Source of the DNA: Paenibacillus sp. FSL M7-0420 | GTDB taxonomy: Bacteria > Bacillota > Bacilli > Paenibacillales > Paenibacillaceae | NCBI RefSeq assembly: GCF_038002345.1 | Contig: NZ_JBBOCJ010000001.1 | Coordinates: forward strand, 6,200,001-6,264,000 | Direction: 5' to 3' | Length of the DNA: 64,000 nucleotides | Shown here: positions 1-64,000 of the stretch, piece by piece | How the letters are laid out: each line of letters starts with the position of its first letter | How positions within the stretch are numbered: the stretch's first letter is position 1 | The notes under the pieces: model-generated | Told to the model about the DNA's origin: nothing | Seen by the model: the letters and a program-made list of their open reading frames with translations, nothing else | Databases searched by the model: none | Position numbers and translations under genes: made by a program

Positions 1-1473
1 GTTCTCCAGCCCGTGGGCATAAGCATTCTCAATTAATGGCTGGACAATGAGCCGAGGCACCATGGAAGCCTCCCACCCCTGCGGTATGGGCTCCAGTTCG
101 GCTGTGACCGTACCGGCGAAGCGTATATTCTGAATCTCCACATAAGACCATGCGTGCTTCATCTCGGCAAGCAGACTGACCTGTTCTGCTCCACTACGTG
201 TAATAAACTGAAAATAGCCGCTGAGATGGTGAAGCATCCGCTCAGCTACTTCATGTTCCCTCATACGAACGAGACCCTGCAGAATGAAGAAGGTGTTGTA
301 GAAAAAATGGGGGTTAATCTGCGATTGCAATTGCTTAAGCTCGGATTGCTGGGATCTGATTCTCTGCTCATACACCTCATGAATCAACTCCTGAATCCGC
401 TCCAGCATATGGTTGAAGTGGTTATATACATAATTGAATTCATCCTGATTGCCGTGATACAGCCTGACGCTCAGATCACCCATCTCCACTCTCCGGAAGG
501 AAGTAATCAGCCGCCTCATCGGCTTATGAATAAACCTGTATATCCAGTAAGAGAAAACTACGGCGAGCAGCAAAGCGACCAGCGACTCTCCCCAAATCCA
601 GTTGCGGTGCTTGTTCAGCGGCTGGAGAACCGTTTCCGCAGGGACAAACACGGCCAAAGTCGTTCCCAGCAGCGGTGAATATTCACTGGCTCCAAAATAA
701 TCAATGCCTGCTGACTCCAGCCGGTATTGGCCAGACTCGCCGCTGTCGTCGAGCAATTCTCCCCGCAGTGCTTCCCCGAACGCAGCCAGCAGCGAGCCCT
801 CCACACCGGAGGCAATCTGCCACTGACCGCCGGTGTCCATCCATACAGCTCCTCCGCCCTCCCCCTCCGCCATGCTGGAGAGTGAGCGGAGAATCTCCGG
901 GCGTGACAGCTCAATTTCGATGGCCAGCACAGGCGCCCGGCCGGCGTACACCGCATCGGGGTACACGCCGCTCATCAGCAGCTTCCCGCCCATGCCGAAG
1001 ATCGGTGATTTCATGTGGGCCGGGTTCAGAATGTCCTCCAGTTCTTCAAGCGGCATCGCGCTGTCGAAATTGTTGGCATTGATGCTTCGGTCCAGGGAAG
1101 GAATATACAGCTTAACGTTCTCCACGAACGGACTGGAGCTTTTGAGCAAATACAATTTACTCTTGGCGGATAACAAGGCGCGGGTCCGTTCATAATCGTT
1201 CAACTGGTTCGGAACCGTCGCCAGCAAGAGCAAATCATCGTCATTGACATACTCCAGCTTCAGCCGCGTAAGACGGGTAAGCTCTGTCTCCAGCGAAGTC
1301 AGATAGAAGTGGACACGGCTGGCCATGGATTCGGATATTTGCTTCTGGACAACCTCCTGTCCGGATTGATTCATGACCAGACCCCACAGGTAGAGCGGAA
1401 TAATGACAAGCAAGAAAGCCATAACAAGTTTGGGATAAATTGAAAGCGTTCTCATAAATCTGATCAACAGCAT
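1..1473 (-). CDS. YesM-type sensor histidine kinase, 3' end outside the window
   Basis: Membrane sensor kinase of the YesM/LytS-like group that phosphorylates a YesN-type regulator. The frame is open from an ATG at 1473 (AAGGAGAGAG just upstream) to the window edge, giving 491 codons without the end of the ATPase domain. I see a membrane segment near residues 10-33, a large extracellular sensor region, a second membrane segment near 294-312, a HAMP-like linker, an H-box with NPHFFYNT near residue 387, and an N-box IVQPLIENAYAHGLEN at the edge. Such kinases usually sit beside an AraC-type regulator and a sugar transporter, so the partner is probably beyond position 1. A perfect CcpA (cre) sequence lies in the first codons. 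The family is certain; the signal is unknown. Confidence 0.9.
   Translation of the reverse strand, partial: MLLIRFMRTLSIYPKLVMAFLLVIIPLYLWGLVMNQSGQEVVQKQISESMASRVHFYLTSLETELTRLTRLKLEYVNDDDLLLLATVPNQLNDYERTRALLSAKSKLYLLKSSSPFVENVKLYIPSLDRSINANNFDSAMPLEELEDILNPAHMKSPIFGMGGKLLMSGVYPDAVYAGRAPVLAIEIELSRPEILRSLSSMAEGEGGGAVWMDTGGQWQIASGVEGSLLAAFGEALRGELLDDSGESGQYRLESAGIDYFGASEYSPLLGTTLAVFVPAETVLQPLNKHRNWIWGESLVALLLAVVFSYWIYRFIHKPMRRLITSFRRVEMGDLSVRLYHGNQDEFNYVYNHFNHMLERIQELIHEVYEQRIRSQQSELKQLQSQINPHFFYNTFFILQGLVRMREHEVAERMLHHLSGYFQFITRSGAEQVSLLAEMKHAWSYVEIQNIRFAGTVTAELEPIPQGWEASMVPRLIVQPLIENAYAHGLEN
1441..1454. promoter_or_regulatory. Perfect cre (CcpA) site inside the start of the sensor kinase gene
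   Basis: TGAAAGCGTTCTCA matches every fixed position of the CcpA consensus TGWAANCGNTNWCA. It covers about codons 7-11 of the kinase gene, a position where CcpA can act as a roadblock to transcription. Binding is inferred. Confidence 0.6.
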
Positions 1474-1560
1474 CTCTCTCCTTCCACAAGCCTCCCCTGT
1501 AGTCCCATCATACCTCTGCAGCAGGCCCTTAAACAATAATAAAGAGAGGCGATTAGCCTC

Positions 1561-2520
1561 TCACATTTCAAGCAGAAATTGTATGGTCTTGTCCTCGAAG
1601 CCCGGCAGCCGTTCATGGATAAAATCGGGATAGATCTCCAGTTTTTTGTCGCAGCGGAGGCGGTTATAGGCGGCGAATTGCGTCGAAGGCGGACACACCG
1701 TATCCAGTAATCCTACCCCCATCATCACTTTCCCGCTGATCCTGTCCGCCAGGTGTTGAACATCAATATAGCCGAGCCGTTCAAAAATCTCATCCTCCCG
1801 CAGGTGCTGGGGATCGCGGTGACGGAAAAACGTCCGCAGTTCCTCGTAGGCATCTCGGGCCAGGTCCATTTCCCATACCCGTTTATAATCACACAGGAAC
1901 GGAACACTGGGTGCAGCCCGGTTGATCCGCGGCTCAAGCGCCGCACAGGCCAGCGCCAGCCCCCCTCCCTGCGATCCGCCGATGGCACCGACGCGGGCGG
2001 CATCCACTTCCGGCATGTCCATTACAATTCCAGCCAGCTGCGCCGCATCAAGATAGATCTGCCGGAACAGCAGCCGTTCGGCCGCATCATCCAGTCCGCG
2101 GATCAGATGCCCTTTAAATGTAGTTCCTCTGACCCCGCCAATATCTTCGGACAGTCCTCCCTGGCCTCTGCAATCCAATGTGGCTATAGTAAAGCCCAAG
2201 GAAGCATAGATCAGCTTGTCGGCCCAGTCATCCGAATGGTGGGCGTACCCATGGAACTGCACGACCGCGGGGTGCGGACCGGCAACATGCTTCGGCTTGA
2301 TCAGCTTCGCGTGGATACGCGCTCCGCCTGTCCCTGTAAAATACAAATGGAAGCATTCGGCGAATGGAACCTGAAATTCGCTCCTCACCAGTTCAGCGCA
2401 GGCATCCGTATTTCTCATCTCTTGCAGTGCCTGCTCCCAATAAGCCTCGAAGTTGGCCGGACGGGGATTCCGTCCCTCATAAGTTAATAATTGCTCTAGC
2501 GGCATATCAATTAGCGGCAT
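1561..2520 (-). CDS. CE7 family acetyl esterase (cephalosporin-C deacetylase / acetyl xylan esterase)
   Basis: Predicted cytoplasmic alpha/beta hydrolase of carbohydrate esterase family 7, which removes acetyl groups from xylo-oligosaccharides and from cephalosporin C. The 319 residues match the usual length of about 320. Family marks seen: RGQGG, the nucleophile elbow GGSQGG (Ser near residue 182), an acid residue in GLLDTVCPPST and the catalytic His in FIHERLPGFE near the C-terminus. There is no signal peptide, as usual for CE7. It is divergent from the AraC/PocR regulator at 2621 and shares a 100-bp intergenic region with it, so that regulator may control it. Xylose genes at the far end of the window fit an interest in xylan. 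Confidence 0.88.
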   Translation of the reverse strand: MPLIDMPLEQLLTYEGRNPRPANFEAYWEQALQEMRNTDACAELVRSEFQVPFAECFHLYFTGTGGARIHAKLIKPKHVAGPHPAVVQFHGYAHHSDDWADKLIYASLGFTIATLDCRGQGGLSEDIGGVRGTTFKGHLIRGLDDAAERLLFRQIYLDAAQLAGIVMDMPEVDAARVGAIGGSQGGGLALACAALEPRINRAAPSVPFLCDYKRVWEMDLARDAYEELRTFFRHRDPQHLREDEIFERLGYIDVQHLADRISGKVMMGVGLLDTVCPPSTQFAAYNRLRCDKKLEIYPDFIHERLPGFEDKTIQFLLEM

Positions 2521-2620
2521 TAAAAAGCACCTCCGTCACTCTTTGTTTGTGTGTCCTATATCAAATACAGTACAATGTTGCCAGCAACGCAGATCCACCG
2601 GAAGAAGAGGAGGCCGCACC

Positions 2621-3484
2621 ATGAGCTTGTTGTTCAACCTGCCCGAAGTCAAGGAATTACTGCGCAATTTCTATACATTGACCGGTATTCGCACCGTGAT
2701 TTTCGACAATTCCTTCACTGAGCTAGCTGCCTATCCCACCCGCCATTCGACATATTGCCATATCATCCGCAGTGATCCGCGCGCGGAGGCCCAGTGCATC
2801 CTCTGTGACCAGGCAGCCTGCACCCAAGTGAAAAAGGAGAAAACCCTTTACACCTATCAATGTCATGCTGGACTTACCGAAACGGTGGTTCCTATTCAAA
2901 CGGACAATCAGGTCATCGGATATATTATGTTCGGCCAATTGCTGCAGACGGGGTCCCGCGATGAGTTATGGGAGAAGGTCTGTGAGAATATAAGCCCCTA
3001 TAATGTGGATATGAACAAACTATACAGCGCCTTCCAGCGCAAAAAATACATCTCCAAGGAAGTCATTGATGCTTACGCCAAAACCATGGAGATGAGCGCC
3101 AGCTACCTGTATCTATCCCGGATGCTGGTGCTGAAGGAGGATACGCTGGCACTAAAGATCGAGGGTTATATTACAGAGCATATTAAGGAACCGCTGTCCG
3201 TTCCCGTTCTGTGCAAAGAATTCAGCATCAGCAAATCCCATCTCTACAAGCTCTCGGAGCAGAATTTTGGCATGGGCATGGCGGAATATATCCGTAGCCT
3301 CCGTATCCAAATGGCCAAAAGGCTGCTGGGTGACACCGATAGTCCGATTTACGAAATTGCGGAGCAAGTCGGCATTCCCGATTATAATTACTTTACCAAA
3401 GCCTTTAAAAGGGTCACCGGCACATTGCCCAGAGTCTACCGTAAAGAACACACGTTACAAGGACGCACTCTGGACCGGTTCTGA
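2621..3484 (+). CDS. AraC family regulator with N-terminal PocR ligand-binding domain
   Basis: DNA-binding transcription regulator of 287 residues. The N-terminal part carries the cysteine pattern of a PocR sensory domain (CHIIRSDPRAEAQCILCDQAAC, then a CHAG about 30 residues later), and the C-terminal 100 residues form a double helix-turn-helix of the AraC type (SISKSHLYKLSEQNFG, then YEIAEQVGIPDYNYFTKAFKRVTG). I chose ATG 2621, preceded by AAGAGGAGG, over an upstream in-frame start at 2543 that lacks a ribosome site and adds 26 unrelated residues. Divergent transcription from the CE7 esterase suggests it controls that gene. The ligand is unknown. Confidence 0.87.
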   Translation: MSLLFNLPEVKELLRNFYTLTGIRTVIFDNSFTELAAYPTRHSTYCHIIRSDPRAEAQCILCDQAACTQVKKEKTLYTYQCHAGLTETVVPIQTDNQVIGYIMFGQLLQTGSRDELWEKVCENISPYNVDMNKLYSAFQRKKYISKEVIDAYAKTMEMSASYLYLSRMLVLKEDTLALKIEGYITEHIKEPLSVPVLCKEFSISKSHLYKLSEQNFGMGMAEYIRSLRIQMAKRLLGDTDSPIYEIAEQVGIPDYNYFTKAFKRVTGTLPRVYRKEHTLQGRTLDRF

Positions 3485-3700
3485 TTGCACCCATGTGGAA
3501 GCGCATACAGCAAAGTAGGGCCATGTCGGCTTCCTGTAATAGCCACTGTTCATCACCCCCGGCCTATAGCAATATTGCTCTGCTCTTTGCTGATCTTATC
3601 ATCCGGTCCATAGACCGAAATAGTAATAATCGTCTCAAATAATAGTCATTTTGTTCTCGAAGGTGTGCACTCCAGACGGCGTGCCTGGCTTGTCACGGAC

Positions 3701-3725
3701 AAAAAAAAGCCGGCATTCGCCGGCT
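3701..3725 (-). terminator. Intrinsic terminator of the IDEAL-domain gene
   Basis: A GCCGGC-ATTC-GCCGGC hairpin followed on the minus strand by eight Ts, directly after the stop codon of the gene at 3731. The rest of 3485-3700 holds nothing I recognise. Confidence 0.88.
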
Positions 3726-3730
3726 CTTAC

Positions 3731-4114
3731 TTAAATCCAAGCGCGAAGATTCACCTGCTTGATGAAATCCGCCTGGGACAAACTCTCTTGGGATGCAGCC
3801 TCTACCTCTTCAACCTCAACTTCTTCACCGTTCATCAGATGATGAAACAGCTTCTCGTTGTACGTTGACAGTGCATAATCTATCAGCGCTTCGTGCGTGG
3901 CTCGTTCAGCTTCCAGTACCAGCAATTGTTCTTCAGCCTCAATATCCTCTGCCGTAACATAGAAATTTCTATTGGCCTCGGGAACACGAATGACATAATC
4001 AAACGCATTATCTGGATTGCGGTCGTAAGCTATAAGGTAACCATAGTCTCCGATAGGAAGACTCTGCTCAAAAGCGTCCGCGACAATGACAATCTTCTCT
4101 CCTAAACGCAGCAT
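3731..4114 (-). CDS. Small IDEAL-domain-like protein
   Basis: An acidic, soluble protein of 127 residues. Residues 1-58 look beta-rich. Residues 75-94 (ALIDYALSTYNEKLFHHLMN) fit the short IDEAL helix pattern found in several Bacillota proteins of uncertain role. The C-terminus is rich in Glu. ATG 4114 follows a strong AGGAGGT at good spacing, and the gene has its own terminator, so it looks like a single-gene unit. The IDEAL assignment rests on this short motif only. No function can be given. Confidence 0.65.
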   Translation of the reverse strand: MLRLGEKIVIVADAFEQSLPIGDYGYLIAYDRNPDNAFDYVIRVPEANRNFYVTAEDIEAEEQLLVLEAERATHEALIDYALSTYNEKLFHHLMNGEEVEVEEVEAASQESLSQADFIKQVNLRAWI

Positions 4115-4272
4115 CGTCCTACCTCCTGACCAAAATCTATCATGATTCTGCTTGTTTCAACAGTCTACTAAAAAAAAATAGAGCTGTCCAGTCGCAGGAG
4201 AGTAGTCGAATGAATTTCCGCGGAAAATACTCTGAAAATTCTTGAAAGATTGCTTGCTTATTGCAAAGCTCG

Positions 4273-5046
4273 CTAGACTGGCAATTTATTCCTTCCAGCC
4301 AGCAGTGAGGCACCGGCAATACAAATAATAATCAGGAGCACTGCGGAGACAATGGGCGCCAAGCTCACTCCGGTGCCTCCATCTGCAAGCACACCGGCAG
4401 ACATTCCCGGCAGTGAAGCAGGCATCCAGTTCAGCTTAACTGGCAACAGGCCATGAACGAGGCTCATGACCGCTGCCAGCAGGAGAGATAGGCCGGCAGC
4501 AGCAGGCCCGCGCAGCCAGGCACTGAAGAGCAGCGTAAGCGACACCGCACAGAGCAGCCACAGCGCATACAGTCCGGATGCTGCAATCACATCCCGCCAG
4601 GATAAAGCCCCCATAAGCTGTACTGTATAATAAGCCGCTCCCGCTGCCCCCAGCCCAATTGCAATAACCAGCACTGTGAAGTTCGCGGTCCATTTGGCTG
4701 CAACAACGGATATAGAGGAGACCGGCTTCGCCATTAACAGTTCAGAGGTGCCGCTGCTGCGCTCTCCTGCCAGGCTGTTCATCGTTCCCAGCACCAGAAT
4801 CAGCATCCCAATTGTTCCATACTGGCCCAGGGCCTGAGCCATTACAGAGGACGCGGCCGGTCTCTCCATATTCTCCATCAATCCAGCCGGAACATTGGAA
4901 GACAACGCCAGGATATCCGCCATATAAAAGCTGACCAGCGGCTGCATAATTCCCAGAACAATAAACACCACCGGAATCCAAATCAGCTTATAGCTGCGCA
5001 CACTCTCCAGCATCTCCTTCAAATACAGAGCCCAAAGCTTCCTCAT
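4273..5046 (-). CDS. yxlG: ABC-2 type transporter permease of the sigY operon
   Basis: Integral membrane permease of 257 residues with about six hydrophobic segments, working with the ATPase encoded just upstream. The motif GERSSGTSELLMAKPVS after the second segment is typical of ABC-2 permeases. Its ATG overlaps the ATPase stop codon in an ATGA arrangement, so the two are translationally coupled. Size and position match YxlG, the last gene of the Bacillus subtilis sigY-yxlCDEFG operon. The substrate is unknown. I see no clear terminator between it and the gene at 3731, though a T-rich run lies at 4170-4180. Confidence 0.87.
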   Translation of the reverse strand: MRKLWALYLKEMLESVRSYKLIWIPVVFIVLGIMQPLVSFYMADILALSSNVPAGLMENMERPAASSVMAQALGQYGTIGMLILVLGTMNSLAGERSSGTSELLMAKPVSSISVVAAKWTANFTVLVIAIGLGAAGAAYYTVQLMGALSWRDVIAASGLYALWLLCAVSLTLLFSAWLRGPAAAGLSLLLAAVMSLVHGLLPVKLNWMPASLPGMSAGVLADGGTGVSLAPIVSAVLLIIICIAGASLLAGRNKLPV

Positions 5047-5957
5047 GTTCCCACCACCTTCATGAACAGGTCCTCCAGTGTTGATGAGCCTGCTTCAAAT
5101 TGCAGCAGCGGAATATCCAGCTCCACAGCTTCCTGCAAGAGCGTCCGGCGGGCGAGTTCTACATCTGTGACGTTGAACACGGCCTTGCCATCCGAAATTA
5201 GCGCTTCTTCAATAAAATCCTTGTGTCTAAGCGCTTCAAGCCAGCGGATAGCCGAATCCTCCTTCCCTGTAGTGAGTCGGATTACCGGCAGGCTGTACTC
5301 TGCGCGGAGACTGGACAAGGTTCCTTGAACGGCTATAGTCCCCTTGTTCATCAATACGACATCGTCGCATATCTCTTCCGCATCATGCAGCACATGTGTG
5401 GAGAAAATAACAGTTGTCTCCTCCCGGATGTCCCTAAGTAGCTCCATGACTTCCCGGCGTCCGATAGGATCAAGCGCGGAGACAGGCTCATCCAGCAAAA
5501 GCAGGCGCGGTCGGTGTACCAGGGCCTGGCCCAGCCCGAGGCGCTGCTTCATTCCCCCGGAATAACCGCCAATCCGCCGCCGTGCCGCAGAGCCTAGTCC
5601 CACACGCTCCAGCACAGCGCCCGATGCCGCCGCAGCCTCCCGTGCACTCATGCCGCTCATCCTGGCGGCAAATAAGATGTATTCGTGCCCGCTCATCCAG
5701 TTGTAAAAAGCCGGGGCTTGGGGAAGATAGCCCAAATACTGACGGTAATCCGTCCCCGGAGAGCTCCCGCCAAAAGTGATCGTTCCGGCAGACTGCGTCA
5801 GAAGACCGGCAAGCATACGCAGCGTTGTAGTCTTCCCGGCTCCATTGGGTCCGAGCAGCGCGACACAGCGTCCTGCTTCAATATCAAAGCTGATGCCGTT
5901 CACCGAGGGATGCCCCTTAAAGCTCTTGTGAAGATCCTTGACCTCAAGCAGCGGCAT
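5043..5957 (-). CDS. yxlF: ABC transporter ATP-binding protein of the sigY operon
   Basis: ATPase subunit of 304 residues that powers the YxlG permease. Walker A is GPNGAGKTT near residue 40, the signature is YSGGMKQRLGLGQALV, and Walker B is LLLLDEPVSALDP with the H-loop FSTHVLHDAEE. A C-terminal extension of about 80 residues is usual for CcmA/NatA-type exporters. The start is ATG 5957, which overlaps the yxlE stop codon by one base (TGATG); an open frame continues upstream but would run through yxlE. Sigma-Y operon position and coupling are visible; the exported substrate is not known even in B. subtilis. Confidence 0.9.
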   Translation of the reverse strand: MPLLEVKDLHKSFKGHPSVNGISFDIEAGRCVALLGPNGAGKTTTLRMLAGLLTQSAGTITFGGSSPGTDYRQYLGYLPQAPAFYNWMSGHEYILFAARMSGMSAREAAAASGAVLERVGLGSAARRRIGGYSGGMKQRLGLGQALVHRPRLLLLDEPVSALDPIGRREVMELLRDIREETTVIFSTHVLHDAEEICDDVVLMNKGTIAVQGTLSSLRAEYSLPVIRLTTGKEDSAIRWLEALRHKDFIEEALISDGKAVFNVTDVELARRTLLQEAVELDIPLLQFEAGSSTLEDLFMKVVGT

Positions 5958-6154
5958 CAGAATTCTTTCCTTCCCAGTGTGAAATAAGCCACGCTGCCCA
6001 GCAGGTTGCCAAAAATCAGGAACAGAACCCACATCCATTTCGGTCCGCGTACTTGCTCTGTCTTGCTCAATGAAATCAGACCGATGATTGCCAGCACTAC
6101 CTGCAGTGCAAGCAGCGGCCCAATCAAACCCCAATTCAAATTCAATTCATTCAT
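5957..6154 (-). CDS. yxlE: Small PLDc_N-type membrane protein of the sigY operon
   Basis: A 65-residue protein with two membrane helices and the short PLD-nuclease N-terminal signature (GPKWMWVLFLIFGNLLGSVAYF). In B. subtilis YxlE is one of the small membrane proteins that act with YxlC and YxlD against sigma-Y. ATG 6154 lies eight bases after AAGGGAGG; an ATG two codons upstream is too close to it. Its TGA overlaps the ATG of the ATPase gene. Confidence 0.82.
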   Translation of the reverse strand: MNELNLNWGLIGPLLALQVVLAIIGLISLSKTEQVRGPKWMWVLFLIFGNLLGSVAYFTLGRKEF

Positions 6155-6204
6155 AGCCATATCCTCCCTTATCTCCCGTATCTCCCGGACAATGGGCTAT
6201 AGTC

Positions 6205-6432
6205 TCAGCGGTTCCTTCCAGCCTTCCGTTTGCGCTTATCTGGAAGAACTACAAACAGCAGGTAACATACTGCCGGTGACGGTGCACCGGTAAGCCCCCA
6301 GATTCCCCAGAACCAAGCCTTCATCCCCTGACCTCTGTCCCTGGCATCACGGAACAGCCAGGTTCCCTGCAGCAGCAGCACAGCTGCAAGTATTATCCAA
6401 ATCCAAACAGGTATCTCCTGCAGCTCCTTCAC
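6205..6432 (-). CDS. yxlD: Small membrane protein, YxlD-like component of the sigma-Y control system
   Basis: A 75-residue protein with two hydrophobic helices and a basic tail (LPDKRKRKAGRNR). It begins at GTG 6432, about ten bases after GGAGG and just after the stop of yxlC. No ATG is available except far upstream inside yxlC. By position and topology it corresponds to B. subtilis YxlD, reported as part of the anti-sigma-Y function. Sequence alone does not show the interaction. Confidence 0.75.
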   Translation of the reverse strand: MKELQEIPVWIWIILAAVLLLQGTWLFRDARDRGQGMKAWFWGIWGLTGAPSPAVCYLLFVVLPDKRKRKAGRNR

Positions 6433-6434
6433 GC

Positions 6435-6761
6435 TTATGATTCCTCCCGCCCGTGTCTGATCCGCGCTGCTCCCAGGCTGCCAAGTGCGCTCAGAATGAA
6501 CACTGCCTGCAGACTCCAATACAGCACCGGCGCCGTACTTAGAATAGAAATCACTATGGTAACCAGCACAAGAGCCACTAGAATGAATAGCAGCAGTTCC
6601 TTACGGCGCCGCTTCCTCCGGCGGACAGCTTCCCCGGCAATTAGCTGCTCCAGCTCCGGCAAGGAGGGCGGAGTAACATCGGCATACAGCATATCCAGGT
6701 GATCCAGCTCTGCGGACAGCTTATCCAGCAGCTCCTCGTCACTCTTAAACCTCATCCTCAT
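6435..6761 (-). CDS. yxlC: YxlC-like anti-sigma-Y factor
   Basis: A 108-residue protein: an acidic N-terminal cytoplasmic part of about 45 residues, a basic stretch (RRRKRRRKE) and two membrane helices. This is the layout of B. subtilis YxlC, which holds sigma-Y inactive at the membrane. It overlaps the end of sigY by 17 bases, and its ribosome site AAGGAG lies inside sigY, so the sigma factor and its antagonist are co-translated. A second ATG two codons on is equally possible. Confidence 0.8.
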   Translation of the reverse strand: MRMRFKSDEELLDKLSAELDHLDMLYADVTPPSLPELEQLIAGEAVRRRKRRRKELLLFILVALVLVTIVISILSTAPVLYWSLQAVFILSALGSLGAARIRHGREES

Positions 6762-7287
6762 TCAGCTCCTTTCGCAGTTGACCCAGTCCGGCAGCTACCC
6801 GTGATTTGACCGTTCCGGAAGGGATCTCCAGCATCTCCCCGATCTCATCGTAGCTGTATCCGTAATAATGCTTCAGCAGCACAGCTATCCTATGCGCAGT
6901 GGATAGGCGCGACAAGGCATCGAGCACTTCACTCCACTCCATATTCCGGCTCTCAAAGCTCCAGCGTACCCTGCGGTTCCCCTGCTCCTGCATCTGCCCT
7001 TCCCGCCACTGTGCCTCCCGGCTCCAGCGCCGCTTACGGTCAATGTACAACCGGCTGCCAATGGTAATCAGCCATGAAGAGAATGCCGAGGTCCCATTAT
7101 AAGTCCCGATCTTCTCCATGCATCTGACCATCGTGTCCTGAGCAATCTCTTCGGCAAGCAAAGGGTCAAGTGTCGCTTTGATCAGATACTTGTACAGGAA
7201 GGGATAATGCTCCCGCAGCAGCACGGCCAGTGCAGCAGCGTCACCCTGCTGTGCCTGGCTGATGATCTCCAGCGTCCTGTCGCCCAT
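6745..7287 (-). CDS. sigY: ECF sigma factor SigY
   Basis: Sigma-70 family factor of the extracytoplasmic-function class, 180 residues. Region 2 (EEIAQDTMVRCMEKIGTY, then SAFSSWLITIGSRLYIDRKRR) and region 4 (YSYDEIGEMLEIPSGTVKSR) are both present. ATG 7287 follows AGGGGAGGGG; an upstream in-frame GTG at 7314 has no such site. The genes that follow match the whole sigY-yxlCDEFG set in the same order, which decides the name over a generic ECF factor. A sigma-Y-like promoter just upstream suggests autoregulation. Confidence 0.88.
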   Translation of the reverse strand: MGDRTLEIISQAQQGDAAALAVLLREHYPFLYKYLIKATLDPLLAEEIAQDTMVRCMEKIGTYNGTSAFSSWLITIGSRLYIDRKRRWSREAQWREGQMQEQGNRRVRWSFESRNMEWSEVLDALSRLSTAHRIAVLLKHYYGYSYDEIGEMLEIPSGTVKSRVAAGLGQLRKELNEDEV

Positions 7288-7322
7288 AGCCCCTCCCCTT
7301 ATCTCTTCTGTCACACCTGTAA

Positions 7323-7348
7323 TACGTCTATGTAATAGTTATCGTTCA
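7323..7348 (-). promoter_or_regulatory. Sigma-Y-type autoregulatory promoter
   Basis: On the minus strand TGAACG (7348-7343) is separated by 16 bases from CGTA (7326-7323), about 36 bases before the sigY start. The known B. subtilis sigma-Y promoter form is TGAACG, about 16 bases, CGTC. The first TGA is also the stop codon of the possible small gene upstream. Confidence 0.7.
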
Positions 7349-7552
7349 TTCCGAGTCAGAATTATTCTGCAGCTCCCACAGTCTGCGTCTCCATGGCTGA
7401 ATAGCCCCCTTGCCTCCCGGAAAGCTCCAGAACAGCGTATACTTAGTATCACTCTTCCCGGCCAGATCATTCACTTCATTCCGCTCCGCTATCAATGAAT
7501 CTTTCGCTTCTAATTCTCCGTAATCCAACTGGCAATGCATATTATCCTTCAT
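7346..7552 (-). CDS. Possible small hypothetical protein
   Basis: A 68-codon open frame starting at ATG 7552, five bases after GGGGGAA. It is charged, has no membrane segment and resembles nothing I know. It begins just downstream of the terminator of the metallo-hydrolase gene and ends inside the sigma-Y promoter. It could be a chance frame; the ribosome site is the only positive sign. Confidence 0.3.
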   Translation of the reverse strand: MKDNMHCQLDYGELEAKDSLIAERNEVNDLAGKSDTKYTLFWSFPGGKGAIQPWRRRLWELQNNSDSE

Positions 7553-7584
7553 TCTGCTTCCCCCAATAAAATTCATATCTATAG

Positions 7585-7628
7585 GCAAAAAAAAGAACGC
7601 AAACCGGGATTATTCCACAGTCTGCGTG
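7585..7628 (-). terminator. Intrinsic terminator of the dedA-trx-mbl operon
   Basis: Stem ACGCAGAC / GTTTGCGT (one G-U pair) with a run of eight or more Ts on the minus strand. Confidence 0.8.
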
Positions 7629-7769
7629 CTTCGCGAGGTAAATGTTACATTTAATTAACCATATTGTAACAATCCGGCCCCGGCTTGTCTACCTCTAATT
7701 TCCCGGTTTGTGTCAAATCTGGCCAAAAGATGTCGTTACACGGCAAACGGAAACGGCTTGGGCGTCCTC

Positions 7770-8405
7770 TTACATCGGGACATAAGGGTTGTGAAGCTTC
7801 TCATAGCCGATTGAGGTTCGCGGACCATGTCCGGGGAACACTCTCACTTCCTCATCCAGCCGGTAGAGCTTGCCGCGGATCGAGTCAATCAGATCCCGTT
7901 CTCTGCCGCCCGGAAGATCGGTACGTCCCACTCCCATTTTGAACAAGACATCACCGGCGAACAAATCATTCCCGCATAAAAAGCTGACGCTTCCGGGTGA
8001 ATGTCCCGGCGTATGCAGCACCCGGAAAGAAAGGCCCAGCAGCTTCAGAATCTGGCCTTCCGCCAGATCGTATTCTGCCGGATCTGTGCTGATGGGAGGC
8101 GTGGTATCAGGCCACATCAAGGAGCCGTTCAGCTTCGGGCTGCCCAGCCACTCGCTCTCCAGCGGATGGATATAGACCGGGCAATTCTTCGCTTTGCGGA
8201 CCTCGTCCAGTCCGGCAATATGGTCGAAATGGGCATGCGTCAGCAGAATCGCTTCAATCTCCATTCCCTCAGCACCGCGCAGAAGACCCGCAGGATTAGC
8301 ACCCGGATCGATGATGACACCGCGCTTAGGGTCTGCCCCCGTCAGAAGGTAGGCATTGGTCTGGAGTGCCCCCAGATTATAAGAACGAATATTAAGCATC
8401 GGCAT
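7770..8405 (-). CDS. MBL-fold metallo-hydrolase, glyoxalase II-like
   Basis: Predicted cytoplasmic zinc hydrolase of 211 residues in the YqgX-type branch of the metallo-beta-lactamase superfamily. Metal ligands are in the HAHFDHIAG motif, HTPGHSPGSVSF and DLFAGDVLFKMGVGR, with the final His in FPGHGP. This branch hydrolyses thioesters such as bacillithiol or glutathione adducts, but the substrate cannot be read from sequence. Its ATG shares one base with the stop codon of the thioredoxin-like gene (TAATG). The three-gene operon ends here at a strong terminator. Confidence 0.85.
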   Translation of the reverse strand: MPMLNIRSYNLGALQTNAYLLTGADPKRGVIIDPGANPAGLLRGAEGMEIEAILLTHAHFDHIAGLDEVRKAKNCPVYIHPLESEWLGSPKLNGSLMWPDTTPPISTDPAEYDLAEGQILKLLGLSFRVLHTPGHSPGSVSFLCGNDLFAGDVLFKMGVGRTDLPGGRERDLIDSIRGKLYRLDEEVRVFPGHGPRTSIGYEKLHNPYVPM

Positions 8406-8971
8406 TAGAATCCGGAGATCAGAGCGCGCAGCTCTTTGGCGATAACTGCGTGTGATTCCGTTCCTTCTCCGTAGGCTTGCCCCATTGCTTTGCGCACTTC
8501 GGTAATTTTGCTGTCATAGTCCGCTGCTTCGCGGTCCGGGTTCTCCCGTTTGAATTCTCTCATCAGGGTCTGGACATGCTCCGGACGCGGTCCCCACTGC
8601 CCCAGCACATAACCTCCGGTGTCCGCAAAAATCACGATGGGAACGGAACGGCCGCCCATGGTCAGGAAGTTGTCCATCAGCTCCTGGTTCTCTTCGAGAA
8701 TCAGCACTTCCGTCTTGATACCCGCAGTCTCCAGAATCCGGAAGACCACCGGGACATTACGGACCACATCTCCGCACCAGTCCGCAGCCAGAATCAGCAC
8801 ACGCAGATCATCACGGTGATTCAGGCTCTCGAAATATTCGCGGTCACTCTCGTCTTCCCAGGCGAACTTCTCATACCAGGATTCAAAAGCCTGCTGGTTC
8901 TTCGTCATGGCTTCCACGAACTGGCGCGGAGTCAGGCCTTGGCCAAATTTGGATGCTACATTCTGCTTCAT
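8405..8971 (-). CDS. Thioredoxin-fold protein with a single-cysteine WCGD site
   Basis: Soluble 188-residue protein of the thioredoxin superfamily. The core (LRVLILAADWCGDVVRNVPVVFRI) carries WCGD where classical thioredoxins have WCGPC, so there is one active-site Cys and no resolving Cys. GGRSVPIVIFAD supplies the cis-Pro loop. A mono-thiol site argues against a standard disulfide reductase and fits a thiol-transfer role. The gene overlaps dedA (ATGA) and the metallo-hydrolase gene (TAATG), so the three are coupled. Confidence 0.78.
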   Translation of the reverse strand: MKQNVASKFGQGLTPRQFVEAMTKNQQAFESWYEKFAWEDESDREYFESLNHRDDLRVLILAADWCGDVVRNVPVVFRILETAGIKTEVLILEENQELMDNFLTMGGRSVPIVIFADTGGYVLGQWGPRPEHVQTLMREFKRENPDREAADYDSKITEVRKAMGQAYGEGTESHAVIAKELRALISGF

Positions 8972-9582
8972 ACTGCACTACCCTTCTTTTTGGATTTGTA
9001 CCACTTGAACAGGAAATACAGAATAATTACCGCAATAGCGCCAAGGAGAATCTCATGAGTGTACTTGGCTGCAACCTCATCAATGGTCTCCCACTTGTCT
9101 CCAAGCGTATACCCCAGATAGACAAACAACGCGCTCCATGGAATGACTGCAAGGGTTGTCAGCAAAGTGAATTTGCCCAGCGGCATGCGTGAAATACCGG
9201 CCGGGACCGATATGGCATGGCGGACAACCGGGATAAAGCGGGCTGTGAAAATCACACCGGTTCCATACTTCTGAAACCATTCTTCAGAGTGGTCAATATG
9301 CTTTTTGGAGATGAAAATGTACTTGCCGTACTTCTCCAGCACAGGTCTGCCGCCATAACGGCCAATCCAATACACAAAGATCTGGGCGATCACTCCCCCG
9401 ACGGTACCGAACAGCACGGCGCCAAAAAAGTTAATATCGCCTTGTGAGACCAAATAGCCGCCAAAAGCCAGGACAATCTCACTTGGAATGACTTCAATCA
9501 TGAGCCCGATCATAATCCCAAAGTAGCCCAGAGACTGAATCCATTCAAACAAATGTGAAATGACATCAGATATAAAGTGCAC
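8968..9582 (-). CDS. DedA family membrane protein
   Basis: Integral membrane protein of 204 residues, the usual DedA length. Family marks: EVIPSEIVLAFGGYLVSQG near the N-terminus, GRYGGRPVLEKYGKY in the middle, and FTARFIPVVRHAISVPAGISRMPLGKF. DedA proteins in Bacillota are linked to lipid carrier recycling and membrane homeostasis. The start is a GTG seven bases after GGGAGGAG. It is the first gene of a tightly overlapping operon with a thioredoxin-like protein and a metallo-hydrolase. Confidence 0.88.
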   Translation of the reverse strand: MHFISDVISHLFEWIQSLGYFGIMIGLMIEVIPSEIVLAFGGYLVSQGDINFFGAVLFGTVGGVIAQIFVYWIGRYGGRPVLEKYGKYIFISKKHIDHSEEWFQKYGTGVIFTARFIPVVRHAISVPAGISRMPLGKFTLLTTLAVIPWSALFVYLGYTLGDKWETIDEVAAKYTHEILLGAIAVIILYFLFKWYKSKKKGSAV

Positions 9583-9754
9583 TGCAGGTCTCCTCCCGTA
9601 TGGCGTAATAGCCTGGTATTCTGCTGGCAGAACCCATCTGCTTAGCCGCTCTATGTATCCAGCTTCTCCTAGCCTATTCTAGCATATGCAGGCTTACGAC
9701 TTCTACTTAAGGAATATGAACAACCCCCTCCTGAAACAGATGTGAGTTTCTGTA

Positions 9755-9784
9755 TTGACAAAGATTGGAATCGAGTCATATTAT
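9755..9784 (+). promoter_or_regulatory. Sigma-A promoter of sdpRI
   Basis: TTGACA (9755-9760), an 18-base spacer, then TATTAT (9779-9784). The operator palindrome begins at the next base. Confidence 0.75.
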
Positions 9785-9808
9785 ATATTTAGATAATTAT
9801 TTAAATAT
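9785..9808. promoter_or_regulatory. Candidate SdpR operator, near-perfect 24-bp palindrome
   Basis: The two 12-bp halves, ATATTTAGATAA and TTATTTAAATAT, are inverted copies with one mismatched pair, at the sixth position from each outer edge (9790 or so on the left and its partner on the right). The palindrome starts directly after the -10 box, where a bound ArsR-type repressor would block transcription of its own operon. Binding by SdpR is inferred. Confidence 0.62.
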
Positions 9809-9826
9809 CGAAAGGAGGACATGAAG

Positions 9827-10201
9827 TTGAATGAATCGTTCAAAGCGCTCGCCGACCCGACCCGGAGACAAATTCTCCGGCTATTGCGTGAAAAGGACCG
9901 GACGGCCGGGGAAATCGCTGATTTTTTCAATATGACGAAGCCCAGCATCTCTCACCACCTCAATGCGCTCAAGCACGCCGGGCTGGTGCAGGACGAACGT
10001 AACGGGCAATTCATCGTCTATTCGCTGGACTCCACGGTACTTGAAGAGGTGCTTGGCTGGTTCCTGGAATTGACGGGTGCGGGCAAGAGCAATACGGACA
10101 GCAAACCGGAGGTTCAGGCGGATGCTAACCCAAAGGGCTTGCGGGCCAAGGGGAAAAGTGGTCCGGGCACTATTAAACATACGGAGGATGAATCTCGATG
10201 A
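9827..10201 (+). CDS. sdpR: ArsR family autorepressor, SdpR-like
   Basis: Winged helix repressor of about 124 residues. The core FKALADPTRRQILRLLRE and MTKPSISHHLNALKHAGLV is close to B. subtilis SdpR (recognition helix KPSISHHLN), and the downstream gene is an SdpI homologue. I prefer TTG 9827, eight bases after AAGGAGG, to ATG 9821, which is only two bases away; both are in frame. A poorly conserved Lys- and Gly-rich tail of about 35 residues is longer than in SdpR. The stop overlaps the sdpI start (ATGA). Confidence 0.82.
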   Translation: MNESFKALADPTRRQILRLLREKDRTAGEIADFFNMTKPSISHHLNALKHAGLVQDERNGQFIVYSLDSTVLEEVLGWFLELTGAGKSNTDSKPEVQADANPKGLRAKGKSGPGTIKHTEDESR

Positions 10202-10851
10202 AGAATTTCACATGGAAATGGCAGGATACGCTGGTTGTCATTCTTGGGTTTCTCTCACTGGGCTATGCGCTGGTGAATTACGGCAGGCTGCCGGATCAGC
10301 TGCCCGCTCAATTCAGTATAACCGGCAAGGTCAATACTTACTGGAGCAAGGGTTCGGTTATTGCCTTGTTCTCTTTTATGGGCTTGATTTTTCCGCTCGC
10401 TACGCAGTTCATTCGCAATATTGACCCCAAGGGAGAGAATTACAATAAGTTCCCGGGGGCTTACAAAATGGTCCGTCTCACCGTTGCCGTCATCTGTGAT
10501 GCCGCCCTTGTCCTGTCGGTCAGTTATGGGCTGGATGTGCAATTTCCTGCCGGAAAATGGGCTACTGTAAGCATAGGGCTGCTGCTGGCTGTAATCGGAA
10601 ATTTCCTGCCGCAGATCAGGGATAATTATTTCACGGGAGTCCGCACGCCTTGGACGCTGCATAACCCTGCCGTATGGCGGAGAACTCACCGTTTCTCCGG
10701 AAGAATGTGGGTGACCGGCGGTCTGCTGATTGCGCTTGCAGCCTTCATGCCCGCTACGCTGTCGAACAGCATGATCATCACCGCTCTGGTAATCATGACT
10801 ATTGTCCCTATTGTGTACTCATGGCTGATCTCACGGCATGTTAAAGCCTGA
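10198..10851 (+). CDS. sdpI: SdpI family membrane protein
   Basis: Membrane protein of 217 residues with six likely helices. It has the DUF1648-type start (LPDQLPAQFSITGKVNTYWSK) and the SdpI core (GNFLPQIRDNYFTGVRTPWTLHNPAVWRRTHRFSG). In B. subtilis SdpI gives immunity to the SdpC killing peptide and sequesters SdpR at the membrane, so SdpRI is both an immunity and a sensing unit. No sdpABC toxin genes lie nearby, so this copy may sense peptides from neighbours or another membrane stress. Confidence 0.84.
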   Translation: MKNFTWKWQDTLVVILGFLSLGYALVNYGRLPDQLPAQFSITGKVNTYWSKGSVIALFSFMGLIFPLATQFIRNIDPKGENYNKFPGAYKMVRLTVAVICDAALVLSVSYGLDVQFPAGKWATVSIGLLLAVIGNFLPQIRDNYFTGVRTPWTLHNPAVWRRTHRFSGRMWVTGGLLIALAAFMPATLSNSMIITALVIMTIVPIVYSWLISRHVKA

Positions 10852-10942
10852 GATTAGTCGGGGGATGGCTCGGGTGATGGGAAGACAACGGGCAGTCCTA
10901 GTATAGCAGTCATTCGGATGCTGCAGGCGCTGGAACGATAGT

Positions 10943-11127
10943 AACTGCATTTTGTACAATGGAATACTATAAAAAAGGCTTCGAAATAGAATCTATTGTA
11001 TTCGGTACAATTGAATGTTGAACAAAGGCCAGTTTTCACCCAAAACACATGATTCTACTGTATGAAATACAATAGAATCTCATTCTACGGTCAGTAATCC
11101 ATTTTCTATTGCAGGAAATACAATCAC
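10943..11127. repeat. Four copies of a 22-26 bp palindromic element (cluster A)
   Basis: Copies at 10943-10962, 10992-11014, 11053-11078 and 11104-11127 share the pattern YTGYA, four variable bases, RTACAAT. The best copy has TTCTACTGTA and ATACAATAGA around TGAA, and most copies can form a hairpin with a four-base loop. Eight more copies lie at 62741-63266. The rest of 10852-11240 has no gene I can support. Confidence 0.78.
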
Positions 11128-11259
11128 TTTCTTGAATGCAAGAGTAGAAGGCTGCAACGGGTGCAGCATCAGCTTAATATCAGCTCGACGTTCATGGATG
11201 TTCATGCTCAGACGTTAACACTCCTGAGGTCTTTCTTACAGTTTTAAAGCTGATGGGCT

Positions 11260-11630
11260 ACTAGTACAGTGTCAGATTTAAAAGGGTAGATAAGCTTGTG
11301 AAACTCAGGGGTTCGTGTAATGAAACTCTATCATCCCAAAAAATCTAACGGACCGAAAAGACCTTATTCCCACAAGAACGCCACCTTTTGCAGCGTAACG
11401 GACTCAGGCGACCTTATCGTCCTTCTACGAGTCGTTTTGGAGCTGAATGGCAGGGGATATGGACCTTGCGGTCCGTTAATCGCCCAAGTGACGACTTTCT
11501 TCCCGGATAAGAGCACCTCTGTCCGTTACGCTAAGCCAAACGCCCCTAAAAACAACCCCCGCTTGGAAAAGTTGCAATTTGAAGGGGAGTTGCTTCTGCT
11601 CCACTATTTTAAAGCTGATGGGCTTCTAGG
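11260..11630. mobile_element. MITE-like element, copy 1 (about 371 bp, no transposase)
   Basis: Bounded by inverted ends: CTAGTACAGTGTCAGATTTA at the left and, reading inward from the right, CTAGAAGCCCATCAGCTTTA. Its interior has TAACGGAC twice and GTCCGTTA twice in opposite orientation, and blocks such as GACCTTATCGTC and CCAAGTG shared in order with the copy at 50273. A lone right-type end (11241-11263) abuts the left end. The open frame across it (11320-11697) has no ribosome site and is not called a gene. Confidence 0.65.
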
Positions 11631-11705
11631 TCGAAGCTGCGGTCATTGTGCTGATAGTTTTACCTCAGTCGCGATCAAACTTCGGGTTCCATACTGAGGT
11701 ACGTC

Positions 11706-14348
11706 TTATTTATTATTGGAGCTAAAGGCCGCCTGGGACTGTAAATGTGTTAACTCAAGATAGATCCCTTCGCTCTGCGGAAGTAAGGTGAAGCTGCGGT
11801 CATTATGCTGCGGTCCTCTGTCCTGCTCCTTGGTGGTCAGCAGGCTGTATTGCCGCAGCAGCTCTAGTCCCGCAGCCGCGCTGTCCGCCGCTATACGTCT
11901 GTCTCCCTCTGCCAAGCTGCGTTCCCCCATCTCAAGCATTCCTCTTAATGCAGCAAGCCTTCTGGCAGCATTAAAGTGATCCGTCTGTTGACTGCGGCGG
12001 ACCCAGTATAGCGCTTCTCCAGGATCACTGCCCCGCAGATAACTTGCCGCAAGCTCCCCGTGCAGGGCGACGTCCCCCGGAGAGAATAACAGGCTTCGCA
12101 GGAGCAGATCAACCCCCTGCTCCTGTGGAAGCAGCCGCGATAATGCAACCGCAGTCTGCGGCTCTCTCGGGTTCCAGCTCAGTGATTGCTGCAGCAGCGT
12201 AATTCTTACGGCAGGATCACTCTCCCTGAACGCCTGCTTGAATAGGGCGGCCCCCTTCATGGCCTGGAAGGAAAGACCGCTGCATAGGAGGGTCAGCCCG
12301 CAGAGAACGGTTATGCCTGCGTATCTCCATAATCGGCAAAGCCGGTTCCTTCGCTGGCCAGCCGGCTTGCTGCGCCACCAACGGGAGTCATGCAGAACTG
12401 TAGGGACAGCCGTACTAGCAGTCCGGCTGTTTGCTTCGGCCATTGCCCAGGCGGGCAGCAGGAGCAGCAGCAGCCAGACCAGTCCATAGCTCCAGTCGAA
12501 ATCGGCTGCGCTATGCAGAATAATCACCAGCAGAGGCGGAAGCAGCCTTGGTGACGCCTTGAATACCAGCCCTCCTGCGGCCAGAAGCAGCAGGAGGACC
12601 GCAGCCAGACCCGCCATCCCGAGGTTCAGCAGGATGTCGAGGTACCCGCTGTGCACCTGGCTGCCCACGTAGGGGCGGGACTGGGCGGCAAGGTACGTAT
12701 GCCGCCAGGTCTCGCCCCCGCGCCCCAGCCAGGGCGCTTCTGCCGCGAGCTTCCAGGCGTCGCGGTAGAACAGCCCGCGCGCGTCGGCCGTCGGTGACGG
12801 CCCGGTGATCCGCGCGCGTACCAGCAGCAGGACGGCGCTGGCCGCCGCCGTCCAGCCCGCCGCCGCCAGCGCCAGCAGGGCGGCGTGGTGCCCGCCCGCC
12901 GCACGGCAGCTGCGGCGGTGCAGCCACAGGCCGGCGAGCCACGCGCCGGCCCAGAGCCCGGCCAGCAGCAGCAGGCCGGGCAGGGGCTCTGCCGCCAGCC
13001 CGGAGCGGGCCAGCTGGCGGTAGAGCAGCGCCGCCGCGGCAACGGGGGCGGCGCCGGTGATTAGAAGCGGCACGAACAGTTGCCGCTTCAGGAGAAGGGC
13101 TGCGGCACCGGCGGCAGCCGCAGCCAGCCATGCGCCGCGCGACTCGCTGAGCAGCAGCGCGGCGGCGTACGGGAAGAGCGGCAGCAGGCACGCCGCTCTT
13201 AGCCAGTGCGCAGCGGACCAGTTTCCGGTCCGCTGCGCACTGGTGCCTGCATCTCCTGCACCTGACTCACCCGCTCCGCCGACACCCGAACGTACCGAAT
13301 TATTGCCCGCACCCGCACTTTCTGTACCTACCTCACCCGCTCCACTTACATCCGAACTTACCGCACTATTGTCTCCACCCGCACCTTCTGTATCTACCTC
13401 ATCCGCTCCGCTGACACCCGAACGTATCGAATTATTGCCCGCACCCGCACTTTCTGCACCTACCTCACCCGCTCCACTTACATCCGAACTTACCGCACTA
13501 TTGTCTCCACCCGCACCTTCTATATCTACCTCACCCGCTCCGCTGACACCCGAACTTACCACATTGCTGCCTTCATCTCCCTGAGAAACTCCAGGCCAGA
13601 AGCTATAAGCAGCAGCAAACAGCCGTTCCAGCAAATACACAGCCATTACCGCACCAAAGGCATTCGGATACTGAAGCAGCCCGGCCAGCCTAGCACCAGT
13701 GGCACTGACTCCGGGGGATTCAGTATACGCCACCGCATAAGGAACCGGCAGCCCTCCGCATACTGCCAGTAGGGCCGACAAGCTGATAGTGATTCCAAGC
13801 AGATGCCACACTGCTGCAAGAAGAGTTCCTCCCCGGCGGGTTCGCGCCGCCAGCAAAGCGAATGTAACAAAGCTAGTGTAGAAGCCCCAGCGCAGCATCT
13901 CATTCAGTGTTCCTTGCGCAGATACGGGACTGCCCAGTGCCTGGATAGCATACAAGAAACAGAGGAGCACACAGCTGCTAAGCAACCCCCATACAACCAG
14001 CCTGCTCCCGCTCTCGTTCCCTCTCCTCCTACTGCCCGCCAACTCCCGTGTATTCTCTATGTATTCAGACTGCTCCTCTACTTGCGTCCTATTCGAGCAA
14101 CTACCAGACCACTTCGGATCTACCCGATGCAGCTTAATCCCAGCCCCTCTGCCAGCCACCATATAGATAAGTACCAATCCCAGCAAGACTCCGCACATGC
14201 CAAACCACACCGTCAGGAACCCATACATCTCCCCGGTGAAAAAGAACCCTCTCAGCACACAGGACGCCATCCCAGCTGATATCAAAGCCAACGCGCAGAC
14301 CAAAGTAACCAACCAATCACTTTGCCGTCCGTACCTGTTCACCCGCAT
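11706..14348 (-). CDS. O-antigen ligase-like (Wzy_C) polytopic membrane protein with internal tandem repeat
   Basis: Large membrane protein of 880 residues, probably acting on an extracellular polysaccharide or glycoconjugate. It has many hydrophobic helices, then a Wzy_C-like stretch (SESRGAWLAAAAAG; LGRGGETWRHTYLA; VHSGYLDILLNLGMAGL), and a soluble C-terminus with TPR-like helices. Residues of about 263-366 are a low-complexity loop of 22-residue repeats. I chose ATG 14348 (AGGAG seven bases upstream) over ATG 14390, which has no site. Part of the gene (about 12600-13200) is unusually GC-rich and Ala-rich. The polymer it handles is unknown. Confidence 0.78.
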   Translation of the reverse strand: MRVNRYGRQSDWLVTLVCALALISAGMASCVLRGFFFTGEMYGFLTVWFGMCGVLLGLVLIYMVAGRGAGIKLHRVDPKWSGSCSNRTQVEEQSEYIENTRELAGSRRRGNESGSRLVVWGLLSSCVLLCFLYAIQALGSPVSAQGTLNEMLRWGFYTSFVTFALLAARTRRGGTLLAAVWHLLGITISLSALLAVCGGLPVPYAVAYTESPGVSATGARLAGLLQYPNAFGAVMAVYLLERLFAAAYSFWPGVSQGDEGSNVVSSGVSGAGEVDIEGAGGDNSAVSSDVSGAGEVGAESAGAGNNSIRSGVSGADEVDTEGAGGDNSAVSSDVSGAGEVGTESAGAGNNSVRSGVGGAGESGAGDAGTSAQRTGNWSAAHWLRAACLLPLFPYAAALLLSESRGAWLAAAAAGAAALLLKRQLFVPLLITGAAPVAAAALLYRQLARSGLAAEPLPGLLLLAGLWAGAWLAGLWLHRRSCRAAGGHHAALLALAAAGWTAAASAVLLLVRARITGPSPTADARGLFYRDAWKLAAEAPWLGRGGETWRHTYLAAQSRPYVGSQVHSGYLDILLNLGMAGLAAVLLLLLAAGGLVFKASPRLLPPLLVIILHSAADFDWSYGLVWLLLLLLPAWAMAEANSRTASTAVPTVLHDSRWWRSKPAGQRRNRLCRLWRYAGITVLCGLTLLCSGLSFQAMKGAALFKQAFRESDPAVRITLLQQSLSWNPREPQTAVALSRLLPQEQGVDLLLRSLLFSPGDVALHGELAASYLRGSDPGEALYWVRRSQQTDHFNAARRLAALRGMLEMGERSLAEGDRRIAADSAAAGLELLRQYSLLTTKEQDRGPQHNDRSFTLLPQSEGIYLELTHLQSQAAFSSNNK
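13250..13560 (-). repeat. In-frame tandem repeat in the O-antigen ligase-like gene, 66-bp unit and 132-bp period
   Basis: The protein repeats a 22-residue unit of the type SGAGEVxxExAGxGxNSxxS about four and a half times. Alternate units are more alike, giving a 132-bp higher period (for example positions 13321 and 13453 begin equivalent copies). The unit length is a multiple of three, so copy number can change without a frameshift. Confidence 0.85.
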
Positions 14349-14408
14349 CCTAAATCTCCTACTGCTCATGATGCTTAACAGTCTGCCCATATTTACCGGA
14401 AAACAGAA

Positions 14409-14625
14409 GAGGGAGCTGATTCCCCCGACTAGCTCACACGCTCAAATGAAGAGCACTTATGCACCTGATTCCACCCAAAGTAGCTCAATCACTCAAAATG
14501 AAGAGCACTTGTGCTCCTGATTCCACAAGAAGTAGTACCAACGCTCAAATGAAGAGCACTTGTGCTCCTCATTCCACCCGAAGTAGCTCACACGTTCGAA
14601 TGAAGTGCAATTGTGCACCTGATTT
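14409..14625. repeat. Tandem array 1, 51-52 bp units, four copies plus a partial
   Basis: Units start near 14445, 14496, 14548 and 14599, with a partial one before 14445. Each holds AATGAAG, a small palindrome such as GAGCACTTGTGCTC or GTGCAATTGTGCAC, then GATTCCACCC and a block resembling AGTAGCTCACACGCTC. No gene is supported here. Confidence 0.82.
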
Positions 14626-14710
14626 TGCTCATTTGGCCTCCCACGCCGGTGGAGGAGCATCTCGCCTCTCATGTGCTATCCTAGCCAGGATACGACCCAC
14701 GCAACACCAC

Positions 14711-14845
14711 ATTGTATACGGTTTTCCACTTACATTTGCCCCACTCACCCGCACACAGCCAATTGTGTTCGGTTTTCCACACACATTTGCCCCACTCACC
14801 CGCACACAGCCAATTGTGTTCGGTTTTCCACACACATTTGCCCCG
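14711..14845. repeat. Tandem array 2, 51-bp units, about 2.6 copies
   Basis: ATTGTGTTCGGTTTTCCAC-type units start at 14711, 14762 and 14813, joined by CCCCACTCACCCGCACACAG blocks. The period equals that of array 1, 100 bp away, but the sequence differs. The interval 14846-15016 has no recognisable feature. Confidence 0.82.
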
Positions 14846-15016
14846 CAACCGGTAAAAGCCGTAGGCAGGGGCACGCCTGCCTACGGCTCTCCTCCAGCTC
14901 TACCCCCGCTTCTCCTTCGGCCCATTCCGCCCCCATTTCCACAAACCGCAAATAAAACAGCCGCCCCCATCAGGAAGCGGCCGTTCTGTCATACCCTAAA
15001 CTATTCAACACATAAA

Positions 15017-16237
15017 TTAACCTTCCGCACTGCCGGCGGGCAGCAGGTCGGAGCAGACGCGTTCCAGGTAAGGCTTGGCACCGAGGAAATCGCGGAATGC
15101 GGTGTATTCGCGCCATTTGGCGGCCTGATCGCCGCTGTCGCTGCGCACGGCGCGGATCAGGATGTTCTTCGGAGTGTGCTCCATGTCGATGAATTCCAGC
15201 AGCTGGCTGCGGTAGCCCATCAGGTCCAGCAGCTTCGCCCGGATTGCATCGGTGGCGAGCGCCGAGAACCGCTCCTTCAGGATGCCGTGTGACAGCAGCG
15301 GATTCAGCACCTCGCTCTCGACCTGCGCGAACAACTCATGCTGGCAGCAGGGCACTGAGAGGATGACCGATGCGCCCCAGCGCACTGCCTTCTCCAGTGC
15401 AGCATCGGTGGCGGTATCACAAGCATGCAGTGTGACCACCATGTCCACCTGATCCAGCTCATTATAGTCGGCGATATCGCCCACCAGGAACTTCAGCCGT
15501 TCATAGCCCAGCTTAGCAGCCAGTGCATCACAGTGCGCAATGACATCTGCCTTAAGGTCAAGGCCTACAATATTCAGCTCCCGCTGCTCGCGGACGGCGA
15601 GATAATGGTACAGCGCGAAGGTCAAATAAGACTTGCCGCAGCCAAAATCCACAATTGTCAGCGGCCGGCCTGCCGGCAGATCGCCCAGCACATCCTGAAC
15701 CATCTCCAGGAACCGGTTGATCTGGCGGAACTTATCATATTTCTTCGCCAGCACCTTGCCCTCGCTGTTCATAATGCCAAGCTCGACCAGGAACGGCACC
15801 GGCTCGCCCTCATCCAGCACATACTGCTTCCGGCGGTTGTGGGCCAGATCCGGCGCTTCCTGCTTGCTGGCTGATTTGGTCAGAATAGATACCTTGTATT
15901 TCTTGCTGATCAGCACCTGATAGTCGGCACCGGCAGTACACAGCAGACCTTGGCGGAAGGTGTCCCTCAGCAAAGAGAGCATCTCTTCAGCGGCATCCTC
16001 TGCCGGAATGTTACGGTGCTCCACCTTAGGGCCGATATAATAGGCAAACTGATAATGCAGCTTTCCTTTTAGCTCAACAGGCTTGACCTGCACTTTATTG
16101 TAGGGGGCATCGCCCTTGCTGCGCAGTTGGCTTAATGTAGCCGTAATCAGAGTGCGGCCGCTCATCACTTGCTCGATCAATTCCTTCAAAGCTTCCAAAT
16201 GGGTACATCTCACTTTCCGGGTTATAAAATAGAGCAC
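15017..16237 (-). CDS. Class I SAM-dependent methyltransferase
   Basis: Cytoplasmic enzyme of 406 residues. The N-terminal 180 residues have no recognised motif; the C-terminal half is a Rossmann methyltransferase with motif I VDFGCGKSYLTFALYHYL near residue 195 and an acid residue in GLDLKADVI. Further on are HACDTATDAAL and SVPCCQHEL, which fit the Methyltransf_32 group seen in Bacillota. An RNA substrate is likely by analogy but not shown. The start is GTG 16237, five bases after AGGAG. Confidence 0.78.
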   Translation of the reverse strand: MLYFITRKVRCTHLEALKELIEQVMSGRTLITATLSQLRSKGDAPYNKVQVKPVELKGKLHYQFAYYIGPKVEHRNIPAEDAAEEMLSLLRDTFRQGLLCTAGADYQVLISKKYKVSILTKSASKQEAPDLAHNRRKQYVLDEGEPVPFLVELGIMNSEGKVLAKKYDKFRQINRFLEMVQDVLGDLPAGRPLTIVDFGCGKSYLTFALYHYLAVREQRELNIVGLDLKADVIAHCDALAAKLGYERLKFLVGDIADYNELDQVDMVVTLHACDTATDAALEKAVRWGASVILSVPCCQHELFAQVESEVLNPLLSHGILKERFSALATDAIRAKLLDLMGYRSQLLEFIDMEHTPKNILIRAVRSDSGDQAAKWREYTAFRDFLGAKPYLERVCSDLLPAGSAEG

Positions 16238-16255
16238 TTAGTCTCCTGAATATCG

Positions 16256-16918
16256 TTACATTATAGCATTAACCTTAAGCCTGCTCCATTCTTCCATGCC
16301 CTGCTGCACTTCCTCTAGTGGAAGACCGCCCTGGGCTAACTGCTCCGGCTTTAAAAGCAGCAGCCGTCCGTACAGCTCCCGGCCTTCCTCCGCCACATTC
16401 TCCCCCTGCTCCCAGAGCCGGTAGAGACTGTTCTCCGCCTTGGCGTAATGTCCCCGGGATTCGTGGTAAGCCATCAGGAGGCGTTCGGTCTTGGCGGGAA
16501 GGCGGTACGGCTCCACTTCCTCCAGCAGCTCATGGATCTCTTCCGTCATGTTCAGCAGCTCACGGTCCGCGCCATGAAGACCGGCATAGATGAATAAATG
16601 CAGGGAACGCATCGCCCTGAACAGGGCTGCATCCCGGTCTCCTTTGGCCGCGTAAATCCCGCCTTCCTCCTTCAGCAGCCGGGCTACCCCTTGCAGCTTG
16701 TCGGCCTCAAGCACGCCCCCAAGACGAAACATATCAATAATATCCTCTACAGACAACGAATTGAGCAGACGCGAATTCAGGCGAAAATGCCGCATCAGCA
16801 GCTCATCTACCTCCCACAGGGCCTCCGTTGTTTTTTTATCCTGCTTCAAGGTCAGCACCTTGGCGACCATTGCCGTCATATCCTCAATCATCCGTACAAT
16901 ATAATCTCTCCGGAACAT
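16256..16918 (-). CDS. DUF6483-like protein of unknown function
   Basis: All-alpha, mildly acidic protein of 220 residues. The N-terminus MFRRDYIVRMIEDMTAMVAKVL is the mark I associate with DUF6483. Helical pairs in the rest resemble TPR-like packing. It ends 18 bases before the methyltransferase gene, with no terminator between, so the two are probably one transcript. Function unknown. Confidence 0.65.
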   Translation of the reverse strand: MFRRDYIVRMIEDMTAMVAKVLTLKQDKKTTEALWEVDELLMRHFRLNSRLLNSLSVEDIIDMFRLGGVLEADKLQGVARLLKEEGGIYAAKGDRDAALFRAMRSLHLFIYAGLHGADRELLNMTEEIHELLEEVEPYRLPAKTERLLMAYHESRGHYAKAENSLYRLWEQGENVAEEGRELYGRLLLLKPEQLAQGGLPLEEVQQGMEEWSRLKVNAIM

Positions 16919-17025
16919 ACCGAGCTCCTTTCGTTACGCAGCTGCTTCTCCTTTGTCTCCTCTGCTTGCTGTTGGACTCATCTTAAACCATTCGTCTCTC
17001 CGGCGCCACTCTGCGAAGTTAAGTC

Positions 17026-17054
17026 TTGACCCCACTATAATGATGAACTATAAT
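17026..17054 (+). promoter_or_regulatory. Sigma-A promoter of the ArsR-like/MFS operon
   Basis: TTGACC (17026-17031), 17-base spacer, TATAAT (17049-17054). Confidence 0.75.
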
Positions 17055-17065
17055 TCAGCTATCCG

Positions 17066-17120
17066 ATCTGTATTACAGATTGAACTATTTAACAGATCGA
17101 TAATTGGATACAGACTGTAT
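17066..17120. promoter_or_regulatory. Two candidate operator palindromes for the ArsR-like regulator
   Basis: ATCTGTATTACAGAT (17066-17080) and ATACAGACTGTAT (17108-17120) are perfect odd-centred palindromes sharing the half-site CTGTAT/ATACAG. They lie between the -10 box and the ribosome site of the regulator gene, where binding would give autorepression. Confidence 0.6.
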
Positions 17121-17156
17121 ACATGCTAATACTGACCCTACATAGGAGGTTAATTG

Positions 17157-17714
17157 ATGACCAAGCCAACCGGAAAAATGCAAGACTCCATCACAGCAGC
17201 CGTTTCAGGTCAACCGGATCTGCAGACAAGCAACCGGCTTTTGAACGTTACGCCGGAACAGGATAAGCTGCTGGAGAGCGCCTTACGGATTAAGATTATG
17301 CACACGCTGTCGGCAGAGCCGCTTACATCCAAGCAGGTTGCGGAGAAGCTGAACAAGACTCCGGGTAATATTCACTACCATATCGTCAAGCTCTATGAAG
17401 GCGGTCTGCTGGAGCTTGTCCGTACAGAAGCCGCAGGAGGCATCATTCAGAAATTTTACCGTTCCAAAGGTACGATGTTCCACTCGGAGGCGCTTCGCAG
17501 CCTTCACTTCCGCAAAGAAGACCAGACCCGTCATTTCACTACCAGACTTACTCTCTCTCCTCAGGAGCTTGCGGAATTCCACCAGGAGCTGCTGGAGCTG
17601 ATTACCGCCTGGGAGTCCAAGGTAACGGAAGGTGACGAATACGGTGTGGAAGTGATGCTGGGTCGTCTGCAGTCTGCCGATGCAGCTGCACAGCCGGAAG
17701 GGGAGGCACAGTAA
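17157..17714 (+). CDS. Winged helix (ArsR-like) transcription regulator
   Basis: DNA-binding protein of 185 residues. The winged helix lies at about residues 35-100 (ALRIKIMHTLSAEPLTSKQVAEKLNKTPGNIHYHIVKLYEGGLLELV); the rest is a helical dimer or ligand part. ATG 17157 follows TAGGAGGT at seven bases. The MFS gene starts three bases after the stop codon, so this is a local regulator of the exporter, a layout typical of drug-efflux control. No metal-binding cysteines are present. Confidence 0.82.
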   Translation: MTKPTGKMQDSITAAVSGQPDLQTSNRLLNVTPEQDKLLESALRIKIMHTLSAEPLTSKQVAEKLNKTPGNIHYHIVKLYEGGLLELVRTEAAGGIIQKFYRSKGTMFHSEALRSLHFRKEDQTRHFTTRLTLSPQELAEFHQELLELITAWESKVTEGDEYGVEVMLGRLQSADAAAQPEGEAQ

Positions 17715-17717
17715 TAG

Positions 17718-19022
17718 ATGAGCACCGCTGGCCCTTCCGGACAACCGAAGCATCATCCGCTTGAGGGCTTCGCTGCCCCTTTCCGGCAATCCCGCGCCTT
17801 TCCTTACCTGTGGCTGGGACATTTAGTTTCTTTTTTGGGCAGCTCGGTAACCATGGTTATCCTGCCTGTCCTGGTCTATTCCCTGACCGGCTCCACCACC
17901 ATTATGGGGATGGTCATGGCCGCCTACATGCTGCCTAATGTAATCATGCTGCCGGTCTCTGGACATATTGTCGACCGCTACGACCGTGTACGGATTATGA
18001 TGCTGGCCGATATTGCCCGGTTCATCGTTATGATTACGACTGCTGTGCTGTCCTTGACCGGAGTGCTGAGCATTCCGTTGCTCTATGGACTCGTTGCCTG
18101 CTACGGCCTGCTGGACGGCTTATTCCAGCCCGCCTACGCTGCCGTCCGCGCTACCGTATTCACTCCGGATATCCGCGTAGCAGCGAATTCTTTAACTCAG
18201 ATCACAACCCAATCCGTGCGGCTGATCGGTCCCGCGTTAGGGGGACTGCTGATTACCCACCTGTCCGCGGGCTTCGGCTTCGGAATTGATGCCTTCACCT
18301 ATCTTATCTCCCTCATCTGCCTGGTCTATCTGCGCAGAGTGATGATGACCCGGCTGCAGTCTGCTGCCGCTGAGACTGAAATCCTGGCTAAGCCTGCTGC
18401 CGGGACCTCTCCCGCTCCGCACTGGAGGAAGGATTTCGCCGAAGGAATACATGTTCTGCGCAGCCAGCCCTGGCTCTGGATTACCATTCTCGCCTTCTGC
18501 TTCGTCAATATATGTTATACGGGCGTAATCAGCGTCCTTCTTCCCTGGCTGTTCAAGGTCCATCACGGCTGGCCTCCTTACCTCTATGGCCTGGCCGTTA
18601 CGTTCTCCGGTGTCGGGGCCATAGCGGCCGGCCTGCTGTACGGCCTGCGGGCGAAATGGTATCACCGCGGCATCCTGGCTTACGGCGGCGCCATGATCAG
18701 CGGGGCTGCTCTGCTGCTGCTCCCGTTCGCAGGCACTCCGGCAGCAGCCATCACCTTATTTGCCGTGGAAGGCTTCGGATTAATGATCTTCGGGCTGATC
18801 TGGGAGATCAGCCTGCAGGAGCTTGTTCCGAAGGAAGCCTTCGGACGGGTTGCCAGTCTGGATATGTTCGGGTCCTTCGCCCTGCTGCCGGTCGGATATA
18901 TCTTAGTCGGCTGGCTGGCCGACCTGATCGGAGGAGTACCGACCATTATTATTTTTTCCAGCCTGGGTCTCTCCTGTGTTGCCCTGGTGCTGTGCGTTCC
19001 GGCGATCCGTAAGTTTCAATAA
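17718..19022 (+). CDS. MFS efflux transporter
   Basis: Integral membrane protein of 434 residues with about twelve helices, of the MFS_3 / EntS-like exporter type. The cytoplasmic loop 2-3 motif is HIVDRYDRVRIMMLADIARF, a variant of the MFS signature GxxxDRxxRR. GAxGI-type helix 5 and a long central loop are present. GGGGAGG stands before ATG 17718. It is cotranscribed with the regulator at 17157 and ends at a strong hairpin. The substrate is unknown. Confidence 0.85.
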   Translation: MSTAGPSGQPKHHPLEGFAAPFRQSRAFPYLWLGHLVSFLGSSVTMVILPVLVYSLTGSTTIMGMVMAAYMLPNVIMLPVSGHIVDRYDRVRIMMLADIARFIVMITTAVLSLTGVLSIPLLYGLVACYGLLDGLFQPAYAAVRATVFTPDIRVAANSLTQITTQSVRLIGPALGGLLITHLSAGFGFGIDAFTYLISLICLVYLRRVMMTRLQSAAAETEILAKPAAGTSPAPHWRKDFAEGIHVLRSQPWLWITILAFCFVNICYTGVISVLLPWLFKVHHGWPPYLYGLAVTFSGVGAIAAGLLYGLRAKWYHRGILAYGGAMISGAALLLLPFAGTPAAAITLFAVEGFGLMIFGLIWEISLQELVPKEAFGRVASLDMFGSFALLPVGYILVGWLADLIGGVPTIIIFSSLGLSCVALVLCVPAIRKFQ

Positions 19023-19045
19023 AATATATATATTTGCACAGCAAA

Positions 19046-19087
19046 CAGAAGGCAGCACCCGCCGGAGAGCGGAAGTGCTGCCTTCTG
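19046..19087. terminator. Bidirectional terminator hairpin
   Basis: A 13-bp perfect stem CAGAAGGCAGCAC / GTGCTGCCTTCTG between two converging genes; only short T runs on either side. Confidence 0.72.
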
Positions 19088-19107
19088 TCCCTATTACCTG
19101 ATGTAAT

Positions 19108-19893
19108 TTACTTCTTCACAGGCGAATATACGAAATCCTTAATAATCTTCGCCAGCTGCTCCGGTGCTTCGAACATGCCCATGTGGCCTACACCCGGCAG
19201 CGTCACCTTGGTGATGTTCCGGTTATCTGAGGTGAAGGTACGCTCCGGTGTCACCTTAGAATCCTCTGCTCCCGCAACCAGCAGCACCGGCAGCGCCGTT
19301 GCCGAGATCACATCGCGGCGGTCCGGGCGCTCCCGCATAGCCAAGGATGCGCCAACCGCGCCTTGCGGCGGAGTCTTATAGCCAATCTCCTTGGCACGTT
19401 CCAGCAGCCGGGGGTCCGCTCCAGGGGCAAAGAGTCCAGGCACCAGCTGATCCACAAAAGCAAAGATGCCTTCGCTCTGGATCATGGTGACGCTCTTCAG
19501 CCGGTTCTCCTTGGCTTCTTCACTATCCGGATAACCGGAGGAATGAATCAGCCCGAAGCCCTTCAACCGGGAGGCATGGCGCTGGGCAAACGACAGGGTA
19601 ATATAGCCTCCGAGCGAATGTCCCAGCAGATAACATTCCGGAATCTCCAAGGCATTCAGCAGCGACAGCACATCATCAGCCATCTGCTCGATGGTATAGG
19701 CTCCAAGCGGAGCATCCGAAGCCCCGTGCCCGCGCAGATCCGGGGCAATGACCCGGTAATGGGCAGCCAGGCTTGGGATCACCTTTTCCCAGTACTCGGC
19801 ACTCCCGCAGAATCCATGCAACAGTACGATTACATCCCCTTTGCCTTGATCACTGTAGCAGATGTTGCTTCCCTCGCATCGAACATTTTCCAT
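19108..19893 (-). CDS. Alpha/beta hydrolase
   Basis: Soluble hydrolase of 261 residues with all catalytic parts: oxyanion region LLHGFCGSAEYW, nucleophile elbow GHSLGG (Ser near residue 91), acid in VAGAEDSKVTPE and His in LPGVGHMGMFE. It is closest in style to small esterases and haloperoxidase-like enzymes. The cap region is short. The substrate cannot be deduced. It is monocistronic and ends at the hairpin shared with the MFS gene. Confidence 0.82.
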   Translation of the reverse strand: MENVRCEGSNICYSDQGKGDVIVLLHGFCGSAEYWEKVIPSLAAHYRVIAPDLRGHGASDAPLGAYTIEQMADDVLSLLNALEIPECYLLGHSLGGYITLSFAQRHASRLKGFGLIHSSGYPDSEEAKENRLKSVTMIQSEGIFAFVDQLVPGLFAPGADPRLLERAKEIGYKTPPQGAVGASLAMRERPDRRDVISATALPVLLVAGAEDSKVTPERTFTSDNRNITKVTLPGVGHMGMFEAPEQLAKIIKDFVYSPVKK

Positions 19894-19960
19894 GGCTGCT
19901 TACCCTCTTTCTATGTAGTGGTCTATATTAATAAGCTAGAACAGCTGATTTGAAACGCTC

Positions 19961-20488
19961 TCAATCCGTAAGTCCGAATCCCTGTGCGGCTGCCTTGGCA
20001 ATCTGCTCTGCCATAACCATTACCCGGTAGAGCGGGGTAGTCTGTATCGTCCGGTAAGGACGCGGACTATTCACATCAACGATCGCCGCCAGACTGTAAT
20101 TCCCTACAGCAGGCAGGAGTCCTCCTACCGATTCTGCCGGACGCAGCGGCTGCGCTGCCGCAAAATAACAGCCCAGGGCGGCCGGCGGTCCCAGGCAGGC
20201 GTCGACAGCGATAATAATCTGCCCTTCCGGAATCTCTGTTATCCGCTGAACTAGATTATCCGCATCACAGGGCGCCGGAAGCGTACCCGTTACATTCGGA
20301 AATCCGTACTCCAGCAGGCGGCTTCCCGTCAGCGGCCCCAGTGCATCTCCGGTGGAGCGGTCTGTTCCGATACAGAGGAAGGTCAGCTGCTCAGCGGAAT
20401 ACTCGTCTGCGATCCTGCGGAAGAAAACCGCCAGTCCCCCGGCATCCATTTTACGCCGTTTTCTGCTCTCTTCTTCTCTGATGGCCAA
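19961..20488 (-). CDS. yyaC: Spore protease YyaC
   Basis: Protein of 175 residues related in fold to the germination protease GPR and hydrogenase maturation proteases. Marks: CIGTDRSTGDALGPLTGSRL near residue 40, AVDACLGPP near residue 95 and PAVGNYSLAAIVDV. It is made during sporulation in B. subtilis; its substrate is not established. The start is TTG 20488 after GGGGGAG. Presence of this gene supports a spore former. Confidence 0.87.
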   Translation of the reverse strand: MAIREEESRKRRKMDAGGLAVFFRRIADEYSAEQLTFLCIGTDRSTGDALGPLTGSRLLEYGFPNVTGTLPAPCDADNLVQRITEIPEGQIIIAVDACLGPPAALGCYFAAAQPLRPAESVGGLLPAVGNYSLAAIVDVNSPRPYRTIQTTPLYRVMVMAEQIAKAAAQGFGLTD

Positions 20489-20650
20489 AGACTCTCCCCC
20501 CCTTACTCAGCAACCCGTTATATTTACCTTTAATTTAACATGTTTGCGTGATCTGGACAAAAAAATGGTCATCCCCTGCCCAAACATGATAAGATATTTG
20601 AACTATACCAGTTCACATTCTATATTACTCAGGGAGGATGGTTATACTCA

Positions 20651-20875
20651 ATGGATTTGTCAAACCCAAGCCAGGAGAACGTTGAATATATGATTGAAGG
20701 CATCAAAAACAAGCTGAAAATGGCCAGTGCCGCTGCGATGCAGGCGTCAGCCTTCTCGGTGGAGCAGTATGAGGATATTCAGGATATATACGAGGTTGCG
20801 ATGGGCAGTGACCGGCTCAGTATCTCCCAGGTGGAGGCGCTCGTCTCAGAGCTTGGCCGCCTGCGCAAGAAATAG
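20651..20875 (+). CDS. DUF1128 family small protein
   Basis: A 74-residue helical protein: a charged N-terminal helix (NVEYMIEGIKNKLKMA) and a C-terminal helix (SISQVEALVSELGRLRKK). This is the DUF1128 (YfkK-like) pattern. A GGAGG stands 13 bases upstream, longer than usual, but no other in-frame start fits. Function unknown. A terminator follows. Confidence 0.78.
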   Translation: MDLSNPSQENVEYMIEGIKNKLKMASAAAMQASAFSVEQYEDIQDIYEVAMGSDRLSISQVEALVSELGRLRKK

Positions 20876-20898
20876 CACCAGCAGTCCGTATACAATAT

Positions 20899-20953
20899 AA
20901 AGCCCTTCAGCTTCATTGTCCGTAAGACGGGACGTTGAGCTGAAGGGCTTTTG
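20899..20953. terminator. Terminator after the DUF1128 gene
   Basis: Stem AAGCCCTTCAGCT / AGCTGAAGGGCTT followed by TTTT; it may also serve the converging pirin gene. Confidence 0.78.
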
Positions 20954-20991
20954 TCTGCTGCAAGAATAATCTTACTGTCATGCTCCGGCGG

Positions 20992-21711
20992 CTACGGGAG
21001 ATCAATCAGAATGAATTCTGCATCTCCTGAGCTGCTTATGCCTTTGAGCGTAAGCTCACAGCTCTTGCGGATGCGCGCCGCATCCCCCTGCTGGAGCTGG
21101 AATACACCGTCCGCGCATGAGATCTCCAGATTCCCGGAAATGACATACAGATGGGTTCGCCGCTCCTCCTGCTGGGGATAGCGCAGCTCCCGGTTCGTCT
21201 GCAGAACGGACAAGTAGATGTTAACATCATTGTCCAGCTGCAGCGAGCCCTGGGTCCCTTCTCCTGAAGCAACAGGCAGCAGGTGGTTGAGCTTAAGCTC
21301 AGCCGGAAAGAACCGGGCATCCCATTTCGGGGTCTTACCGGGCCGGTCGGGCAAAAGCCAGATCTGCAGGAACCGGACATCCACATGATCTGACGGGTTC
21401 GTCTCCGAATGGTTAATGCCTGTTCCTGCGCTCATCAGCTGCACACTGCCTGCCTGCAGATCTGCATGATTCCCCAGATCATCCTGATGCTTCAGCACAC
21501 CGGATACCACATAAGTGATAATCTCCAGATCATGATGCGGGTGCTCATGCATGCCTTGCTCAGGCTTCAATTCATTGTCGTTATGCGCCAGCAGTGCGCC
21601 GAAATGGGCATTGCTGGGATCATCGTAATCGGCAAACGAGAAGCTGAATTCACTGTGTATCCATTCTCTATTCGAAGTATGACGCTCGGCTGCTGTGACT
21701 ACTTTTATCAT
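20992..21711 (-). CDS. Pirin family protein
   Basis: Two-domain cupin protein of 239 residues. The N-terminal metal site is complete: HEHPHHDLEIITYVVSG and SAGTGINHSETNP. Bacterial pirins are usually iron-containing and some act as quercetinases or redox sensors. I start it at ATG 21711 (GGAGGT at eight bases); twelve extra codons upstream have no site. The C-terminal cupin is less conserved, as is normal. No regulator is adjacent. Confidence 0.85.
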   Translation of the reverse strand: MIKVVTAAERHTSNREWIHSEFSFSFADYDDPSNAHFGALLAHNDNELKPEQGMHEHPHHDLEIITYVVSGVLKHQDDLGNHADLQAGSVQLMSAGTGINHSETNPSDHVDVRFLQIWLLPDRPGKTPKWDARFFPAELKLNHLLPVASGEGTQGSLQLDNDVNIYLSVLQTNRELRYPQQEERRTHLYVISGNLEISCADGVFQLQQGDAARIRKSCELTLKGISSSGDAEFILIDLP

Positions 21712-21942
21712 AATATTGCACCTCCATAGATGTTGGAATCTTATCAATATCCTAAACAGGGGAATGAATGCTCTTCAATATGGGATGTATAGATGCGCTA
21801 TGATTAACTATTTCTTACCCCCTTCCCTTCGAGATCAATCAAACTTGTAAAGCCGCATATTCACCGAATTAGGTATGAAAAAACACGTTTTCGGCTGGGA
21901 TGCTCCCTTATGCTCCGGCAATCTTTGCCAAGCTATTCCGCT

Positions 21943-21968
21943 GTTTCAGCACATAGCCCAAAGTGTAT
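21943..21968 (+). promoter_or_regulatory. Candidate sigma-B promoter of the YtxH-like gene
   Basis: GTTTCA (21943-21948), 14-base spacer, GTGTAT (21963-21968), one base from the classical GGGTAT. The -35 is identical to that of the rsbV promoter. The rest of 21712-22034 is featureless. Confidence 0.5.
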
Positions 21969-22034
21969 ATACGAAGTAAGAACATTCAGGCTCACCTGAA
22001 TTTGAATGACAATTCTGATAAGGAGTGATTGATA

Positions 22035-22559
22035 ATGAATAAAGCAGAGAAGGAATTTCCGGTAGAAAGCGGCAGCACATTCTTTAAAGGGATCTTCATC
22101 GGCGGTCTGCTCGGAGCAGCAGCGGCACTGTTATTCGCACCGAAGCCGGGCCGTGAAATGCGCAGTGACCTGTCCGATAAGTTCACAGTAGCTACAGATA
22201 AGACAAAAGAGGTTGCAGGAGCCGTAACTGACAAGACCAAGACGATTGCTACGACCGTAGGTGAAAAAGCTACAGACCTGGCAGGCACCGTATCGGCCAA
22301 AGCCTCCGATATCTTCACCACAGTCAGTGACAGCAAGCAACAAATTGCAGCTACTCTGGCGGAAACCGGCAAAAAGATTGGCGAAACGGTAAGCGATGCC
22401 TCCCAGGACATTACAGGCAGCGTTAAGGATGCCTCCCAGGACATAGCGGTTGAAGCCAAGGATACCTCCAAAGAGGTTGCCGACAAGGCGAAGGACGCTT
22501 CCAAGGAAATCGCAGGCGCAGCGAAAGATGCCAAGGACGAAGTTAAATCCTCTTATTAA
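22035..22559 (+). CDS. YtxH-domain general stress protein with LEA-like repeats
   Basis: A 174-residue protein with one membrane helix near residues 17-36 (FFKGIFIGGLLGAAAALLFAPKPGREMR, the YtxH signature). A long hydrophilic tail follows, rich in Lys, Asp, Ala and Thr, with imperfect 11-residue repeats (DASQDI, KDTSKEVADKAKDASKEIAG) like LEA desiccation proteins. ATG 22035 lies nine bases after AAGGAG. B. subtilis ytxH belongs to the sigma-B regulon, and a sigma-B-like promoter is seen here. It probably protects the envelope under stress. Confidence 0.82.
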   Translation: MNKAEKEFPVESGSTFFKGIFIGGLLGAAAALLFAPKPGREMRSDLSDKFTVATDKTKEVAGAVTDKTKTIATTVGEKATDLAGTVSAKASDIFTTVSDSKQQIAATLAETGKKIGETVSDASQDITGSVKDASQDIAVEAKDTSKEVADKAKDASKEIAGAAKDAKDEVKSSY

Positions 22560-22590
22560 TCCCGGATGTTCAGGCTGATTATACATTGAA

Positions 22591-22630
22591 GGGAGCGGCC
22601 AGATCTTCCGTAGCTGGCCGCTCCCTATTT
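22591..22630 (+). terminator. Hairpin after the YtxH-like gene
   Basis: Perfect 11-bp stem GGGAGCGGCCA / TGGCCGCTCCC followed by TATTTAT. Confidence 0.7.
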
Positions 22631-22688
22631 ATGCATGTCTTATATTTCAATAAAGCCTGATTCAGGCTACAGAAAGCAGGTACGCCTT

Positions 22689-23018
22689 ATGGGAGAAGCG
22701 GACAACAGAACCAAAGCTTATGACGTAGATGAGCATCCCTTCGAGCTGCGGCATGAGGTCAAACGCTTGAATGCGAGGCTCGACAAGATCGCCGACTCAC
22801 TGGAAAAATCGGAGTTCAAGGATATCCTGGAGAACTATACAGACCCCAAGAAGCGGATTATCACCAATCTGATGGCCGGGATCTCCAGAGGCCTGGGCCT
22901 CTCACTCGGTACCTTTGTCATTCTTGGTATCCTCGGCTATATCCTCAGTTTGTTTCTCAATGTACCGGTTATCGGGGAATATCTTGGAGAAATCAAAAAG
23001 TATATAGATGCTAACTAA
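22689..23018 (+). CDS. DUF5665-like small membrane protein
   Basis: A 109-residue protein with a charged N-terminal half (EVKRLNARLDKIADSLEKSEF) and a long hydrophobic segment (GLGLSLGTFVILGILGYILSLFL), matching DUF5665. I use ATG 22689; ATG 22635 in the same frame would add 18 residues but lies against the preceding hairpin and has no ribosome site. The gene sits between stress genes and the sigma-B operon. Function unknown. Confidence 0.68.
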   Translation: MGEADNRTKAYDVDEHPFELRHEVKRLNARLDKIADSLEKSEFKDILENYTDPKKRIITNLMAGISRGLGLSLGTFVILGILGYILSLFLNVPVIGEYLGEIKKYIDAN

Positions 23019-23032
23019 ACACATTTCCCGCG

Positions 23033-23080
23033 CATCCCTCCTGCAGCCTACTCTACCGCGAATAGACTCCAGGAGGGATG
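23033..23080 (+). terminator. Weak terminator hairpin after the DUF5665-like gene
   Basis: Stem CATCCCTCCTG / CAGGAGGGATG with a 26-base loop and a short T-rich tail. Confidence 0.5.
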
Positions 23081-23127
23081 TTGCTCATGGCCGAATAACC
23101 CTGCCTTGCGGCGGGGAGCCCGAAAAA

Positions 23128-23162
23128 GGGCAGGTTCCATCCCAAAGGGATAGAGCCTGCCC
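23128..23162 (-). terminator. Intrinsic terminator of the sigB operon
   Basis: Long hairpin with GGGCAGG / CCTGCCC outer and ATCCC / GGGAT inner pairs, followed by TTTTT on the minus strand. Confidence 0.85.
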
Positions 23163-23184
23163 TGAATTATAATGACATTGATAT

Positions 23185-23955
23185 TTAATAGGATGAATTA
23201 GCCATGATCTGCTTCAGCTTCTCGGTGGCCCGCTTCTGGATACGGGAGACACTCATCTGCGAGACACCCAGCTTCTGGGCAATAGCCCGCTGGGATTGGC
23301 CATCCTGGAAGGCCAGCAGCAGCACCTGCTGCTCCTGCTCCTTCAGCTGTCCGAGCGCCTGCTGGAGATCCATACGCTTCTCCACCGTCTCGTAGTCATT
23401 CGCATCGGAGCTGATCAATTCACCGAGTGTGGCCCCGCTCTCTTCCTGGGAGAGCGGGGAATCCAGGGAGACATAATGATAACATTCTCTGCCGGCCAGT
23501 ACTTCCACAGTTTCCTCTACGGTGAGATCCAGATAGTGGGCAATCTCTTCAACCGCCGGAGAACGTTCGAGCCGAATGGTCAACTCATCAATGGCCTGCT
23601 GAACAAGCGCGCCTTTTTCCTTAATCCGCCGTGGAACCTGTATGTACCAGGATTTATCACGCAGGTAGTTTTTCATATGTCCAATCATGCTCTTCATCGC
23701 ATACGGCTCGAAGGGAATCCCCAAGCTGATGTCGTATTGCGCCAGTAGCCGGATCAGCGCCATTTGCCCTACCTGATACAGATCCTCATAGAGATCCGGA
23801 CGGTTACGGGCAATTTTGCCGGCTGCCATCTTCACCATAGGTTCATATTTGCGGATGAGCACTGTTGCGATTTCATTGTCTTTCGTCTGCTGGTATTCCC
23901 AGATCAGGCTTACTGCTTCATTCATGGACTCTGGGGGAGTCACTTTGTCATTCAT
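23185..23955 (-). CDS. sigB: General stress sigma factor SigB
   Basis: Sigma-70 family factor of 256 residues with regions 2, 3 and 4: YEDLYQVGQMALIRLLAQYD, FEPYAMKSMIGHMKNYLRDK and SQRAIAQKLGVSQMSVSRIQKRA. It belongs to the SigB/F/G branch; the two genes before it are rsbV and rsbW rather than spoIIAA and spoIIAB with spore context, and the adjoining phosphatase and stress genes favour SigB. Its ATG overlaps the rsbW stop (ATGA). A sigma-B-like promoter in front of rsbV gives positive feedback. Confidence 0.88.
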   Translation of the reverse strand: MNDKVTPPESMNEAVSLIWEYQQTKDNEIATVLIRKYEPMVKMAAGKIARNRPDLYEDLYQVGQMALIRLLAQYDISLGIPFEPYAMKSMIGHMKNYLRDKSWYIQVPRRIKEKGALVQQAIDELTIRLERSPAVEEIAHYLDLTVEETVEVLAGRECYHYVSLDSPLSQEESGATLGELISSDANDYETVEKRMDLQQALGQLKEQEQQVLLLAFQDGQSQRAIAQKLGVSQMSVSRIQKRATEKLKQIMANSSY

Positions 23956-24404
23956 ACTTTCTCCTCGCTGAAATTGAGCCGTTTAGTCAGGGTAACGACT
24001 GTCCCTTTCCCTGATTCGCTAACAACGCTAACGTCATCCATCAGCGCCTGCATTAGATAGAAGCCCAGTCCGCCCACTTGAACATCATTCAGCTCCTTGT
24101 CATGAAGCGTCAGACGTTCCCCGGACGCATCCAAACCGTCAAAGCTCTCCCCCTCATCTTTGACAGTAATGGATAAGACACTTGATCCTACCTCAAAGAT
24201 TACATCAACCATACCGTCCGCTTGCCCATAGGCATAGAGCACGGAGTTATTACATGCTTCCGAGACGGCTACCTTCATATCTTCAATGTCTTCATAAGTA
24301 AAACCCATTTTGGAGGCAATGCCGTATAAATTAAGTCTGACAATATCGACATATTCTGCACTGGCGGGTAACTGAAGAACTACTCTTTGTATGTCATCAC
24401 TCAT
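23952..24404 (-). CDS. rsbW: Anti-sigma-B factor and RsbV kinase RsbW
   Basis: GHKL-fold serine kinase of 150 residues that binds sigma-B and, alternatively, phosphorylates RsbV. The ATP lid and N-box are visible: MKVAVSEACNNSVLYAYG, ITVKDEGESFDG and QVGGLGFYLMQALMDDV. It starts 18 bases after rsbV and overlaps sigB, which keeps the three products in step. Confidence 0.9.
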   Translation of the reverse strand: MSDDIQRVVLQLPASAEYVDIVRLNLYGIASKMGFTYEDIEDMKVAVSEACNNSVLYAYGQADGMVDVIFEVGSSVLSITVKDEGESFDGLDASGERLTLHDKELNDVQVGGLGFYLMQALMDDVSVVSESGKGTVVTLTKRLNFSEEKV

Positions 24405-24422
24405 TCTTAGTTCGATCCTTTC

Positions 24423-24761
24423 CTAGTGGGTATTCTCTTGGGAGGCAAAAAACTTGGAAATGCCGGTCATGTCAAAAAGCTTCTGTATTTGCGGGGGAAC
24501 TTCAGCAACGGTGAACTTGACGTCCATTCCATGTCTTGCTTTGAGGATCGACAACAGAATTCCGATACCTGTGCTGTCAATATACTTCAGATCCTTCAGA
24601 TTAATCACGAGATCAAGCCCCGTGTCTCCCACTAGCGGTTCCATCACCAGACGAAAGTCAGGCGCCACAGACAGATCGAGTTCACCTACCAGATAAACAG
24701 TGCATACCGAACCAACGGTTTCGGTCTTTGCGTGAAACTTTTCGCTTTTATGTGTATTCAT
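24423..24761 (-). CDS. rsbV: Anti-anti-sigma factor RsbV
   Basis: STAS-domain protein of 112 residues. The phosphorylation site is Ser63 in YIDSTGIGILL. Unphosphorylated RsbV binds RsbW and frees sigma-B. ATG 24761 lies eight bases after AGGAG; an in-frame TTG two codons upstream is too close. A sigma-B-like promoter precedes it. Confidence 0.9.
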   Translation of the reverse strand: MNTHKSEKFHAKTETVGSVCTVYLVGELDLSVAPDFRLVMEPLVGDTGLDLVINLKDLKYIDSTGIGILLSILKARHGMDVKFTVAEVPPQIQKLFDMTGISKFFASQENTH

Positions 24762-24796
24762 AGACAACTCTCCTGGTTAAATGTTTTCTTTACCAA

Positions 24797-24822
24797 TAAC
24801 CCTAATAGCACAGGGTTGAAAC
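24797..24822 (-). promoter_or_regulatory. Sigma-B-type promoter of rsbV-rsbW-sigB
   Basis: GTTTCA (24822-24817), 14-base spacer, GGGTTA (24802-24797). The same two hexamers, 13 bases apart, precede the YflT-like gene at 32895. The known sigma-B form is GTTTAA then GGGTAT. Confidence 0.65.
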
Positions 24823-24857
24823 AACAAAGAGACAATACGGCACTGGTAATTCATGGG

Positions 24858-26528
24858 TCATGCGTTGAAAAGCGAAGTGTTCCGTGCGGTTGCGGGGTTA
24901 TCTCTGCCTGAATATCTGGAGATCATTTGTTTGATGCTGCTTAGCTTGAGCGGCTTGCTGATGTAGCCGTCCATTCCGGCAGCGGTGCAGCGGTCCTGAA
25001 TCCCCTCCATCACATTCGCAGTCATCGCAATGATCACCGTCTTGTCAGGCGAACCGCTGCTCTCCTCACGAATCAGGGAAGTGGCTTCAAGACCATCCAT
25101 CACCGGCATCTGCAGGTCCATGAAGATAAAATCGTACTCGGATTGCCGGGCCAGTTCTACAGCCTGGTTCCCGTCCTCAGCAACATCGGCACGATATCCG
25201 AGCTTATCCAGCATGCTAACCATAAGGCGCTGATTAATCGGATGGTCATCCACAATCAGCACTTTGCTCCGGCTTGCTTCATCTACCTCGTCCGCTGTAC
25301 CTTCCTCTTCCGGGCAGCCGCCTTCCAGCTCTTCCTCCGGCACGGCAACCTGGATAGTGAATACAAAGGTAGCCCCCTTCTCTTCCATCGACTCTACACG
25401 GATATCTCCGCCCATCATGCCCACGAGGGACTTGCAGATGGCGAGGCCGAGACCTGTGCCTCCGTATTTACGCGTCATGGAGGAATCAAGCTGGGAGAAG
25501 GGCTGGAACAGCCGGTCACATTTCTCCGGTGAAATTCCAATACCTGTATCCTTAACGGTAAATTCTATTACCAGCTTATTATCCACTGCAGGCAGAATGG
25601 AAGCAACTAAATAAACGCCGCCCTGGTTGGTAAATTTCACCGCATTGGATACGAGGTTGATCAACACCTGGCGCAGCCGGGCCATATCTCCATAAATCAG
25701 CCGCGGCAGCTTCTGGTCGATGAAATAGGCCAGCTCCAGATTTTTTTTGCCGGCTTCCGCCGAGAACAGACTAAATACCTCCTGAATGGTGGTATGCAGC
25801 TCGAATAATTGCTCTTCCATTTCCATTTTACCCGATTCCATCTTGGTGAAATCAAGGATATCGTTAATCACGGTTATTAGTGTGTCCGCACTTTTACGGA
25901 TAATCTCGGTATATTCCTTCTGCTCAGGAGCAAGCTGGGTCTCCATCAAAAGATCAATCATGCCCACTACGCCATTCATCGGCGTGCGGATCTCATGACT
26001 CATCATTGCCAGAAATTCGGTCTTGGCCTTAGCCGCGATCTCCGCCTCTTCCTTGGCTTTGATCAGTTCACCGTTCATGCGCTCAAGCTCCAGCGTCTTT
26101 TGCTGCAGCTGCATCGCCTGAATCTGCTGCTTCTTGCTGGTCAGATGCATATTCACAAAGCCTTCAATCTTCGACTTCAGAATCTGCGGGATAAACGGTT
26201 TGACCATATAATCAATAGCGCCGGCAGAGTACCCTGCGAAGAGATGCTCCGACTCCCTGCTGTTGGCAGAGATGAAGATGATCGGAATATCCTTGGTTTT
26301 CTCCCTGGCCTTGATTAGCTTGGCGGTTTCGATCCCGTCCATACCCGGCATCTGAACGTCCAGAACAATCACGGCGAATTCATATTTCAACAAGCACCGA
26401 AGTGCTTCTTCTCCAGAATTGGCTTTGACAAGCTTGTAATGCTGACTCTCAAGGACGGCTTCGAGTGCCAGCAAATTCTCGGGACGGTCATCAACCAGCA
26501 GTATATGAATCGGTTCCTGAACCCCCAT
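24858..26528 (-). CDS. Hybrid histidine kinase, REC-HisKA-HATPase-REC
   Basis: Soluble 556-residue signalling protein: an N-terminal receiver (phospho-Asp in [13 protein letters not shown]), a coiled coil, HisKA with [16 protein letters not shown] (His near residue 183), HATPase with [18 protein letters not shown] and a C-terminal receiver ([16 protein letters not shown]). It lacks a sensor domain, so its input is probably phosphotransfer or protein contact. It lies between the CheR gene (17 bases upstream) and rsbV (96 bases downstream), on the same strand. This extra kinase is not part of the three-gene Rsb input known from the Bacillus cereus group. Confidence 0.87.
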
Positions 26529-26545
26529 AGGTCCCTCCTTACCCG

Positions 26546-27421
26546 CTATTTATTTTTGCGGTATATTTTCTCTACCCGGTCCAGAGGCTCATAGCTGTCA
26601 CTGTAGCGTGTGAAATGAATAGATTCCTTGGAACCGAGGACCAGCACTCCGAACCGGCTGAGGCTCTCATGGAACAAGCCATGCACATGATCGCGGAGCT
26701 CGTCGTTGAAGTAGATCATTACGTTCCGGCACAGGATCACATTGAATTCGTTGAAGGAAGTGTCCGTTGCCAGATTATGCTCTGCAAAAATGATGTTCTT
26801 GCGTAAATACGGCTGCAGGATCACTGAGTTATATTTCGCTGTATAGTATTCCGAGAAGACACCCGTGCCTCCGGCCTCAAGGTAGTTCTTGGTGTATTGC
26901 TTCATCTTCCCGATCTCGTACACGCCTTCTTTGGCCTGCTGCAAGGAACGGGCGTTCATGTCCGTGGCATAAATTCTCGCCTTGTCATATAATCCTTCCT
27001 CATGCAGCATAATTGCCATCGAGTAGACCTCTTCGCCTGTCGAGCAGCCGGCATGCCAGATCCGGATATAAGGATAGGTCCGCAGGAGCGGAATGACCTT
27101 CTGGCGGAAGGTCAGGAAGAGTCCGGGATCACGGAACATCTCTGTCACAGGGATCGAGAGGCTATACACGAACCGCTCGAAGCATGCACGGTCATGCAGC
27201 ACCTTTTCCTGCAGGGCAGAAATAGTGGGTAAGCTCTCCGCATGGACATGATGCCAGATGCGCCGCTTCAAGGAAGGCAGGGCATAATTCCTGAAATCAT
27301 ATCCATACAAACGGTGTACTCCGTTCAGAAGCAGCTCAATCTCAATCTGTTCAAGCTCCTGCTTGCTCTCCGGCGGATTCCCCTGACCCTCATATCCGTG
27401 CTCCATCGCTGCCATTGTCAT
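26546..27421 (-). CDS. CheR-type methyltransferase, RsbM-like
   Basis: SAM-dependent protein-glutamate methyltransferase of 291 residues. Marks: [25 protein letters not shown] (SAM site), [15 protein letters not shown] and [10 protein letters not shown]. No chemotaxis genes are near. It follows a large hybrid kinase gene, as rsbM follows rsbK in the Bacillus cereus group, where RsbM methylates RsbK and lowers its output. The start is ATG 27421, five bases after GGGAG. The match to RsbM is by family and gene order; methylation of the neighbour is inferred. Confidence 0.82.
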
Positions 27422-27496
27422 CAATACTCCCTTGCCTGCGCCTTATTTCCGTACTTGGTTTGAACCTGCTGTATAGCTATTACCCCGAAATCACCC

Positions 27497-30400
27497 TTAC
27501 GAATACAACCAGACGCGCATTAACGAAAGAAGCTGATCCGTGCTGATCGGTTTCTTCATATAATCGGAGGCTCCGGCTTCAATACACTTGGCCCGGTCCT
27601 CCTTCATAGCCTTGGCTGTGAGGGCGATAATCGGCAATTTCTGGTACTGCGGCATCTGCCGGATGCGGCGCATAGCTTCATATCCGTCCATCTCCGGCAT
27701 CATCATATCCATCAGCACCAGATCATAATCACTCTGTTCGACAAGCATGTCGATGGCCTCGCGGCCGTTCTCGGCAAATTTCACTTCCATATGATAGCCT
27801 TCGAGCACGCTGGAGAGGGCAAAGACGTTGCGGATGTCGTCATCGACGAGCAGAATTTTTTTGCCTTCAAACAGTTCCTCTTTATTGTGCAGCTTTTGCA
27901 GGATTTTACGCTTATCTTCCGGCAGATTTGCTTCTACCCGGTGCATGAACAGCGTTGTCTCATCCAAAAGCCGTTCCGGCGAGCGGACATCCTTGATGAT
28001 AATGGATTCCGCATATTTGCGCAGCTTGGTCTCTTCCTTGCTGTCCAGATCTTTGCCGGTATAAATAATAATCGGCAGATCGTTCAGCTCCTCATCGTCG
28101 CGGATCTGATCCAGCAGCTCGAAGCCGGTCATATCATCCAGCATCAGATCAAGCACCATACAGTCATATCTCTGCTTGTGCAGCTCATTCAGCGCCTCTT
28201 GGCCTGAAGACACCGCCGTAATCACTACATCGTCATGTCCGATAAGCTCCTCGATGGAACGGCGCTGGATATCGTCATCCTCGACAATCAAGAGATGCTT
28301 CATCGTACTCGCGGTGTAATTCTCAATCTGCGAGAAGGCCCGGTCCAGCGCTTCACGGGAGGACGGCTTTCTGAGGTAGGCCATCGCTCCCATCATGAGC
28401 CCCTGCTTCATCTCATCATTCACAGAGATCACGTGCACCGGAATATGGCGCGTCTGGGAGTCGCTCTTAAGCTCCCTCAGGATCGACCAGCCGTCCATAA
28501 CCGGCAGCTGGATGTCGAGGATGATCGCGTCCGGCAGCAGGGTCTTGGCCATCTGCAGGCCGATATCGCCCTGCAGGGCTACCAGTCCCTTGAAGCCGCG
28601 TCCGCGGGCCATGCCCAGCAATATCTTGGCAAAGCTCTCATCATCCTCAATAATCAGCAGCACCTTGTCGCCGCTGGCAAGGGATCCCCGGTCATCTTCC
28701 ACAACTACAGGCTTAGCAGGTGTAGGCGTGATATCCCCTGCCTGATCCCATGAAAGTTCCTCCCGGAACTCCTCAAGCTGCAAGGGCTCCCCGGCAGGAG
28801 CGGCTTCAACCGCTCCCGGCAGCAGGCTAAAGTTCCCCTGAACCGGCAAATACAGTGTAAATATGCTGCCTTGTCCTTCACGGGACTCCAGTCCGATGGC
28901 CCCGCCCATCAGGCGGGCTAATTCGCGGCTGATCGACAGGCCAAGCCCCGTGCCGCCATATTTGCGGCTCGTCGTACCGTCAACCTGCTGGAACGCCTCG
29001 AAGACGATATCCATCTTATCTGAAGGGATACCGATCCCGCTGTCCTTGACGGATATGGCAATATAATCATAATCATGCGGCAGATAGGCAGGCAGCCGCT
29101 TGACGTCCGCTCGGCTGACAGAGAACTCAACATACCCTTCGCTCGTGAATTTGAAGGCATTGGACAGCAGGTTACGCAGGATCTGCTTCAGTCTGTGACT
29201 GTCGCTATATACGCTGTCCGGAAGCGGCTCGTCAAAGGACAGGCGCAGCGACAGCCCCTTCTGGGAAGCCAGCGGAGCAAAGTTCTGCTTCACGAAGGTC
29301 TTCAGCTCGACGAGCGGAATTTCTTCATGATTCAGCTCCATTTTGCCGGCATCGACCTTGGACAGATCGAGAATCTCATCAATCATCTTAAGCAAATCCG
29401 CACCTGACATATAGATGGTATGGGCGAATTCTACCTGCTTCTCGCTCAGATTGCCTTCCTTATTCTCCGTAAGGAGCTGGGAGAGGATCAGCAGGCTGTT
29501 CAGCGGAGTGCGCAGCTCATGGGACATATTGGCGAGAAACTCGGATTTGTATTTACTGGTTACTGCAAGCTGCATAGCCTGCTTCTCCAGCTGCATACGG
29601 GCATGTTCAATTTCATCCTTCTTCTCTTCAACCTCTTGCACCTGATCCTGCAGGGCACGTGTCTTGGAGACCAGCTCTGTATTGTAATGCTCCAGCTCCT
29701 CCTGCTGGCGCTGCAGCAGCTCCTCTGAACGCTTCAGGGCATCCGTCTGCTCCTCCAGATTCTCGTTGGAACGGCGCAGCTCCTCCTGCTGGGTCTGCAG
29801 CTCCTCCGACTGGCATTGCAGCTCTTCCGTGAGCGCCTGCGATTCGCGCAGCAATTCCTCAACCACAAGCCTGCGGCTGATGTTGTTCAGAATAATCCCC
29901 AGATTATTGGAGAGCTGATGCAGCAGTTCATTCTGCAGCACCGAGAATGGTGTGAAGGAAGCGAATTCCACAACACCCAGAATCTCATCCTCGAATAAAA
30001 GCGGGTGGATCGATATATAGCTTGGATGCGACTCCCCGAATCCCGAAGACACCGAGATATAGTTGTCAGGCGCCTCCGTCAGCTTGATCGGCAGCTTATC
30101 CAACGCGCTCTGTCCGACCAGTCCCTGACCGATCTCGAAGCTCTCCTTGGGCGTAACCCCCTCCTCACCGGCATAAAAAGCGCTGCTGACCAGCAGGTTC
30201 GGATTATCCTGGCTCTTCAGATAGACGGCACCATACTGCGCTCCAAGCACAGGCGTGAACTCACTGATGAAGGTCTGGGCTACCTGATCCAGCGAGCTGA
30301 CACCGCGCAGCAGCTCCGTAATCCGGGCAATATTGGCATTCAGCCAGGCCTGATCGCTCTGTGCCTGGGCATAGGATCTCTCGAGCTGCTGCTTCTGCTC

Positions 30401-31165
30401 AATATCCTCGGCCATCCGCTGGAATACCCGGGCCACATCGCCGATCTCATCCTTCGACTTCACCTTGATCCGGCGGATCGCCCGCATTTTACCGTTGCCG
30501 AAGCTCGTAATCATCATGGAGACGACACTTAGGCCGCGCGTGATGCTCGGTATCACCCACAGAATGACACCCAGCCCGAGCAGCAGCCCCAAGACCATGA
30601 TCAGGGTGACCATCTGAATCGATCGGCTCGAAGCCTCCTGGGCGTTAGCAGTCTCCTCCGTCATCCGGAAGGCATTGTAATCAGACAACGCATTCAGGCT
30701 GTTCAGCACCTCGTTCTGAATATCCTGTCCTTCTGCATTGCGGTACGTATTGGCATTCTGAAAGTATCCGGCACTCAGCATCTCCAGGACCTTGTCCTGA
30801 TACTTCAGATAGCCGGAATAGGCATTCTCAATCCGGGATAACATCTGCAATTCCTCTGCCGTCTTCAGCGAGGCCTTAATATTCTCCAGATGTTCCGCAG
30901 ACTTCAGCACCTTGCTGTCAATTTCCGCCTTCTGCGCTTCCAGGGTTACAGTATCGGCATTAAGCATGGAAGTGGTCAGTATCCGTGCCATGTCGTTCAC
31001 TTCCCCGCGAAGTCCCGAAGAAGCACGGCCTTTGCTATATCTCTCCTGGTAGCTATCCAGCTGATTGCTCATATAATGGAGCCTGTCATACCCGATCAGG
31101 GTAAGCGCCAGCATAATCGCCAGCATGGCACTGAATCCGATCAGCAGCTTAGCCTTAATCTTCAT
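27497..31165 (-). CDS. Large membrane hybrid histidine kinase, RsbK-like, with three C-terminal receivers
   Basis: A 1222-residue sensor kinase. In order: membrane helix 1 (residues 7-25), an extracytoplasmic helical sensor of about 160 residues of the CHASE3 / four-helix type, helix 2 (about 185-207), HAMP, GAF (about 290-440), a long Gln/Glu-rich coiled coil, HisKA with ANMSHELRTPLNS (His near 550), HATPase (GTGLGLSISRELARLMGG), and receivers starting near 835, 958 and 1103 (DAIILDIQLPVMDG; CMVLDLMLDDMTG; LVLMDMMMPEMDG). Its ATG overlaps the stop of the phosphatase gene (ATGA). The pairing suggests it phosphorylates the receiver of that phosphatase. Confidence 0.88.
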   Translation of the reverse strand: MKIKAKLLIGFSAMLAIMLALTLIGYDRLHYMSNQLDSYQERYSKGRASSGLRGEVNDMARILTTSMLNADTVTLEAQKAEIDSKVLKSAEHLENIKASLKTAEELQMLSRIENAYSGYLKYQDKVLEMLSAGYFQNANTYRNAEGQDIQNEVLNSLNALSDYNAFRMTEETANAQEASSRSIQMVTLIMVLGLLLGLGVILWVIPSITRGLSVVSMMITSFGNGKMRAIRRIKVKSKDEIGDVARVFQRMAEDIEQKQQLERSYAQAQSDQAWLNANIARITELLRGVSSLDQVAQTFISEFTPVLGAQYGAVYLKSQDNPNLLVSSAFYAGEEGVTPKESFEIGQGLVGQSALDKLPIKLTEAPDNYISVSSGFGESHPSYISIHPLLFEDEILGVVEFASFTPFSVLQNELLHQLSNNLGIILNNISRRLVVEELLRESQALTEELQCQSEELQTQQEELRRSNENLEEQTDALKRSEELLQRQQEELEHYNTELVSKTRALQDQVQEVEEKKDEIEHARMQLEKQAMQLAVTSKYKSEFLANMSHELRTPLNSLLILSQLLTENKEGNLSEKQVEFAHTIYMSGADLLKMIDEILDLSKVDAGKMELNHEEIPLVELKTFVKQNFAPLASQKGLSLRLSFDEPLPDSVYSDSHRLKQILRNLLSNAFKFTSEGYVEFSVSRADVKRLPAYLPHDYDYIAISVKDSGIGIPSDKMDIVFEAFQQVDGTTSRKYGGTGLGLSISRELARLMGGAIGLESREGQGSIFTLYLPVQGNFSLLPGAVEAAPAGEPLQLEEFREELSWDQAGDITPTPAKPVVVEDDRGSLASGDKVLLIIEDDESFAKILLGMARGRGFKGLVALQGDIGLQMAKTLLPDAIILDIQLPVMDGWSILRELKSDSQTRHIPVHVISVNDEMKQGLMMGAMAYLRKPSSREALDRAFSQIENYTASTMKHLLIVEDDDIQRRSIEELIGHDDVVITAVSSGQEALNELHKQRYDCMVLDLMLDDMTGFELLDQIRDDEELNDLPIIIYTGKDLDSKEETKLRKYAESIIIKDVRSPERLLDETTLFMHRVEANLPEDKRKILQKLHNKEELFEGKKILLVDDDIRNVFALSSVLEGYHMEVKFAENGREAIDMLVEQSDYDLVLMDMMMPEMDGYEAMRRIRQMPQYQKLPIIALTAKAMKEDRAKCIEAGASDYMKKPISTDQLLSLMRVWLYS

Positions 31166-32334
31166 TCCTTATCGGTTCCTTTCTTCAGCGAGATCCACAC
31201 CAGGCATTTATCGTCATCACGTTCCGAATTGACCGGCTCGCTCAGGAAGGCAGCGCGCACCAGGTCTTCCTGCCAGTCATGAGTGGCATTCAAATGCCCG
31301 ACCATGAATTTCAGCTGCTCCTCCTGCTCGCCCTCCACCATCTCCATGAGGCCGTCCGTGAACAGCACCAGATGACCCTCGTCTTCGTAGCTGAGGCTCT
31401 GCTGCTGGATATCGATCCGGTCAAACAGCCCGACAGGGTGGCCGTTGCTCTCAAGCAGGACAGGCGTCTTGGCCTCCCCTTCAAAAAACAGCGCCGGCGG
31501 ATGCCCGGCATTCACATAATTAATCCGCTTCATGCGGGTATCAATGACAAGATAGATCGCCGTGAAATAATACTGGACCAGCTGCTTCTCAATGTGTAGC
31601 TGGTTAAAACGCCTGTTAAGCTCCTGAATGACCTTCTCCGGCTCCACATAGGTGGTTACGGTATCCTTCAGGACCGAGGCCAGGAACATGGTAAACAAGG
31701 AGGACGAGATACCGTGGCCCATCATATCCAGCAGGATGACCGCATAGCGCCCGTCTCCCAGCGGATACCAGGCATACAGATCCCCGGCCAGCTCGAAGGA
31801 AGGCTGGTAAATCGCATGTACCTCCAGGGTCTCCTCGGCAAGCGGCAGACTGAGTACCGCATTCTGCACCAGCGCAGCCAGCTTCAATTCATCCTGTATC
31901 CGCTGGTCCCGCTCCTTATGCCAGTCCTTCTCGCGCTTCAGCCGCAGCGCGAGGCGGATACGGGCCATCAGCTCCACCTTGTTAATCGGCTTCGTAACAT
32001 AATCCACCGCTCCGGCATCCAGCGCCTCCGCAAGCTTCTTCGAGTCACCTACAGCCGTAACCATAATAATAGGAATATCCTTCAGATGCTCATATTGCTG
32101 GACCACACGGCAGGCTTCAATCCCGTCCATTTCCGGCATCATCATATCCAGCAGAATGAGATCCACATCGGACGGCCGGGGCTGCCCGCTCTCTTCCCCT
32201 GCACCGACGCCCAGCAGCTTCAGCATATCTTTGGCGGACGAAGCCGTTATAAAATTCCGGTAATCTTCCTTCTTGAGGATCTCACGGATAATAATTACAT
32301 TAGTAGGATTGTCATCTACGATTAATATTCTCAA
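31162..32334 (-). CDS. Response regulator PP2C phosphatase, RsbY-like
   Basis: A 390-residue protein with a receiver domain (phospho-Asp near residue 63 in LILLDMMMPEMDG, Lys in VTKPINK), a coiled linker and a SpoIIE-type PP2C domain (SFELAGDLYAWYPLG, LLDMMGHGISSSLFTMFL, NAGHPPALFF, LVLFTDGLMEMVEG). This is the RsbY type of RsbV phosphatase. It starts at TTG 32334, seven bases after GAGGTG, and overlaps the large kinase gene. It should act on phosphorylated RsbV when its receiver is charged. Confidence 0.86.
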   Translation of the reverse strand: MRILIVDDNPTNVIIIREILKKEDYRNFITASSAKDMLKLLGVGAGEESGQPRPSDVDLILLDMMMPEMDGIEACRVVQQYEHLKDIPIIMVTAVGDSKKLAEALDAGAVDYVTKPINKVELMARIRLALRLKREKDWHKERDQRIQDELKLAALVQNAVLSLPLAEETLEVHAIYQPSFELAGDLYAWYPLGDGRYAVILLDMMGHGISSSLFTMFLASVLKDTVTTYVEPEKVIQELNRRFNQLHIEKQLVQYYFTAIYLVIDTRMKRINYVNAGHPPALFFEGEAKTPVLLESNGHPVGLFDRIDIQQQSLSYEDEGHLVLFTDGLMEMVEGEQEEQLKFMVGHLNATHDWQEDLVRAAFLSEPVNSERDDDKCLVWISLKKGTDKE

Positions 32335-32466
32335 GCTCCCTCACCTCACGCGAATAATGTGTTAAGGCCATACACCCGCAGCACTCTCATTCTATCATAC
32401 GATATTTATACGGCCTGTTACCAACCAGCTAGATATTGGCATAAAGCAGGTCCCGGCTTCAACAAA

Positions 32467-32509
32467 GTAACCTCCAGCTCCACTAACATCTAGTGGGACT
32501 GGAGGTTAC
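32467..32509. terminator. Hairpin between the phosphatase promoter region and the YflT-like gene
   Basis: Stem of about 19 bp, GTAACCTCCAG / CTGGAGGTTAC outer and CCACTA / TAGTGG inner, with no strong T run. It follows the YflT-like stop codon on the minus strand. Confidence 0.62.
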
Positions 32510-32547
32510 GCTATTGTACTATTAAGGTCAGCGAAGACGACCCGCGA

Positions 32548-32895
32548 TTATTGTGGGTTTCTTTTGGCAATGACCAGAACCTTGCCTGTATCAAGCTCTT
32601 TCTCGTAAAATGCCGCCTCCGCTGCGCTGAAGCCCAGTGAAGTAATCTTGAAGCGTAAAGCGTCGCCGCGCGAACGGAAAAGGTTGGCAATGGCACCGAA
32701 CAGCCCTTCTTCACTCAGCCCCACTTCATTAGTATCTGCGGCGTCCACGATACGCCCTTCGCGGTCTTCATCGTGACTGATCACATAAAGATCCTCTCTG
32801 GTGTAGCCGCTGCTACGGAGCCGATTCACTTCTTCGATCGCCTGAACGCCGTTCTCCAGCAGCTTGGCATAAGCCTGTGTACCTGTTGAATCCAT
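32548..32895 (-). CDS. General stress protein, YflT/GSP17M-like
   Basis: Small soluble protein of 115 residues. It has the GSP17M-type pattern: a Gly-Val-rich N-terminal strand-helix (NGVQAIEEVNRLRSSGYTREDLYVISHD) and a C-terminal GFSAAEAAFYEKELDTGKVLVIAK. ATG 32895 lies nine bases after AAGGAG; the frame upstream overlaps the previous gene and is not part of it. B. subtilis yflT is controlled by sigma-B, and a strong sigma-B-like promoter is present here. Confidence 0.82.
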   Translation of the reverse strand: MDSTGTQAYAKLLENGVQAIEEVNRLRSSGYTREDLYVISHDEDREGRIVDAADTNEVGLSEEGLFGAIANLFRSRGDALRFKITSLGFSAAEAAFYEKELDTGKVLVIAKRNPQ

Positions 32896-32957
32896 GAGAT
32901 CACTCTCCTTCATAATGAATAAAGGCCCAGCCACCGGATGGATGACTGAGCATTCAT

Positions 32958-32982
32958 TAACCCAAATCGCCGCGCTTGAAAC
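32958..32982 (-). promoter_or_regulatory. Sigma-B-type promoter of the YflT-like gene
   Basis: GTTTCA (32982-32977), 13-base spacer, GGGTTA (32963-32958), the same two hexamers as before rsbV. It begins just after the stop of the preceding gene. Confidence 0.7.
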
Positions 32983-32986
32983 AGCT

Positions 32987-33523
32987 TCAGAAGGAATAAG
33001 CGTCGAATAAATCCAGCCCGGCCCATTCGCCGCTCTCCGTATTGCGGTAGATCTTGAGCGCAGCCTCTCCTCTAATATAAACATCCCCATCCTCAGCTTC
33101 AAAATCAGGCGCTCCCAGCATATCCTGCACGTTCATGGCCTGCGGATCAAGCACCCGTCCATTGAGGCTCAGACCGTATTGTCCGGCCTGGGAAGGCGAA
33201 GCATGAACATACAGGACAACACCGCCGCATACCCCCGCCGAGCTATCGGCATACTGATATTCCAGGCAGCCCGCCCAAGGATCTTCAGTAATCTGCTGAG
33301 GAGTTCCCTTAGCCTGCCGCAGCTCCTCTTCCGTCATATATAAGCTAATACCGGACAAGGAGTCGAAGCTGCTTATGTAGAGATCGGCAACTGCGCTATG
33401 CTCGAAGGCGAATATTACCGGCAGCTGTGCAGCGGTACTAGGAGCGGGAGAAACAGTCTCATCCTGCGGCGGTGCAGAGATGAAGGGAGCAAGCAGACTA
33501 AGCAAGAGAATAACCATTTTCAT
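32987..33523 (-). CDS. Hypothetical secreted protein
   Basis: A 178-residue protein with a signal peptide (MKMVILLLSLLAPFISAPP) followed by a Pro/Ser/Thr-rich stretch and a globular part with two Cys (WAGCLEYQ, AGVCGGVVLYVHAS) that could form a disulfide. ATG 33523 follows GGCGGG. I do not recognise the family. It ends just before the sigma-B promoter of the next gene. Confidence 0.7.
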   Translation of the reverse strand: MKMVILLLSLLAPFISAPPQDETVSPAPSTAAQLPVIFAFEHSAVADLYISSFDSLSGISLYMTEEELRQAKGTPQQITEDPWAGCLEYQYADSSAGVCGGVVLYVHASPSQAGQYGLSLNGRVLDPQAMNVQDMLGAPDFEAEDGDVYIRGEAALKIYRNTESGEWAGLDLFDAYSF

Positions 33524-33590
33524 AGGGTTCCCGCCTTTCATGAGCTGGTATTGCCCCGTCCTGAGCCCCGCCGTATTTCATTCCATTGTA

Positions 33591-34097
33591 TTAATGGCGG
33601 AATTTCTGCCAGATTGCAGCGGCTGCATCCACGCCTTTGAGGGCTGAGGCTATCTTGCCCTTGGATTTGCTTGAACTCACTGCCTCATAGGATTGCACGG
33701 TTCTCTCCTCGGCCGGTGTTAACGGGGATTCTGCGATGGATACCGATTTTGCCTTATCCTTCAGTTCACGTGATTTACGGAATTTCTCAATTACTGTTAC
33801 AGATACCTGCTTCACGGTCAATGTCAGCTCGTTCATGACATCGCCCAGATTCTTCACGGAATCCACGATCGGGTCAATCTTCTGAATTTTACCCTGCACA
33901 TCCGCTGTGATGTCATTGGCATGCCGGACGGTTGTTTTGACTTCATAGGTAAGCTCATCAATCGTCTTCTGAACCTCCTGCAGAGTCTGACTGACCTTGT
34001 CGAGCGATTCCTTCGCTGACTTCAAGGTTTTGATTAAGAAAAATACGAGTACTGCGAATGCGATAGCAGCCAGTGCTACGCTAAGTTCAATGATCAT
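33591..34097 (-). CDS. DUF948 protein, YtxG-like
   Basis: A 168-residue protein: one N-terminal membrane helix (MIIELSVALAAIAFAVLVFF), then a long coiled coil (DKVSQTLQEVQKTIDELTYEVKTTVRHANDIT) and a basic tail. This is the DUF948 layout of B. subtilis YtxG, which lies in the sigma-B-dependent ytxGHJ operon. ATG 34097 lies nine bases after AAGGGG. A sigma-B-like promoter is 60 bases upstream. The ytxH-like partner in this genome is separate, at 22035. Confidence 0.82.
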   Translation of the reverse strand: MIIELSVALAAIAFAVLVFFLIKTLKSAKESLDKVSQTLQEVQKTIDELTYEVKTTVRHANDITADVQGKIQKIDPIVDSVKNLGDVMNELTLTVKQVSVTVIEKFRKSRELKDKAKSVSIAESPLTPAEERTVQSYEAVSSSKSKGKIASALKGVDAAAAIWQKFRH

Positions 34098-34156
34098 TGT
34101 GGATAACCCCTTCCAAGTGTCTAAATTATCGGTTTGCACTGTCTGATACTGCATAG

Positions 34157-34182
34157 TTACCCTTACAGAATTGGGCCGAAAC
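34157..34182 (-). promoter_or_regulatory. Sigma-B-type promoter of the YtxG-like gene
   Basis: GTTTCG (34182-34177), 14-base spacer, GGGTAA (34162-34157). Confidence 0.65.
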
Positions 34183-34284
34183 AAAGGCCAAGCCCCTGGA
34201 ATCCTCTTCCTTTCCTTCCTGTTTCAAATGGATAAGCCCCGTTTAAACAATGATTACATCAACGCACAGAAAGGATGACATCTC

Positions 34285-34452
34285 ATGCTAAGATGGTCAA
34301 TAATTCTGCTGGTAGTGGCCCTGATTGCCGGTATCTTCGGATTCTTCAATATTGTGGCGGCGGCTGTCGGCATCGCCAAAGTATTGTTCTACATCTTCCT
34401 GATCCTCTTCGTGGTCTCACTCTTTATGGGGCGCAGGGGACGATCTATGTAG
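34285..34452 (+). CDS. DUF1328 small membrane protein, YtjA-like
   Basis: A 55-residue protein with two hydrophobic segments and the DUF1328 pattern (MLRWSIILLVVALIAGIFGF, then AVGIAKVLFYIFLILF and a basic end). It starts at ATG 34285 nine bases after AAAGGATG. Small membrane proteins of this family are often stress induced. A GTTTCA at 34220 is followed 14 bases later only by GTTTAA, so a sigma-B promoter is doubtful here. Confidence 0.82.
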   Translation: MLRWSIILLVVALIAGIFGFFNIVAAAVGIAKVLFYIFLILFVVSLFMGRRGRSM

Positions 34453-34492
34453 GCAAGCCCACGTTAGCTGACTGCCAGGCAGGCAGTGCTGC

Positions 34493-34528
34493 AGGCCCGG
34501 AGGCCTCCGTCAGGAGATCTCCGGGCCT
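34493..34528 (+). terminator. Terminator after the DUF1328 gene
   Basis: Stem AGGCCCGGAG / CTCCGGGCCT with a T-rich tail. The rest of 34453-34774 shows nothing else I can support. Confidence 0.7.
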
Positions 34529-34774
34529 CTTGCTGTTCACGCCAGTCTTATGTAGTGTTGAAATGGGCTTCATTCCCCTTCAAAAAGTATAGGCCTTTCC
34601 GCTCAGGTTGTCATCCGTGATTCAGTCCGTAATGAGGCGTTCCCCGCTAAGGCCGTACAAGAAAAATAAAATTTATTGATGCCGCTGGTTCATTCAATGC
34701 AATTTATGTTTACATCCTTATTAGCACAGCATGAACATAGAACATCTCACCATCATACCTAGGAGGAATCATCG

Positions 34775-35179
34775 ATGAAAAAATTAGCCAGTTTAACAGT
34801 AGCAATGGGTCTTATGGCTTCCTTGGCAGCAACAGCTTCCGCAGCTGAGGTAGTAACAGGAACAACAGAAACTACCAAAACCACTTCTTCCGATGCAGTA
34901 ACTACTGTAACCGGAGTGACTTACCTGAACCCGGCAGACCCGATAATTACACAAGCTGACATCAAGCCAGCAACACCTCAGATCATTCTGACCAAACTCA
35001 CAGCATTCCATCTTTCTGCGGGAAGCACAACTGCTATTGGCTGGTTGGGTGCACAGACTGTTGATACTACTGGTGTGATCACAAAAGACGCTATGGGCAA
35101 CGAATGGAGAGAAATCTACACTTGGCTGGGTAAAGCCTGGATCAAGGTTCCTGCCTCTGCATACGTAATCAATCCATAA
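34775..35179 (+). CDS. Hypothetical secreted protein
   Basis: A 134-residue exported protein: signal peptide MKKLASLTVAMGLMASLAATASA, a Thr/Ser-rich stretch, and a small C-terminal part (WREIYTWLGKAWIKVPASAY) that resembles an SH3-like cell-wall module but is too short to assign. A strong AGGAGG stands before ATG 34775. It is a single-gene unit with a terminator. Function unknown. Confidence 0.75.
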   Translation: MKKLASLTVAMGLMASLAATASAAEVVTGTTETTKTTSSDAVTTVTGVTYLNPADPIITQADIKPATPQIILTKLTAFHLSAGSTTAIGWLGAQTVDTTGVITKDAMGNEWREIYTWLGKAWIKVPASAYVINP

Positions 35180-35195
35180 GCGATTGGACATATAG

Positions 35196-35235
35196 GAGTC
35201 ATAGCTGCTCCACTCATATGTTGCAGCTATGACTC
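35196..35235 (+). terminator. Terminator of the secreted-protein gene
   Basis: Perfect 13-bp stem GAGTCATAGCTGC / GCAGCTATGACTC with a 14-base loop. Confidence 0.7.
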
Positions 35236-35329
35236 AACGGATGTACCTAACAAGGCACGTGGACGCCAATCCAAACGGCCTTTTTTTGCGTCTAATGGAT
35301 GCTAAATCCCCCACAAAAGCATATAAAAA

Positions 35330-35371
35330 GGGTTATCCCTTCAGTAGAAGATTCTACTGAAGGGATAACCC
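35330..35371 (-). terminator. Terminator of the NlpC/P60 gene, 20-bp perfect stem
   Basis: GGGTTATCCCTTCAGTAGAA and its exact inverted copy separated by two bases, with TTTTTATAT following on the minus strand. Confidence 0.85.
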
Positions 35372-35447
35372 CGCCATACATCCGCTTGTAGTTCACCCGT
35401 CACAAACTTGTATTGCCTGTCGCTTCTTGCTGTCCTAGCTGTATATA

Positions 35448-36545
35448 TTAGCGGATGACCGAGCCTCCGTACAGGAAACGGTTCATCCAAGAAGCGCTAA
35501 GATTATCCACTCTTACACCGCCGGAGCTTACTGAATAGGTATGCAGCAGCTTCCCGTCACCCAAATACATGGCGACATGCGTAATTCTTGCCGTAGATTT
35601 GTTGATTCCGGTATAAGCAGAGGGAGAAGTTCCTTTATAATCCATGAAGAACATCAGATCTCCCCGCTTCAAGCCGGATACATCCGTAACTGCACCACTG
35701 TTCTGCTTCACCCAGTCCCCTTGCTGCCGGGAATCGGCAGGCAGCTTCAAGTCCGCTGCATCCATGAAGATCTGGCGGATGAAATCCGAGCAGTCGAAGG
35801 TACGCGTATCATTACGGCTGGAACCGAATTCATACGGTGTTCCCAGATAACCCATCCCCGCTGCGATCACACGTTCAATCACAGCAGTCTGCCCGGCTGA
35901 AGGTACAGGTGCCGGAGCTGGTGTTGGAACCGGTGCCGGCACCGGTGTCTGAACAGGTACAGGTGTTGGAGCTGGAGTGGCTGGAGCAGGCGGCGATGAA
36001 GCACCCGCTGTAATATATTGATCGGATGAGCTTGTATAACCCACCGTCCCATTTGCCGTTCTTATTTTGTACCAATAGCTGTTAGTCTCTTCGAGAATGG
36101 TTACCTGATCATTCTTATAGAGATATCCAACCACTTGACCGCTGGTTGCAGGGGTCTCCCTTACACGGACCGTGGCCTGAATCACCGCTGTCCGGGACGC
36201 AGGTGCGGAAGCTGTAACTACCCGGATATAGGAATCCCCCGAGCTCATATACCCCACAATTCCCTCTGCCGTTCTTACTTTGTACCAGTAGCTGTTCGCA
36301 GCTTCCAGAATAACGACCCGGTCGCCTTTATTCAGATATTTCAGTACCGTGCTGCTGGTAGATGGATCTGTACGCAGCCGTACCGAAGCTTCAATAATGC
36401 CTGTCTGTCCAGCGGACGCCGCCAATGTTGTAATCGAAGAATCCGTTGCAGCGAAAGCCTGCCCGGGACTGAACACTCCCAAGGATAATGCCAGTGATGC
36501 GGAAACCCATAACGATGCTGTAATTTTCTTGCGTGATACGATCAT
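35448..36545 (-). CDS. Secreted NlpC/P60 cell-wall hydrolase with two SH3 domains
   Basis: Peptidoglycan endopeptidase (C40 family) of 365 residues. Signal peptide to about residue 33, two bacterial SH3 domains (about 45-110 and 115-180, each ending in NSYWYKVRTAEGIVGYMSS or NSYWYKIRTANGTVGYTSS), a Pro/Ala/Val linker (about 182-217) and an NlpC/P60 domain with catalytic Cys in FDCSDFI near residue 252 and His in ITHVAMYLGDG. GGGGGAA precedes ATG 36545. It should cut stem peptides during growth or division. Confidence 0.9.
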   Translation of the reverse strand: MIVSRKKITASLWVSASLALSLGVFSPGQAFAATDSSITTLAASAGQTGIIEASVRLRTDPSTSSTVLKYLNKGDRVVILEAANSYWYKVRTAEGIVGYMSSGDSYIRVVTASAPASRTAVIQATVRVRETPATSGQVVGYLYKNDQVTILEETNSYWYKIRTANGTVGYTSSSDQYITAGASSPPAPATPAPTPVPVQTPVPAPVPTPAPAPVPSAGQTAVIERVIAAGMGYLGTPYEFGSSRNDTRTFDCSDFIRQIFMDAADLKLPADSRQQGDWVKQNSGAVTDVSGLKRGDLMFFMDYKGTSPSAYTGINKSTARITHVAMYLGDGKLLHTYSVSSGGVRVDNLSASWMNRFLYGGSVIR

Positions 36546-36757
36546 AGCGTTCCCCCGCTTAGCGTATTAAGAAATACAACAACGGCGCGCGCTACGTTTG
36601 TTGCTTTCTGCCCTCATTATAGGCTGGCCCGGGATTTGGAACATGCTCCAAATTTCACAAAAAACCTTTCCATCTTATGGTAACATGCAGGTCTATAGTC
36701 GCGATTTCTCCTTGGATTTGGTGGAAATTACAGCTAACTAGGAGAAATCATGGAATG

Positions 36758-37627
36758 TTAGTCCTTGGGCTCCACGTGAACTTGCACATGCATGATGTTG
36801 TGCAGCTTGGTCATCCGTTCTTCAATAGAGTCGCTGATCTCATGCCCTTCCATCACCGTCATGCGGGCATTCACCTCTACGACAACATCCACCAGCACAT
36901 GATTGCCGTGTACACGGGCCTTCAGATCCTTGATGCCCTCTACGCCCGGTGTACGGGCAATGGTGCTGCGCAGGTCCAGCAGCTTGTCTTCGTCAAATCC
37001 GTCAGTCAGCCGGTACGTCGAATCGCGGAAAATATCCCAGGCGGTCTTGATAATCAGCAAGCCGACTCCGATGGCAGCCGCGGAATCGATCCACGGCAGT
37101 CCGAACTGTGCCCCTACAATCCCTACAGCTGCACCTACGCTTACGATAGCATCCGAGAAATTATCCTTAGCAGCAGCCATCAGCGCATGATTATTGATCC
37201 GCTTCGCCAGACGCTTGTTATATATATATACCCCCATCATCGCTACGGCACACACCAGCGCCACTCCGGCCGACCAGAGCTGCGGTACAGCCTTGCTTCC
37301 CTCAAACAAAGAGCGTACCGCTTCCACTATCACCTGGATGCCTACCAGCGCCATAATGAAAGAAGCCATCAGCGCGGCAACCGTCTCGGCCCGGAAATGT
37401 CCGTAGGTATGATCGGAATCCGGCGGCTTCCGCGAGATGCGCAGCCCGATCAGCACCGCCAGCGAGGCTACAATATCGGTTAAGTTATTGAAGCCGTCTG
37501 CCAGGAGCGCACTGGAAGCGAACAAGTAGCCGCAGATCAGCTTGAAGGCAGACAGAACCAGATAAGCAGCAATGCTGACCATCGCACCCTTTTCACCCTT
37601 GCGTATATCCTCATAAATATCGGTCAT
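36758..37627 (-). CDS. Cation diffusion facilitator family metal transporter
   Basis: Six-helix metal/proton antiporter of 289 residues with a C-terminal cytoplasmic metal-binding domain (HVLVDVVVEVNARMTVMEGHEI). The transport site reads NNLTD in helix 2 and DNFSD in helix 5. An N-x3-D / D-x3-D site, in place of the H-x3-D of zinc exporters, is the form described for manganese exporters such as MntE, so Mn2+ is a good guess. I start it at ATG 37627 after AGGAGGGG; ten upstream codons have no site. No riboswitch was found upstream. Confidence 0.84.
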   Translation of the reverse strand: MTDIYEDIRKGEKGAMVSIAAYLVLSAFKLICGYLFASSALLADGFNNLTDIVASLAVLIGLRISRKPPDSDHTYGHFRAETVAALMASFIMALVGIQVIVEAVRSLFEGSKAVPQLWSAGVALVCAVAMMGVYIYNKRLAKRINNHALMAAAKDNFSDAIVSVGAAVGIVGAQFGLPWIDSAAAIGVGLLIIKTAWDIFRDSTYRLTDGFDEDKLLDLRSTIARTPGVEGIKDLKARVHGNHVLVDVVVEVNARMTVMEGHEISDSIEERMTKLHNIMHVQVHVEPKD

Positions 37628-37758
37628 TTCTGCCGCCCCTCCTATCCTTTGCCGCATAATTACAGGAAAACTTTCTTTGAGTTATTCTTGCCCTTGTAGC
37701 AGCATTTAAAAACAATTAGAATAAGGAATAAGGACTTGCTGCCTAAGGGGGTAACATA

Positions 37759-37944
37759 ATGAGCGAGAACACTGAGAAACCAAAAATTAATTTGGCTGAT
37801 GCCATCCGCCAGAAGCTGGAGCAGAAGAAACAGCATGCTTCAGGAAAACCGGGTTCAACCTTCCAGGCCGGCTCCGCGAAGCCGCTGAAAAGCCAGAATA
37901 ACAAGAAGCCTAACAATCAGCGCCGCCGGACTGGCGGTTCCTAG
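37759..37944 (+). CDS. Small basic hypothetical protein
   Basis: A 61-residue hydrophilic protein rich in Lys, Gln, Asn and Ser, with an N-terminal helix (INLADAIRQKLEQKKQ) and a disordered basic tail. AAGGGGG stands before ATG 37759 and a terminator follows, so it looks like a real gene. No family recognised. Confidence 0.65.
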   Translation: MSENTEKPKINLADAIRQKLEQKKQHASGKPGSTFQAGSAKPLKSQNNKKPNNQRRRTGGS

Positions 37945-37974
37945 ACTTCCAGGTTGTTGCCTATGGTGAACATA

Positions 37975-38014
37975 AACGGCTGCGTAATCCCTCCGGGGAC
38001 GACGCAGCCGTTTT
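37975..38014. terminator. Bidirectional terminator
   Basis: Stem AACGGCTGCGT / ACGCAGCCGTT followed by TTTT, between two converging genes. Confidence 0.82.
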
Positions 38015-38055
38015 CATATGAACTCATAACTGTTCATTCTGCCTATATCTAGTTC

Positions 38056-39681
38056 TTAAGCCTCTACAGGGTACATCCGGGCACGCATTTCCTTGATCTC
38101 CGGGTTCTCCAGATACTCGTCATAGCTCATCGTACGGTCAATGATTCCAGCCGGAGTAATCTCGATAATGCGGTTGGCAATCGTCTGGATGAACTGATGG
38201 TCATGGGAGGTGAACAGGATCGTGCCGTCAAAGTCGATCAGGCCGTTATTGAGCGCGGTGATCGATTCCAGGTCCAAGTGGTTGGTAGGCTCATCGAATA
38301 CCAGCACGTTGGCTCCGTTCAGCATCATCTTGGCCAGCATACAGCGGACCTTCTCGCCCCCGGACAATACGCTTGCCTTCTTCAGCGCTTCTTCGCCGGC
38401 GAAGAGCATCCGGCCCAGGAAGCCGCGCAGGAAGGTCTCATCCTGATCCTTGGAGTATTGGCGCAGCCATTCGACCAGGTTCATGTTCACCCCGTCGAAG
38501 TAGCTGGAGTTATCCTTAGGGAAATACGCCTGGGTTGTGGTCACTCCCCAAGTGTACTCGCCCGCATCCGCTTCCTTCTCGCCCATAATTACATCGAACA
38601 GCAGCGATTTAGGCTGGGAATGCGGCCCTACAAAAGCGATCTTATCCCCTTTGTTGACTACAAAGCTGACTTCATCCAGCACCTTCTCGCCGTCCACCGA
38701 CTTGGTAAGGCCGCTGATCGTAAGCAATTGCTTGCCGGCTTCACGCTCCGGCTTGAAGTTCAGGAACGGATATTTACGGTTGGACGGACGGATGTCATCC
38801 AGGGTAATCTTCTCGAGCTGCTTCTTACGGGAAGTCGCCTGCTTCGATTTCGAGGCGTTCGCCGAGAAGCGCTGAATGAAGGCTTGCAGCTCCTTCATCT
38901 TGTCTTCCTTCTTCTTGTTGGCATCGCGCTGCAGCGCCTGGGCCAATTGGCTGGACTCATACCAGAAGTCGTAGTTGCCGACATACATCTGGATTTTGCC
39001 GAAATCGATATCCGCAATATGCGTACAGACCTTGTTCAGGAAGTGACGGTCATGGGATACCACGATAACGGTGCCTTCGTAGTCCATAAGGAAATTCTCC
39101 AGCCAGCCAATCGATTCAAGATCCAAATGGTTGGTAGGCTCATCGAGCAGCAGGTTGTTCGGACGTCCGAACAGGGCCTGGGCCAGCAGGACCCGCACCT
39201 TCTCGTTGCCGCTGAGTTCGGCCATTTTCTTGTCATGCATCTCACGCATGATGCCAAGACCGATCAGCATGGCGGCTGCGTCAGGCTCGGCGTCCCAGCC
39301 GTTCAGCTCCGCGAATTCGCCTTCCAGCTCACCGGCACGAAGTCCGTCCGCTTCGGTGAAGTCGCTCTTGGCGTACAGGGCGTCCTTTTCCTTCATAATT
39401 TCATACAGGCGGGTATGACCCATGATTACGGTCTCCAGCACCTGGAACTCGTCATACTCGAAATGGTTCTGCTTCAGTACGGCCAGACGTTCACCGGGTG
39501 TGATGTGCACATCGCCGATGTTCGCTTCGATCTCTCCGGACAGAATCTTTAGGAAGGTCGATTTGCCGGCGCCGTTCGCGCCAATCAGACCGTAGCAGTT
39601 GCCGGGTGTGAATTTTATGTTTACATCCTCAAATAGTGCGCGTTTTCCGTAGCGGAGTGTTATACCGCTTGTGCTAATCAT
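38056..39681 (-). CDS. ABC-F family ATPase, YkpA/YbiT-like
   Basis: Cytoplasmic protein of 541 residues with two ABC domains and no membrane part, of the ribosome-associated ABC-F group. Domain 1: Walker A GANGAGKSTF, signature LSGNEKVRVLLAQAL, Walker B LLLDEPTNHLDLES. A linker (ANKKKEDKMKELQAFIQRFS) follows. Domain 2: signature LSGGEKVRCMLAKMML and DEPTNHLDLES, but its Walker A is GPHSQPKSL, missing the usual Gly before Lys. It resembles B. subtilis YkpA in length and ending. Role: translation factor or antibiotic tolerance, not transport. Confidence 0.85.
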   Translation of the reverse strand: MISTSGITLRYGKRALFEDVNIKFTPGNCYGLIGANGAGKSTFLKILSGEIEANIGDVHITPGERLAVLKQNHFEYDEFQVLETVIMGHTRLYEIMKEKDALYAKSDFTEADGLRAGELEGEFAELNGWDAEPDAAAMLIGLGIMREMHDKKMAELSGNEKVRVLLAQALFGRPNNLLLDEPTNHLDLESIGWLENFLMDYEGTVIVVSHDRHFLNKVCTHIADIDFGKIQMYVGNYDFWYESSQLAQALQRDANKKKEDKMKELQAFIQRFSANASKSKQATSRKKQLEKITLDDIRPSNRKYPFLNFKPEREAGKQLLTISGLTKSVDGEKVLDEVSFVVNKGDKIAFVGPHSQPKSLLFDVIMGEKEADAGEYTWGVTTTQAYFPKDNSSYFDGVNMNLVEWLRQYSKDQDETFLRGFLGRMLFAGEEALKKASVLSGGEKVRCMLAKMMLNGANVLVFDEPTNHLDLESITALNNGLIDFDGTILFTSHDHQFIQTIANRIIEITPAGIIDRTMSYDEYLENPEIKEMRARMYPVEA

Positions 39682-39798
39682 TAAGCATTACCATCCTTTT
39701 CACATAGGTTCCGGCTCATTATAGCATAAAATCAAGCAAAATGGCCCTTATTACGGCTCTTATTTAAGTAGAAGTGTTCAATACAAGCCTTCTCCGGG

Positions 39799-40797
39799 TT
39801 ATTGCCCCGCCGGGCGTTCCTCGGGCTGGACGACCAGCGTCTCACCATAGCCCAAAGTACGGATACGCTCCTCACCAAGCCCCTGCGCCACCCTCGCCTG
39901 CTCCATCCGGTCCAGCGCTTCGCGGGCGGTATCATCGGCCAGCCTGAAGGTTCCGAAGTGCATCGGAATCATCAGCTCTGCCCCTACATCCAGGAAGGCC
40001 TGCACGGCCTCCTCGGGATTCACATGCTGGGAGTTCATGAACCATTCAGGCTCATAAGCGCCAATCGGCATCAGCGCAACATGCAGCTTGAAGCGTCTGC
40101 CGATCTCCTTGAAGCCCGGGAAGAAGCCGCTGTCTCCGGCAAAATAGAGATTCGGCGGAAGCAGCTTATGCTGCGCCTTGCCCTCCTCCCCCTCCGGGTG
40201 CTTCTGCGGGTCTGCCGGCTGAAGCACATAACCGCCCCAGTGCGAGGAATTCGTATCGAACGGCGTTCTCCGCGTCCAGTGCTGGGTCGGGACAAACGTC
40301 AGCTTGACAGCGCCAAGCGTAATCTCCTGCCACCACTGCATTTCCCGGCAGTTCGGGAAGCCTTTGCGGAGCATTTTGCGCTTAAGTCCGGCAGGCACGA
40401 CAATGGTTGTTCCTGCCCGGTACAGCTTGCGGATGGACGCAATATGCAGGTGATCATAGTGGGAATGGGAGATCAGGATCAGATCGATGGGCGGAATATC
40501 CGCGAGCGGAATGCCCGGCTGCCCGATCCGCTTCTCGAAGCCCAGCCGCCGCGCCCAGATCGGATCGGTGATGATATTAAGCCCTTCGTATTGCAGAAAA
40601 AAAGTCGAGTGCCCGATCCACGTGATCGTCGTCTCCAGCCGGTTCCCGGCCAGATAGTCGAGCCGCGGCGGATGATTCGGCACCTTATAGGTGTAATCCT
40701 TCTTCTTCCGGCGGCGTTCCTCGCGCCATTGGCGGAATTCCTTAAGCGTTTTATCGGTGCTTACATTGTCGATATTGTTATAACGTATTCTGGCCAT
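39799..40797 (-). CDS. MBL-fold hydrolase, NAPE-PLD-like
   Basis: Metallo-hydrolase of 332 residues. The metal site SHSHYDHLH, GDSGFFPGF and the last His in PMHFGTF are seen, with the TWIGHSTFFLQYEGLNIITDP start typical of NAPE-PLD and UlaG relatives. I start at ATG 40797, ten bases after AAGGAG. The natural substrate is unknown; phospholipid-type or sugar-lactone substrates are both possible for this group. Confidence 0.8.
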   Translation of the reverse strand: MARIRYNNIDNVSTDKTLKEFRQWREERRRKKKDYTYKVPNHPPRLDYLAGNRLETTITWIGHSTFFLQYEGLNIITDPIWARRLGFEKRIGQPGIPLADIPPIDLILISHSHYDHLHIASIRKLYRAGTTIVVPAGLKRKMLRKGFPNCREMQWWQEITLGAVKLTFVPTQHWTRRTPFDTNSSHWGGYVLQPADPQKHPEGEEGKAQHKLLPPNLYFAGDSGFFPGFKEIGRRFKLHVALMPIGAYEPEWFMNSQHVNPEEAVQAFLDVGAELMIPMHFGTFRLADDTAREALDRMEQARVAQGLGEERIRTLGYGETLVVQPEERPAGQ

Positions 40798-40859
40798 AGC
40801 AAGAACCACTCCTTATAACAGATTTGCCATTTCTGTTGCCGGGCGGCAAACCACATATC

Positions 40860-41290
40860 TTAACTATAGGGTTCCGCAGAATCATTTGCAAAATTGCAGG
40901 GCCCTGCAAAACCTGCAAACCCCATAGAAACTACAGGACACTCATTACAAATTGTACCCAAATGGCTGAGCGGGAAACGTCCGGGCTTCTTTTGTCAGGC
41001 AGGATGGTAAATGATGCGGATTTAGCGGGCGGTAAGGGAGAGATAAGGGAGCAAGTAGTGACTTTGGCAGCTGCTTCGACTGATGGATTCGATAAAATCC
41101 TGCACGAATTGCAACCCCCCCCTCCCAATCTTGGCCTCATATCCAGGATTGTTGCATAAATGTCAGCAATTCTCCTCCACCATGAGGCTAAGCGGGACAA
41201 TTCCTGCATTTCATGCAACATTCCCCTAACACCCCGGTTATTTAAGAAGTCAAAATTGCAAAATGTGCAACATTTCCGTTTGCGTTGCTG
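40860..41290. repeat. Intergenic region with TGCA-rich palindromes
   Basis: The 621-bp gap 40798-41418 has no gene with a ribosome site. It holds several small inverted motifs of the form TTGCA, four or five bases, TGCAA: near 40888-40918, 41150-41172, 41202-41222 and 41252-41275. They resemble the TTGYA-N4-RTACAA family elsewhere but are more degenerate. Confidence 0.4.
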
Positions 41291-41418
41291 TATCAACTAA
41301 TTCAACTATTTAAAATTTTAGCGGGTTCAGGCCTCCGCCCTTTGTATTCACCTGCTCAAATGAGGTAAAATGCGGGTAAAGCAAACGGTGCTTACTACTT
41401 CAAACGAGGAGCTGACGT

Positions 41419-42552
41419 ATGAAGATTACATTTATTGAACCGACACCGAGTCCAAATACGATGAAGCTTCACCTGGACGAAAGTCTTGAACCCGGCATCC
41501 GCCGGACGTATACCCCGGAGACCCGGCGCTCCGCCCCTTCCTGGGCGCAGGAGATGCTGGAGATTCCGGGCGTGACCAGTATTTATCATGCCGCTGACTT
41601 CGCCGCGCTGGAGCGCAAAGGCAGCGCGGACTGGGCTGCAATTCTGCGCGAGGTCCAGAACCGCTTCGGAGCGGACGGCCTCAGCGCGGAATACAGTCTC
41701 GGCGATGAGAATGACGGCGCCCACTTCGGGGAGTCCCAGGTGTTCGTGCAGATGTTCCGCGGCATCCCGATCCAGATCCGCGTCAAGACCGGCGCGAAGG
41801 AGGAGCGCATCGCCCTCTCCAGCCGCTTCACCCAGGCGGTGACCGATGTGGCCAGCGCCGTGATGATCAAGGAGCGCAGGCTCAGCGATTACGGCGTACG
41901 CTACGGCGAGCCGCCGGAGATTGCCCGCGAGGTCGAGCAGGAGCTGGAGGCGGCGTATCCGCAGGAACGCCTCGACTCCCTCGTGCAGCAGGCCATCGCG
42001 CACGGGGCTGCCGGCGAGTTCGTCGAGCAGCGGCATAAGAAAGAGCAGGCCGAGCTGCTGCGAGACCTGCAAGCTGAGGATTGGCGCGTGCGCTACGCCG
42101 CGCTGGAGGATCTGGCGCCGGGCGAGCAGCTCCTGCCGGAGCTGCGGGCGGCGCTGCACGACCCCAAGCTGCAGATTCGCAGACTTGCGGTCGTGTACCT
42201 GGGCGACATCCGCACGCCAGGTGCGATGGAGCTGCTCTATGAGGCGATGCAGGATCGCGCCCCGGCCGTGCGGCGCACAGCCGGGGACACGCTCTCAGAC
42301 ATCGGCGACCCGGCGGCGACGCCGGTGATGACGGCGTCGCTCAGTGATGCCAGCAAGCTGGTGCGCTGGCGGGCGGCACGCTTCCTGTATGAAGTCGGTA
42401 CAGCCGAGGCCCAGGACGCGCTGAGCGTTGCTGCCGAAGACCCCGAATTCGAGGTGGGGCTGCAGGCCAAGATGGCGCTGGAGCGGATTCTGTCCGGCGA
42501 GGAAGCGGCGGGAACTGTCTGGCAACAGATGTCAGAGCGCCGGCGGAGCTGA
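41419..42552 (+). CDS. CvfC-like protein: Nfu N-terminal domain with HEAT repeats
   Basis: A 377-residue soluble protein. Residues 1-85 match the Nfu/NifU N-terminal fold (IEPTPSPNTMKLHLD, GVTSIYHAADFAALER, WAAILREVQNRFG), and residues of about 220-360 are HEAT-like repeats (DLAPGEQLLPELRAALHDPKLQIRR and following). This two-part layout is that of conserved virulence factor C of Staphylococcus aureus and its Bacillus homologue. AGGAG lies seven bases before ATG 41419. The 3' half is unusually GC-rich. Molecular function unknown. Confidence 0.8.
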   Translation: MKITFIEPTPSPNTMKLHLDESLEPGIRRTYTPETRRSAPSWAQEMLEIPGVTSIYHAADFAALERKGSADWAAILREVQNRFGADGLSAEYSLGDENDGAHFGESQVFVQMFRGIPIQIRVKTGAKEERIALSSRFTQAVTDVASAVMIKERRLSDYGVRYGEPPEIAREVEQELEAAYPQERLDSLVQQAIAHGAAGEFVEQRHKKEQAELLRDLQAEDWRVRYAALEDLAPGEQLLPELRAALHDPKLQIRRLAVVYLGDIRTPGAMELLYEAMQDRAPAVRRTAGDTLSDIGDPAATPVMTASLSDASKLVRWRAARFLYEVGTAEAQDALSVAAEDPEFEVGLQAKMALERILSGEEAAGTVWQQMSERRRS

Positions 42553-42575
42553 CGCCAGCCTGCCGTATTTTGTCA

Positions 42576-42604
42576 TTGCCTGAGAAGCCGGTATGCATTA
42601 TACT
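42576..42604 (+). promoter_or_regulatory. Promoter of the lysine riboswitch-lysP transcript
   Basis: TTGCCT (42576-42581), 17-base spacer, TATACT (42599-42604), about 45 bases before the riboswitch core. Confidence 0.6.
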
Positions 42605-42644
42605 GATTCCTGTTGTTCATATCGTTCAAAGATAGCCTCATCAT

Positions 42645-42926
42645 ACCTAGGATGAGGTAGAGGTCGCGGATAAGAAGAGTAAGCGCGTGGAGATGCCTAA
42701 GAGCCATCGGTGATACGCGCCCAAAGGAATATCCGCCGAAATCGCAGCTGCTGCTCTTAGTCCGCAGCTGCGATTGGGGCCGTTTGCCGAAAGGCGCGGA
42801 ACTGTCACTGTGTATTGCCGCCTGCCAGGAGACTGCGGGAGCTGCACTGTGTTGCGCTATCTTAACAGGGAGTATGATGCGGAGCCTATAATCAGGAAAC
42901 CGCAGCGTCCGTCTGCGGTTTTTTTG
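42645..42926 (+). promoter_or_regulatory. Lysine riboswitch (L-box) with terminator, upstream of lysP
   Basis: The leader follows the B. subtilis lysC L-box in order: AGGTAGAGGTCGCGGAT, AAGAGTA, GGAGA, GCCGAA, GGGGCCGT, GCCGAAAGG, GGAACTGTCA, CAGGAGACTG and GCGCTATCTT, with GGTAG and CTATC closing the P1 stem. A terminator AAACCGCAG / CTGCGGTTT with seven Ts (42897-42925) ends it. Lysine binding should favour termination, so lysP is expressed when lysine is scarce. Confidence 0.87.
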
Positions 42927-43019
42927 CGTGCAGCATGCCGGGAAGAAAACACTGGCACATGCAGGCAGCGGCACTCCCCCTGTGAACAGAACCATCAATC
43001 TAAAGGGAGTGTCTTATTC

Positions 43020-44507
43020 ATGCAAGCACAGCAGCCTAAACGGCCGGCAGTACAGGCGGGCAACGCCAATACGCCGGGCCTGCGCAAATCCTTCAAAGCA
43101 AGACATCTGACCATGATCGCCCTCGGCGGCTCGATCGGAACCGGATTGTTCCTCGCCAGCGGCGGGGCCATCGCCTCCTCCGGTCCGGGCGGAGCACTGC
43201 TCGCCTACACGGCCGTCGGTATTATGGTCTATTTTCTGATGACCAGCCTTGGGGAGCTGGCCACCTATCTGCCCGATTCCGGTTCCTTCAGCACCTACGG
43301 TACAAGGTTCGTCAGCCCCGCCTTCGGCTTCGCTATCGGCTGGAACTTCTGGTACAACTGGGCGGTGACCATTGCAGCCGAACTGTCAGCAGCCACCGTT
43401 ATCATTAAGTACTGGTTCCCGGACAGCCCTTCGTTCCTGTGGAGTCTGCTCTTCCTGGCGCTCATGTTCGGCCTGAACTTCCTGTCTGCACGGGGGTACG
43501 GCGAGTCGGAATACTGGTTCGCCATTATCAAGATTATTACGGTGGTCGTCTTCCTGACGGTCGGCGTCCTGATGATCTTCGGGATTCTGGGCGGCAAGGC
43601 CGTGGGCTTCAGCAACTTTCAACTCGGAGGCAGCTCGTTCCATGGCGGCTTCTTCGCCTTCGTCGGGGTCTTCATGGCCGCCGGGTTCTCCTTCCAGGGA
43701 ACAGAGCTGGTCGGTGTCGCCGCCGGAGAGAGCGAGAATCCGCGCCGCAACGTGCCGATCGCAATCCGCCAGGTATTCTGGCGGATCCTGATCTTCTATA
43801 TTTTCGCGATTGCCGTCATCGGCCTGCTGATTCCTTATACGAATCCCGACCTGCTCCGCGGCGGTATTGATGATATTGGCGTCAGCCCGTTCACCATCGT
43901 CTTCAACAAAGCAGGGCTGGCGATTGCCGCCTCAGTCATGAATGCCGTGATCCTCAGCTCCGTGCTGTCTGCCGGGAATTCCGGAATGTACGCCTCCACC
44001 CGTGTCCTGTACGCCATGGCCAAGGATGGAATGGCACCGCGCGCGCTCGGCAAGCTGAACCGCAGAGGAGTTCCTGTAGGCGCACTGCTCGTGACAACCG
44101 CTGTCGGCATGCTCGCCTTCCTCGCCTCCTTCTTCGGGGACGGCGCGGTGTACAATTGGCTGCTTAACGCTTCCGGGATGTGCGGCTTCATCAACTGGCT
44201 CGGAATTGCCGTCTGCCATTACCGTTTCCGCCGGGCCTTCGTGAGGCAGGGCCATTCGCTGGAGGAGCTGCCTTACCGGGCAAGATGGTTCCCGTTCGGT
44301 CCGCTGTTTGCCTTCGCTCTGTGTATGGTCGCCGTATTCGGCCAGAACATGGGCGCCTTCACCGGTGCGAAGATCGACTGGTACGGCATTCTGGTCTCCT
44401 ATGTCAGCGTGCCGCTGTTCCTGCTGATCTGGCTGGGCTATGGCTGGTTCCGCAAGAGCAGCCTTATCCCGCTGGAGAAGTGTGATCTGAGCACGCACGC
44501 AGACTGA
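43020..44507 (+). CDS. lysP: Lysine-specific permease
   Basis: Amino acid/proton symporter of the APC family, 495 residues, about twelve helices. The start of the domain (FKARHLTMIALGGSIGTGLF), VYFLMTSLGELATYLPDSGSF and FAIGWNFWYNWAVTIAAEL are close to E. coli LysP (489 residues). ATG 43020 lies ten bases after AAAGGGAG; the longer open frame from 42774 runs through the riboswitch and is not coding. The lysine riboswitch upstream independently supports lysine as substrate. Confidence 0.92.
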   Translation: MQAQQPKRPAVQAGNANTPGLRKSFKARHLTMIALGGSIGTGLFLASGGAIASSGPGGALLAYTAVGIMVYFLMTSLGELATYLPDSGSFSTYGTRFVSPAFGFAIGWNFWYNWAVTIAAELSAATVIIKYWFPDSPSFLWSLLFLALMFGLNFLSARGYGESEYWFAIIKIITVVVFLTVGVLMIFGILGGKAVGFSNFQLGGSSFHGGFFAFVGVFMAAGFSFQGTELVGVAAGESENPRRNVPIAIRQVFWRILIFYIFAIAVIGLLIPYTNPDLLRGGIDDIGVSPFTIVFNKAGLAIAASVMNAVILSSVLSAGNSGMYASTRVLYAMAKDGMAPRALGKLNRRGVPVGALLVTTAVGMLAFLASFFGDGAVYNWLLNASGMCGFINWLGIAVCHYRFRRAFVRQGHSLEELPYRARWFPFGPLFAFALCMVAVFGQNMGAFTGAKIDWYGILVSYVSVPLFLLIWLGYGWFRKSSLIPLEKCDLSTHAD

Positions 44508-44525
44508 TTCATTGCAGCAGAAGTG

Positions 44526-44615
44526 GAAACGGTATTGCCGTCCTTCTAAAGGACGGTACCGTTTCAGCAAAAGACCGGTTTTGATCCCGCAGCAACGGGC
44601 CAAAACCGGTCTTTT
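44526..44615 (+). terminator. Tandem terminators after lysP
   Basis: Two hairpins: GAAACGGTA...TACCGTTTC (44526-44565), and AAAAGACCGGTTTTG with an exact inverted copy ending in CTTTT (44569-44615). Confidence 0.85.
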
Positions 44616-44670
44616 GAGTATCGGTAGCTTAAGTTAGCTTCTATTCCTGAGGAACCCCTGCTACTGCTGT

Positions 44671-45327
44671 TTATGCCCAGGTTGTAATCGTCTCGACTGG
44701 CAGACGGTAGGATGGATACCCCTCTTTGGCGGCTTTGCCGATCGAGATCAGCATGACCGGCTGGAACCGTTCTTTGTCCAGGCCAAAAGCTTCTGCAATA
44801 TGCTCCTTGTCATACCCGGCCATCGGATTGGTATCGTATCCGTGCGCACGGGCTACAAGCATCAGTTGCATGGAGATAAGCCCCGAGTCAATCAGATTCA
44901 TATCCCGCAATTCGGATGCGGAGATTTTGGCATAATAAGGTTTGACCTGCTGCAGCTGCATGTCCATTACCTCGCGTGGCATGTACCCAAGCTCCACAGC
45001 TTTACCGAAAATTTCGTCCATATATTCAACGTGGTTCGTATCATAAAATACCGCAATCACAGCCGAGGAGGTGAGCGCCTGGGTCTGGTTGAAGGTGGCC
45101 AGCGGTGCAAGCTTCGCTTTTCCTTCAGTGCTGTCAATGACCAGGAAGCGCCATGGCTGCAGGTTAACGGCAGAGGGGGCGCGCGAAGCTTCCGCCAGAA
45201 TCTCTGCCAGTTCCTCTCTGCTGATTTTCACCTCAGGATCATAGACCTTCACGGAACGGCGCTCCAGGACAATTTCATTGAAATCATTGGTTTTATGGTA
45301 TTTCCCCATCATTGTGCTCATGTGCAT
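44671..45327 (-). CDS. Nitroreductase family oxidoreductase
   Basis: FMN-dependent NAD(P)H reductase of 218 residues. Marks: VLERRSVKVYDPE near residue 20, AEASRAPSAVNLQPWRFLVID (FMN binding) and the C-terminal LISIGKAAKEGYP. I start it at ATG 45327, four bases after AAAGGGAG; ATG 45321 is equally good. It is divergent from a MerR regulator with an operator placed in its own promoter, so it is probably induced by an electrophile or nitroaromatic sensed by that regulator. Confidence 0.86.
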   Translation of the reverse strand: MHMSTMMGKYHKTNDFNEIVLERRSVKVYDPEVKISREELAEILAEASRAPSAVNLQPWRFLVIDSTEGKAKLAPLATFNQTQALTSSAVIAVFYDTNHVEYMDEIFGKAVELGYMPREVMDMQLQQVKPYYAKISASELRDMNLIDSGLISMQLMLVARAHGYDTNPMAGYDKEHIAEAFGLDKERFQPVMLISIGKAAKEGYPSYRLPVETITTWA

Positions 45328-45390
45328 TTCTCTCCCTTTATATATGTGTAATGGTGCTGTAGAACGTTGAACATATTCACCACTAGGAGA

Positions 45391-45421
45391 ATTGTAAACT
45401 ATAAAGTATACTTCATAGCAA
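45391..45421 (-). promoter_or_regulatory. MerR-type promoter with 19-bp spacer and internal dyad
   Basis: On the minus strand TTGCTA (45421-45416), 19 bases, TACAAT (45396-45391). The spacer overlaps a near-perfect palindrome (45399-45418) centred on AAGTATACTT with outer CTAT / ATAG. A long spacer holding a dyad is how MerR activators work. Confidence 0.7.
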
Positions 45422-45443
45422 GAACAATAAATGGGGGATTGCC

Positions 45444-45809
45444 ATGAAAACCAATGAAGTCGCCAAAAGAGCTGACCTTCCGATATCAACCCTGCGCTAC
45501 TATGAGAAAATAGGCCTTATTACGGAGGAGTACATTCTCAGAGAAGAGAATAATTACCGGAATTATGCCCCGGACATTATTCCTTACCTTGAAGTCATAA
45601 AGAATAGCTTAGCTGTTGGATTCTCAATCCAGGATATTAAATCGATGATCTCCAAGCAGAGAATATCGAAAGATGAACAAAAAAGGATCATCACCGACAA
45701 AATTACGGAAATTGAAGCGGCGCAAAAAAACCTGGAGGCTTCCAAGCAGTCTCTTTACAAGCTTCTCGAAATGAATATTACCTGTGAGAACGGGTACGGA
45801 AAATACTAA
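45444..45809 (+). CDS. MerR family transcription regulator
   Basis: A 121-residue regulator: winged helix with NEVAKRADLPISTLRYYEKIGLI and NNYRNYAPDIIPYLEVI, then a coiled-coil dimer helix from about residue 70 to 110. There is only a single Cys, near the C-terminus (ITCENGYGKY), so it is not a typical heavy-metal sensor and fits the organic-stress group. ATG 45444 follows GGGGGA. It is divergent from the nitroreductase gene and probably activates it. Confidence 0.85.
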   Translation: MKTNEVAKRADLPISTLRYYEKIGLITEEYILREENNYRNYAPDIIPYLEVIKNSLAVGFSIQDIKSMISKQRISKDEQKRIITDKITEIEAAQKNLEASKQSLYKLLEMNITCENGYGKY

Positions 45810-45894
45810 AACCCGGAGCTGTGCTCTAGGGAGTCGTATAAAGACATGGGTGCCGGGGGACGCTAACCTGTAATTCCAGCTCAAGGAGGCCTTT

Positions 45895-46212
45895 ATGAAA
45901 AAAATATGGACAGTAGCCTTGTTGACGTTAGTCCTGGTCCTGAGCAGCCCGTTAAGCCGGAGCTCCGCTGCACCTGACTATGCCCGGTGGGGCACCATCG
46001 CCGTGAAGGAGACGCAGCAGAAATACAACGCCGAGATCATCGATTACAAGCACATCGGCCGGACCCAGATCAAGCCGAAGCTTGCAGAAGAGAAGTTCAA
46101 GCTGCTGGTCCGCAGCAAGGCGGGCCGGGAATTCGGCGTAGTCGTGATGGTCCGCTTCAATCCTTCAACAAACAAGCTTCAGACCATCCAATTCCTGGAG
46201 ACCAAAGCCTGA
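45895..46212 (+). CDS. Secreted DUF3889 protein
   Basis: A 105-residue exported protein: signal peptide to about residue 25 (MKKIWTVALLTLVLVLSS), then DUF3889 marks PDYARWGTIAVKETQQKY, ITPKLAEEKFKL-like region and GVVVMVRFNPSTNKLQTIQF. AAGGAGG stands five bases before ATG 45895. Its role is unknown in the family. Confidence 0.8.
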   Translation: MKKIWTVALLTLVLVLSSPLSRSSAAPDYARWGTIAVKETQQKYNAEIIDYKHIGRTQIKPKLAEEKFKLLVRSKAGREFGVVVMVRFNPSTNKLQTIQFLETKA

Positions 46213-46252
46213 AGTGCACCCTGGCTGGTTCGCAGGGGTAGCTGACACTATT

Positions 46253-47392
46253 TTATTTCCAGGTCACATATACCTTAAGATCTCCTGTATTCTCGAACGG
46301 CGAACTGTTGAAGGCCAGGTTATTCAGTCCCAGCCCGTATAGCACCTGCAGATCCTGCCTCAGCAGTTTGTCGCTTCCGCGATAGCGGAAGAGCAGCGAC
46401 TGCTGTCCGGCCTCTGCCGCCTGCTTAGCAAGCACCTTAAGCTGTTCCGCCGACGAAACCACCTGATTCTCCTCGTACAGCCAGTAGTTCAGGTCCTTCT
46501 GTAACGTCTTGTATGCCTCCACCCCTTGCCCCCCTTGATTGACCAGCTTAGTTAAGGTCTGGGCATAACTGGTGGAGGCCGCCGGATAGGACTTCGTCCA
46601 AGTGTGGTCAAGCCGCATCTGGGCATCCGTCCTCATATAATAGAGCGTGCTGATTCCGCCCTCCGGACTCGGGTCCGGGTCATCCCAGGTGGTGTCGAGA
46701 TGATACCATGCCCCGTTCAAGAGCACCAGATTCCAGGCATGCGACTGGGTCACACCGTCTGCCGCCCTGGCCGTCCCTTCTACAATTCTGTTCGGAATCC
46801 CCGCCCCCAGCAGCAGCTTATAGGTCAGCAGGGTATAGCCCTGGCAGACCGCACTCCCGGTCTGAAGTCCCTCATAAGCGGTGTATTTGCGGTGCGAGTG
46901 ATCATATTCCAGATTCAGCACGACCCAGTCGTGGATCGCTTTTACCTTCTGGTGATTGTTCATCCCCGGTGTTATGATCTGCTGCAGAATAGCCTTCACC
47001 TGCTTGTTCACATAGGCCGTCTGCTGCAGCGTCTCCCGGTATTCCACCTGAACCGTCACATGAACAGCCCGCGTGCTTCCGCGGTATGAGAAGGCATAGC
47101 TGTCAATAATATAATACAGGTACGGGTCGCTCCCCATTGCCTGATTGATCGCTGTCTGGATCTCACTCTTCAGCTTGGCGGTCTTGCCCTGATAAGTGAA
47201 GGTAATTGTCTCTCTGCGGTTACTCATCGCTCCGGCCAGCTTCTGCGTCATCCCTTGCGTGGTCTGCACCACCGCCGAATCCGATGCAGCATACGCATGC
47301 TCGTATCCCCAGTACGTCGCAGGCGGTAAAGCAGCAAACACAAGCATAAGTCCAACCGCCGTCTTCATCAGCGATCCCTGTCTTTTCCCCAT
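46253..47392 (-). CDS. Exported transglutaminase-like protein
   Basis: A 379-residue protein with an N-terminal membrane helix or signal (LMKTAVGLMLVFAALPPATYW) and a transglutaminase-like Cys protease fold: Cys in GSAVCQGYTLLTYKLL near residue 185, His in QSHAWNLVLLNG and Asp in WYHLDTTWDDPDP. Upstream is a domain of repeated SYRGSTRAVHVTVQVEY type. I start at ATG 47392; AGGAGG lies 12 bases before it. It probably acts at the cell surface on an unknown protein or peptide. Confidence 0.8.
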   Translation of the reverse strand: MGKRQGSLMKTAVGLMLVFAALPPATYWGYEHAYAASDSAVVQTTQGMTQKLAGAMSNRRETITFTYQGKTAKLKSEIQTAINQAMGSDPYLYYIIDSYAFSYRGSTRAVHVTVQVEYRETLQQTAYVNKQVKAILQQIITPGMNNHQKVKAIHDWVVLNLEYDHSHRKYTAYEGLQTGSAVCQGYTLLTYKLLLGAGIPNRIVEGTARAADGVTQSHAWNLVLLNGAWYHLDTTWDDPDPSPEGGISTLYYMRTDAQMRLDHTWTKSYPAASTSYAQTLTKLVNQGGQGVEAYKTLQKDLNYWLYEENQVVSSAEQLKVLAKQAAEAGQQSLLFRYRGSDKLLRQDLQVLYGLGLNNLAFNSSPFENTGDLKVYVTWK

Positions 47393-47496
47393 ATGATCCG
47401 CGCGCCTCCTGCAATCTATATCATCGGCCACAGCCGTATACTCTATAGTAAATGCCGATCATGCCATGTTTACAACCCCAACTGAAGAAAGGGAAT

Positions 47497-47570
47497 TCAT
47501 ACCTTGTCCGTCACGCCCATGACGACCTCTTTCACCAACCCTACGGTAAACGCCCGCACTACTTCCATTG
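47497..47570 (-). pseudogene. Remnant of a toxin-type gene
   Basis: The frame EVVRAFTVGLVKEVVMGVTDKV then stop copies part of the toxin at 48100-50253 (LAFTEGLVKEVVMGVAGTA, about 49068-49130) at both DNA and protein level. Nothing else of that gene remains here. It shows that a second copy, or an older version, of the toxin gene once lay next to the immunity gene. The rest of 47571-47680 is featureless. Confidence 0.7.
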
Positions 47571-47680
47571 TAAGCGAAGATAACAAAAAACAGGTCAATC
47601 TGGTTGTATCTGACCATAATCAACCTGATTTATGTAACGGACTGTTATTTGGGTTATATGTGTTATTGTTTGAATGAACT

Positions 47681-48088
47681 TTAATCAACCTTCAAACCTA
47701 AGATGTATTCTACTCTTGACTTAGTAGCAAAATTTGTTTCCCTAATTTTATATTCATCTTTACTATTAATTAGCCTTTTACAAATTTGAATGTCTTGAAA
47801 CAGCTTTTCAATGTCATTTTTATCTATGTTTTCTTCAAACTCAGTGTTTTTGAGGTAAACATCCAATTGGTTATATATAAAATCAGCAATTTCTTTATAT
47901 TTCAAACTCTCAATGGCTATAGAAATAAAATATAATGTTTTAGTAAATGAACTATCGTTTACTCTTCTCCATTCTTCTTCTAAAATTTTCGCTGAAGCCT
48001 GTGCTACATTTAAACCCTCTTCATCTATATATTCCTCAAAGCCGAATACTACTGAATCTTTAATCCTTTCATAGCCCATAATGTTCAT
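47681..48088 (-). CDS. Probable immunity protein for the adjacent toxin
   Basis: An acidic, all-alpha soluble protein of 135 residues. It has MGYERIKDSVVFGFEEYIDEEGL, LEEEWRRVNDSSFTKTLYFISI and FATKSRVEYILGLKVD. ATG 48088 lies seven bases after AGGAG and the gene starts just after the toxin stop codon. AT-rich content like the toxin tip marks a co-transferred cassette. Size and position are typical of immunity proteins; an Imm3-like assignment is possible but tentative. It should bind and block the toxin tip. Confidence 0.65.
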   Translation of the reverse strand: MNIMGYERIKDSVVFGFEEYIDEEGLNVAQASAKILEEEWRRVNDSSFTKTLYFISIAIESLKYKEIADFIYNQLDVYLKNTEFEENIDKNDIEKLFQDIQICKRLINSKDEYKIRETNFATKSRVEYILGLKVD

Positions 48089-48099
48089 ACTATCACTCC

Positions 48100-50253
48100 T
48101 CATCTCATACTTTTAGAATTAACATTTAACTGAATATTCGGGAACTTACGTCTAAATTCCATAATTAAGTTTGAGCAACTTTGACATGCATCTAATTCAG
48201 TAAATAAATCTATTTGACCTTTAACATTAGGGTCTTTTATTTGAGAAGCAATATCCTCAAGAATCTTTGCCTCCGTGTCATTAAATCGTGGAAATTGATC
48301 ATCGACATAGCTTTCCAATGATTTATCTACTTTGGCATAACTTAAATCTCCAACATTACTTCCCACGCCATCAGAGGAATGAATTTGACTATGTGCTTGA
48401 AACTCTTTCTTAATACCCGGAATGTTTACATCTGCTACAGCGACATTTCCAAAAGTTAGATTATCTAGTTTCCTATCAAGTTTTTTTCTTTGTGTATTTG
48501 AAAGGTTCATGTATTCGTCAGAATTTCTTATTTTTTCAATTTCTTTATTAATATCATTTCTGATATTTTGCGTTCTCTCATAAAGACTGTCAATTAATTC
48601 ATTAGATATCTTATCTTTACTTGTCCCCTCAACCCTACCACCCCCACCATCCACCGCATCCATATACTTCTGCTGCACCGGTGTCTTCGGCAAGGCCGGT
48701 GTATCGGGGATCTCTCCTATCTTAAACACAAACCCTTCCGGCGTCAGCACTACCGGACCCAGATCCGGGAGCTTTTGCCTGATCCCTTGCAGGGCATCCT
48801 TCGCCGCTTGGCTGACGACCTCTTCAACCTCACCCAGGACTTTACCCACTTTACCGGCTTTCGTGACCTGGAGTCCAGGAACCAGGATGGAAGCGACCGC
48901 ACCCAGCATCTTCGCCTTCTCTTCCGGGGTGCCCTCATCAAATTGATGATACGCCATCTTCGCCGCTTCCACCAGCACTTCAGGATGGTCAATCAGATAT
49001 TTCGCCTGATTCTTCATGTCTGTGGTGGTCTTGACCGGGTCCACAACTAATTTGAAAGCAAAGGTTGCCGTGCCCGCTACACCCATGACGACCTCTTTCA
49101 CCAAGCCTTCGGTAAAAGCCAGCACCACCGTATCCGCCTGACGAACCCGACTCTCCCATTTCGTCAGCCCGTAAGTATCCTCCAGCCACCCCAGATAACT
49201 GGTGTACATCGGGGTGAGAGATTCATTTGGCACATAGACTTTCGCCTGATAAAAGTCCCAGGTGGTCTCATTTTCCTTGTTATCTGCGGTAATTGGCGTG
49301 CCGTCCGGCAGCGTGAGAGGTGGCCCGTTCAACCGCCGCTCCGCTTCGATCTGCTCTTGAACCTGCTTAAGAACCGCAGCAAGCTCGACCTCCTGCCGCT
49401 TCGTTGCAAGCTGACTACAAGCATACGCTCCGGCGGCGGTCTTCTCCATGGCCAGCCGCAAAAGCAGTAAATATTCTTCGTTATGTAATAAGGGAACCTT
49501 CTCCGCCGTAATTGACGGATCATACTCACAGGCGGTAACCGCTGGTTGCTTATAATGGGCGCTTAGATCCTTGCCGGGTTCATAGTAGATCTTGGCTACG
49601 TCTAGAGAAGCCAGCTTCTGCCGGGCCTCTTCGGCCTTTGCATGAACAGCCTCCATCTGCGCCTGATTGCCGAACGCCTGATACACCTTGAAGGCCATCT
49701 GGGCCTTGGCGATCTGATTCCGCGCTGCGAAGATATCGTTCAGCTTACTTTGCGCAGCGATACTCTCTACGGTCAGCAGGCCGGAGGTCTGAATGACATT
49801 CCTGAGCTGCTGCACCACCGGGTCCCTGCTAAGCTCATCTTTTCTGGGTAGAGCAGCAATCGAAGTGATGAGGTTCGTCGCACTTCGCTGCACAATTTCG
49901 GGGATGGAGAACCGTCCGGCGGCTGGTTGCAGCCCCAAACTTCCGAAGGCCGCGAGCAAAAGATTAAATTGCCCCGTCAGCTTGTCCGCCTCCCGCTTAT
50001 TCTCTTCCTGCAATTCCGAGACGCCTCTCAGGGCGACCCGGATGATATCTTCTAACTTTTCCGCTTCTACGGTTAATTCATTGATCAGAACCTGGGCCTT
50101 GACCAGATGATCGCCCATGGGAATGCCGCCCCAGCCGCTGGACTGGCCCTTCAATTGAAGGTACAGCCTGTTGGTGTCCTGGCTCACCTGGCCGATCTTC
50201 GTCTGCAGGCGCCGGACTTCATCTTCGTTAAATACTAGCTTCGTTGACGCCAT
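48100..50253 (-). CDS. Polymorphic toxin with deaminase-like C-terminal tip
   Basis: A 717-residue secreted-type toxin. The first 110 residues are helical with an SGWGG turn, like WXG/LXG delivery heads of type VII substrates. Then come a long helical middle, a pre-toxin region ending near VQQKYMDAV and GGGG, and a tip of about 180 residues. The tip has FNDTEAKILEDIASQI and LFTELDACQSCSNLIMEFRRKFPNIQLNV, the pattern of BURPS668_1122-type nucleic-acid deaminases (zinc Cys pair CQSC, and DTE). The tip is AT-rich, the body is not. ATG 50253 lies six bases after GGGGAGG. Secretion route and substrate are inferred. Confidence 0.75.
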   Translation of the reverse strand: MASTKLVFNEDEVRRLQTKIGQVSQDTNRLYLQLKGQSSGWGGIPMGDHLVKAQVLINELTVEAEKLEDIIRVALRGVSELQEENKREADKLTGQFNLLLAAFGSLGLQPAAGRFSIPEIVQRSATNLITSIAALPRKDELSRDPVVQQLRNVIQTSGLLTVESIAAQSKLNDIFAARNQIAKAQMAFKVYQAFGNQAQMEAVHAKAEEARQKLASLDVAKIYYEPGKDLSAHYKQPAVTACEYDPSITAEKVPLLHNEEYLLLLRLAMEKTAAGAYACSQLATKRQEVELAAVLKQVQEQIEAERRLNGPPLTLPDGTPITADNKENETTWDFYQAKVYVPNESLTPMYTSYLGWLEDTYGLTKWESRVRQADTVVLAFTEGLVKEVVMGVAGTATFAFKLVVDPVKTTTDMKNQAKYLIDHPEVLVEAAKMAYHQFDEGTPEEKAKMLGAVASILVPGLQVTKAGKVGKVLGEVEEVVSQAAKDALQGIRQKLPDLGPVVLTPEGFVFKIGEIPDTPALPKTPVQQKYMDAVDGGGGRVEGTSKDKISNELIDSLYERTQNIRNDINKEIEKIRNSDEYMNLSNTQRKKLDRKLDNLTFGNVAVADVNIPGIKKEFQAHSQIHSSDGVGSNVGDLSYAKVDKSLESYVDDQFPRFNDTEAKILEDIASQIKDPNVKGQIDLFTELDACQSCSNLIMEFRRKFPNIQLNVNSKSMR

Positions 50254-50272
50254 AGCCACCCTCCCCGCCGGA

Positions 50273-50682
50273 CACTAGTAGAGCATCAGATTTAATTCTG
50301 TGCATAGGCTTAAATCCCGGAAGCTCCGAAAAACGGAACTACACCGGCTGGACGAGTGTGCTCCTAACGGACCTGAGGGACTCTATTCCCAGGAAAACGT
50401 CACTTTTTGCGGTTTAACGGACGGAGTGGACCTTATCGTCTCTCTACGAGAGGTTTAAGAGTAGAATTCCAAGAATAAGCGCTCTGGGGTCCGTTATGTT
50501 GCCCAAGTGGTGACTTTCATCCGGAATAAGCGCGCCTCAGTCCGTTACGCCGGGCCAAATGCCCTAATGAACAACTCCCATCTTGATCTGGGAATGGCAT
50601 CTGAAGGGGGGAGCTCCACTCCTGTACTCCTTCAGGCATTATAGAGCCCCATCCACTTGTTTAAATCTGACTTTGTACTAGA
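50273..50682. mobile_element. MITE-like element, copy 2 (about 410 bp), just upstream of the toxin gene
   Basis: Ends: CTAGTAGAGCATCAGATTTA at the left and, read inward from the right, CTAGTACAAAGTCAGATTTA. Inside, TAACGGAC and GTCCGTTA blocks follow in the same order as in the copy at 11260, with CTTATCGTC and CCAAGTG shared. It begins 20 bases from the toxin start codon, so the toxin promoter must be in it or beyond it. The remaining 50683-50802 is AT-rich and featureless. Confidence 0.68.
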
Positions 50683-50802
50683 ACTCTGGCTTCCACTTCA
50701 TCTATAAATATCACTCAGTTATACAGGTTACCTCCTTTTATTATCGGGTTTATTTCCCACTAGATTTATAGTTTTCCATTTTTCCTTCAATTCCCCTAAT
50801 CA

Positions 50803-53184
50803 TCACGGCCCCACCGAGTAAACCCCGCCAGCCGTAACCTCAATCGCACCGTTCAGCGGCTGGACACTCCCATCTCCAAGCTTCAGCTTCAGCTCTTGCG
50901 AATAGCCGAGGCGCAGTGTTCCATCGAACCGGGCTGTAATCCGCGCGGATACCAGAACCCCAGCCTGCCATTCGATGTCCACCTCATACCCTCCGCGCGC
51001 CTTTAGGCCGCTGATACGGCCGTTCTTCCAGACTCCCGGAAGTGCCGGAAGCAGCGTAAGCTCCCCCAAATGGCTCTGCAGCAGCATCTCTGCAATGCCG
51101 GCGGCCGCGCCGAAATTACCGTCAATCTGAAACGGCGGATGCGCATCGAACAGGTTGGGATAAACGGAGCGGGTTAGCAGCGTTCGTACATAACCGTAAG
51201 CTGCATCGCCGTCTGCGAGCCGGGCGTAGAGGTTAATCAGCCAAGCACAGCTCCAGCCCGTATGCCCTCCACCGGAGGCAACCCGCTGCTCCAGCGTTAA
51301 ACGGCTAGCCTCCAGCAGCTCCGGCGTGTCCCGCCGGTTAATCCGGTTGCCCGGATACAGGCTGTACAGGTGGGAGACATGGCGGTGCCCCGGCTCGGCT
51401 TCAGCGAAGTCATAGAGCCATTCCTGCACCCGTCCATCCTTGCTAATCTTCAGCGGAGACAGCCGGGCGAGCGTCTGCTCCAGCTCCTCCTGAAGCTCAG
51501 CGTCCACGCCGAGAATGCGCGCAGCCTCCAGGCAGTGCTGCATCAACTCAGCGATCAGGCTCATATCCATGGCTGAACCCATAGATATACTGCAAGCTCT
51601 GCCATCCTCCGTGATGAACCGGTTCTCCGGCGAAGTAGACGGACTGGTAACCAGCCGGCCCTCCGGTCCTTCCACCAGCCAATCCAGGCAGAATAGAGCG
51701 GCTCCCTTCATTAGCGGATAAGCGGTCTCACCCAAAACCTTCATATCAGGGTTGAATTCATAATGCTCCCACAGGTGGCGGCATAGCCACACCCCGCCCA
51801 TTGGCCAGAAGGCCCAGCTGGCATCTCCGCCGGACGGTGTGGAAGTCCTCCACAGATCCACATTATGATGGGCTACCCAGCCGCGCGCCCCGTAATGAAT
51901 AGCTGCGGTTCTGGCACCGTTCTCACTAAGCTCCTTAATCAGCTCAAAGAGCGGCTCATGGCATTCGCTGAGATTGCAGACCTCCGCCAGCCAGTAGTTC
52001 ATCTGTGTATTGATATTGGTCGTGTAATTGCTGTTCCATGGCGGCTGAACATGTGGGTTCCAGATCCCCTGCAGATTCGCTGCCTGGGTTCCGGCCCGTG
52101 AGCTGCCCATCAGCAGATAGCGGCCATATTGGAACAGCAGCGCTTCGAGCGCCGGATCTTCCGCTCCGTCCTGATATGCGGCCAGACGTTCATCAGTGGG
52201 CCGCTCATCTGCCTCGTGACCGCCGAGATCCAGATCCATCCGGCGGAAGATCGCCTGGTGATCCTCAGTATGCCTTCTCCGCAGCTCCTCATAAGTCTTA
52301 CCAGCCGCAGCACTTAATCTGCCGGCGCATAGCTCCGCCGGGCTTACCACTGCTTCCAAATGTTGAGCAGCCGAAGCAGTCCTATGGCTTGCTCTGGAGC
52401 GCACCTCCTCATAGTCCGTTCCGGCAGCCAGCAGCAGCAGCACACGGTCCGCGCCACTGATTACCAGCTTGCCTGCGGAATACCGGATACTTCCCCCGGT
52501 TACCTGTACATGCAGGTGCAGCTCGAATGCTACTCCAAGCCCCGCTTCATATAGCACCGCGAGCGGATGATCCTGGTGGTAATTATCGGCAATATGCGAG
52601 GGGCAGCGGCCCTGCATCACAAGCCCGTTCCCCTCCCCCGGACTGACGCTATGCTGTAATTGGCTGTCCAATTCCAGCTCTACCTGAATTCCCCCCGGTT
52701 GACCGCTTGTCAGATGCACGACACCGACCTGGTCTGGTGTGCTGATGAACACCTCACGGGTGAAGTTGCCCTGCTCCGTCTGATAGGTCACTCTGGCAAC
52801 TCCGTTATCCAGATCAAGCTCTCGTTCATAGGCTGTGCAATGCTTTGCGCCCGGCTGCGTAAGAATCAGGTCCCCGAGCGGCATGTAGGCCTGGGCGTTG
52901 ACCCCCAGCATATGGGCATTCACCATATCCTCAGCCTCTCCATACTGACCTGCAAAGATTAACTCCCAGGTTCTCTTCAGGTACCTAAGTGCTTCATAGT
53001 TATTGGTATCCCGGGGAAACCCCGACCATAAAGTATCCTCATTCAGCCGGATCAGCTCTCTACCCGTTCCGCCGAATACCATCGCCCCCATATGCCCGTT
53101 CCCAAGCGGCAGCGCCTCTTCCCAGACGGCTGCGGGCTGGCGGTATCTAAGCTTCCATGTGGAGTTCCTTTGTTCAGTTTCCAT
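50803..53184 (-). CDS. Glycoside hydrolase family 95 (alpha-L-fucosidase type)
   Basis: A 793-residue inverting glycosidase that releases terminal alpha-linked fucose or galactose. Family marks: LPLGNGHMGAMVFGGTGRELIRLNEDTLWSG at the N-terminus, WNSNYTTNINTQMNYWLAE (the Asn pair of the active site) and QIDGNFGAAAGIAEMLLQSH (catalytic Asp). No signal peptide is visible, so it acts on imported sugars. It is the last gene downstream of the Lpl-type transporter on the same strand, and a hairpin lies between them. Fucose versus galactose specificity is open. Confidence 0.9.
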   Translation of the reverse strand: METEQRNSTWKLRYRQPAAVWEEALPLGNGHMGAMVFGGTGRELIRLNEDTLWSGFPRDTNNYEALRYLKRTWELIFAGQYGEAEDMVNAHMLGVNAQAYMPLGDLILTQPGAKHCTAYERELDLDNGVARVTYQTEQGNFTREVFISTPDQVGVVHLTSGQPGGIQVELELDSQLQHSVSPGEGNGLVMQGRCPSHIADNYHQDHPLAVLYEAGLGVAFELHLHVQVTGGSIRYSAGKLVISGADRVLLLLAAGTDYEEVRSRASHRTASAAQHLEAVVSPAELCAGRLSAAAGKTYEELRRRHTEDHQAIFRRMDLDLGGHEADERPTDERLAAYQDGAEDPALEALLFQYGRYLLMGSSRAGTQAANLQGIWNPHVQPPWNSNYTTNINTQMNYWLAEVCNLSECHEPLFELIKELSENGARTAAIHYGARGWVAHHNVDLWRTSTPSGGDASWAFWPMGGVWLCRHLWEHYEFNPDMKVLGETAYPLMKGAALFCLDWLVEGPEGRLVTSPSTSPENRFITEDGRACSISMGSAMDMSLIAELMQHCLEAARILGVDAELQEELEQTLARLSPLKISKDGRVQEWLYDFAEAEPGHRHVSHLYSLYPGNRINRRDTPELLEASRLTLEQRVASGGGHTGWSCAWLINLYARLADGDAAYGYVRTLLTRSVYPNLFDAHPPFQIDGNFGAAAGIAEMLLQSHLGELTLLPALPGVWKNGRISGLKARGGYEVDIEWQAGVLVSARITARFDGTLRLGYSQELKLKLGDGSVQPLNGAIEVTAGGVYSVGP

Positions 53185-53221
53185 ATTCTACTCACCCTTC
53201 GTACTAAGTTCTGAATATAGC

Positions 53222-53250
53222 AAAAGGCCCTGACCTAAGTCGGGCCCTTC
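53222..53250 (-). terminator. Hairpin between the solute-binding protein and GH95 genes
   Basis: Stem GGCCC-TGAC / GTC-GGGCC with a bulge, followed by CCTTTTGC on the minus strand. It may partly terminate transcription before GH95. Confidence 0.58.
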
Positions 53251-53293
53251 TGCCTTCTGCTGTACATTTGATCATGCTACATCTTATTAGGAT

Positions 53294-55036
53294 TTACAGA
53301 TTTTTGCCTGTCCACAGGGATACTCTCTTCTTCACAAGCTCAGTGAATTCTTTTTCCATATCCTGAGCGCCGGCTTTATCCAGTTCAGCCAGGAAGGCGT
53401 CATAGACTTTATCGAAGTCAGCCGGTTTGGACAGAATCGCTTCCGGGATACGTTTACGTACGATATCCTGGGTCTTTTTGAAGATGACCTGATATTTACC
53501 GTCTGTCGGAACCGGCAGGTTGTACAGGGCGCCTGTTTCTTTTACAGGGAATTCATCCTCTTTCGGGAACAGGTCCTTCCAGGTAGTCGCCTTATATCCG
53601 GCAAGGGATTCCTTCTCAGCTTCTGAGTACGAAGCAACAATCTGCTCAGGGAAGCTTGTGGTGTAGTAGTTGTCTGTTGAATCCTTCACCCCGTCGCCAT
53701 ACCGTGCACCGAAGATCAGGTACTGGCCGATCCCGGTTGTTTTTTGAGTGTTCGCGGTATCATTGGCTAAGCCGTCACGGATCTCAGGCAGAACCTCGCG
53801 CTTGCCATTCGCATCCACAGTATAGTGCTTGTCTTTAATCCCCCAGGTTCTCAGGATCTGGCCTTCATCGGAGGACATCCAGTCCAGCCATTTGATGATC
53901 CGCTCAGGATCTTTGGCAGCCGTAGTGATTGCAATCCCGTAGCCGTCGATACCGGTCTGCATGAAGGAATGATCCTTATACTCTTCGGTCAGGGTTACAG
54001 GGAAGTGTCCATAGGTGTACTCATCTTTGCCGGCAGCTTTCAGGGCATTCTCACCGTCGGAGTATTCCCATTCCTGGGAGATCAGACCGAGCACACGGCC
54101 GCTGGCCACTTTCGCTTTGTATTGGTCATCCTTTTGTACGAAGGTATCCTTGTCGAGCAGGCCTTGATTGTACATACCGTTCAGCCAGCGGAAATATTCC
54201 TTTTCTTCGGCGCGTTTGTAGTGGAGCTTCGCTTCGAAGGTCTCAGGGTCCACATAATATTCACCATCATCCGGTGCGCCGGTTGTAGTGAAGGCCGGGT
54301 TCGTCACGGTGATCATAATCTTCCAGTCATCGGCGTTCAGCGTCAGCGGAATGGTAGGCTGTCCATCGGTTTCCGGATGCAGAGCGACATAATCCTTAAG
54401 CACCTTTTCAAAATCAGCTACAGTCCGCACTTTCGGATAGCCAAGCTCTTTGAGTACACGATGCTGGATTTCAAATCCGCCTGTGGCATCGAAGGATTTC
54501 TGGCCGACACCCATATTCGTAGGAATCTGATAGATACTCTGGTCGTCCAGGCTGTACTTCAGACGGTTCATATTCTCGCCGTAGACTTTCTTGAGGTTGG
54601 GGCCATATTTGTCAATCAGGTCTGTCATATCAAGGATTAGACCGGCATCCACCAGGGTACTTAGACTTCCTTTAGCGAAAATAATATCAGGAACGTCGCC
54701 GCTCGCCGCCATCATCGCAATCTTCTGGTCGCCGCCGCCGCTGCCTACATCGAATTCAGCTTCAAGGGTGACGCCTGTCTTTTCCGTAATAGCTTTACCG
54801 ACATCATCCTGCATCTTGTTCCAGTTAGGGCTGGCATCCGCTCCGAAGAAGGTGAAGGTAGCCGGTGAGGTATCTAGAGCCGTATCATCTGCTGCTGCAG
54901 TAGCATCAGGTGTAGTTCCTGAGTTGTTAGGCGTCGTATTGTTGGCTGCATTATTGCCGTTCGCTCCACAACCGGCGATCAGCATCGAGCTCATCAGCAG
55001 GAGTGTGAAGATCGTCTTGGTACTCTTGCGGTTCAT
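53294..55036 (-). CDS. Lpl-type extracellular solute-binding lipoprotein
   Basis: Sugar-binding lipoprotein of 580 residues. The lipobox LIAGCG gives a lipidated Cys near residue 23, followed by a Thr/Asn/Ala-rich linker. The body is a family-1-type solute-binding protein (length and style as in B. subtilis LplA/YtcQ). It lies after the two permease genes on the same strand with no ATPase in the operon, which is usual because MsmX-type ATPases are shared. Ligand unknown; a fucosylated or related oligosaccharide fits GH95. Confidence 0.88.
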   Translation of the reverse strand: MNRKSTKTIFTLLLMSSMLIAGCGANGNNAANNTTPNNSGTTPDATAAADDTALDTSPATFTFFGADASPNWNKMQDDVGKAITEKTGVTLEAEFDVGSGGGDQKIAMMAASGDVPDIIFAKGSLSTLVDAGLILDMTDLIDKYGPNLKKVYGENMNRLKYSLDDQSIYQIPTNMGVGQKSFDATGGFEIQHRVLKELGYPKVRTVADFEKVLKDYVALHPETDGQPTIPLTLNADDWKIMITVTNPAFTTTGAPDDGEYYVDPETFEAKLHYKRAEEKEYFRWLNGMYNQGLLDKDTFVQKDDQYKAKVASGRVLGLISQEWEYSDGENALKAAGKDEYTYGHFPVTLTEEYKDHSFMQTGIDGYGIAITTAAKDPERIIKWLDWMSSDEGQILRTWGIKDKHYTVDANGKREVLPEIRDGLANDTANTQKTTGIGQYLIFGARYGDGVKDSTDNYYTTSFPEQIVASYSEAEKESLAGYKATTWKDLFPKEDEFPVKETGALYNLPVPTDGKYQVIFKKTQDIVRKRIPEAILSKPADFDKVYDAFLAELDKAGAQDMEKEFTELVKKRVSLWTGKNL

Positions 55037-55102
55037 TGTGTATCCCCCTTGTATCTTAATATGTTGCCTTTATGCATATCAGGTGAGACCTGAATATACC
55101 AT

Positions 55103-55116
55103 TGTGAACGCTTGCA
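55103..55116. promoter_or_regulatory. Candidate cre site upstream of the solute-binding protein gene
   Basis: On the minus strand TGCAAGCGTTCACA differs from TGWAANCGNTNWCA at one position. It lies about 70 bases before the start codon in a promoter-like AT-rich region. Confidence 0.5.
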
Positions 55117-55224
55117 AAACTACCACAAATATAAATTTCCATAAATTAACACTTGGCTTAAGCGGGTTGGCTGCCAGGTTCTGCACTGAACCCGGCAGCT
55201 TCTCCTGCCCTGAGGAATGAAGGC

Positions 55225-56124
55225 TTAAGCCTTGACTGCACCCAGCGTCATACCTCCGACAAAATACTTTTGCAGGAACGGATATACCACGAGAATCGGC
55301 ACGGTTACGACAATCGTAATCGCCATCTTGATCGACTCCGGTGAAATCTGCGCCATCTGTCTGGCCATATCATTCGCATTTGCCATGCCGCTGCCCTGAT
55401 TGGTCGAAGACAGGACCTTCATCAGCTCGAACTGCAGCGTAGTCAGATGCGGCTTGTTGCCGTTGTAGAGATAAGTGGTGAACCACTCATTCCATTGCCC
55501 CACGGCCAGGAACAAGGCGATGGTAGCCAGCACCGGCTTACAGAGCGGAAGAATGATTTTGTAGAAAATCATAAAGTCATTCGCGCCGTCCAGCTTGGCG
55601 GATTCCTGCAGAGCAAACGGCAGCCCGTCCATGAAGGAGCGGATAATGAAGACGTTGAACGCGGATACCATACCCGGCAGGATGTAGATCCAGAACGTTC
55701 CGATCAGATTCAGGTCCTTCATGAGAATGTACATCGGCACCATACCGCCGGAGAAGTACATGGTCAGGGCCAGGAATACCGAGACGAATCTTCTGGCTCT
55801 GAACTCCGGACGGCTGAGCGTAAAGGCCAGCATGGAAGCACTGATCAGCCCCAGAAGAGTACCGGAAAGGGTACGCAGAATCGATATTTTGAAGCCTTGA
55901 ATCAGGCCCGTATAGCTGAAGATCCGCTGGTAATTCTCCAGAGTCCAGACCCGCGGGAAGATATAGATGCCGCCCCGGACTGTATCTGTAGATTCATTGA
56001 AGGAAATCGCCAGCACGTTCAGAAAGGGATATAACGTCACAATCATAATCAGAATTAGAGCGATGTAGAGAAAAATATCGAAAATACGTTCACCTTTTGA
56101 CATTTGAAAAGCTTTGCTGCTCAT
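55225..56124 (-). CDS. Carbohydrate ABC transporter permease, LplC-like
   Basis: Integral membrane permease of 299 residues with six helices. The EAA loop is QESAKLDGANDFMIFYKIILPLCKP. It pairs with the permease at 56139, which lies 14 bases upstream, and with the lipoprotein at 53294. The LplC/YtcP group carries oligosaccharides of plant cell walls. Confidence 0.9.
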   Translation of the reverse strand: MSSKAFQMSKGERIFDIFLYIALILIMIVTLYPFLNVLAISFNESTDTVRGGIYIFPRVWTLENYQRIFSYTGLIQGFKISILRTLSGTLLGLISASMLAFTLSRPEFRARRFVSVFLALTMYFSGGMVPMYILMKDLNLIGTFWIYILPGMVSAFNVFIIRSFMDGLPFALQESAKLDGANDFMIFYKIILPLCKPVLATIALFLAVGQWNEWFTTYLYNGNKPHLTTLQFELMKVLSSTNQGSGMANANDMARQMAQISPESIKMAITIVVTVPILVVYPFLQKYFVGGMTLGAVKA

Positions 56125-56138
56125 GGATGATCCCCTCC

Positions 56139-57125
56139 TTACATAATGCTTTCTTTGGCAAATTTCTTCATCAGACCGTTGGCGGTAAACAGCAGGATGA
56201 CACTCACTACAGAGGTAAACATGCTTATCGCCGTGCCGTAGGAGAACCGTCCAATCTGTATCCCGTATTTAAGCGCATACAAATCCAGCACTTCCGAATA
56301 ATCGGTAACCATATTGTTCTGCAGCTGGAATTGCTTCTCGAAGCCGATGCCGACCAGATGGCCGATATTCATAATCAGCAGCACCATCACCGTTGTGCGG
56401 ATACCCGGCAGCGTAATATTGAACATCTGCTTAACCCGTCCTGCACCGTCCACTTTGGCCGCTTCATACAGCTCTTTATCAATGCCTGTAATCGCTGCCA
56501 GATAGATGATCGCGTTCCAGCCCGTTTCCTTCCAGATGTCAGCAGCCGTTAAGACTCCCCAGAAGTATTTCCCTTTGGCCATGAACTGAATCGGCTCATC
56601 AATCACATTCATCCAGAGCAGCAGATCATTCACGATCCCCCCGTCAATTGCAAGCGTCTTGTAGACAATCCCGCCTACAACGACCCAGGATACAAAGTGG
56701 GGCAGGTAAGATATCGTCTGGACCGATCTCTTGAAGACGTTGCCGCGCAGCTCATTGAGCATCACGGCGAACAGGATAGGAACCACGAAGCCGAAGATCA
56801 GTCCCAGCATGCTCATCGCCAGTGTATTTCTTAATACGAGGTAGAAGCGTTCATCCTGGAACAGCTCCCTGAAGTTGTCCAGTCCGACCCATTTCTGCTC
56901 GCTGAACGACCTGACTGGCTTATAATTCTGGAAGGCCATTAGCCATCCCCATATGGGCACATAGCTGAATATAAATACCCAGATTACGAATGGAAGGGAC
57001 ATCAGGTATAAGTACTTTTGCTGGAGTACGCTTTTCCAAAATCCACTATTCCGTTTCGCAGGTGGGCGGGGGGTTACGCTTTCATTTGCTGTAACACCGC
57101 TTTCAGTGAGCGCTTTCACGATCAT
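56139..57125 (-). CDS. Carbohydrate ABC transporter permease, LplB-like
   Basis: Integral membrane permease of 328 residues with six helices. The EAA loop is EAAKVDGAGRVKQMFNITLPGIR. It is the first gene of the transporter operon and follows the sensor kinase gene at 57240 by about 115 bases. A near-consensus cre sequence covers its first codons. Confidence 0.9.
   Translation of the reverse strand: MIVKALTESGVTANESVTPRPPAKRNSGFWKSVLQQKYLYLMSLPFVIWVFIFSYVPIWGWLMAFQNYKPVRSFSEQKWVGLDNFRELFQDERFYLVLRNTLAMSMLGLIFGFVVPILFAVMLNELRGNVFKRSVQTISYLPHFVSWVVVGGIVYKTLAIDGGIVNDLLLWMNVIDEPIQFMAKGKYFWGVLTAADIWKETGWNAIIYLAAITGIDKELYEAAKVDGAGRVKQMFNITLPGIRTTVMVLLIMNIGHLVGIGFEKQFQLQNNMVTDYSEVLDLYALKYGIQIGRFSYGTAISMFTSVVSVILLFTANGLMKKFAKESIM
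57105..57118. promoter_or_regulatory. Candidate cre site at the start of the LplB-like gene
   Basis: On the minus strand TGAAAGCGCTCACT differs from the cre consensus only at the last base. It covers codons 3-7 of the permease, as the perfect cre at 1441 covers the start of its kinase gene. Confidence 0.45.
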
Positions 57126-57239
57126 TATTCCCCCTTCGCTTTGATAGCTTTATCTTATCCCAGCGCCGGGGGCGAGAATACCCAACAGATTTCACGTAAA
57201 AACCTATAGAAATTAGACATTCTCCCCGCCTGTATCCCC

Positions 57240-59036
57240 TTAAGCCTTCAAATCACTGCCCTTAGGGATTGAAAATGTAATCCGGGTCCCCTCTCCCTCC
57301 CGGCTGGAGATGTTCAGCCCATGCTCTGCTCCGTAATACAGGGTCAGTCTCTGCTGCACATTGCGCAGCCCGATCCGGCCCTGCTCTTCTTCCTCCGCCT
57401 TGGTGATGACCTCCATAATCTCGGACAGCCGTCCTTCCTTCATGCCGATCCCGTCATCCATTACAATCACCTGAATCTCCTGATTCTCCCTGAGGGTAAT
57501 GGCGATGCTGACATGCACCGTGCCTTCCTTGTTCTCCAGACCGTGAACGACAGAATTCTCCACCAGCGGCTGGATAATCAGCGGCGGGATCATCACCTCA
57601 GCGGCGGCGGGATCGAAGGTAATCTCATACTCCAGCCTGTCCTCGTACCGGAACTTCTGAATCTCCAGATAGGAGCGGATCATCTCAATCTCTTCCTTGA
57701 TCGGCGCTCTCTCCCGGCCTACTTCCAGATTCTTGCGCATCAGCTTGCCCAGTAGCCTGACTATATTGGCGATCTCCTTCTCTCCCCGCAGATGGGCGTT
57801 CATCCGGATCGACTCCAGTGCGTTGAACAGAAAATGCGGATGAATCTGGCTGGCCATCATCTTCAGCTTAATCTCCCGCTGCGCAATCTCCAGCGTGCTG
57901 TTCTTCTCATTGCTCTCTATCACCTGGGTAATCAGCTGGTTGATGCTGGCTACCATGTAGTTGAACTGGCGCGACAGCTGGCCGATCTCATCTGTTCCGT
58001 CAATGTGGGAGACGACGTTCAGGTTCCCGAGGGCCACTTGATTGAGCTGGCGGCTCAGCCGCAGCAGCCGGTTGCTCGTCAGCAACGAGATAGTATAGAC
58101 CAGTACAAGCGCAACCAGCAGCACCCCGATTACGATAAACAGACCCAGCTGACTCACCTTGTTGGCATCGCTCAGAATGCTTTTGGTCTCAAATACGGAA
58201 ATGATCTTCAGCTTGCTGACACTCAGCTCAGGGATCATCTCATCAATCATGACGTAGGAATCCTTATCCTTCACCTGGGTCATGAACACACCTTTGGATT
58301 GCGACTGCACATTTATCCCTATGTCAAAAGTATCCACCGTGCTGCCTACCAGCTGCGGGTTTTTGGCGGACACAATATAGCCCTGCTCATCGACAATGAT
58401 GGTCTCGAACGGCTCCTGGTGCAGCATCTGGTTCAGCTCATCCTGATTCACCTGCACCATCAGCACTCCCGACTTGCTGTATTCAGGGTAGGGCACCTGG
58501 CGGACCAGGCTCAGCTTGTTGATGGTCCCTTTGGGGCTGTTGATATAAGGGTCCTTGTCGTGGATATACATCCAGTAGATCTGATTGTTCTGCATAGCTT
58601 GTGTATACCAGTTTCTCGTACGGATCTCCGGCGTTACCGGCGCGATGGACATATCATCCACCAGTGTGGGATTATCGATGAAAAAGCGGATATTGGAGAT
58701 TTCCCGGTACCGCAGCACATATTCCTTGAGGTCGGTATAATTCAGATAAGCCTTGGTCAGCTCCAGGATACTCGGATAATGCGTATTGACCAGCCGCTCC
58801 AGATCCTCATCGAAATAGAGCAGATTCGAAATATCTGTAGGGACACGCAGCTTGCTGTACAACTGGCTTTTGATCTTTTCCACGTTGTTGGTGGCCTGAT
58901 CTATCGCTCTGTTCAAGGCCCCTTCCCGAAAATAATTCGTCAGAATTACCCCTGCAATCAGCACGGGAATCATCACCACTATGATATAAAAGAAGATCAG
59001 CTTGTATTTCAGCTTCATGTTATTGACCATCCGCAC
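57240..59036 (-). CDS. YesM-type sensor histidine kinase
   Basis: Membrane sensor kinase of 598 residues: helix 1 near 10-32, extracytoplasmic sensor of about 250 residues, helix 2 near 290-312, HAMP, and a His_kinase/HATPase pair with QIHPHFLFNALESIRM (phospho-His) and QPLVENSVVHGLENKEG. It lies between its regulator gene (59369) and the Lpl transporter it probably controls. The start is uncertain: GTG 59036 and ATG 59018 lack a ribosome site, and GAGGGGAG lies 18 bases before the GTG. Confidence 0.86.
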   Translation of the reverse strand: MRMVNNMKLKYKLIFFYIIVVMIPVLIAGVILTNYFREGALNRAIDQATNNVEKIKSQLYSKLRVPTDISNLLYFDEDLERLVNTHYPSILELTKAYLNYTDLKEYVLRYREISNIRFFIDNPTLVDDMSIAPVTPEIRTRNWYTQAMQNNQIYWMYIHDKDPYINSPKGTINKLSLVRQVPYPEYSKSGVLMVQVNQDELNQMLHQEPFETIIVDEQGYIVSAKNPQLVGSTVDTFDIGINVQSQSKGVFMTQVKDKDSYVMIDEMIPELSVSKLKIISVFETKSILSDANKVSQLGLFIVIGVLLVALVLVYTISLLTSNRLLRLSRQLNQVALGNLNVVSHIDGTDEIGQLSRQFNYMVASINQLITQVIESNEKNSTLEIAQREIKLKMMASQIHPHFLFNALESIRMNAHLRGEKEIANIVRLLGKLMRKNLEVGRERAPIKEEIEMIRSYLEIQKFRYEDRLEYEITFDPAAAEVMIPPLIIQPLVENSVVHGLENKEGTVHVSIAITLRENQEIQVIVMDDGIGMKEGRLSEIMEVITKAEEEEQGRIGLRNVQQRLTLYYGAEHGLNISSREGEGTRITFSIPKGSDLKA

Positions 59037-59071
59037 CAGCTTCTTGATATCAATCTCCCCTCTCTATACAA

Positions 59072-59113
59072 ACAGGCTGCTCCCGGTCTTTTGCAAGAAG
59101 GGGAACAGCCTGT
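59072..59113. terminator. Hairpin between regulator and kinase genes
   Basis: Stem ACAGGCTGCTCCC / GGGGAACAGCCTGT without a clear T run. It may attenuate read-through from the regulator gene. Confidence 0.42.
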
Positions 59114-59212
59114 ATATCATAAGCCTCATACCTGATTTTCTGCAAGCTTGACGCTGGTCTAAATAAGGCCCACTAAAAGATTTGAACTCTAAGCTTGGTC
59201 GTCACTGCGGTG

Positions 59213-59324
59213 AACATTTGGACTTCCGGCCGCTGTTGTCTCCAGATGTTGTTAATTATATTGCTTGCAGCAGATAACATCCGGAGACAAAGGCGGTCGC
59301 TAACGCTCCTACAGTTCCAAATTT
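59213..59324. repeat. Small inverted-repeat element between regulator and kinase genes
   Basis: CGCTGTTGTCTCCAGATGTT (59231-59250) is inverted at 59277-59296 with 17 of 20 pairs matching, and an outer pair ATTTGGACT / AGTTCCAAAT surrounds it. The rest of 59037-59368 shows no gene. Confidence 0.6.
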
Positions 59325-59368
59325 CCCCTCCGCTTCTTTTTGCTTTTCGTTAATTAATTGCTTTATAT

Positions 59369-60916
59369 TTAGTTCTCCTTGCGGTAGGCGCTTGGGGAGA
59401 CGCCGACATATTTGCGGAATTTGGCATTGAAATAATCGGAATTCATGTATCCCACCTGCTCCGCCACCTCATAGACCTTCATGCCCTGGGTCAGCAGCTG
59501 CTTGGCCTTCTCGATCCGCACCTTATCCAGATAGGTGTTAAAGTGCTCACCCACCTGGTTCTTGAACATTTTACCCAAGTAGGCGCTATTGTAGTTAAAA
59601 ATCTCCGCAAGTGTGCCCAGCTTCAAATTCTCCTTATACCGCCGCTGGATCAGATCCGTGATCCGCTTAATCTCATCACCGCGTCCGCTTCCGCTGCCCG
59701 TCAGCCTGGAGAGCTGCTCCATATAGCCCGACACCAGCCGCTCTGCATCATGCAGATACCTGCTGCTGTAGACCTCGCCCATCGGCGAGGCTTGTCCGGC
59801 AATCAGCGGGCGCAGCTCGGGACTCGCCGCCTCCAGCCGGGCAATCGTGCTGCTGACAATCCGCAGCAGCTGGTCCTTGATATAAGTCTCGTCCCGCTGG
59901 GTATGCACCAGCTGGCGGATAATCTGCAGCGTAAGCTCCCTGGCCACCTCGCTACTGCCAGCCTCTACTGCCAGCAGCAGCTGCACCTCGATATCACGCT
60001 CGGGGTCCAGCTCCTCCTCCGGTTCAACCGCGCCTTGTGCAGACTCCTCCCACAGGTCCGGCATTCCACAGAGCAGTGTGTTCTTCTGCCCGAAGAAGGC
60101 ATCCTCCAGCCGGGCGCGCGCAGCCCCGAAGGACTCTCCGGCCTCCTCCGGCCGTACAGCCGCTCCGCCCGTTGCGGCCACGAACTCCAGCCCCTCCTTC
60201 GAGATCAGGTAGTGCAGCTCCTGCCAGAGCGCCTCCCGGGCGCGTTCATCCCCGAGCGGCTCCTTCAGCAGAATTCCCATATACGGGGGGAGGGTGAAGA
60301 AGAAACCGCGCTCCTCCTGCTCCTGCCAATGCCGCTCCATCAGCCCCTTCACCGACTCTTCGCGGGCATCCTCCCCCTTGTTAAGCCCTTTCAATTCCAG
60401 CAGCACTACTTCGCAGCTGCTGTCCCCCAGGCCCAACTCGGCAGCCGCCTCTCCGGCTTCCTTCGACTGCAGCAGCTCCCGCACCAGCACCTCGGTGGTT
60501 CTTGCCGGCTCCAGAGCCTGCCATTCGTTGATCCGTTCTTCCAGGCTGATCTTCTCCCGCAGCTCCTGCAGATAGCTGATCAGCTCCTCCTCATCCACCG
60601 GCTTGAGTAAATATCCGTCAATATGATAGGAAATAGCCTGCTTCGCATATTCAAAATCGGCATAGCCGCTCAGAATCAGCACATGGCAGCCCGGATTCTC
60701 CTTGCGCAGCTCAGCAATCAATTCCAGCCCGCTCATCCCCGGCATACGAATATCTGCAATTACAAGTCCAGGGTCCAGCTCACGGAATTTGTCCAGCGCT
60801 TCATAACCGTTAGCCGCTGTCGCCACCACGGTATACCCCTCTTCCTCCCAGGGAATCAAGGTGCGCATCCCTTCCCTCAGCTTGGGCTCATCATCCACAA
60901 TCAGTACTTTGATCAA
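59369..60916 (-). CDS. YesN-type response regulator with AraC DNA-binding domain
   Basis: A 515-residue regulator: receiver with phospho-Asp55 (LVIADIRMPGMSG), a long central region, and an AraC double helix-turn-helix at the C-terminus (LKLGTLAEIFNYNSAYLGKMFKNQVGEHFNTYL and YEVAEQVGYMNSDYFNAKFRKYVGVSPSAYRK). I start at TTG 60916, about six bases after GGGAGG, where the receiver begins; the longer frame to 61021 runs into unrelated residues. It is the partner of the kinase at 57240. Confidence 0.88.
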   Translation of the reverse strand: MIKVLIVDDEPKLREGMRTLIPWEEEGYTVVATAANGYEALDKFRELDPGLVIADIRMPGMSGLELIAELRKENPGCHVLILSGYADFEYAKQAISYHIDGYLLKPVDEEELISYLQELREKISLEERINEWQALEPARTTEVLVRELLQSKEAGEAAAELGLGDSSCEVVLLELKGLNKGEDAREESVKGLMERHWQEQEERGFFFTLPPYMGILLKEPLGDERAREALWQELHYLISKEGLEFVAATGGAAVRPEEAGESFGAARARLEDAFFGQKNTLLCGMPDLWEESAQGAVEPEEELDPERDIEVQLLLAVEAGSSEVARELTLQIIRQLVHTQRDETYIKDQLLRIVSSTIARLEAASPELRPLIAGQASPMGEVYSSRYLHDAERLVSGYMEQLSRLTGSGSGRGDEIKRITDLIQRRYKENLKLGTLAEIFNYNSAYLGKMFKNQVGEHFNTYLDKVRIEKAKQLLTQGMKVYEVAEQVGYMNSDYFNAKFRKYVGVSPSAYRKEN

Positions 60917-61035
60917 TAGGGTGCCTCCCTTCACAGAGCTTATAACAGATTCTACAGCAAAGCTTATACCATAACGCGTATAAAGAAAACAAGCTGCCAC
61001 CCTATACAGGATGGCAGTCATTCCATGCGGATATT

Positions 61036-62532
61036 CTATTTGCGGTAAGAGGCCAGCTTCTCATTCAGCCCGCGGGTCTGTCCGTATACATCCTGGTACA
61101 AAGCGAAGATCCCGTCATATAGTGCCGCCTGCTCTGCGTTAGGAGTATAGGTCTCTGCCGGACGGATGAAGGCTTCCGCACATTCACCCAGGGACTCGAA
61201 CCAGCCTGCGCCATAGGCTGCCAGCATAGCTGCGCCCATAGCCGGACCCTGCTCGCTCTCCAGCTTGATGATCGTAGCGCCGAAGATATCAGCCTGCATC
61301 TGCAGCCAGGCTTCATTCTTCGCACCGCCGCCGATCGCCACGACCTCGGTAATCTCTTTGCCGGATTCACGCACAATCTCAATCGATTCACGCAGCGAGA
61401 ACGTGATGCCTTCCAGCACAGCCCGGGTAAAGTGGGACAGGGTATGTCCGGAATCCATACCGATGAAGCTGCCGCGGATGCTCGCATCCGGGTGCGGTGT
61501 ACGTTCCCCGCTGATGTACGGGGTGAACAAGAGACCGCTGCTGCCAGCCGGGATTTCGTTCACTCCCCGCAGTAATTCGTCGAAGCTCTTGTCTGCTGCA
61601 AAGGTCTCCTTGAACCAGGTCAGGCTGTGTCCTGCTGCCAAGGTAACACCCATAATATAGAAGGCATCCTTCTCACTGTGGTTGAAGAAATGCACTTTGC
61701 CTTCGAGGTTAAGATCCTTGTTACTCTCGTAGGACAATACCACACCGGAAGTGCCGATGCTGCACATCGTCCGGCCTTCACCCAGAATGCCGGCACCCAG
61801 TGCGCCGCAAGCATTGTCTGCCCCGCCGGCGAACACCTTGGTGGTAGGAAGCAGACCGGAGGCTTCGGCCACCGCCGGAAGCAGGGTTCCGGTCTGCTTG
61901 AAGGATTCCACGAGTCTCGGGCAGAGAGAGACCGGCAGATCGAACGCTCCGGCAATCTCCGCACTCCACTGCTTCGCTCCTACGTCGAGCAGCAGGGTTC
62001 CGGCTGCATCGGAGTAGTCCATGGCGTAGTCACCTGTCAGGTGGTAGCGCACATAATCCTTCGGCAGCAGGAACAATGCAGCCTTCGCGAGCACCTCAGG
62101 CTCATGCTCCTGGACCCACAGAATCTTCGGAAGCGTGAAGCCTTCGAGCGCGCGGTTGCGGGCGATATCGATCAGCTTGCTGCCGAGCTTCTTCTCAATC
62201 TTACGGCATTCCGCAGTCGTACGCGTATCATTCCATAGAATGGCGGGACGCAGCGCCTTGCCTTCACTGTCAACAAGCACAAGCCCGTGCATCTGGCCGG
62301 AGAAGCTGATGCCGTCGATCTGTGCAGGCTCTGCACCCGATACTTCCATCAGACGCTTCAGGCTGGCGATGGTTCCCTTCACCCAATCCTCCGGGTTCTG
62401 CTCACTCCAGTTCGGCTGGGGTCTGCTGAGCGGATACGCTTCAGAGTGCTCGAAAGCCACCTTGCCCTGGGGATCTACCAGTACAGTCTTTACCGCGCTG
62501 GTTCCAAGATCGACACCGATTACATATTTCAT
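61036..62532 (-). CDS. xylB: Xylulokinase
   Basis: FGGY family kinase of 498 residues that makes xylulose 5-phosphate. Marks: GVDLGTSAVKTVLVD at the start, ISFSGQMHGLVLVD, WNDTRTTAECR, GGADNACGALGAGI and AIGGGAKNEAWLQMQADIFG. It follows xylA on the same strand. The 866-bp gap between them holds the xylA terminator and a palindrome cluster, so the two genes may have separate transcripts. Confidence 0.92.
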   Translation of the reverse strand: MKYVIGVDLGTSAVKTVLVDPQGKVAFEHSEAYPLSRPQPNWSEQNPEDWVKGTIASLKRLMEVSGAEPAQIDGISFSGQMHGLVLVDSEGKALRPAILWNDTRTTAECRKIEKKLGSKLIDIARNRALEGFTLPKILWVQEHEPEVLAKAALFLLPKDYVRYHLTGDYAMDYSDAAGTLLLDVGAKQWSAEIAGAFDLPVSLCPRLVESFKQTGTLLPAVAEASGLLPTTKVFAGGADNACGALGAGILGEGRTMCSIGTSGVVLSYESNKDLNLEGKVHFFNHSEKDAFYIMGVTLAAGHSLTWFKETFAADKSFDELLRGVNEIPAGSSGLLFTPYISGERTPHPDASIRGSFIGMDSGHTLSHFTRAVLEGITFSLRESIEIVRESGKEITEVVAIGGGAKNEAWLQMQADIFGATIIKLESEQGPAMGAAMLAAYGAGWFESLGECAEAFIRPAETYTPNAEQAALYDGIFALYQDVYGQTRGLNEKLASYRK

Positions 62533-62740
62533 AGTTAGCCTCCTAAAAGTTTTGCGAGCTTCTGCTTCCTGTAGTCACATCAAGCAAAACTCGCTTCGTA
62601 AGCATCTGCTTAGTTATATGAAGCATTACTTCTCTTGGAACATCTCCGCAATATAACTGGTACAACCTCAGAACTATAGAAGTGAATTCAGTTCAGCCGT
62701 ACAGCTATTTATGGATTGTGGTTCCAAGTGAACATGCAAC

Positions 62741-63266
62741 GATAGTTGCATAATGTACACTTAAAAACAGCGAAAAGGAAGGTTTGCCTCTTCTAGCTGT
62801 AGTCTGTACAACTAAATCTGCCCCAAATGCTGAAAACCAGGGAACGCGGGGATTTTAATTGTACGAATTACAACTAAACGGACAATAGGTAGAAAACCAG
62901 ACGTTTTAGTTGTACAAAGTACAATTAAGCCTACCACGTATGGACAGCTACGATAATCGGAACGCTGCAACCCCTCAGTAAGCGGTTTACCAAAGAGGTA
63001 TTTAAACCAACAACCCTAATCTGTGAATAGATGATGCTTCACCTTATAACAAGCGCCTCCACATAAGGGTCCGGCTAAGTCGATTGTATTTCCTGCAATA
63101 GATTCCACTTAAATCAGCCGAAAATCATGAGCTATTGCATTTTGTACACTAGAATTCCTTGAAAAGGCTGTTCTGAACGTCATCCTCAAACATCTATTGT
63201 ACGAAATACAGCAGAATGCTATTTTCCAGCGAAAGCAGGGCATTCTATTGCACAAAATACACTCAC
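62741..63266. repeat. Eight copies of the 22-26 bp palindromic element (cluster B)
   Basis: Copies at 62741, 62794, 62855, 62907, 63081, 63131, 63193 and 63244 share TTGYA-type left arms and RTACA-type right arms around four variable bases (for example TAGTTGTA / GTACAATTA around CAAA). They are related to cluster A at 10943. The other sequence in 62533-63304 shows no gene. Confidence 0.78.
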
Positions 63267-63304
63267 ACATCCCTGCTCCTCAAGTAACCCCGCTATTCCG
63301 TATT

Positions 63305-63344
63305 AAAAAGGGGCTGCCGAAGAATGCTCTCTTCAGCAACCCCC
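63305..63344 (-). terminator. Intrinsic terminator of xylA
   Basis: Stem GGGGTTGCTGAAGA / TCTTCGGCAGCCCC followed by TTTTT on the minus strand. Confidence 0.86.
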
Positions 63345-63398
63345 GTTGCGTGTATGCTCTAATGAATCTGCGGGCAATCCCGCAAATCCGGCAGCGTC

Positions 63399-64000
63399 TT
63401 ACTCAGCAGTCAGGATGTACTGGTTAAGTGTAGCTCTCAGCAGTTCCTGACGTCCGGATTTGTTCGGACGCGGGCTCTCGTTGTTCAGCGCGTAGTCAGC
63501 CAGCGAAGCAAGTGTCGCTTTGCCGGATACGATGTCAGCGCCAACGCCTTCGTTGAAGCTGCTGTAACGCTCAGCGATGAAGTTCTCGAATACGCCGTCT
63601 TCAAGCAGCTTGGCAGCTACCTTCAGGCCCTTAGCGTATACGTCCATACCGGAGATGTGTGCCAGGAACAGATCCTCAGGCTCGAAGGAAGGACGGCGTA
63701 CTTTGGAGTCAAAGTTGATTCCGCCTTTGCCCAGACCATCGTTCTTCAGTACTTCATAGAGAGTCAGTGTAGCATCATAGATGCTTGCAGGGAATTCATC
63801 TGTATCCCAGCCGAGCAATGGATCGCCCTGGTTCGCATCCAGTGATCCCAGCATGCCGTTGATACGGGCTACATGCAGCTCGTGCTCGAACGTGTGGCCA
63901 GCCAGTGTAGCATGGTTAGCTTCAAGGTTCAGCTTGAAGTGCTTATCCAGGTTGTACTTCTGCAGGAAGGCGATGCAAGTTGCTGCATCGAAGTCATACT
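63399..64000 (-). CDS. xylA: Xylose isomerase, 5' end outside the window
   Basis: The C-terminal 200 residues of xylose isomerase, which converts D-xylose to D-xylulose. Marks: [20 protein letters not shown] (metal-binding Glu and His), [19 protein letters not shown] and [20 protein letters not shown]. The frame is open to the window edge. It lies before xylB on the same strand and ends at a strong terminator. Confidence 0.93.

Follow-up and report, generated by a model that had tools for sequence, protein, structure and literature searches.

The sigB locus of Paenibacillus sp. FSL M7-0420 appeared to encode a partner-switching unit for sigma-B whose histidine-kinase input would have three tiers, the signal passing from RsbK through HK2 to RsbY, a reading held at slightly better than even odds (probability about 0.55). 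HK2, the product of the fourth gene, has the features of a Rec-controlled histidine kinase, which would phosphorylate RsbY; it is a conserved second kinase, placed probably between the stress sensor and the sigma-B switch. The order of the three proteins was inferred from co-occurrence, reduction, relocation and fusion, from the Rec-kinase hallmark of HK2 and from the LvrA-LvrB precedent, all of which support a series reading; the phosphotransfer and methylation steps are predictions. The RsbY-RsbK-RsbM part and its adjacency to sigB are already known, and HK2 is the added element. It was absent from print as far as the literature was searched, while the RsbK-type-kinase paper (de Been et al. 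2011) may show it in a figure of genome context.

Gene content of the locus

The window, a stretch of 64,000 nucleotides of this genome, carried all seven ORFs on the minus strand from 23185 to 32334 (Table 1), as the initial annotation had placed them. The domains it had given to the seven proteins, including three receivers on the large kinase, were confirmed by Pfam, and its overlap between the phosphatase and kinase genes comprised four bases (31162-31165); rsbW and sigB also shared four bases (23952-23955).

Table 1. Features of the sigB locus in the window
Feature	Coordinates	Strand	Description	Basis
sigB	23185..23955	-	SigB/F/G-family sigma factor, 256 aa; sigma-70 r2-r3-r4	Pfam
rsbW	23952..24404	-	anti-sigma kinase, HATPase_c_2	Pfam, NF003144
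rsbV	24423..24761	-	STAS anti-anti-sigma factor	Pfam
Sigma-B-type promoter	24797..24822	-	GTTTCA-N14-GGGTTA, 35 bases before rsbV ATG, between HK2 and rsbV	motif match
HK2	24858..26528	-	REC-HisKA-HATPase-REC, 556 aa; Asp57, His178, Asp471	Pfam, alignment
rsbM (cheR)	26546..27424	-	CheR_N-CheR methyltransferase, 292 aa, TTG start	Pfam
rsbK	27497..31165	-	4HB_MCP-HAMP-GAF-signalling helix-HisKA-HATPase-REC-REC-REC, 1222 aa; His549, Asp884, Asp1006, Asp1153	Pfam
rsbY	31162..32334	-	REC-SpoIIE/PP2C phosphatase, 390 aa, TTG start; Asp63 receiver, four PP2C aspartates	Pfam, alignment
yflT-like gene	32548..32895	-	general stress protein, upstream of rsbY
Sigma-B-type promoter	32958..32982	-	before yflT-like gene
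DUF948 gene	33591..34097	-	DUF948 protein, start set at inner ATG
Sigma-B-type promoter	34157..34182	-	before DUF948 gene

Three PP2C (PF07228) matches existed in the genome: rsbY, a PAS-PAS-PP2C protein and a SpoIIE-like membrane frame, the latter judged by eye. As in the B. cereus-type input, the REC-PP2C phosphatase lay beside rsbV-rsbW-sigB, and a HAMP-GAF-signalling helix-kinase RsbK adjoined a CheR gene, although the HAMP match was below the curated Pfam cut-off (21.6 of 25 bits) and the signalling helix was read from sequence. Domains and gene order support an RsbY-RsbK-RsbM input joined to rsbV-rsbW-sigB. Instead of a CHASE3 sensor and a single C-terminal receiver, RsbK had a 4HB_MCP_1 sensor and three receivers, and it was not the sole kinase of the cluster, since HK2 was present. 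RsbW scored 156.9 bits against the NF003144 cut-off of 145, while TIGR01924 was not reached (136.4 of 155.05). For the sigma factor, the best equivalog model was SigB TIGR02941 (204.6 bits, below the cut-off of 315), with the sporulation SigF model at 131.

The initial annotation as a whole was partly supported. Placement next to sigB, which it had presented as a contrast with B. cereus, was no contrast, because B. cereus rsbK-rsbM likewise lie within the sigB cluster (PMC4574943, available text). Its "full phosphorelay" is at present no more than a proposal: no Hpt domain was found among the ten Pfam-scanned proteins of the locus region, and in the available text of PMC4574943 the phosphotransfer from RsbK to RsbY was argued to be direct. 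A relay could still be real, but by a different route, given that HK2 stays with RsbY in several loci that have lost RsbK. The REC-kinase-REC domains proposed for the fourth gene were right, but this persistence of a Rec-controlled kinase had been overlooked; likewise the gene set of the proposed circuit held, while the sigma-B-type promoter between HK2 and rsbV had been missed.

Conservation of the cluster

The initial annotation had suggested comparing the locus across genomes, and on the Paenibacillus side 75 of the 80 named Paenibacillus/Saccharibacillus sigB loci proved to have the seven genes complete and in the same order, so the cluster is not due to chance; rsbK and HK2 were both present in these 75. 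Two of the other five (L025, L060) were cut by contig ends, and three (L027, L039, L049) lacked rsbK at the locus. Gaps aside, phospho-acceptor and catalytic residues were invariant in the aligned orthologues examined from the named loci: RsbY Asp63 in 78/78, RsbK His549 and all three receiver aspartates in 74/74, and the candidate phospho-serine of RsbV in 80/80. The PP2C aspartates of RsbY were likewise conserved.

In HK2, His178 and Asp57 of the first receiver were conserved in 79/79, together with Ser87 and Lys110, and Asp471 of the second receiver in 73/79, the other six being gaps. An N-terminal receiver followed by linker, DHp and CA domains is the layout of LvrB. The distance from the receiver Lys to the His in 43 HK2-type rows was mostly 68 (18 rows) or 61 (13 rows), one heptad apart, as expected of a Rec-controlled kinase; seven proteins with an inserted domain (198-204) were off the heptad step, and five rows were unmeasurable. 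Unlike LvrB, HK2 of the window does not end after the CA domain and has a second receiver, which many order-level relatives lack. Pfam revealed no sensor domain in it beyond its receivers.

At E <= 1e-60, RsbM was matched once in the genome. Among 108 rsbY genomes, presence of the CheR gene tended to follow RsbK-type kinases: it was missing at this threshold in five, four without a large RsbK-type match (E <= 1e-60) and one with only a receiver-less RsbK. Two genomes (G031, G039) had rsbK without a local cheR and an RsbM-type cheR elsewhere, and eight further genomes had RsbM-type CheR without RsbY (E <= 1e-40). The genome of strain FSL M7-0420 also carried two further pairs of an RsbK-like and a Rec-kinase. 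In addition, two one-receiver RsbK-type kinases were observed there.

Co-occurrence, reduction and fusion of RsbK and HK2

Across the order, 58 loci were fetched and 56 uncut rsbY loci were counted, with architectures read from stop-to-stop frames, which keeps genes hidden by longer antisense frames. An HK2-type kinase was found in all 28 uncut rsbY loci with a three-receiver RsbK, whereas loci with a one-receiver RsbK had it in 3 of 18 cases; a one-receiver RsbK without HK2 was seen in 15 of the 58 fetched loci. Since three loci (L131, L136, L155) paired a one-receiver RsbK with HK2, receiver number is no strict rule. In genus g28, one-receiver RsbK and RsbM lay behind sigB without HK2, and in 5/5 genomes examined the matches (E <= 1e-90) began at residue 154, leaving the N-terminal receiver of HK2 uncovered. 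Four loci with a three-receiver RsbK away from rsbY were read: HK2 was beside RsbK in two (L188, L189) and absent in L187, and L190 had only a distant REC-kinase (32%), not classed as HK2. One genome (G049; L146/L194) had a receiver-less RsbK and no HK2, and its RsbY matched only residues 1-250. Independent-pair tests of three-receiver RsbK against HK2 on the RsbY tree went in the expected direction (median p 0.5), the pairs being too few for significance, and RsbY docking residues varied with lineage and did not separate RsbK-type from HK2-type partners.

In several loci where RsbK was missing, HK2 was kept. Of the uncut order-level rsbY loci, nine lacked RsbK, and six of these retained an HK2-type kinase, as a REC-kinase, as a bare kinase core or as an RsbK sensor fused to an HK2-clade kinase, and two of the three named loci without rsbK kept it as a REC-kinase. 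The bare cores (L119-L121; 255-287 aa) lay behind rsbY and were the only kinase found beside RsbY; their histidine and ATP-binding motifs look intact by eye. These three genomes had no large RsbK-type match (E <= 1e-60), and their CheR was chemotaxis-like only (best match about 31% identity). In two genomes of one genus, the only source of this fusion (G043, G088), a sensor of the 4HB_MCP-HAMP-GAF type with 41-44% identity to RsbK 1-489 was joined to a kinase directly behind rsbY, and the kinase domain was placed inside the HK2 clade (split 100/100). In G070, rsbK-rsbM were on another contig and HK2 stayed with rsbY, while in G127 and G137 rsbK-rsbM-HK2 were together, elsewhere than rsbY. At L122, L127 and L128 among the uncut order-level loci, and at L039 among the named ones, no local kinase accompanied rsbY.

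Proposed serial relay and its alternatives

RsbK and HK2 could instead act on RsbY in parallel, because the B. cereus data favour direct transfer without HK2, namely from H505 to D59 of RsbY with no Hpt found (PMC4574943, available text). RsbK would then phosphorylate RsbY itself, and HK2 would be an independent RsbY kinase with its receiver listening to other kinases or acetyl phosphate. One-receiver RsbK without HK2 would fit this, as would the retention of HK2 in several loci that have lost RsbK, from which it follows that HK2 has some RsbK-independent function. Parallel action is nevertheless rather unlikely, for HK2 accompanied every three-receiver RsbK at uncut order-level rsbY loci, the fusion puts the RsbK sensor and the HK2 kinase in series, and the window HK2 has no sensor domain apart from its receivers.

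Bifunctionality is common among histidine kinases, and either receiver of HK2 could drain phosphate, so HK2 might be a phosphate sink or a phosphatase switching off RsbK and RsbY, its kinase core running mainly in reverse on phosphorylated RsbY. This is improbable: where the bare core stands alone, RsbY would have no local activator if HK2 were purely a sink, and both the histidine and the ATP-binding motifs seem intact in the named orthologues (by alignment) as well as in the bare cores. Less probable still is a plain B. cereus-type module with HK2 as a bystander retained through operon linkage. The family resemblance to the B. cereus module agrees with it, as does the listing of the module in Paenibacillus with the second kinase unnamed (Yeak et al. 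2023, PMC9847131, available text); against it are the invariant His178 and Asp57, the retention of HK2 through reductions, relocation and fusion, and the two further RsbK-like and Rec-kinase pairs.

In the preferred serial relay, membrane-anchored RsbK would detect stress by means of its four-helix-bundle, HAMP and GAF domains, with a threshold that may be set by RsbM methylation of its signalling helix, by analogy with B. cereus. RsbK would then phosphorylate the N-terminal receiver of HK2, whose linker helices might zip into a coiled coil and free the kinase, as in Leptospira LvrB, and HK2 would phosphorylate the receiver of RsbY. As known for these protein families, the PP2C domain of RsbY would dephosphorylate RsbV-P, RsbV would take RsbW, and sigma-B would be free. 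Most likely, the receivers of RsbK and the second receiver of HK2 are phosphate sinks or inhibitory domains, not obligate relay stations.

A broader proposal falls somewhat short of even odds: Paenibacillaceae and relatives may share an Hpt-free series relay in which a methylatable RsbK drives HK2, the sole partner of RsbY, repeatedly cut down to a REC-kinase, a bare kinase or a sensor fusion. It would be a Gram-positive counterpart of LvrA-LvrB-LvrC, and the two additional RsbK and Rec-kinase pairs of the FSL M7-0420 genome, along with its two one-receiver RsbK-type kinases, would converge on the same RsbY and RsbM.

Comparison with known systems

The B. cereus system, taken from descriptions only, shares REC-PP2C, the sensor-HAMP-GAF-signalling helix-kinase RsbK, RsbM beside RsbK, and rsbV-rsbW-sigB in the cluster; it differs in the CHASE3 sensor and one receiver of RsbK, compared with 4HB_MCP, three receivers and HK2 in Paenibacillus (PMC4574943, available text). 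Within the genus, rsbKY and rsbM are on record for Paenibacillus sp. JDR-2 and Y412MC10, with no mention of HK2 in the available text (Yeak et al. 2023, PMC9847131).

In Leptospira, with lvrA and lvrB adjacent, a hybrid kinase, a Rec-kinase (REC-alphaS-DHp-CA) and a receiver protein likewise follow each other: LvrB is a phosphorylation target of LvrA, its receiver in the phosphorylated state causes a coiled coil to form and the kinase to be released, and its own substrate is a putative anti-sigma protein (PMC5863495, PMC13269768, available text). The output LvrC is thus a putative Rec-anti-sigma factor and not a REC-PP2C phosphatase, and the available Lvr account mentions no CheR, while the Paenibacillus locus has rsbM. 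The likeness of HK2, with its additional C-terminal receiver, to LvrB is by domain layout only; when HK2 was searched against PDB sequences, none of the 29 entries retrieved (E <= 1e-20) bore the name LvrB, many being called just "histidine kinase". KipF-PakF is an alphaproteobacterial pathway with an output other than that of the Paenibacillus locus. There, in Sphingomonas melonis, a stress response also includes a Rec-kinase that a different kinase phosphorylates (PMC5863495, available text).

Whether RsbK reaches RsbY directly or via a relay was left open in the B. cereus work, and the Paenibacillus loci, including the bare-kinase form and the sensor-kinase fusion, are natural variants separating the two routes. 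If true, the serial relay would place Rec-controlled kinases, as in Leptospira and alphaproteobacteria, in a Gram-positive general stress response.

Sigma-B-type promoters and flanking genes

The possibility that an alpha/beta hydrolase lying 3 kb away from sigB is RsbQ was rejected: its best solved-structure matches were esterases, with no RsbQ-named entry among the best 60 of 156. Genome-wide, the sigma-B promoter pattern gave 8 matches versus 5 in a backward-read control, so no sigma-B regulon can be predicted from it. At the locus, 52 of the 80 named loci had a strict motif ahead of rsbV, compared with an expectation of 0.75 from shuffled sequence. Sigma-B would thus transcribe rsbV-rsbW-sigB from this promoter and autoregulate the unit. 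The neighbouring yflT and DUF948 genes, preceded by sigma-B-type promoters of their own, are probably transcribed by it as well; the promoter before the DUF948 gene recurred in 5 of 6 loci reaching far enough.

Organization of the sigB cluster

The genome carrying the window was 7.67 Mb in size, and its closest named sigB relatives belonged to Paenibacillus. As the initial annotation had proposed, rsbY (REC-PP2C phosphatase), rsbK, rsbM (CheR-type methyltransferase, cheR), a receiver-kinase-receiver histidine kinase gene (HK2), rsbV, rsbW and sigB were found in this order, all on the minus strand, according to ORF ends and Pfam domains, and ORF ends also gave the 4-base overlap between rsbY and rsbK that it had described. 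The sigma factor was closest to SigB in the model comparison, yet its score was under the cut-off of the SigB model, and RsbW cleared one of two RsbW models. For the neighbouring alpha/beta hydrolase, the closest known structures were esterases, and RsbQ was absent among the matches listed in the search of solved structures. The small protein between yflT and DUF948 gave no match in Pfam.

Spacing within the cluster and positions of associated features (window positions, unless a locus number is given)
Feature	Position or distance	Strand	Basis or remark
rsbK-rsbM spacing	72 bases		ORF ends
rsbM-HK2 spacing	17 bases		ORF ends
HK2-rsbV spacing	96 bases		ORF ends and rsbV ATG
rsbV-rsbW spacing	18 bases		ORF ends and rsbV ATG
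rsbW/sigB overlap	4 bases		ORF ends
Alpha/beta hydrolase	19108-19893	-	near sigB in 72/80 named loci
Pirin-type, YtxH-like and DUF5665 proteins beside sigB	20992-23018		in 55, 76 and 75 of 80 named loci, respectively
Small protein between yflT and DUF948	32987-33541	-	in 70/80 named loci
RsbK-like three-receiver kinase, 1187 aa	L109:7809-12556		same genome; adjoins HK2-related REC-kinase
RsbK-like three-receiver kinase, 1902 aa, at least 9 HAMP matches	L110:6940-14016		same genome; adjoins HK2-related REC-kinase
Orphan CHASE3-HAMP-GAF-kinase-REC protein	L111:5495-8194	-	same genome
Orphan CHASE3-HAMP-GAF-kinase-REC protein	L112:6252-8996	+	same genome
PAS-PAS-PP2C protein, 476 aa	L116:4060-5490	-	same genome

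Conservation and distribution

The comparison across Paenibacillus suggested by the initial annotation revealed the seven genes in the same order in 75 of 80 named sigB loci (Paenibacillus and Saccharibacillus), a few of them with split frames (L016, L042, L051, L053). L025 and L060 were truncated at contig ends, and rsbK was missing in L027, L039 and L049, which retained rsbY and cheR; HK2 was gone from L039, and in L027 and L049 it had lost the last receiver. With 74-80 orthologues compared for each gene, active-site residues were conserved, gaps aside.

The order-wide survey took in 139 genomes, a sample that may share species with the named set; sigB was identified in 112 (E <= 1e-50), RsbY in 108 (E <= 1e-40) and RsbM-type CheR in 111 (E <= 1e-60). 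Fifty-eight of the 108 rsbY loci (L119-L136, L139-L178) were analysed, together with two sigB loci without RsbY, one with an HK2-type kinase (L137) and one without (L138). L160 and L171, cut at contig ends, were dropped, leaving 56 loci. Three-receiver RsbK was present in 28 of these, and all 28 carried an HK2-type kinase, including L133, in which rsbK was in two split frames and cheR was not local. One-receiver RsbK was present in 18, of which 15 sat behind sigB with RsbM and without HK2 (14 from genus g28 and one from g33) and three were in loci carrying HK2. Nine loci had no local RsbK, and six of these carried an HK2-type kinase; receiver-less RsbK was found once, with HK2 absent. This pathway (L146/L194, genome G049) may be decaying, as suggested by an RsbY match confined to residues 1-250, the receiver-less RsbK, and RsbM and HK2 not being found for the locus. 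Many family f6 loci, L131, L134 and L141 among them, had a second rsbV-rsbW-like pair before rsbVW-sigB.

HK2 and the proposed signal path

Several loci kept HK2 without RsbK. The REC-kinase form was observed in L153, L027 and L049; in L119-L121 HK2 was a kinase core of 255-287 aa, whose frame started before the end of rsbY; and in L143/L192 and L159/L193 it was the kinase half of a fusion protein with 4HB_MCP, HAMP, GAF, HisKA and HATPase domains and no receiver. The first half of the fusion was 41-44% identical to RsbK 1-489, and the kinase half was 51-53% identical to HK2. In a 97-row kinase tree these kinase halves fell within the HK2 clade (split 100/100), as did the bare kinase cores, on a long branch. 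Genes had also moved: HK2 was still with rsbY in G070, with rsbK-rsbM on another contig; rsbK-rsbM-HK2 was relocated as a group in G127 and G137; and G082 had a second, three-receiver RsbK with RsbM, and only a distant REC-kinase nearby.

A series path from RsbK through HK2 and RsbY to RsbV-P explains the data best. RsbK would phosphorylate the HK2 receiver, the HK2 kinase would pass phosphate to the RsbY receiver, and RsbY would act on RsbV-P, the partner-switching part being the only one built on well-known families. The main rival, in which RsbK and HK2 are parallel kinases both acting on RsbY, is plausible in the light of B. cereus data (PMC4574943), and tree-aware tests did not separate the two models. 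For the series path, Leptospira LvrA-LvrB-LvrC offers a precedent, in which LvrB is phosphorylated by LvrA (PMC5863495), then adopts a coiled coil and releases its kinase, with a putative anti-sigma protein as its phosphorylation target (PMC13269768). HK2 and LvrB have in common a Rec-linker-DHp-CA layout and, for HK2 proteins lacking a domain insert, a linker length that steps in heptads. Seven HK2-type proteins (L130, L131, L132 and other order-level loci) had an insert of about 130-140 residues that separates the receiver from the kinase; this insert is a PAS domain in L130, so some HK2 kinases may have a sensor of their own.

RsbK-RsbY-RsbM in Paenibacillus is already known (PMC9847131). 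The literature covered, which did not include de Been et al. 2011, gave no earlier mention of HK2 as a conserved fourth component, of its repeated reduction or of the fusion of sensor and kinase, and within that literature they appear to be new.

Sigma-B-type promoters

The motif GTTT-N2-N12..15-GGGTWA occurred four times in the window (0.30 expected), preceding rsbV, yflT and DUF948, with a fourth site at 57053. When the last hexamer was widened slightly, 52 of the 80 named loci had the motif before rsbV (shuffles, 0.75; opposite strand, 0), so rsbVW-sigB very probably has a sigma-B promoter of its own. In the 28 rsbV loci without the motif, a looser variant (e.g. GATTCA-N-GGGTT) was present in 17, a raw count without shuffle control, and missing in 11. 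The motif preceded yflT in 18 of 73 loci (1.6 expected), rsbY in 2 of 80 (0.8 expected), and HK2, cheR or rsbW in none of the 80. No conserved sigma-B-type promoter was seen before rsbY, cheR or HK2 in the 80 named loci, and these genes could possibly be transcribed by read-through from the yflT promoter.

RsbM and additional kinases

Five genomes with RsbY had no RsbM-type CheR. In four (G077, G038, G119, G091) there was no large RsbK-type match (E <= 1e-60), only one kinase of 484-492 aa, and in G049 the receiver-less RsbK was the only such match. Where the locus of a named genome lacked rsbK (three genomes), cheR was kept, and the best RsbK match in each was a one-receiver kinase of 898-934 aa (L113-L115). 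RsbM-type CheR without an RsbY match (E <= 1e-40) occurred in eight genomes, counted irrespective of kinase content. The pattern, a correlation, fits a CheR that would act on RsbK-type kinases generally, as putative methylation targets.

Further candidates were found in the genome carrying the window. The stretches retrieved around the L109 and L110 kinases showed neither rsbY nor cheR. The orphan kinases of L111 and L112 have their domains in the order described for RsbK of B. cereus, and could be further inputs to RsbY as well as RsbM substrates. The PAS-PAS-PP2C protein of L116, whose layout is RsbP-like, is a possible second RsbV phosphatase.
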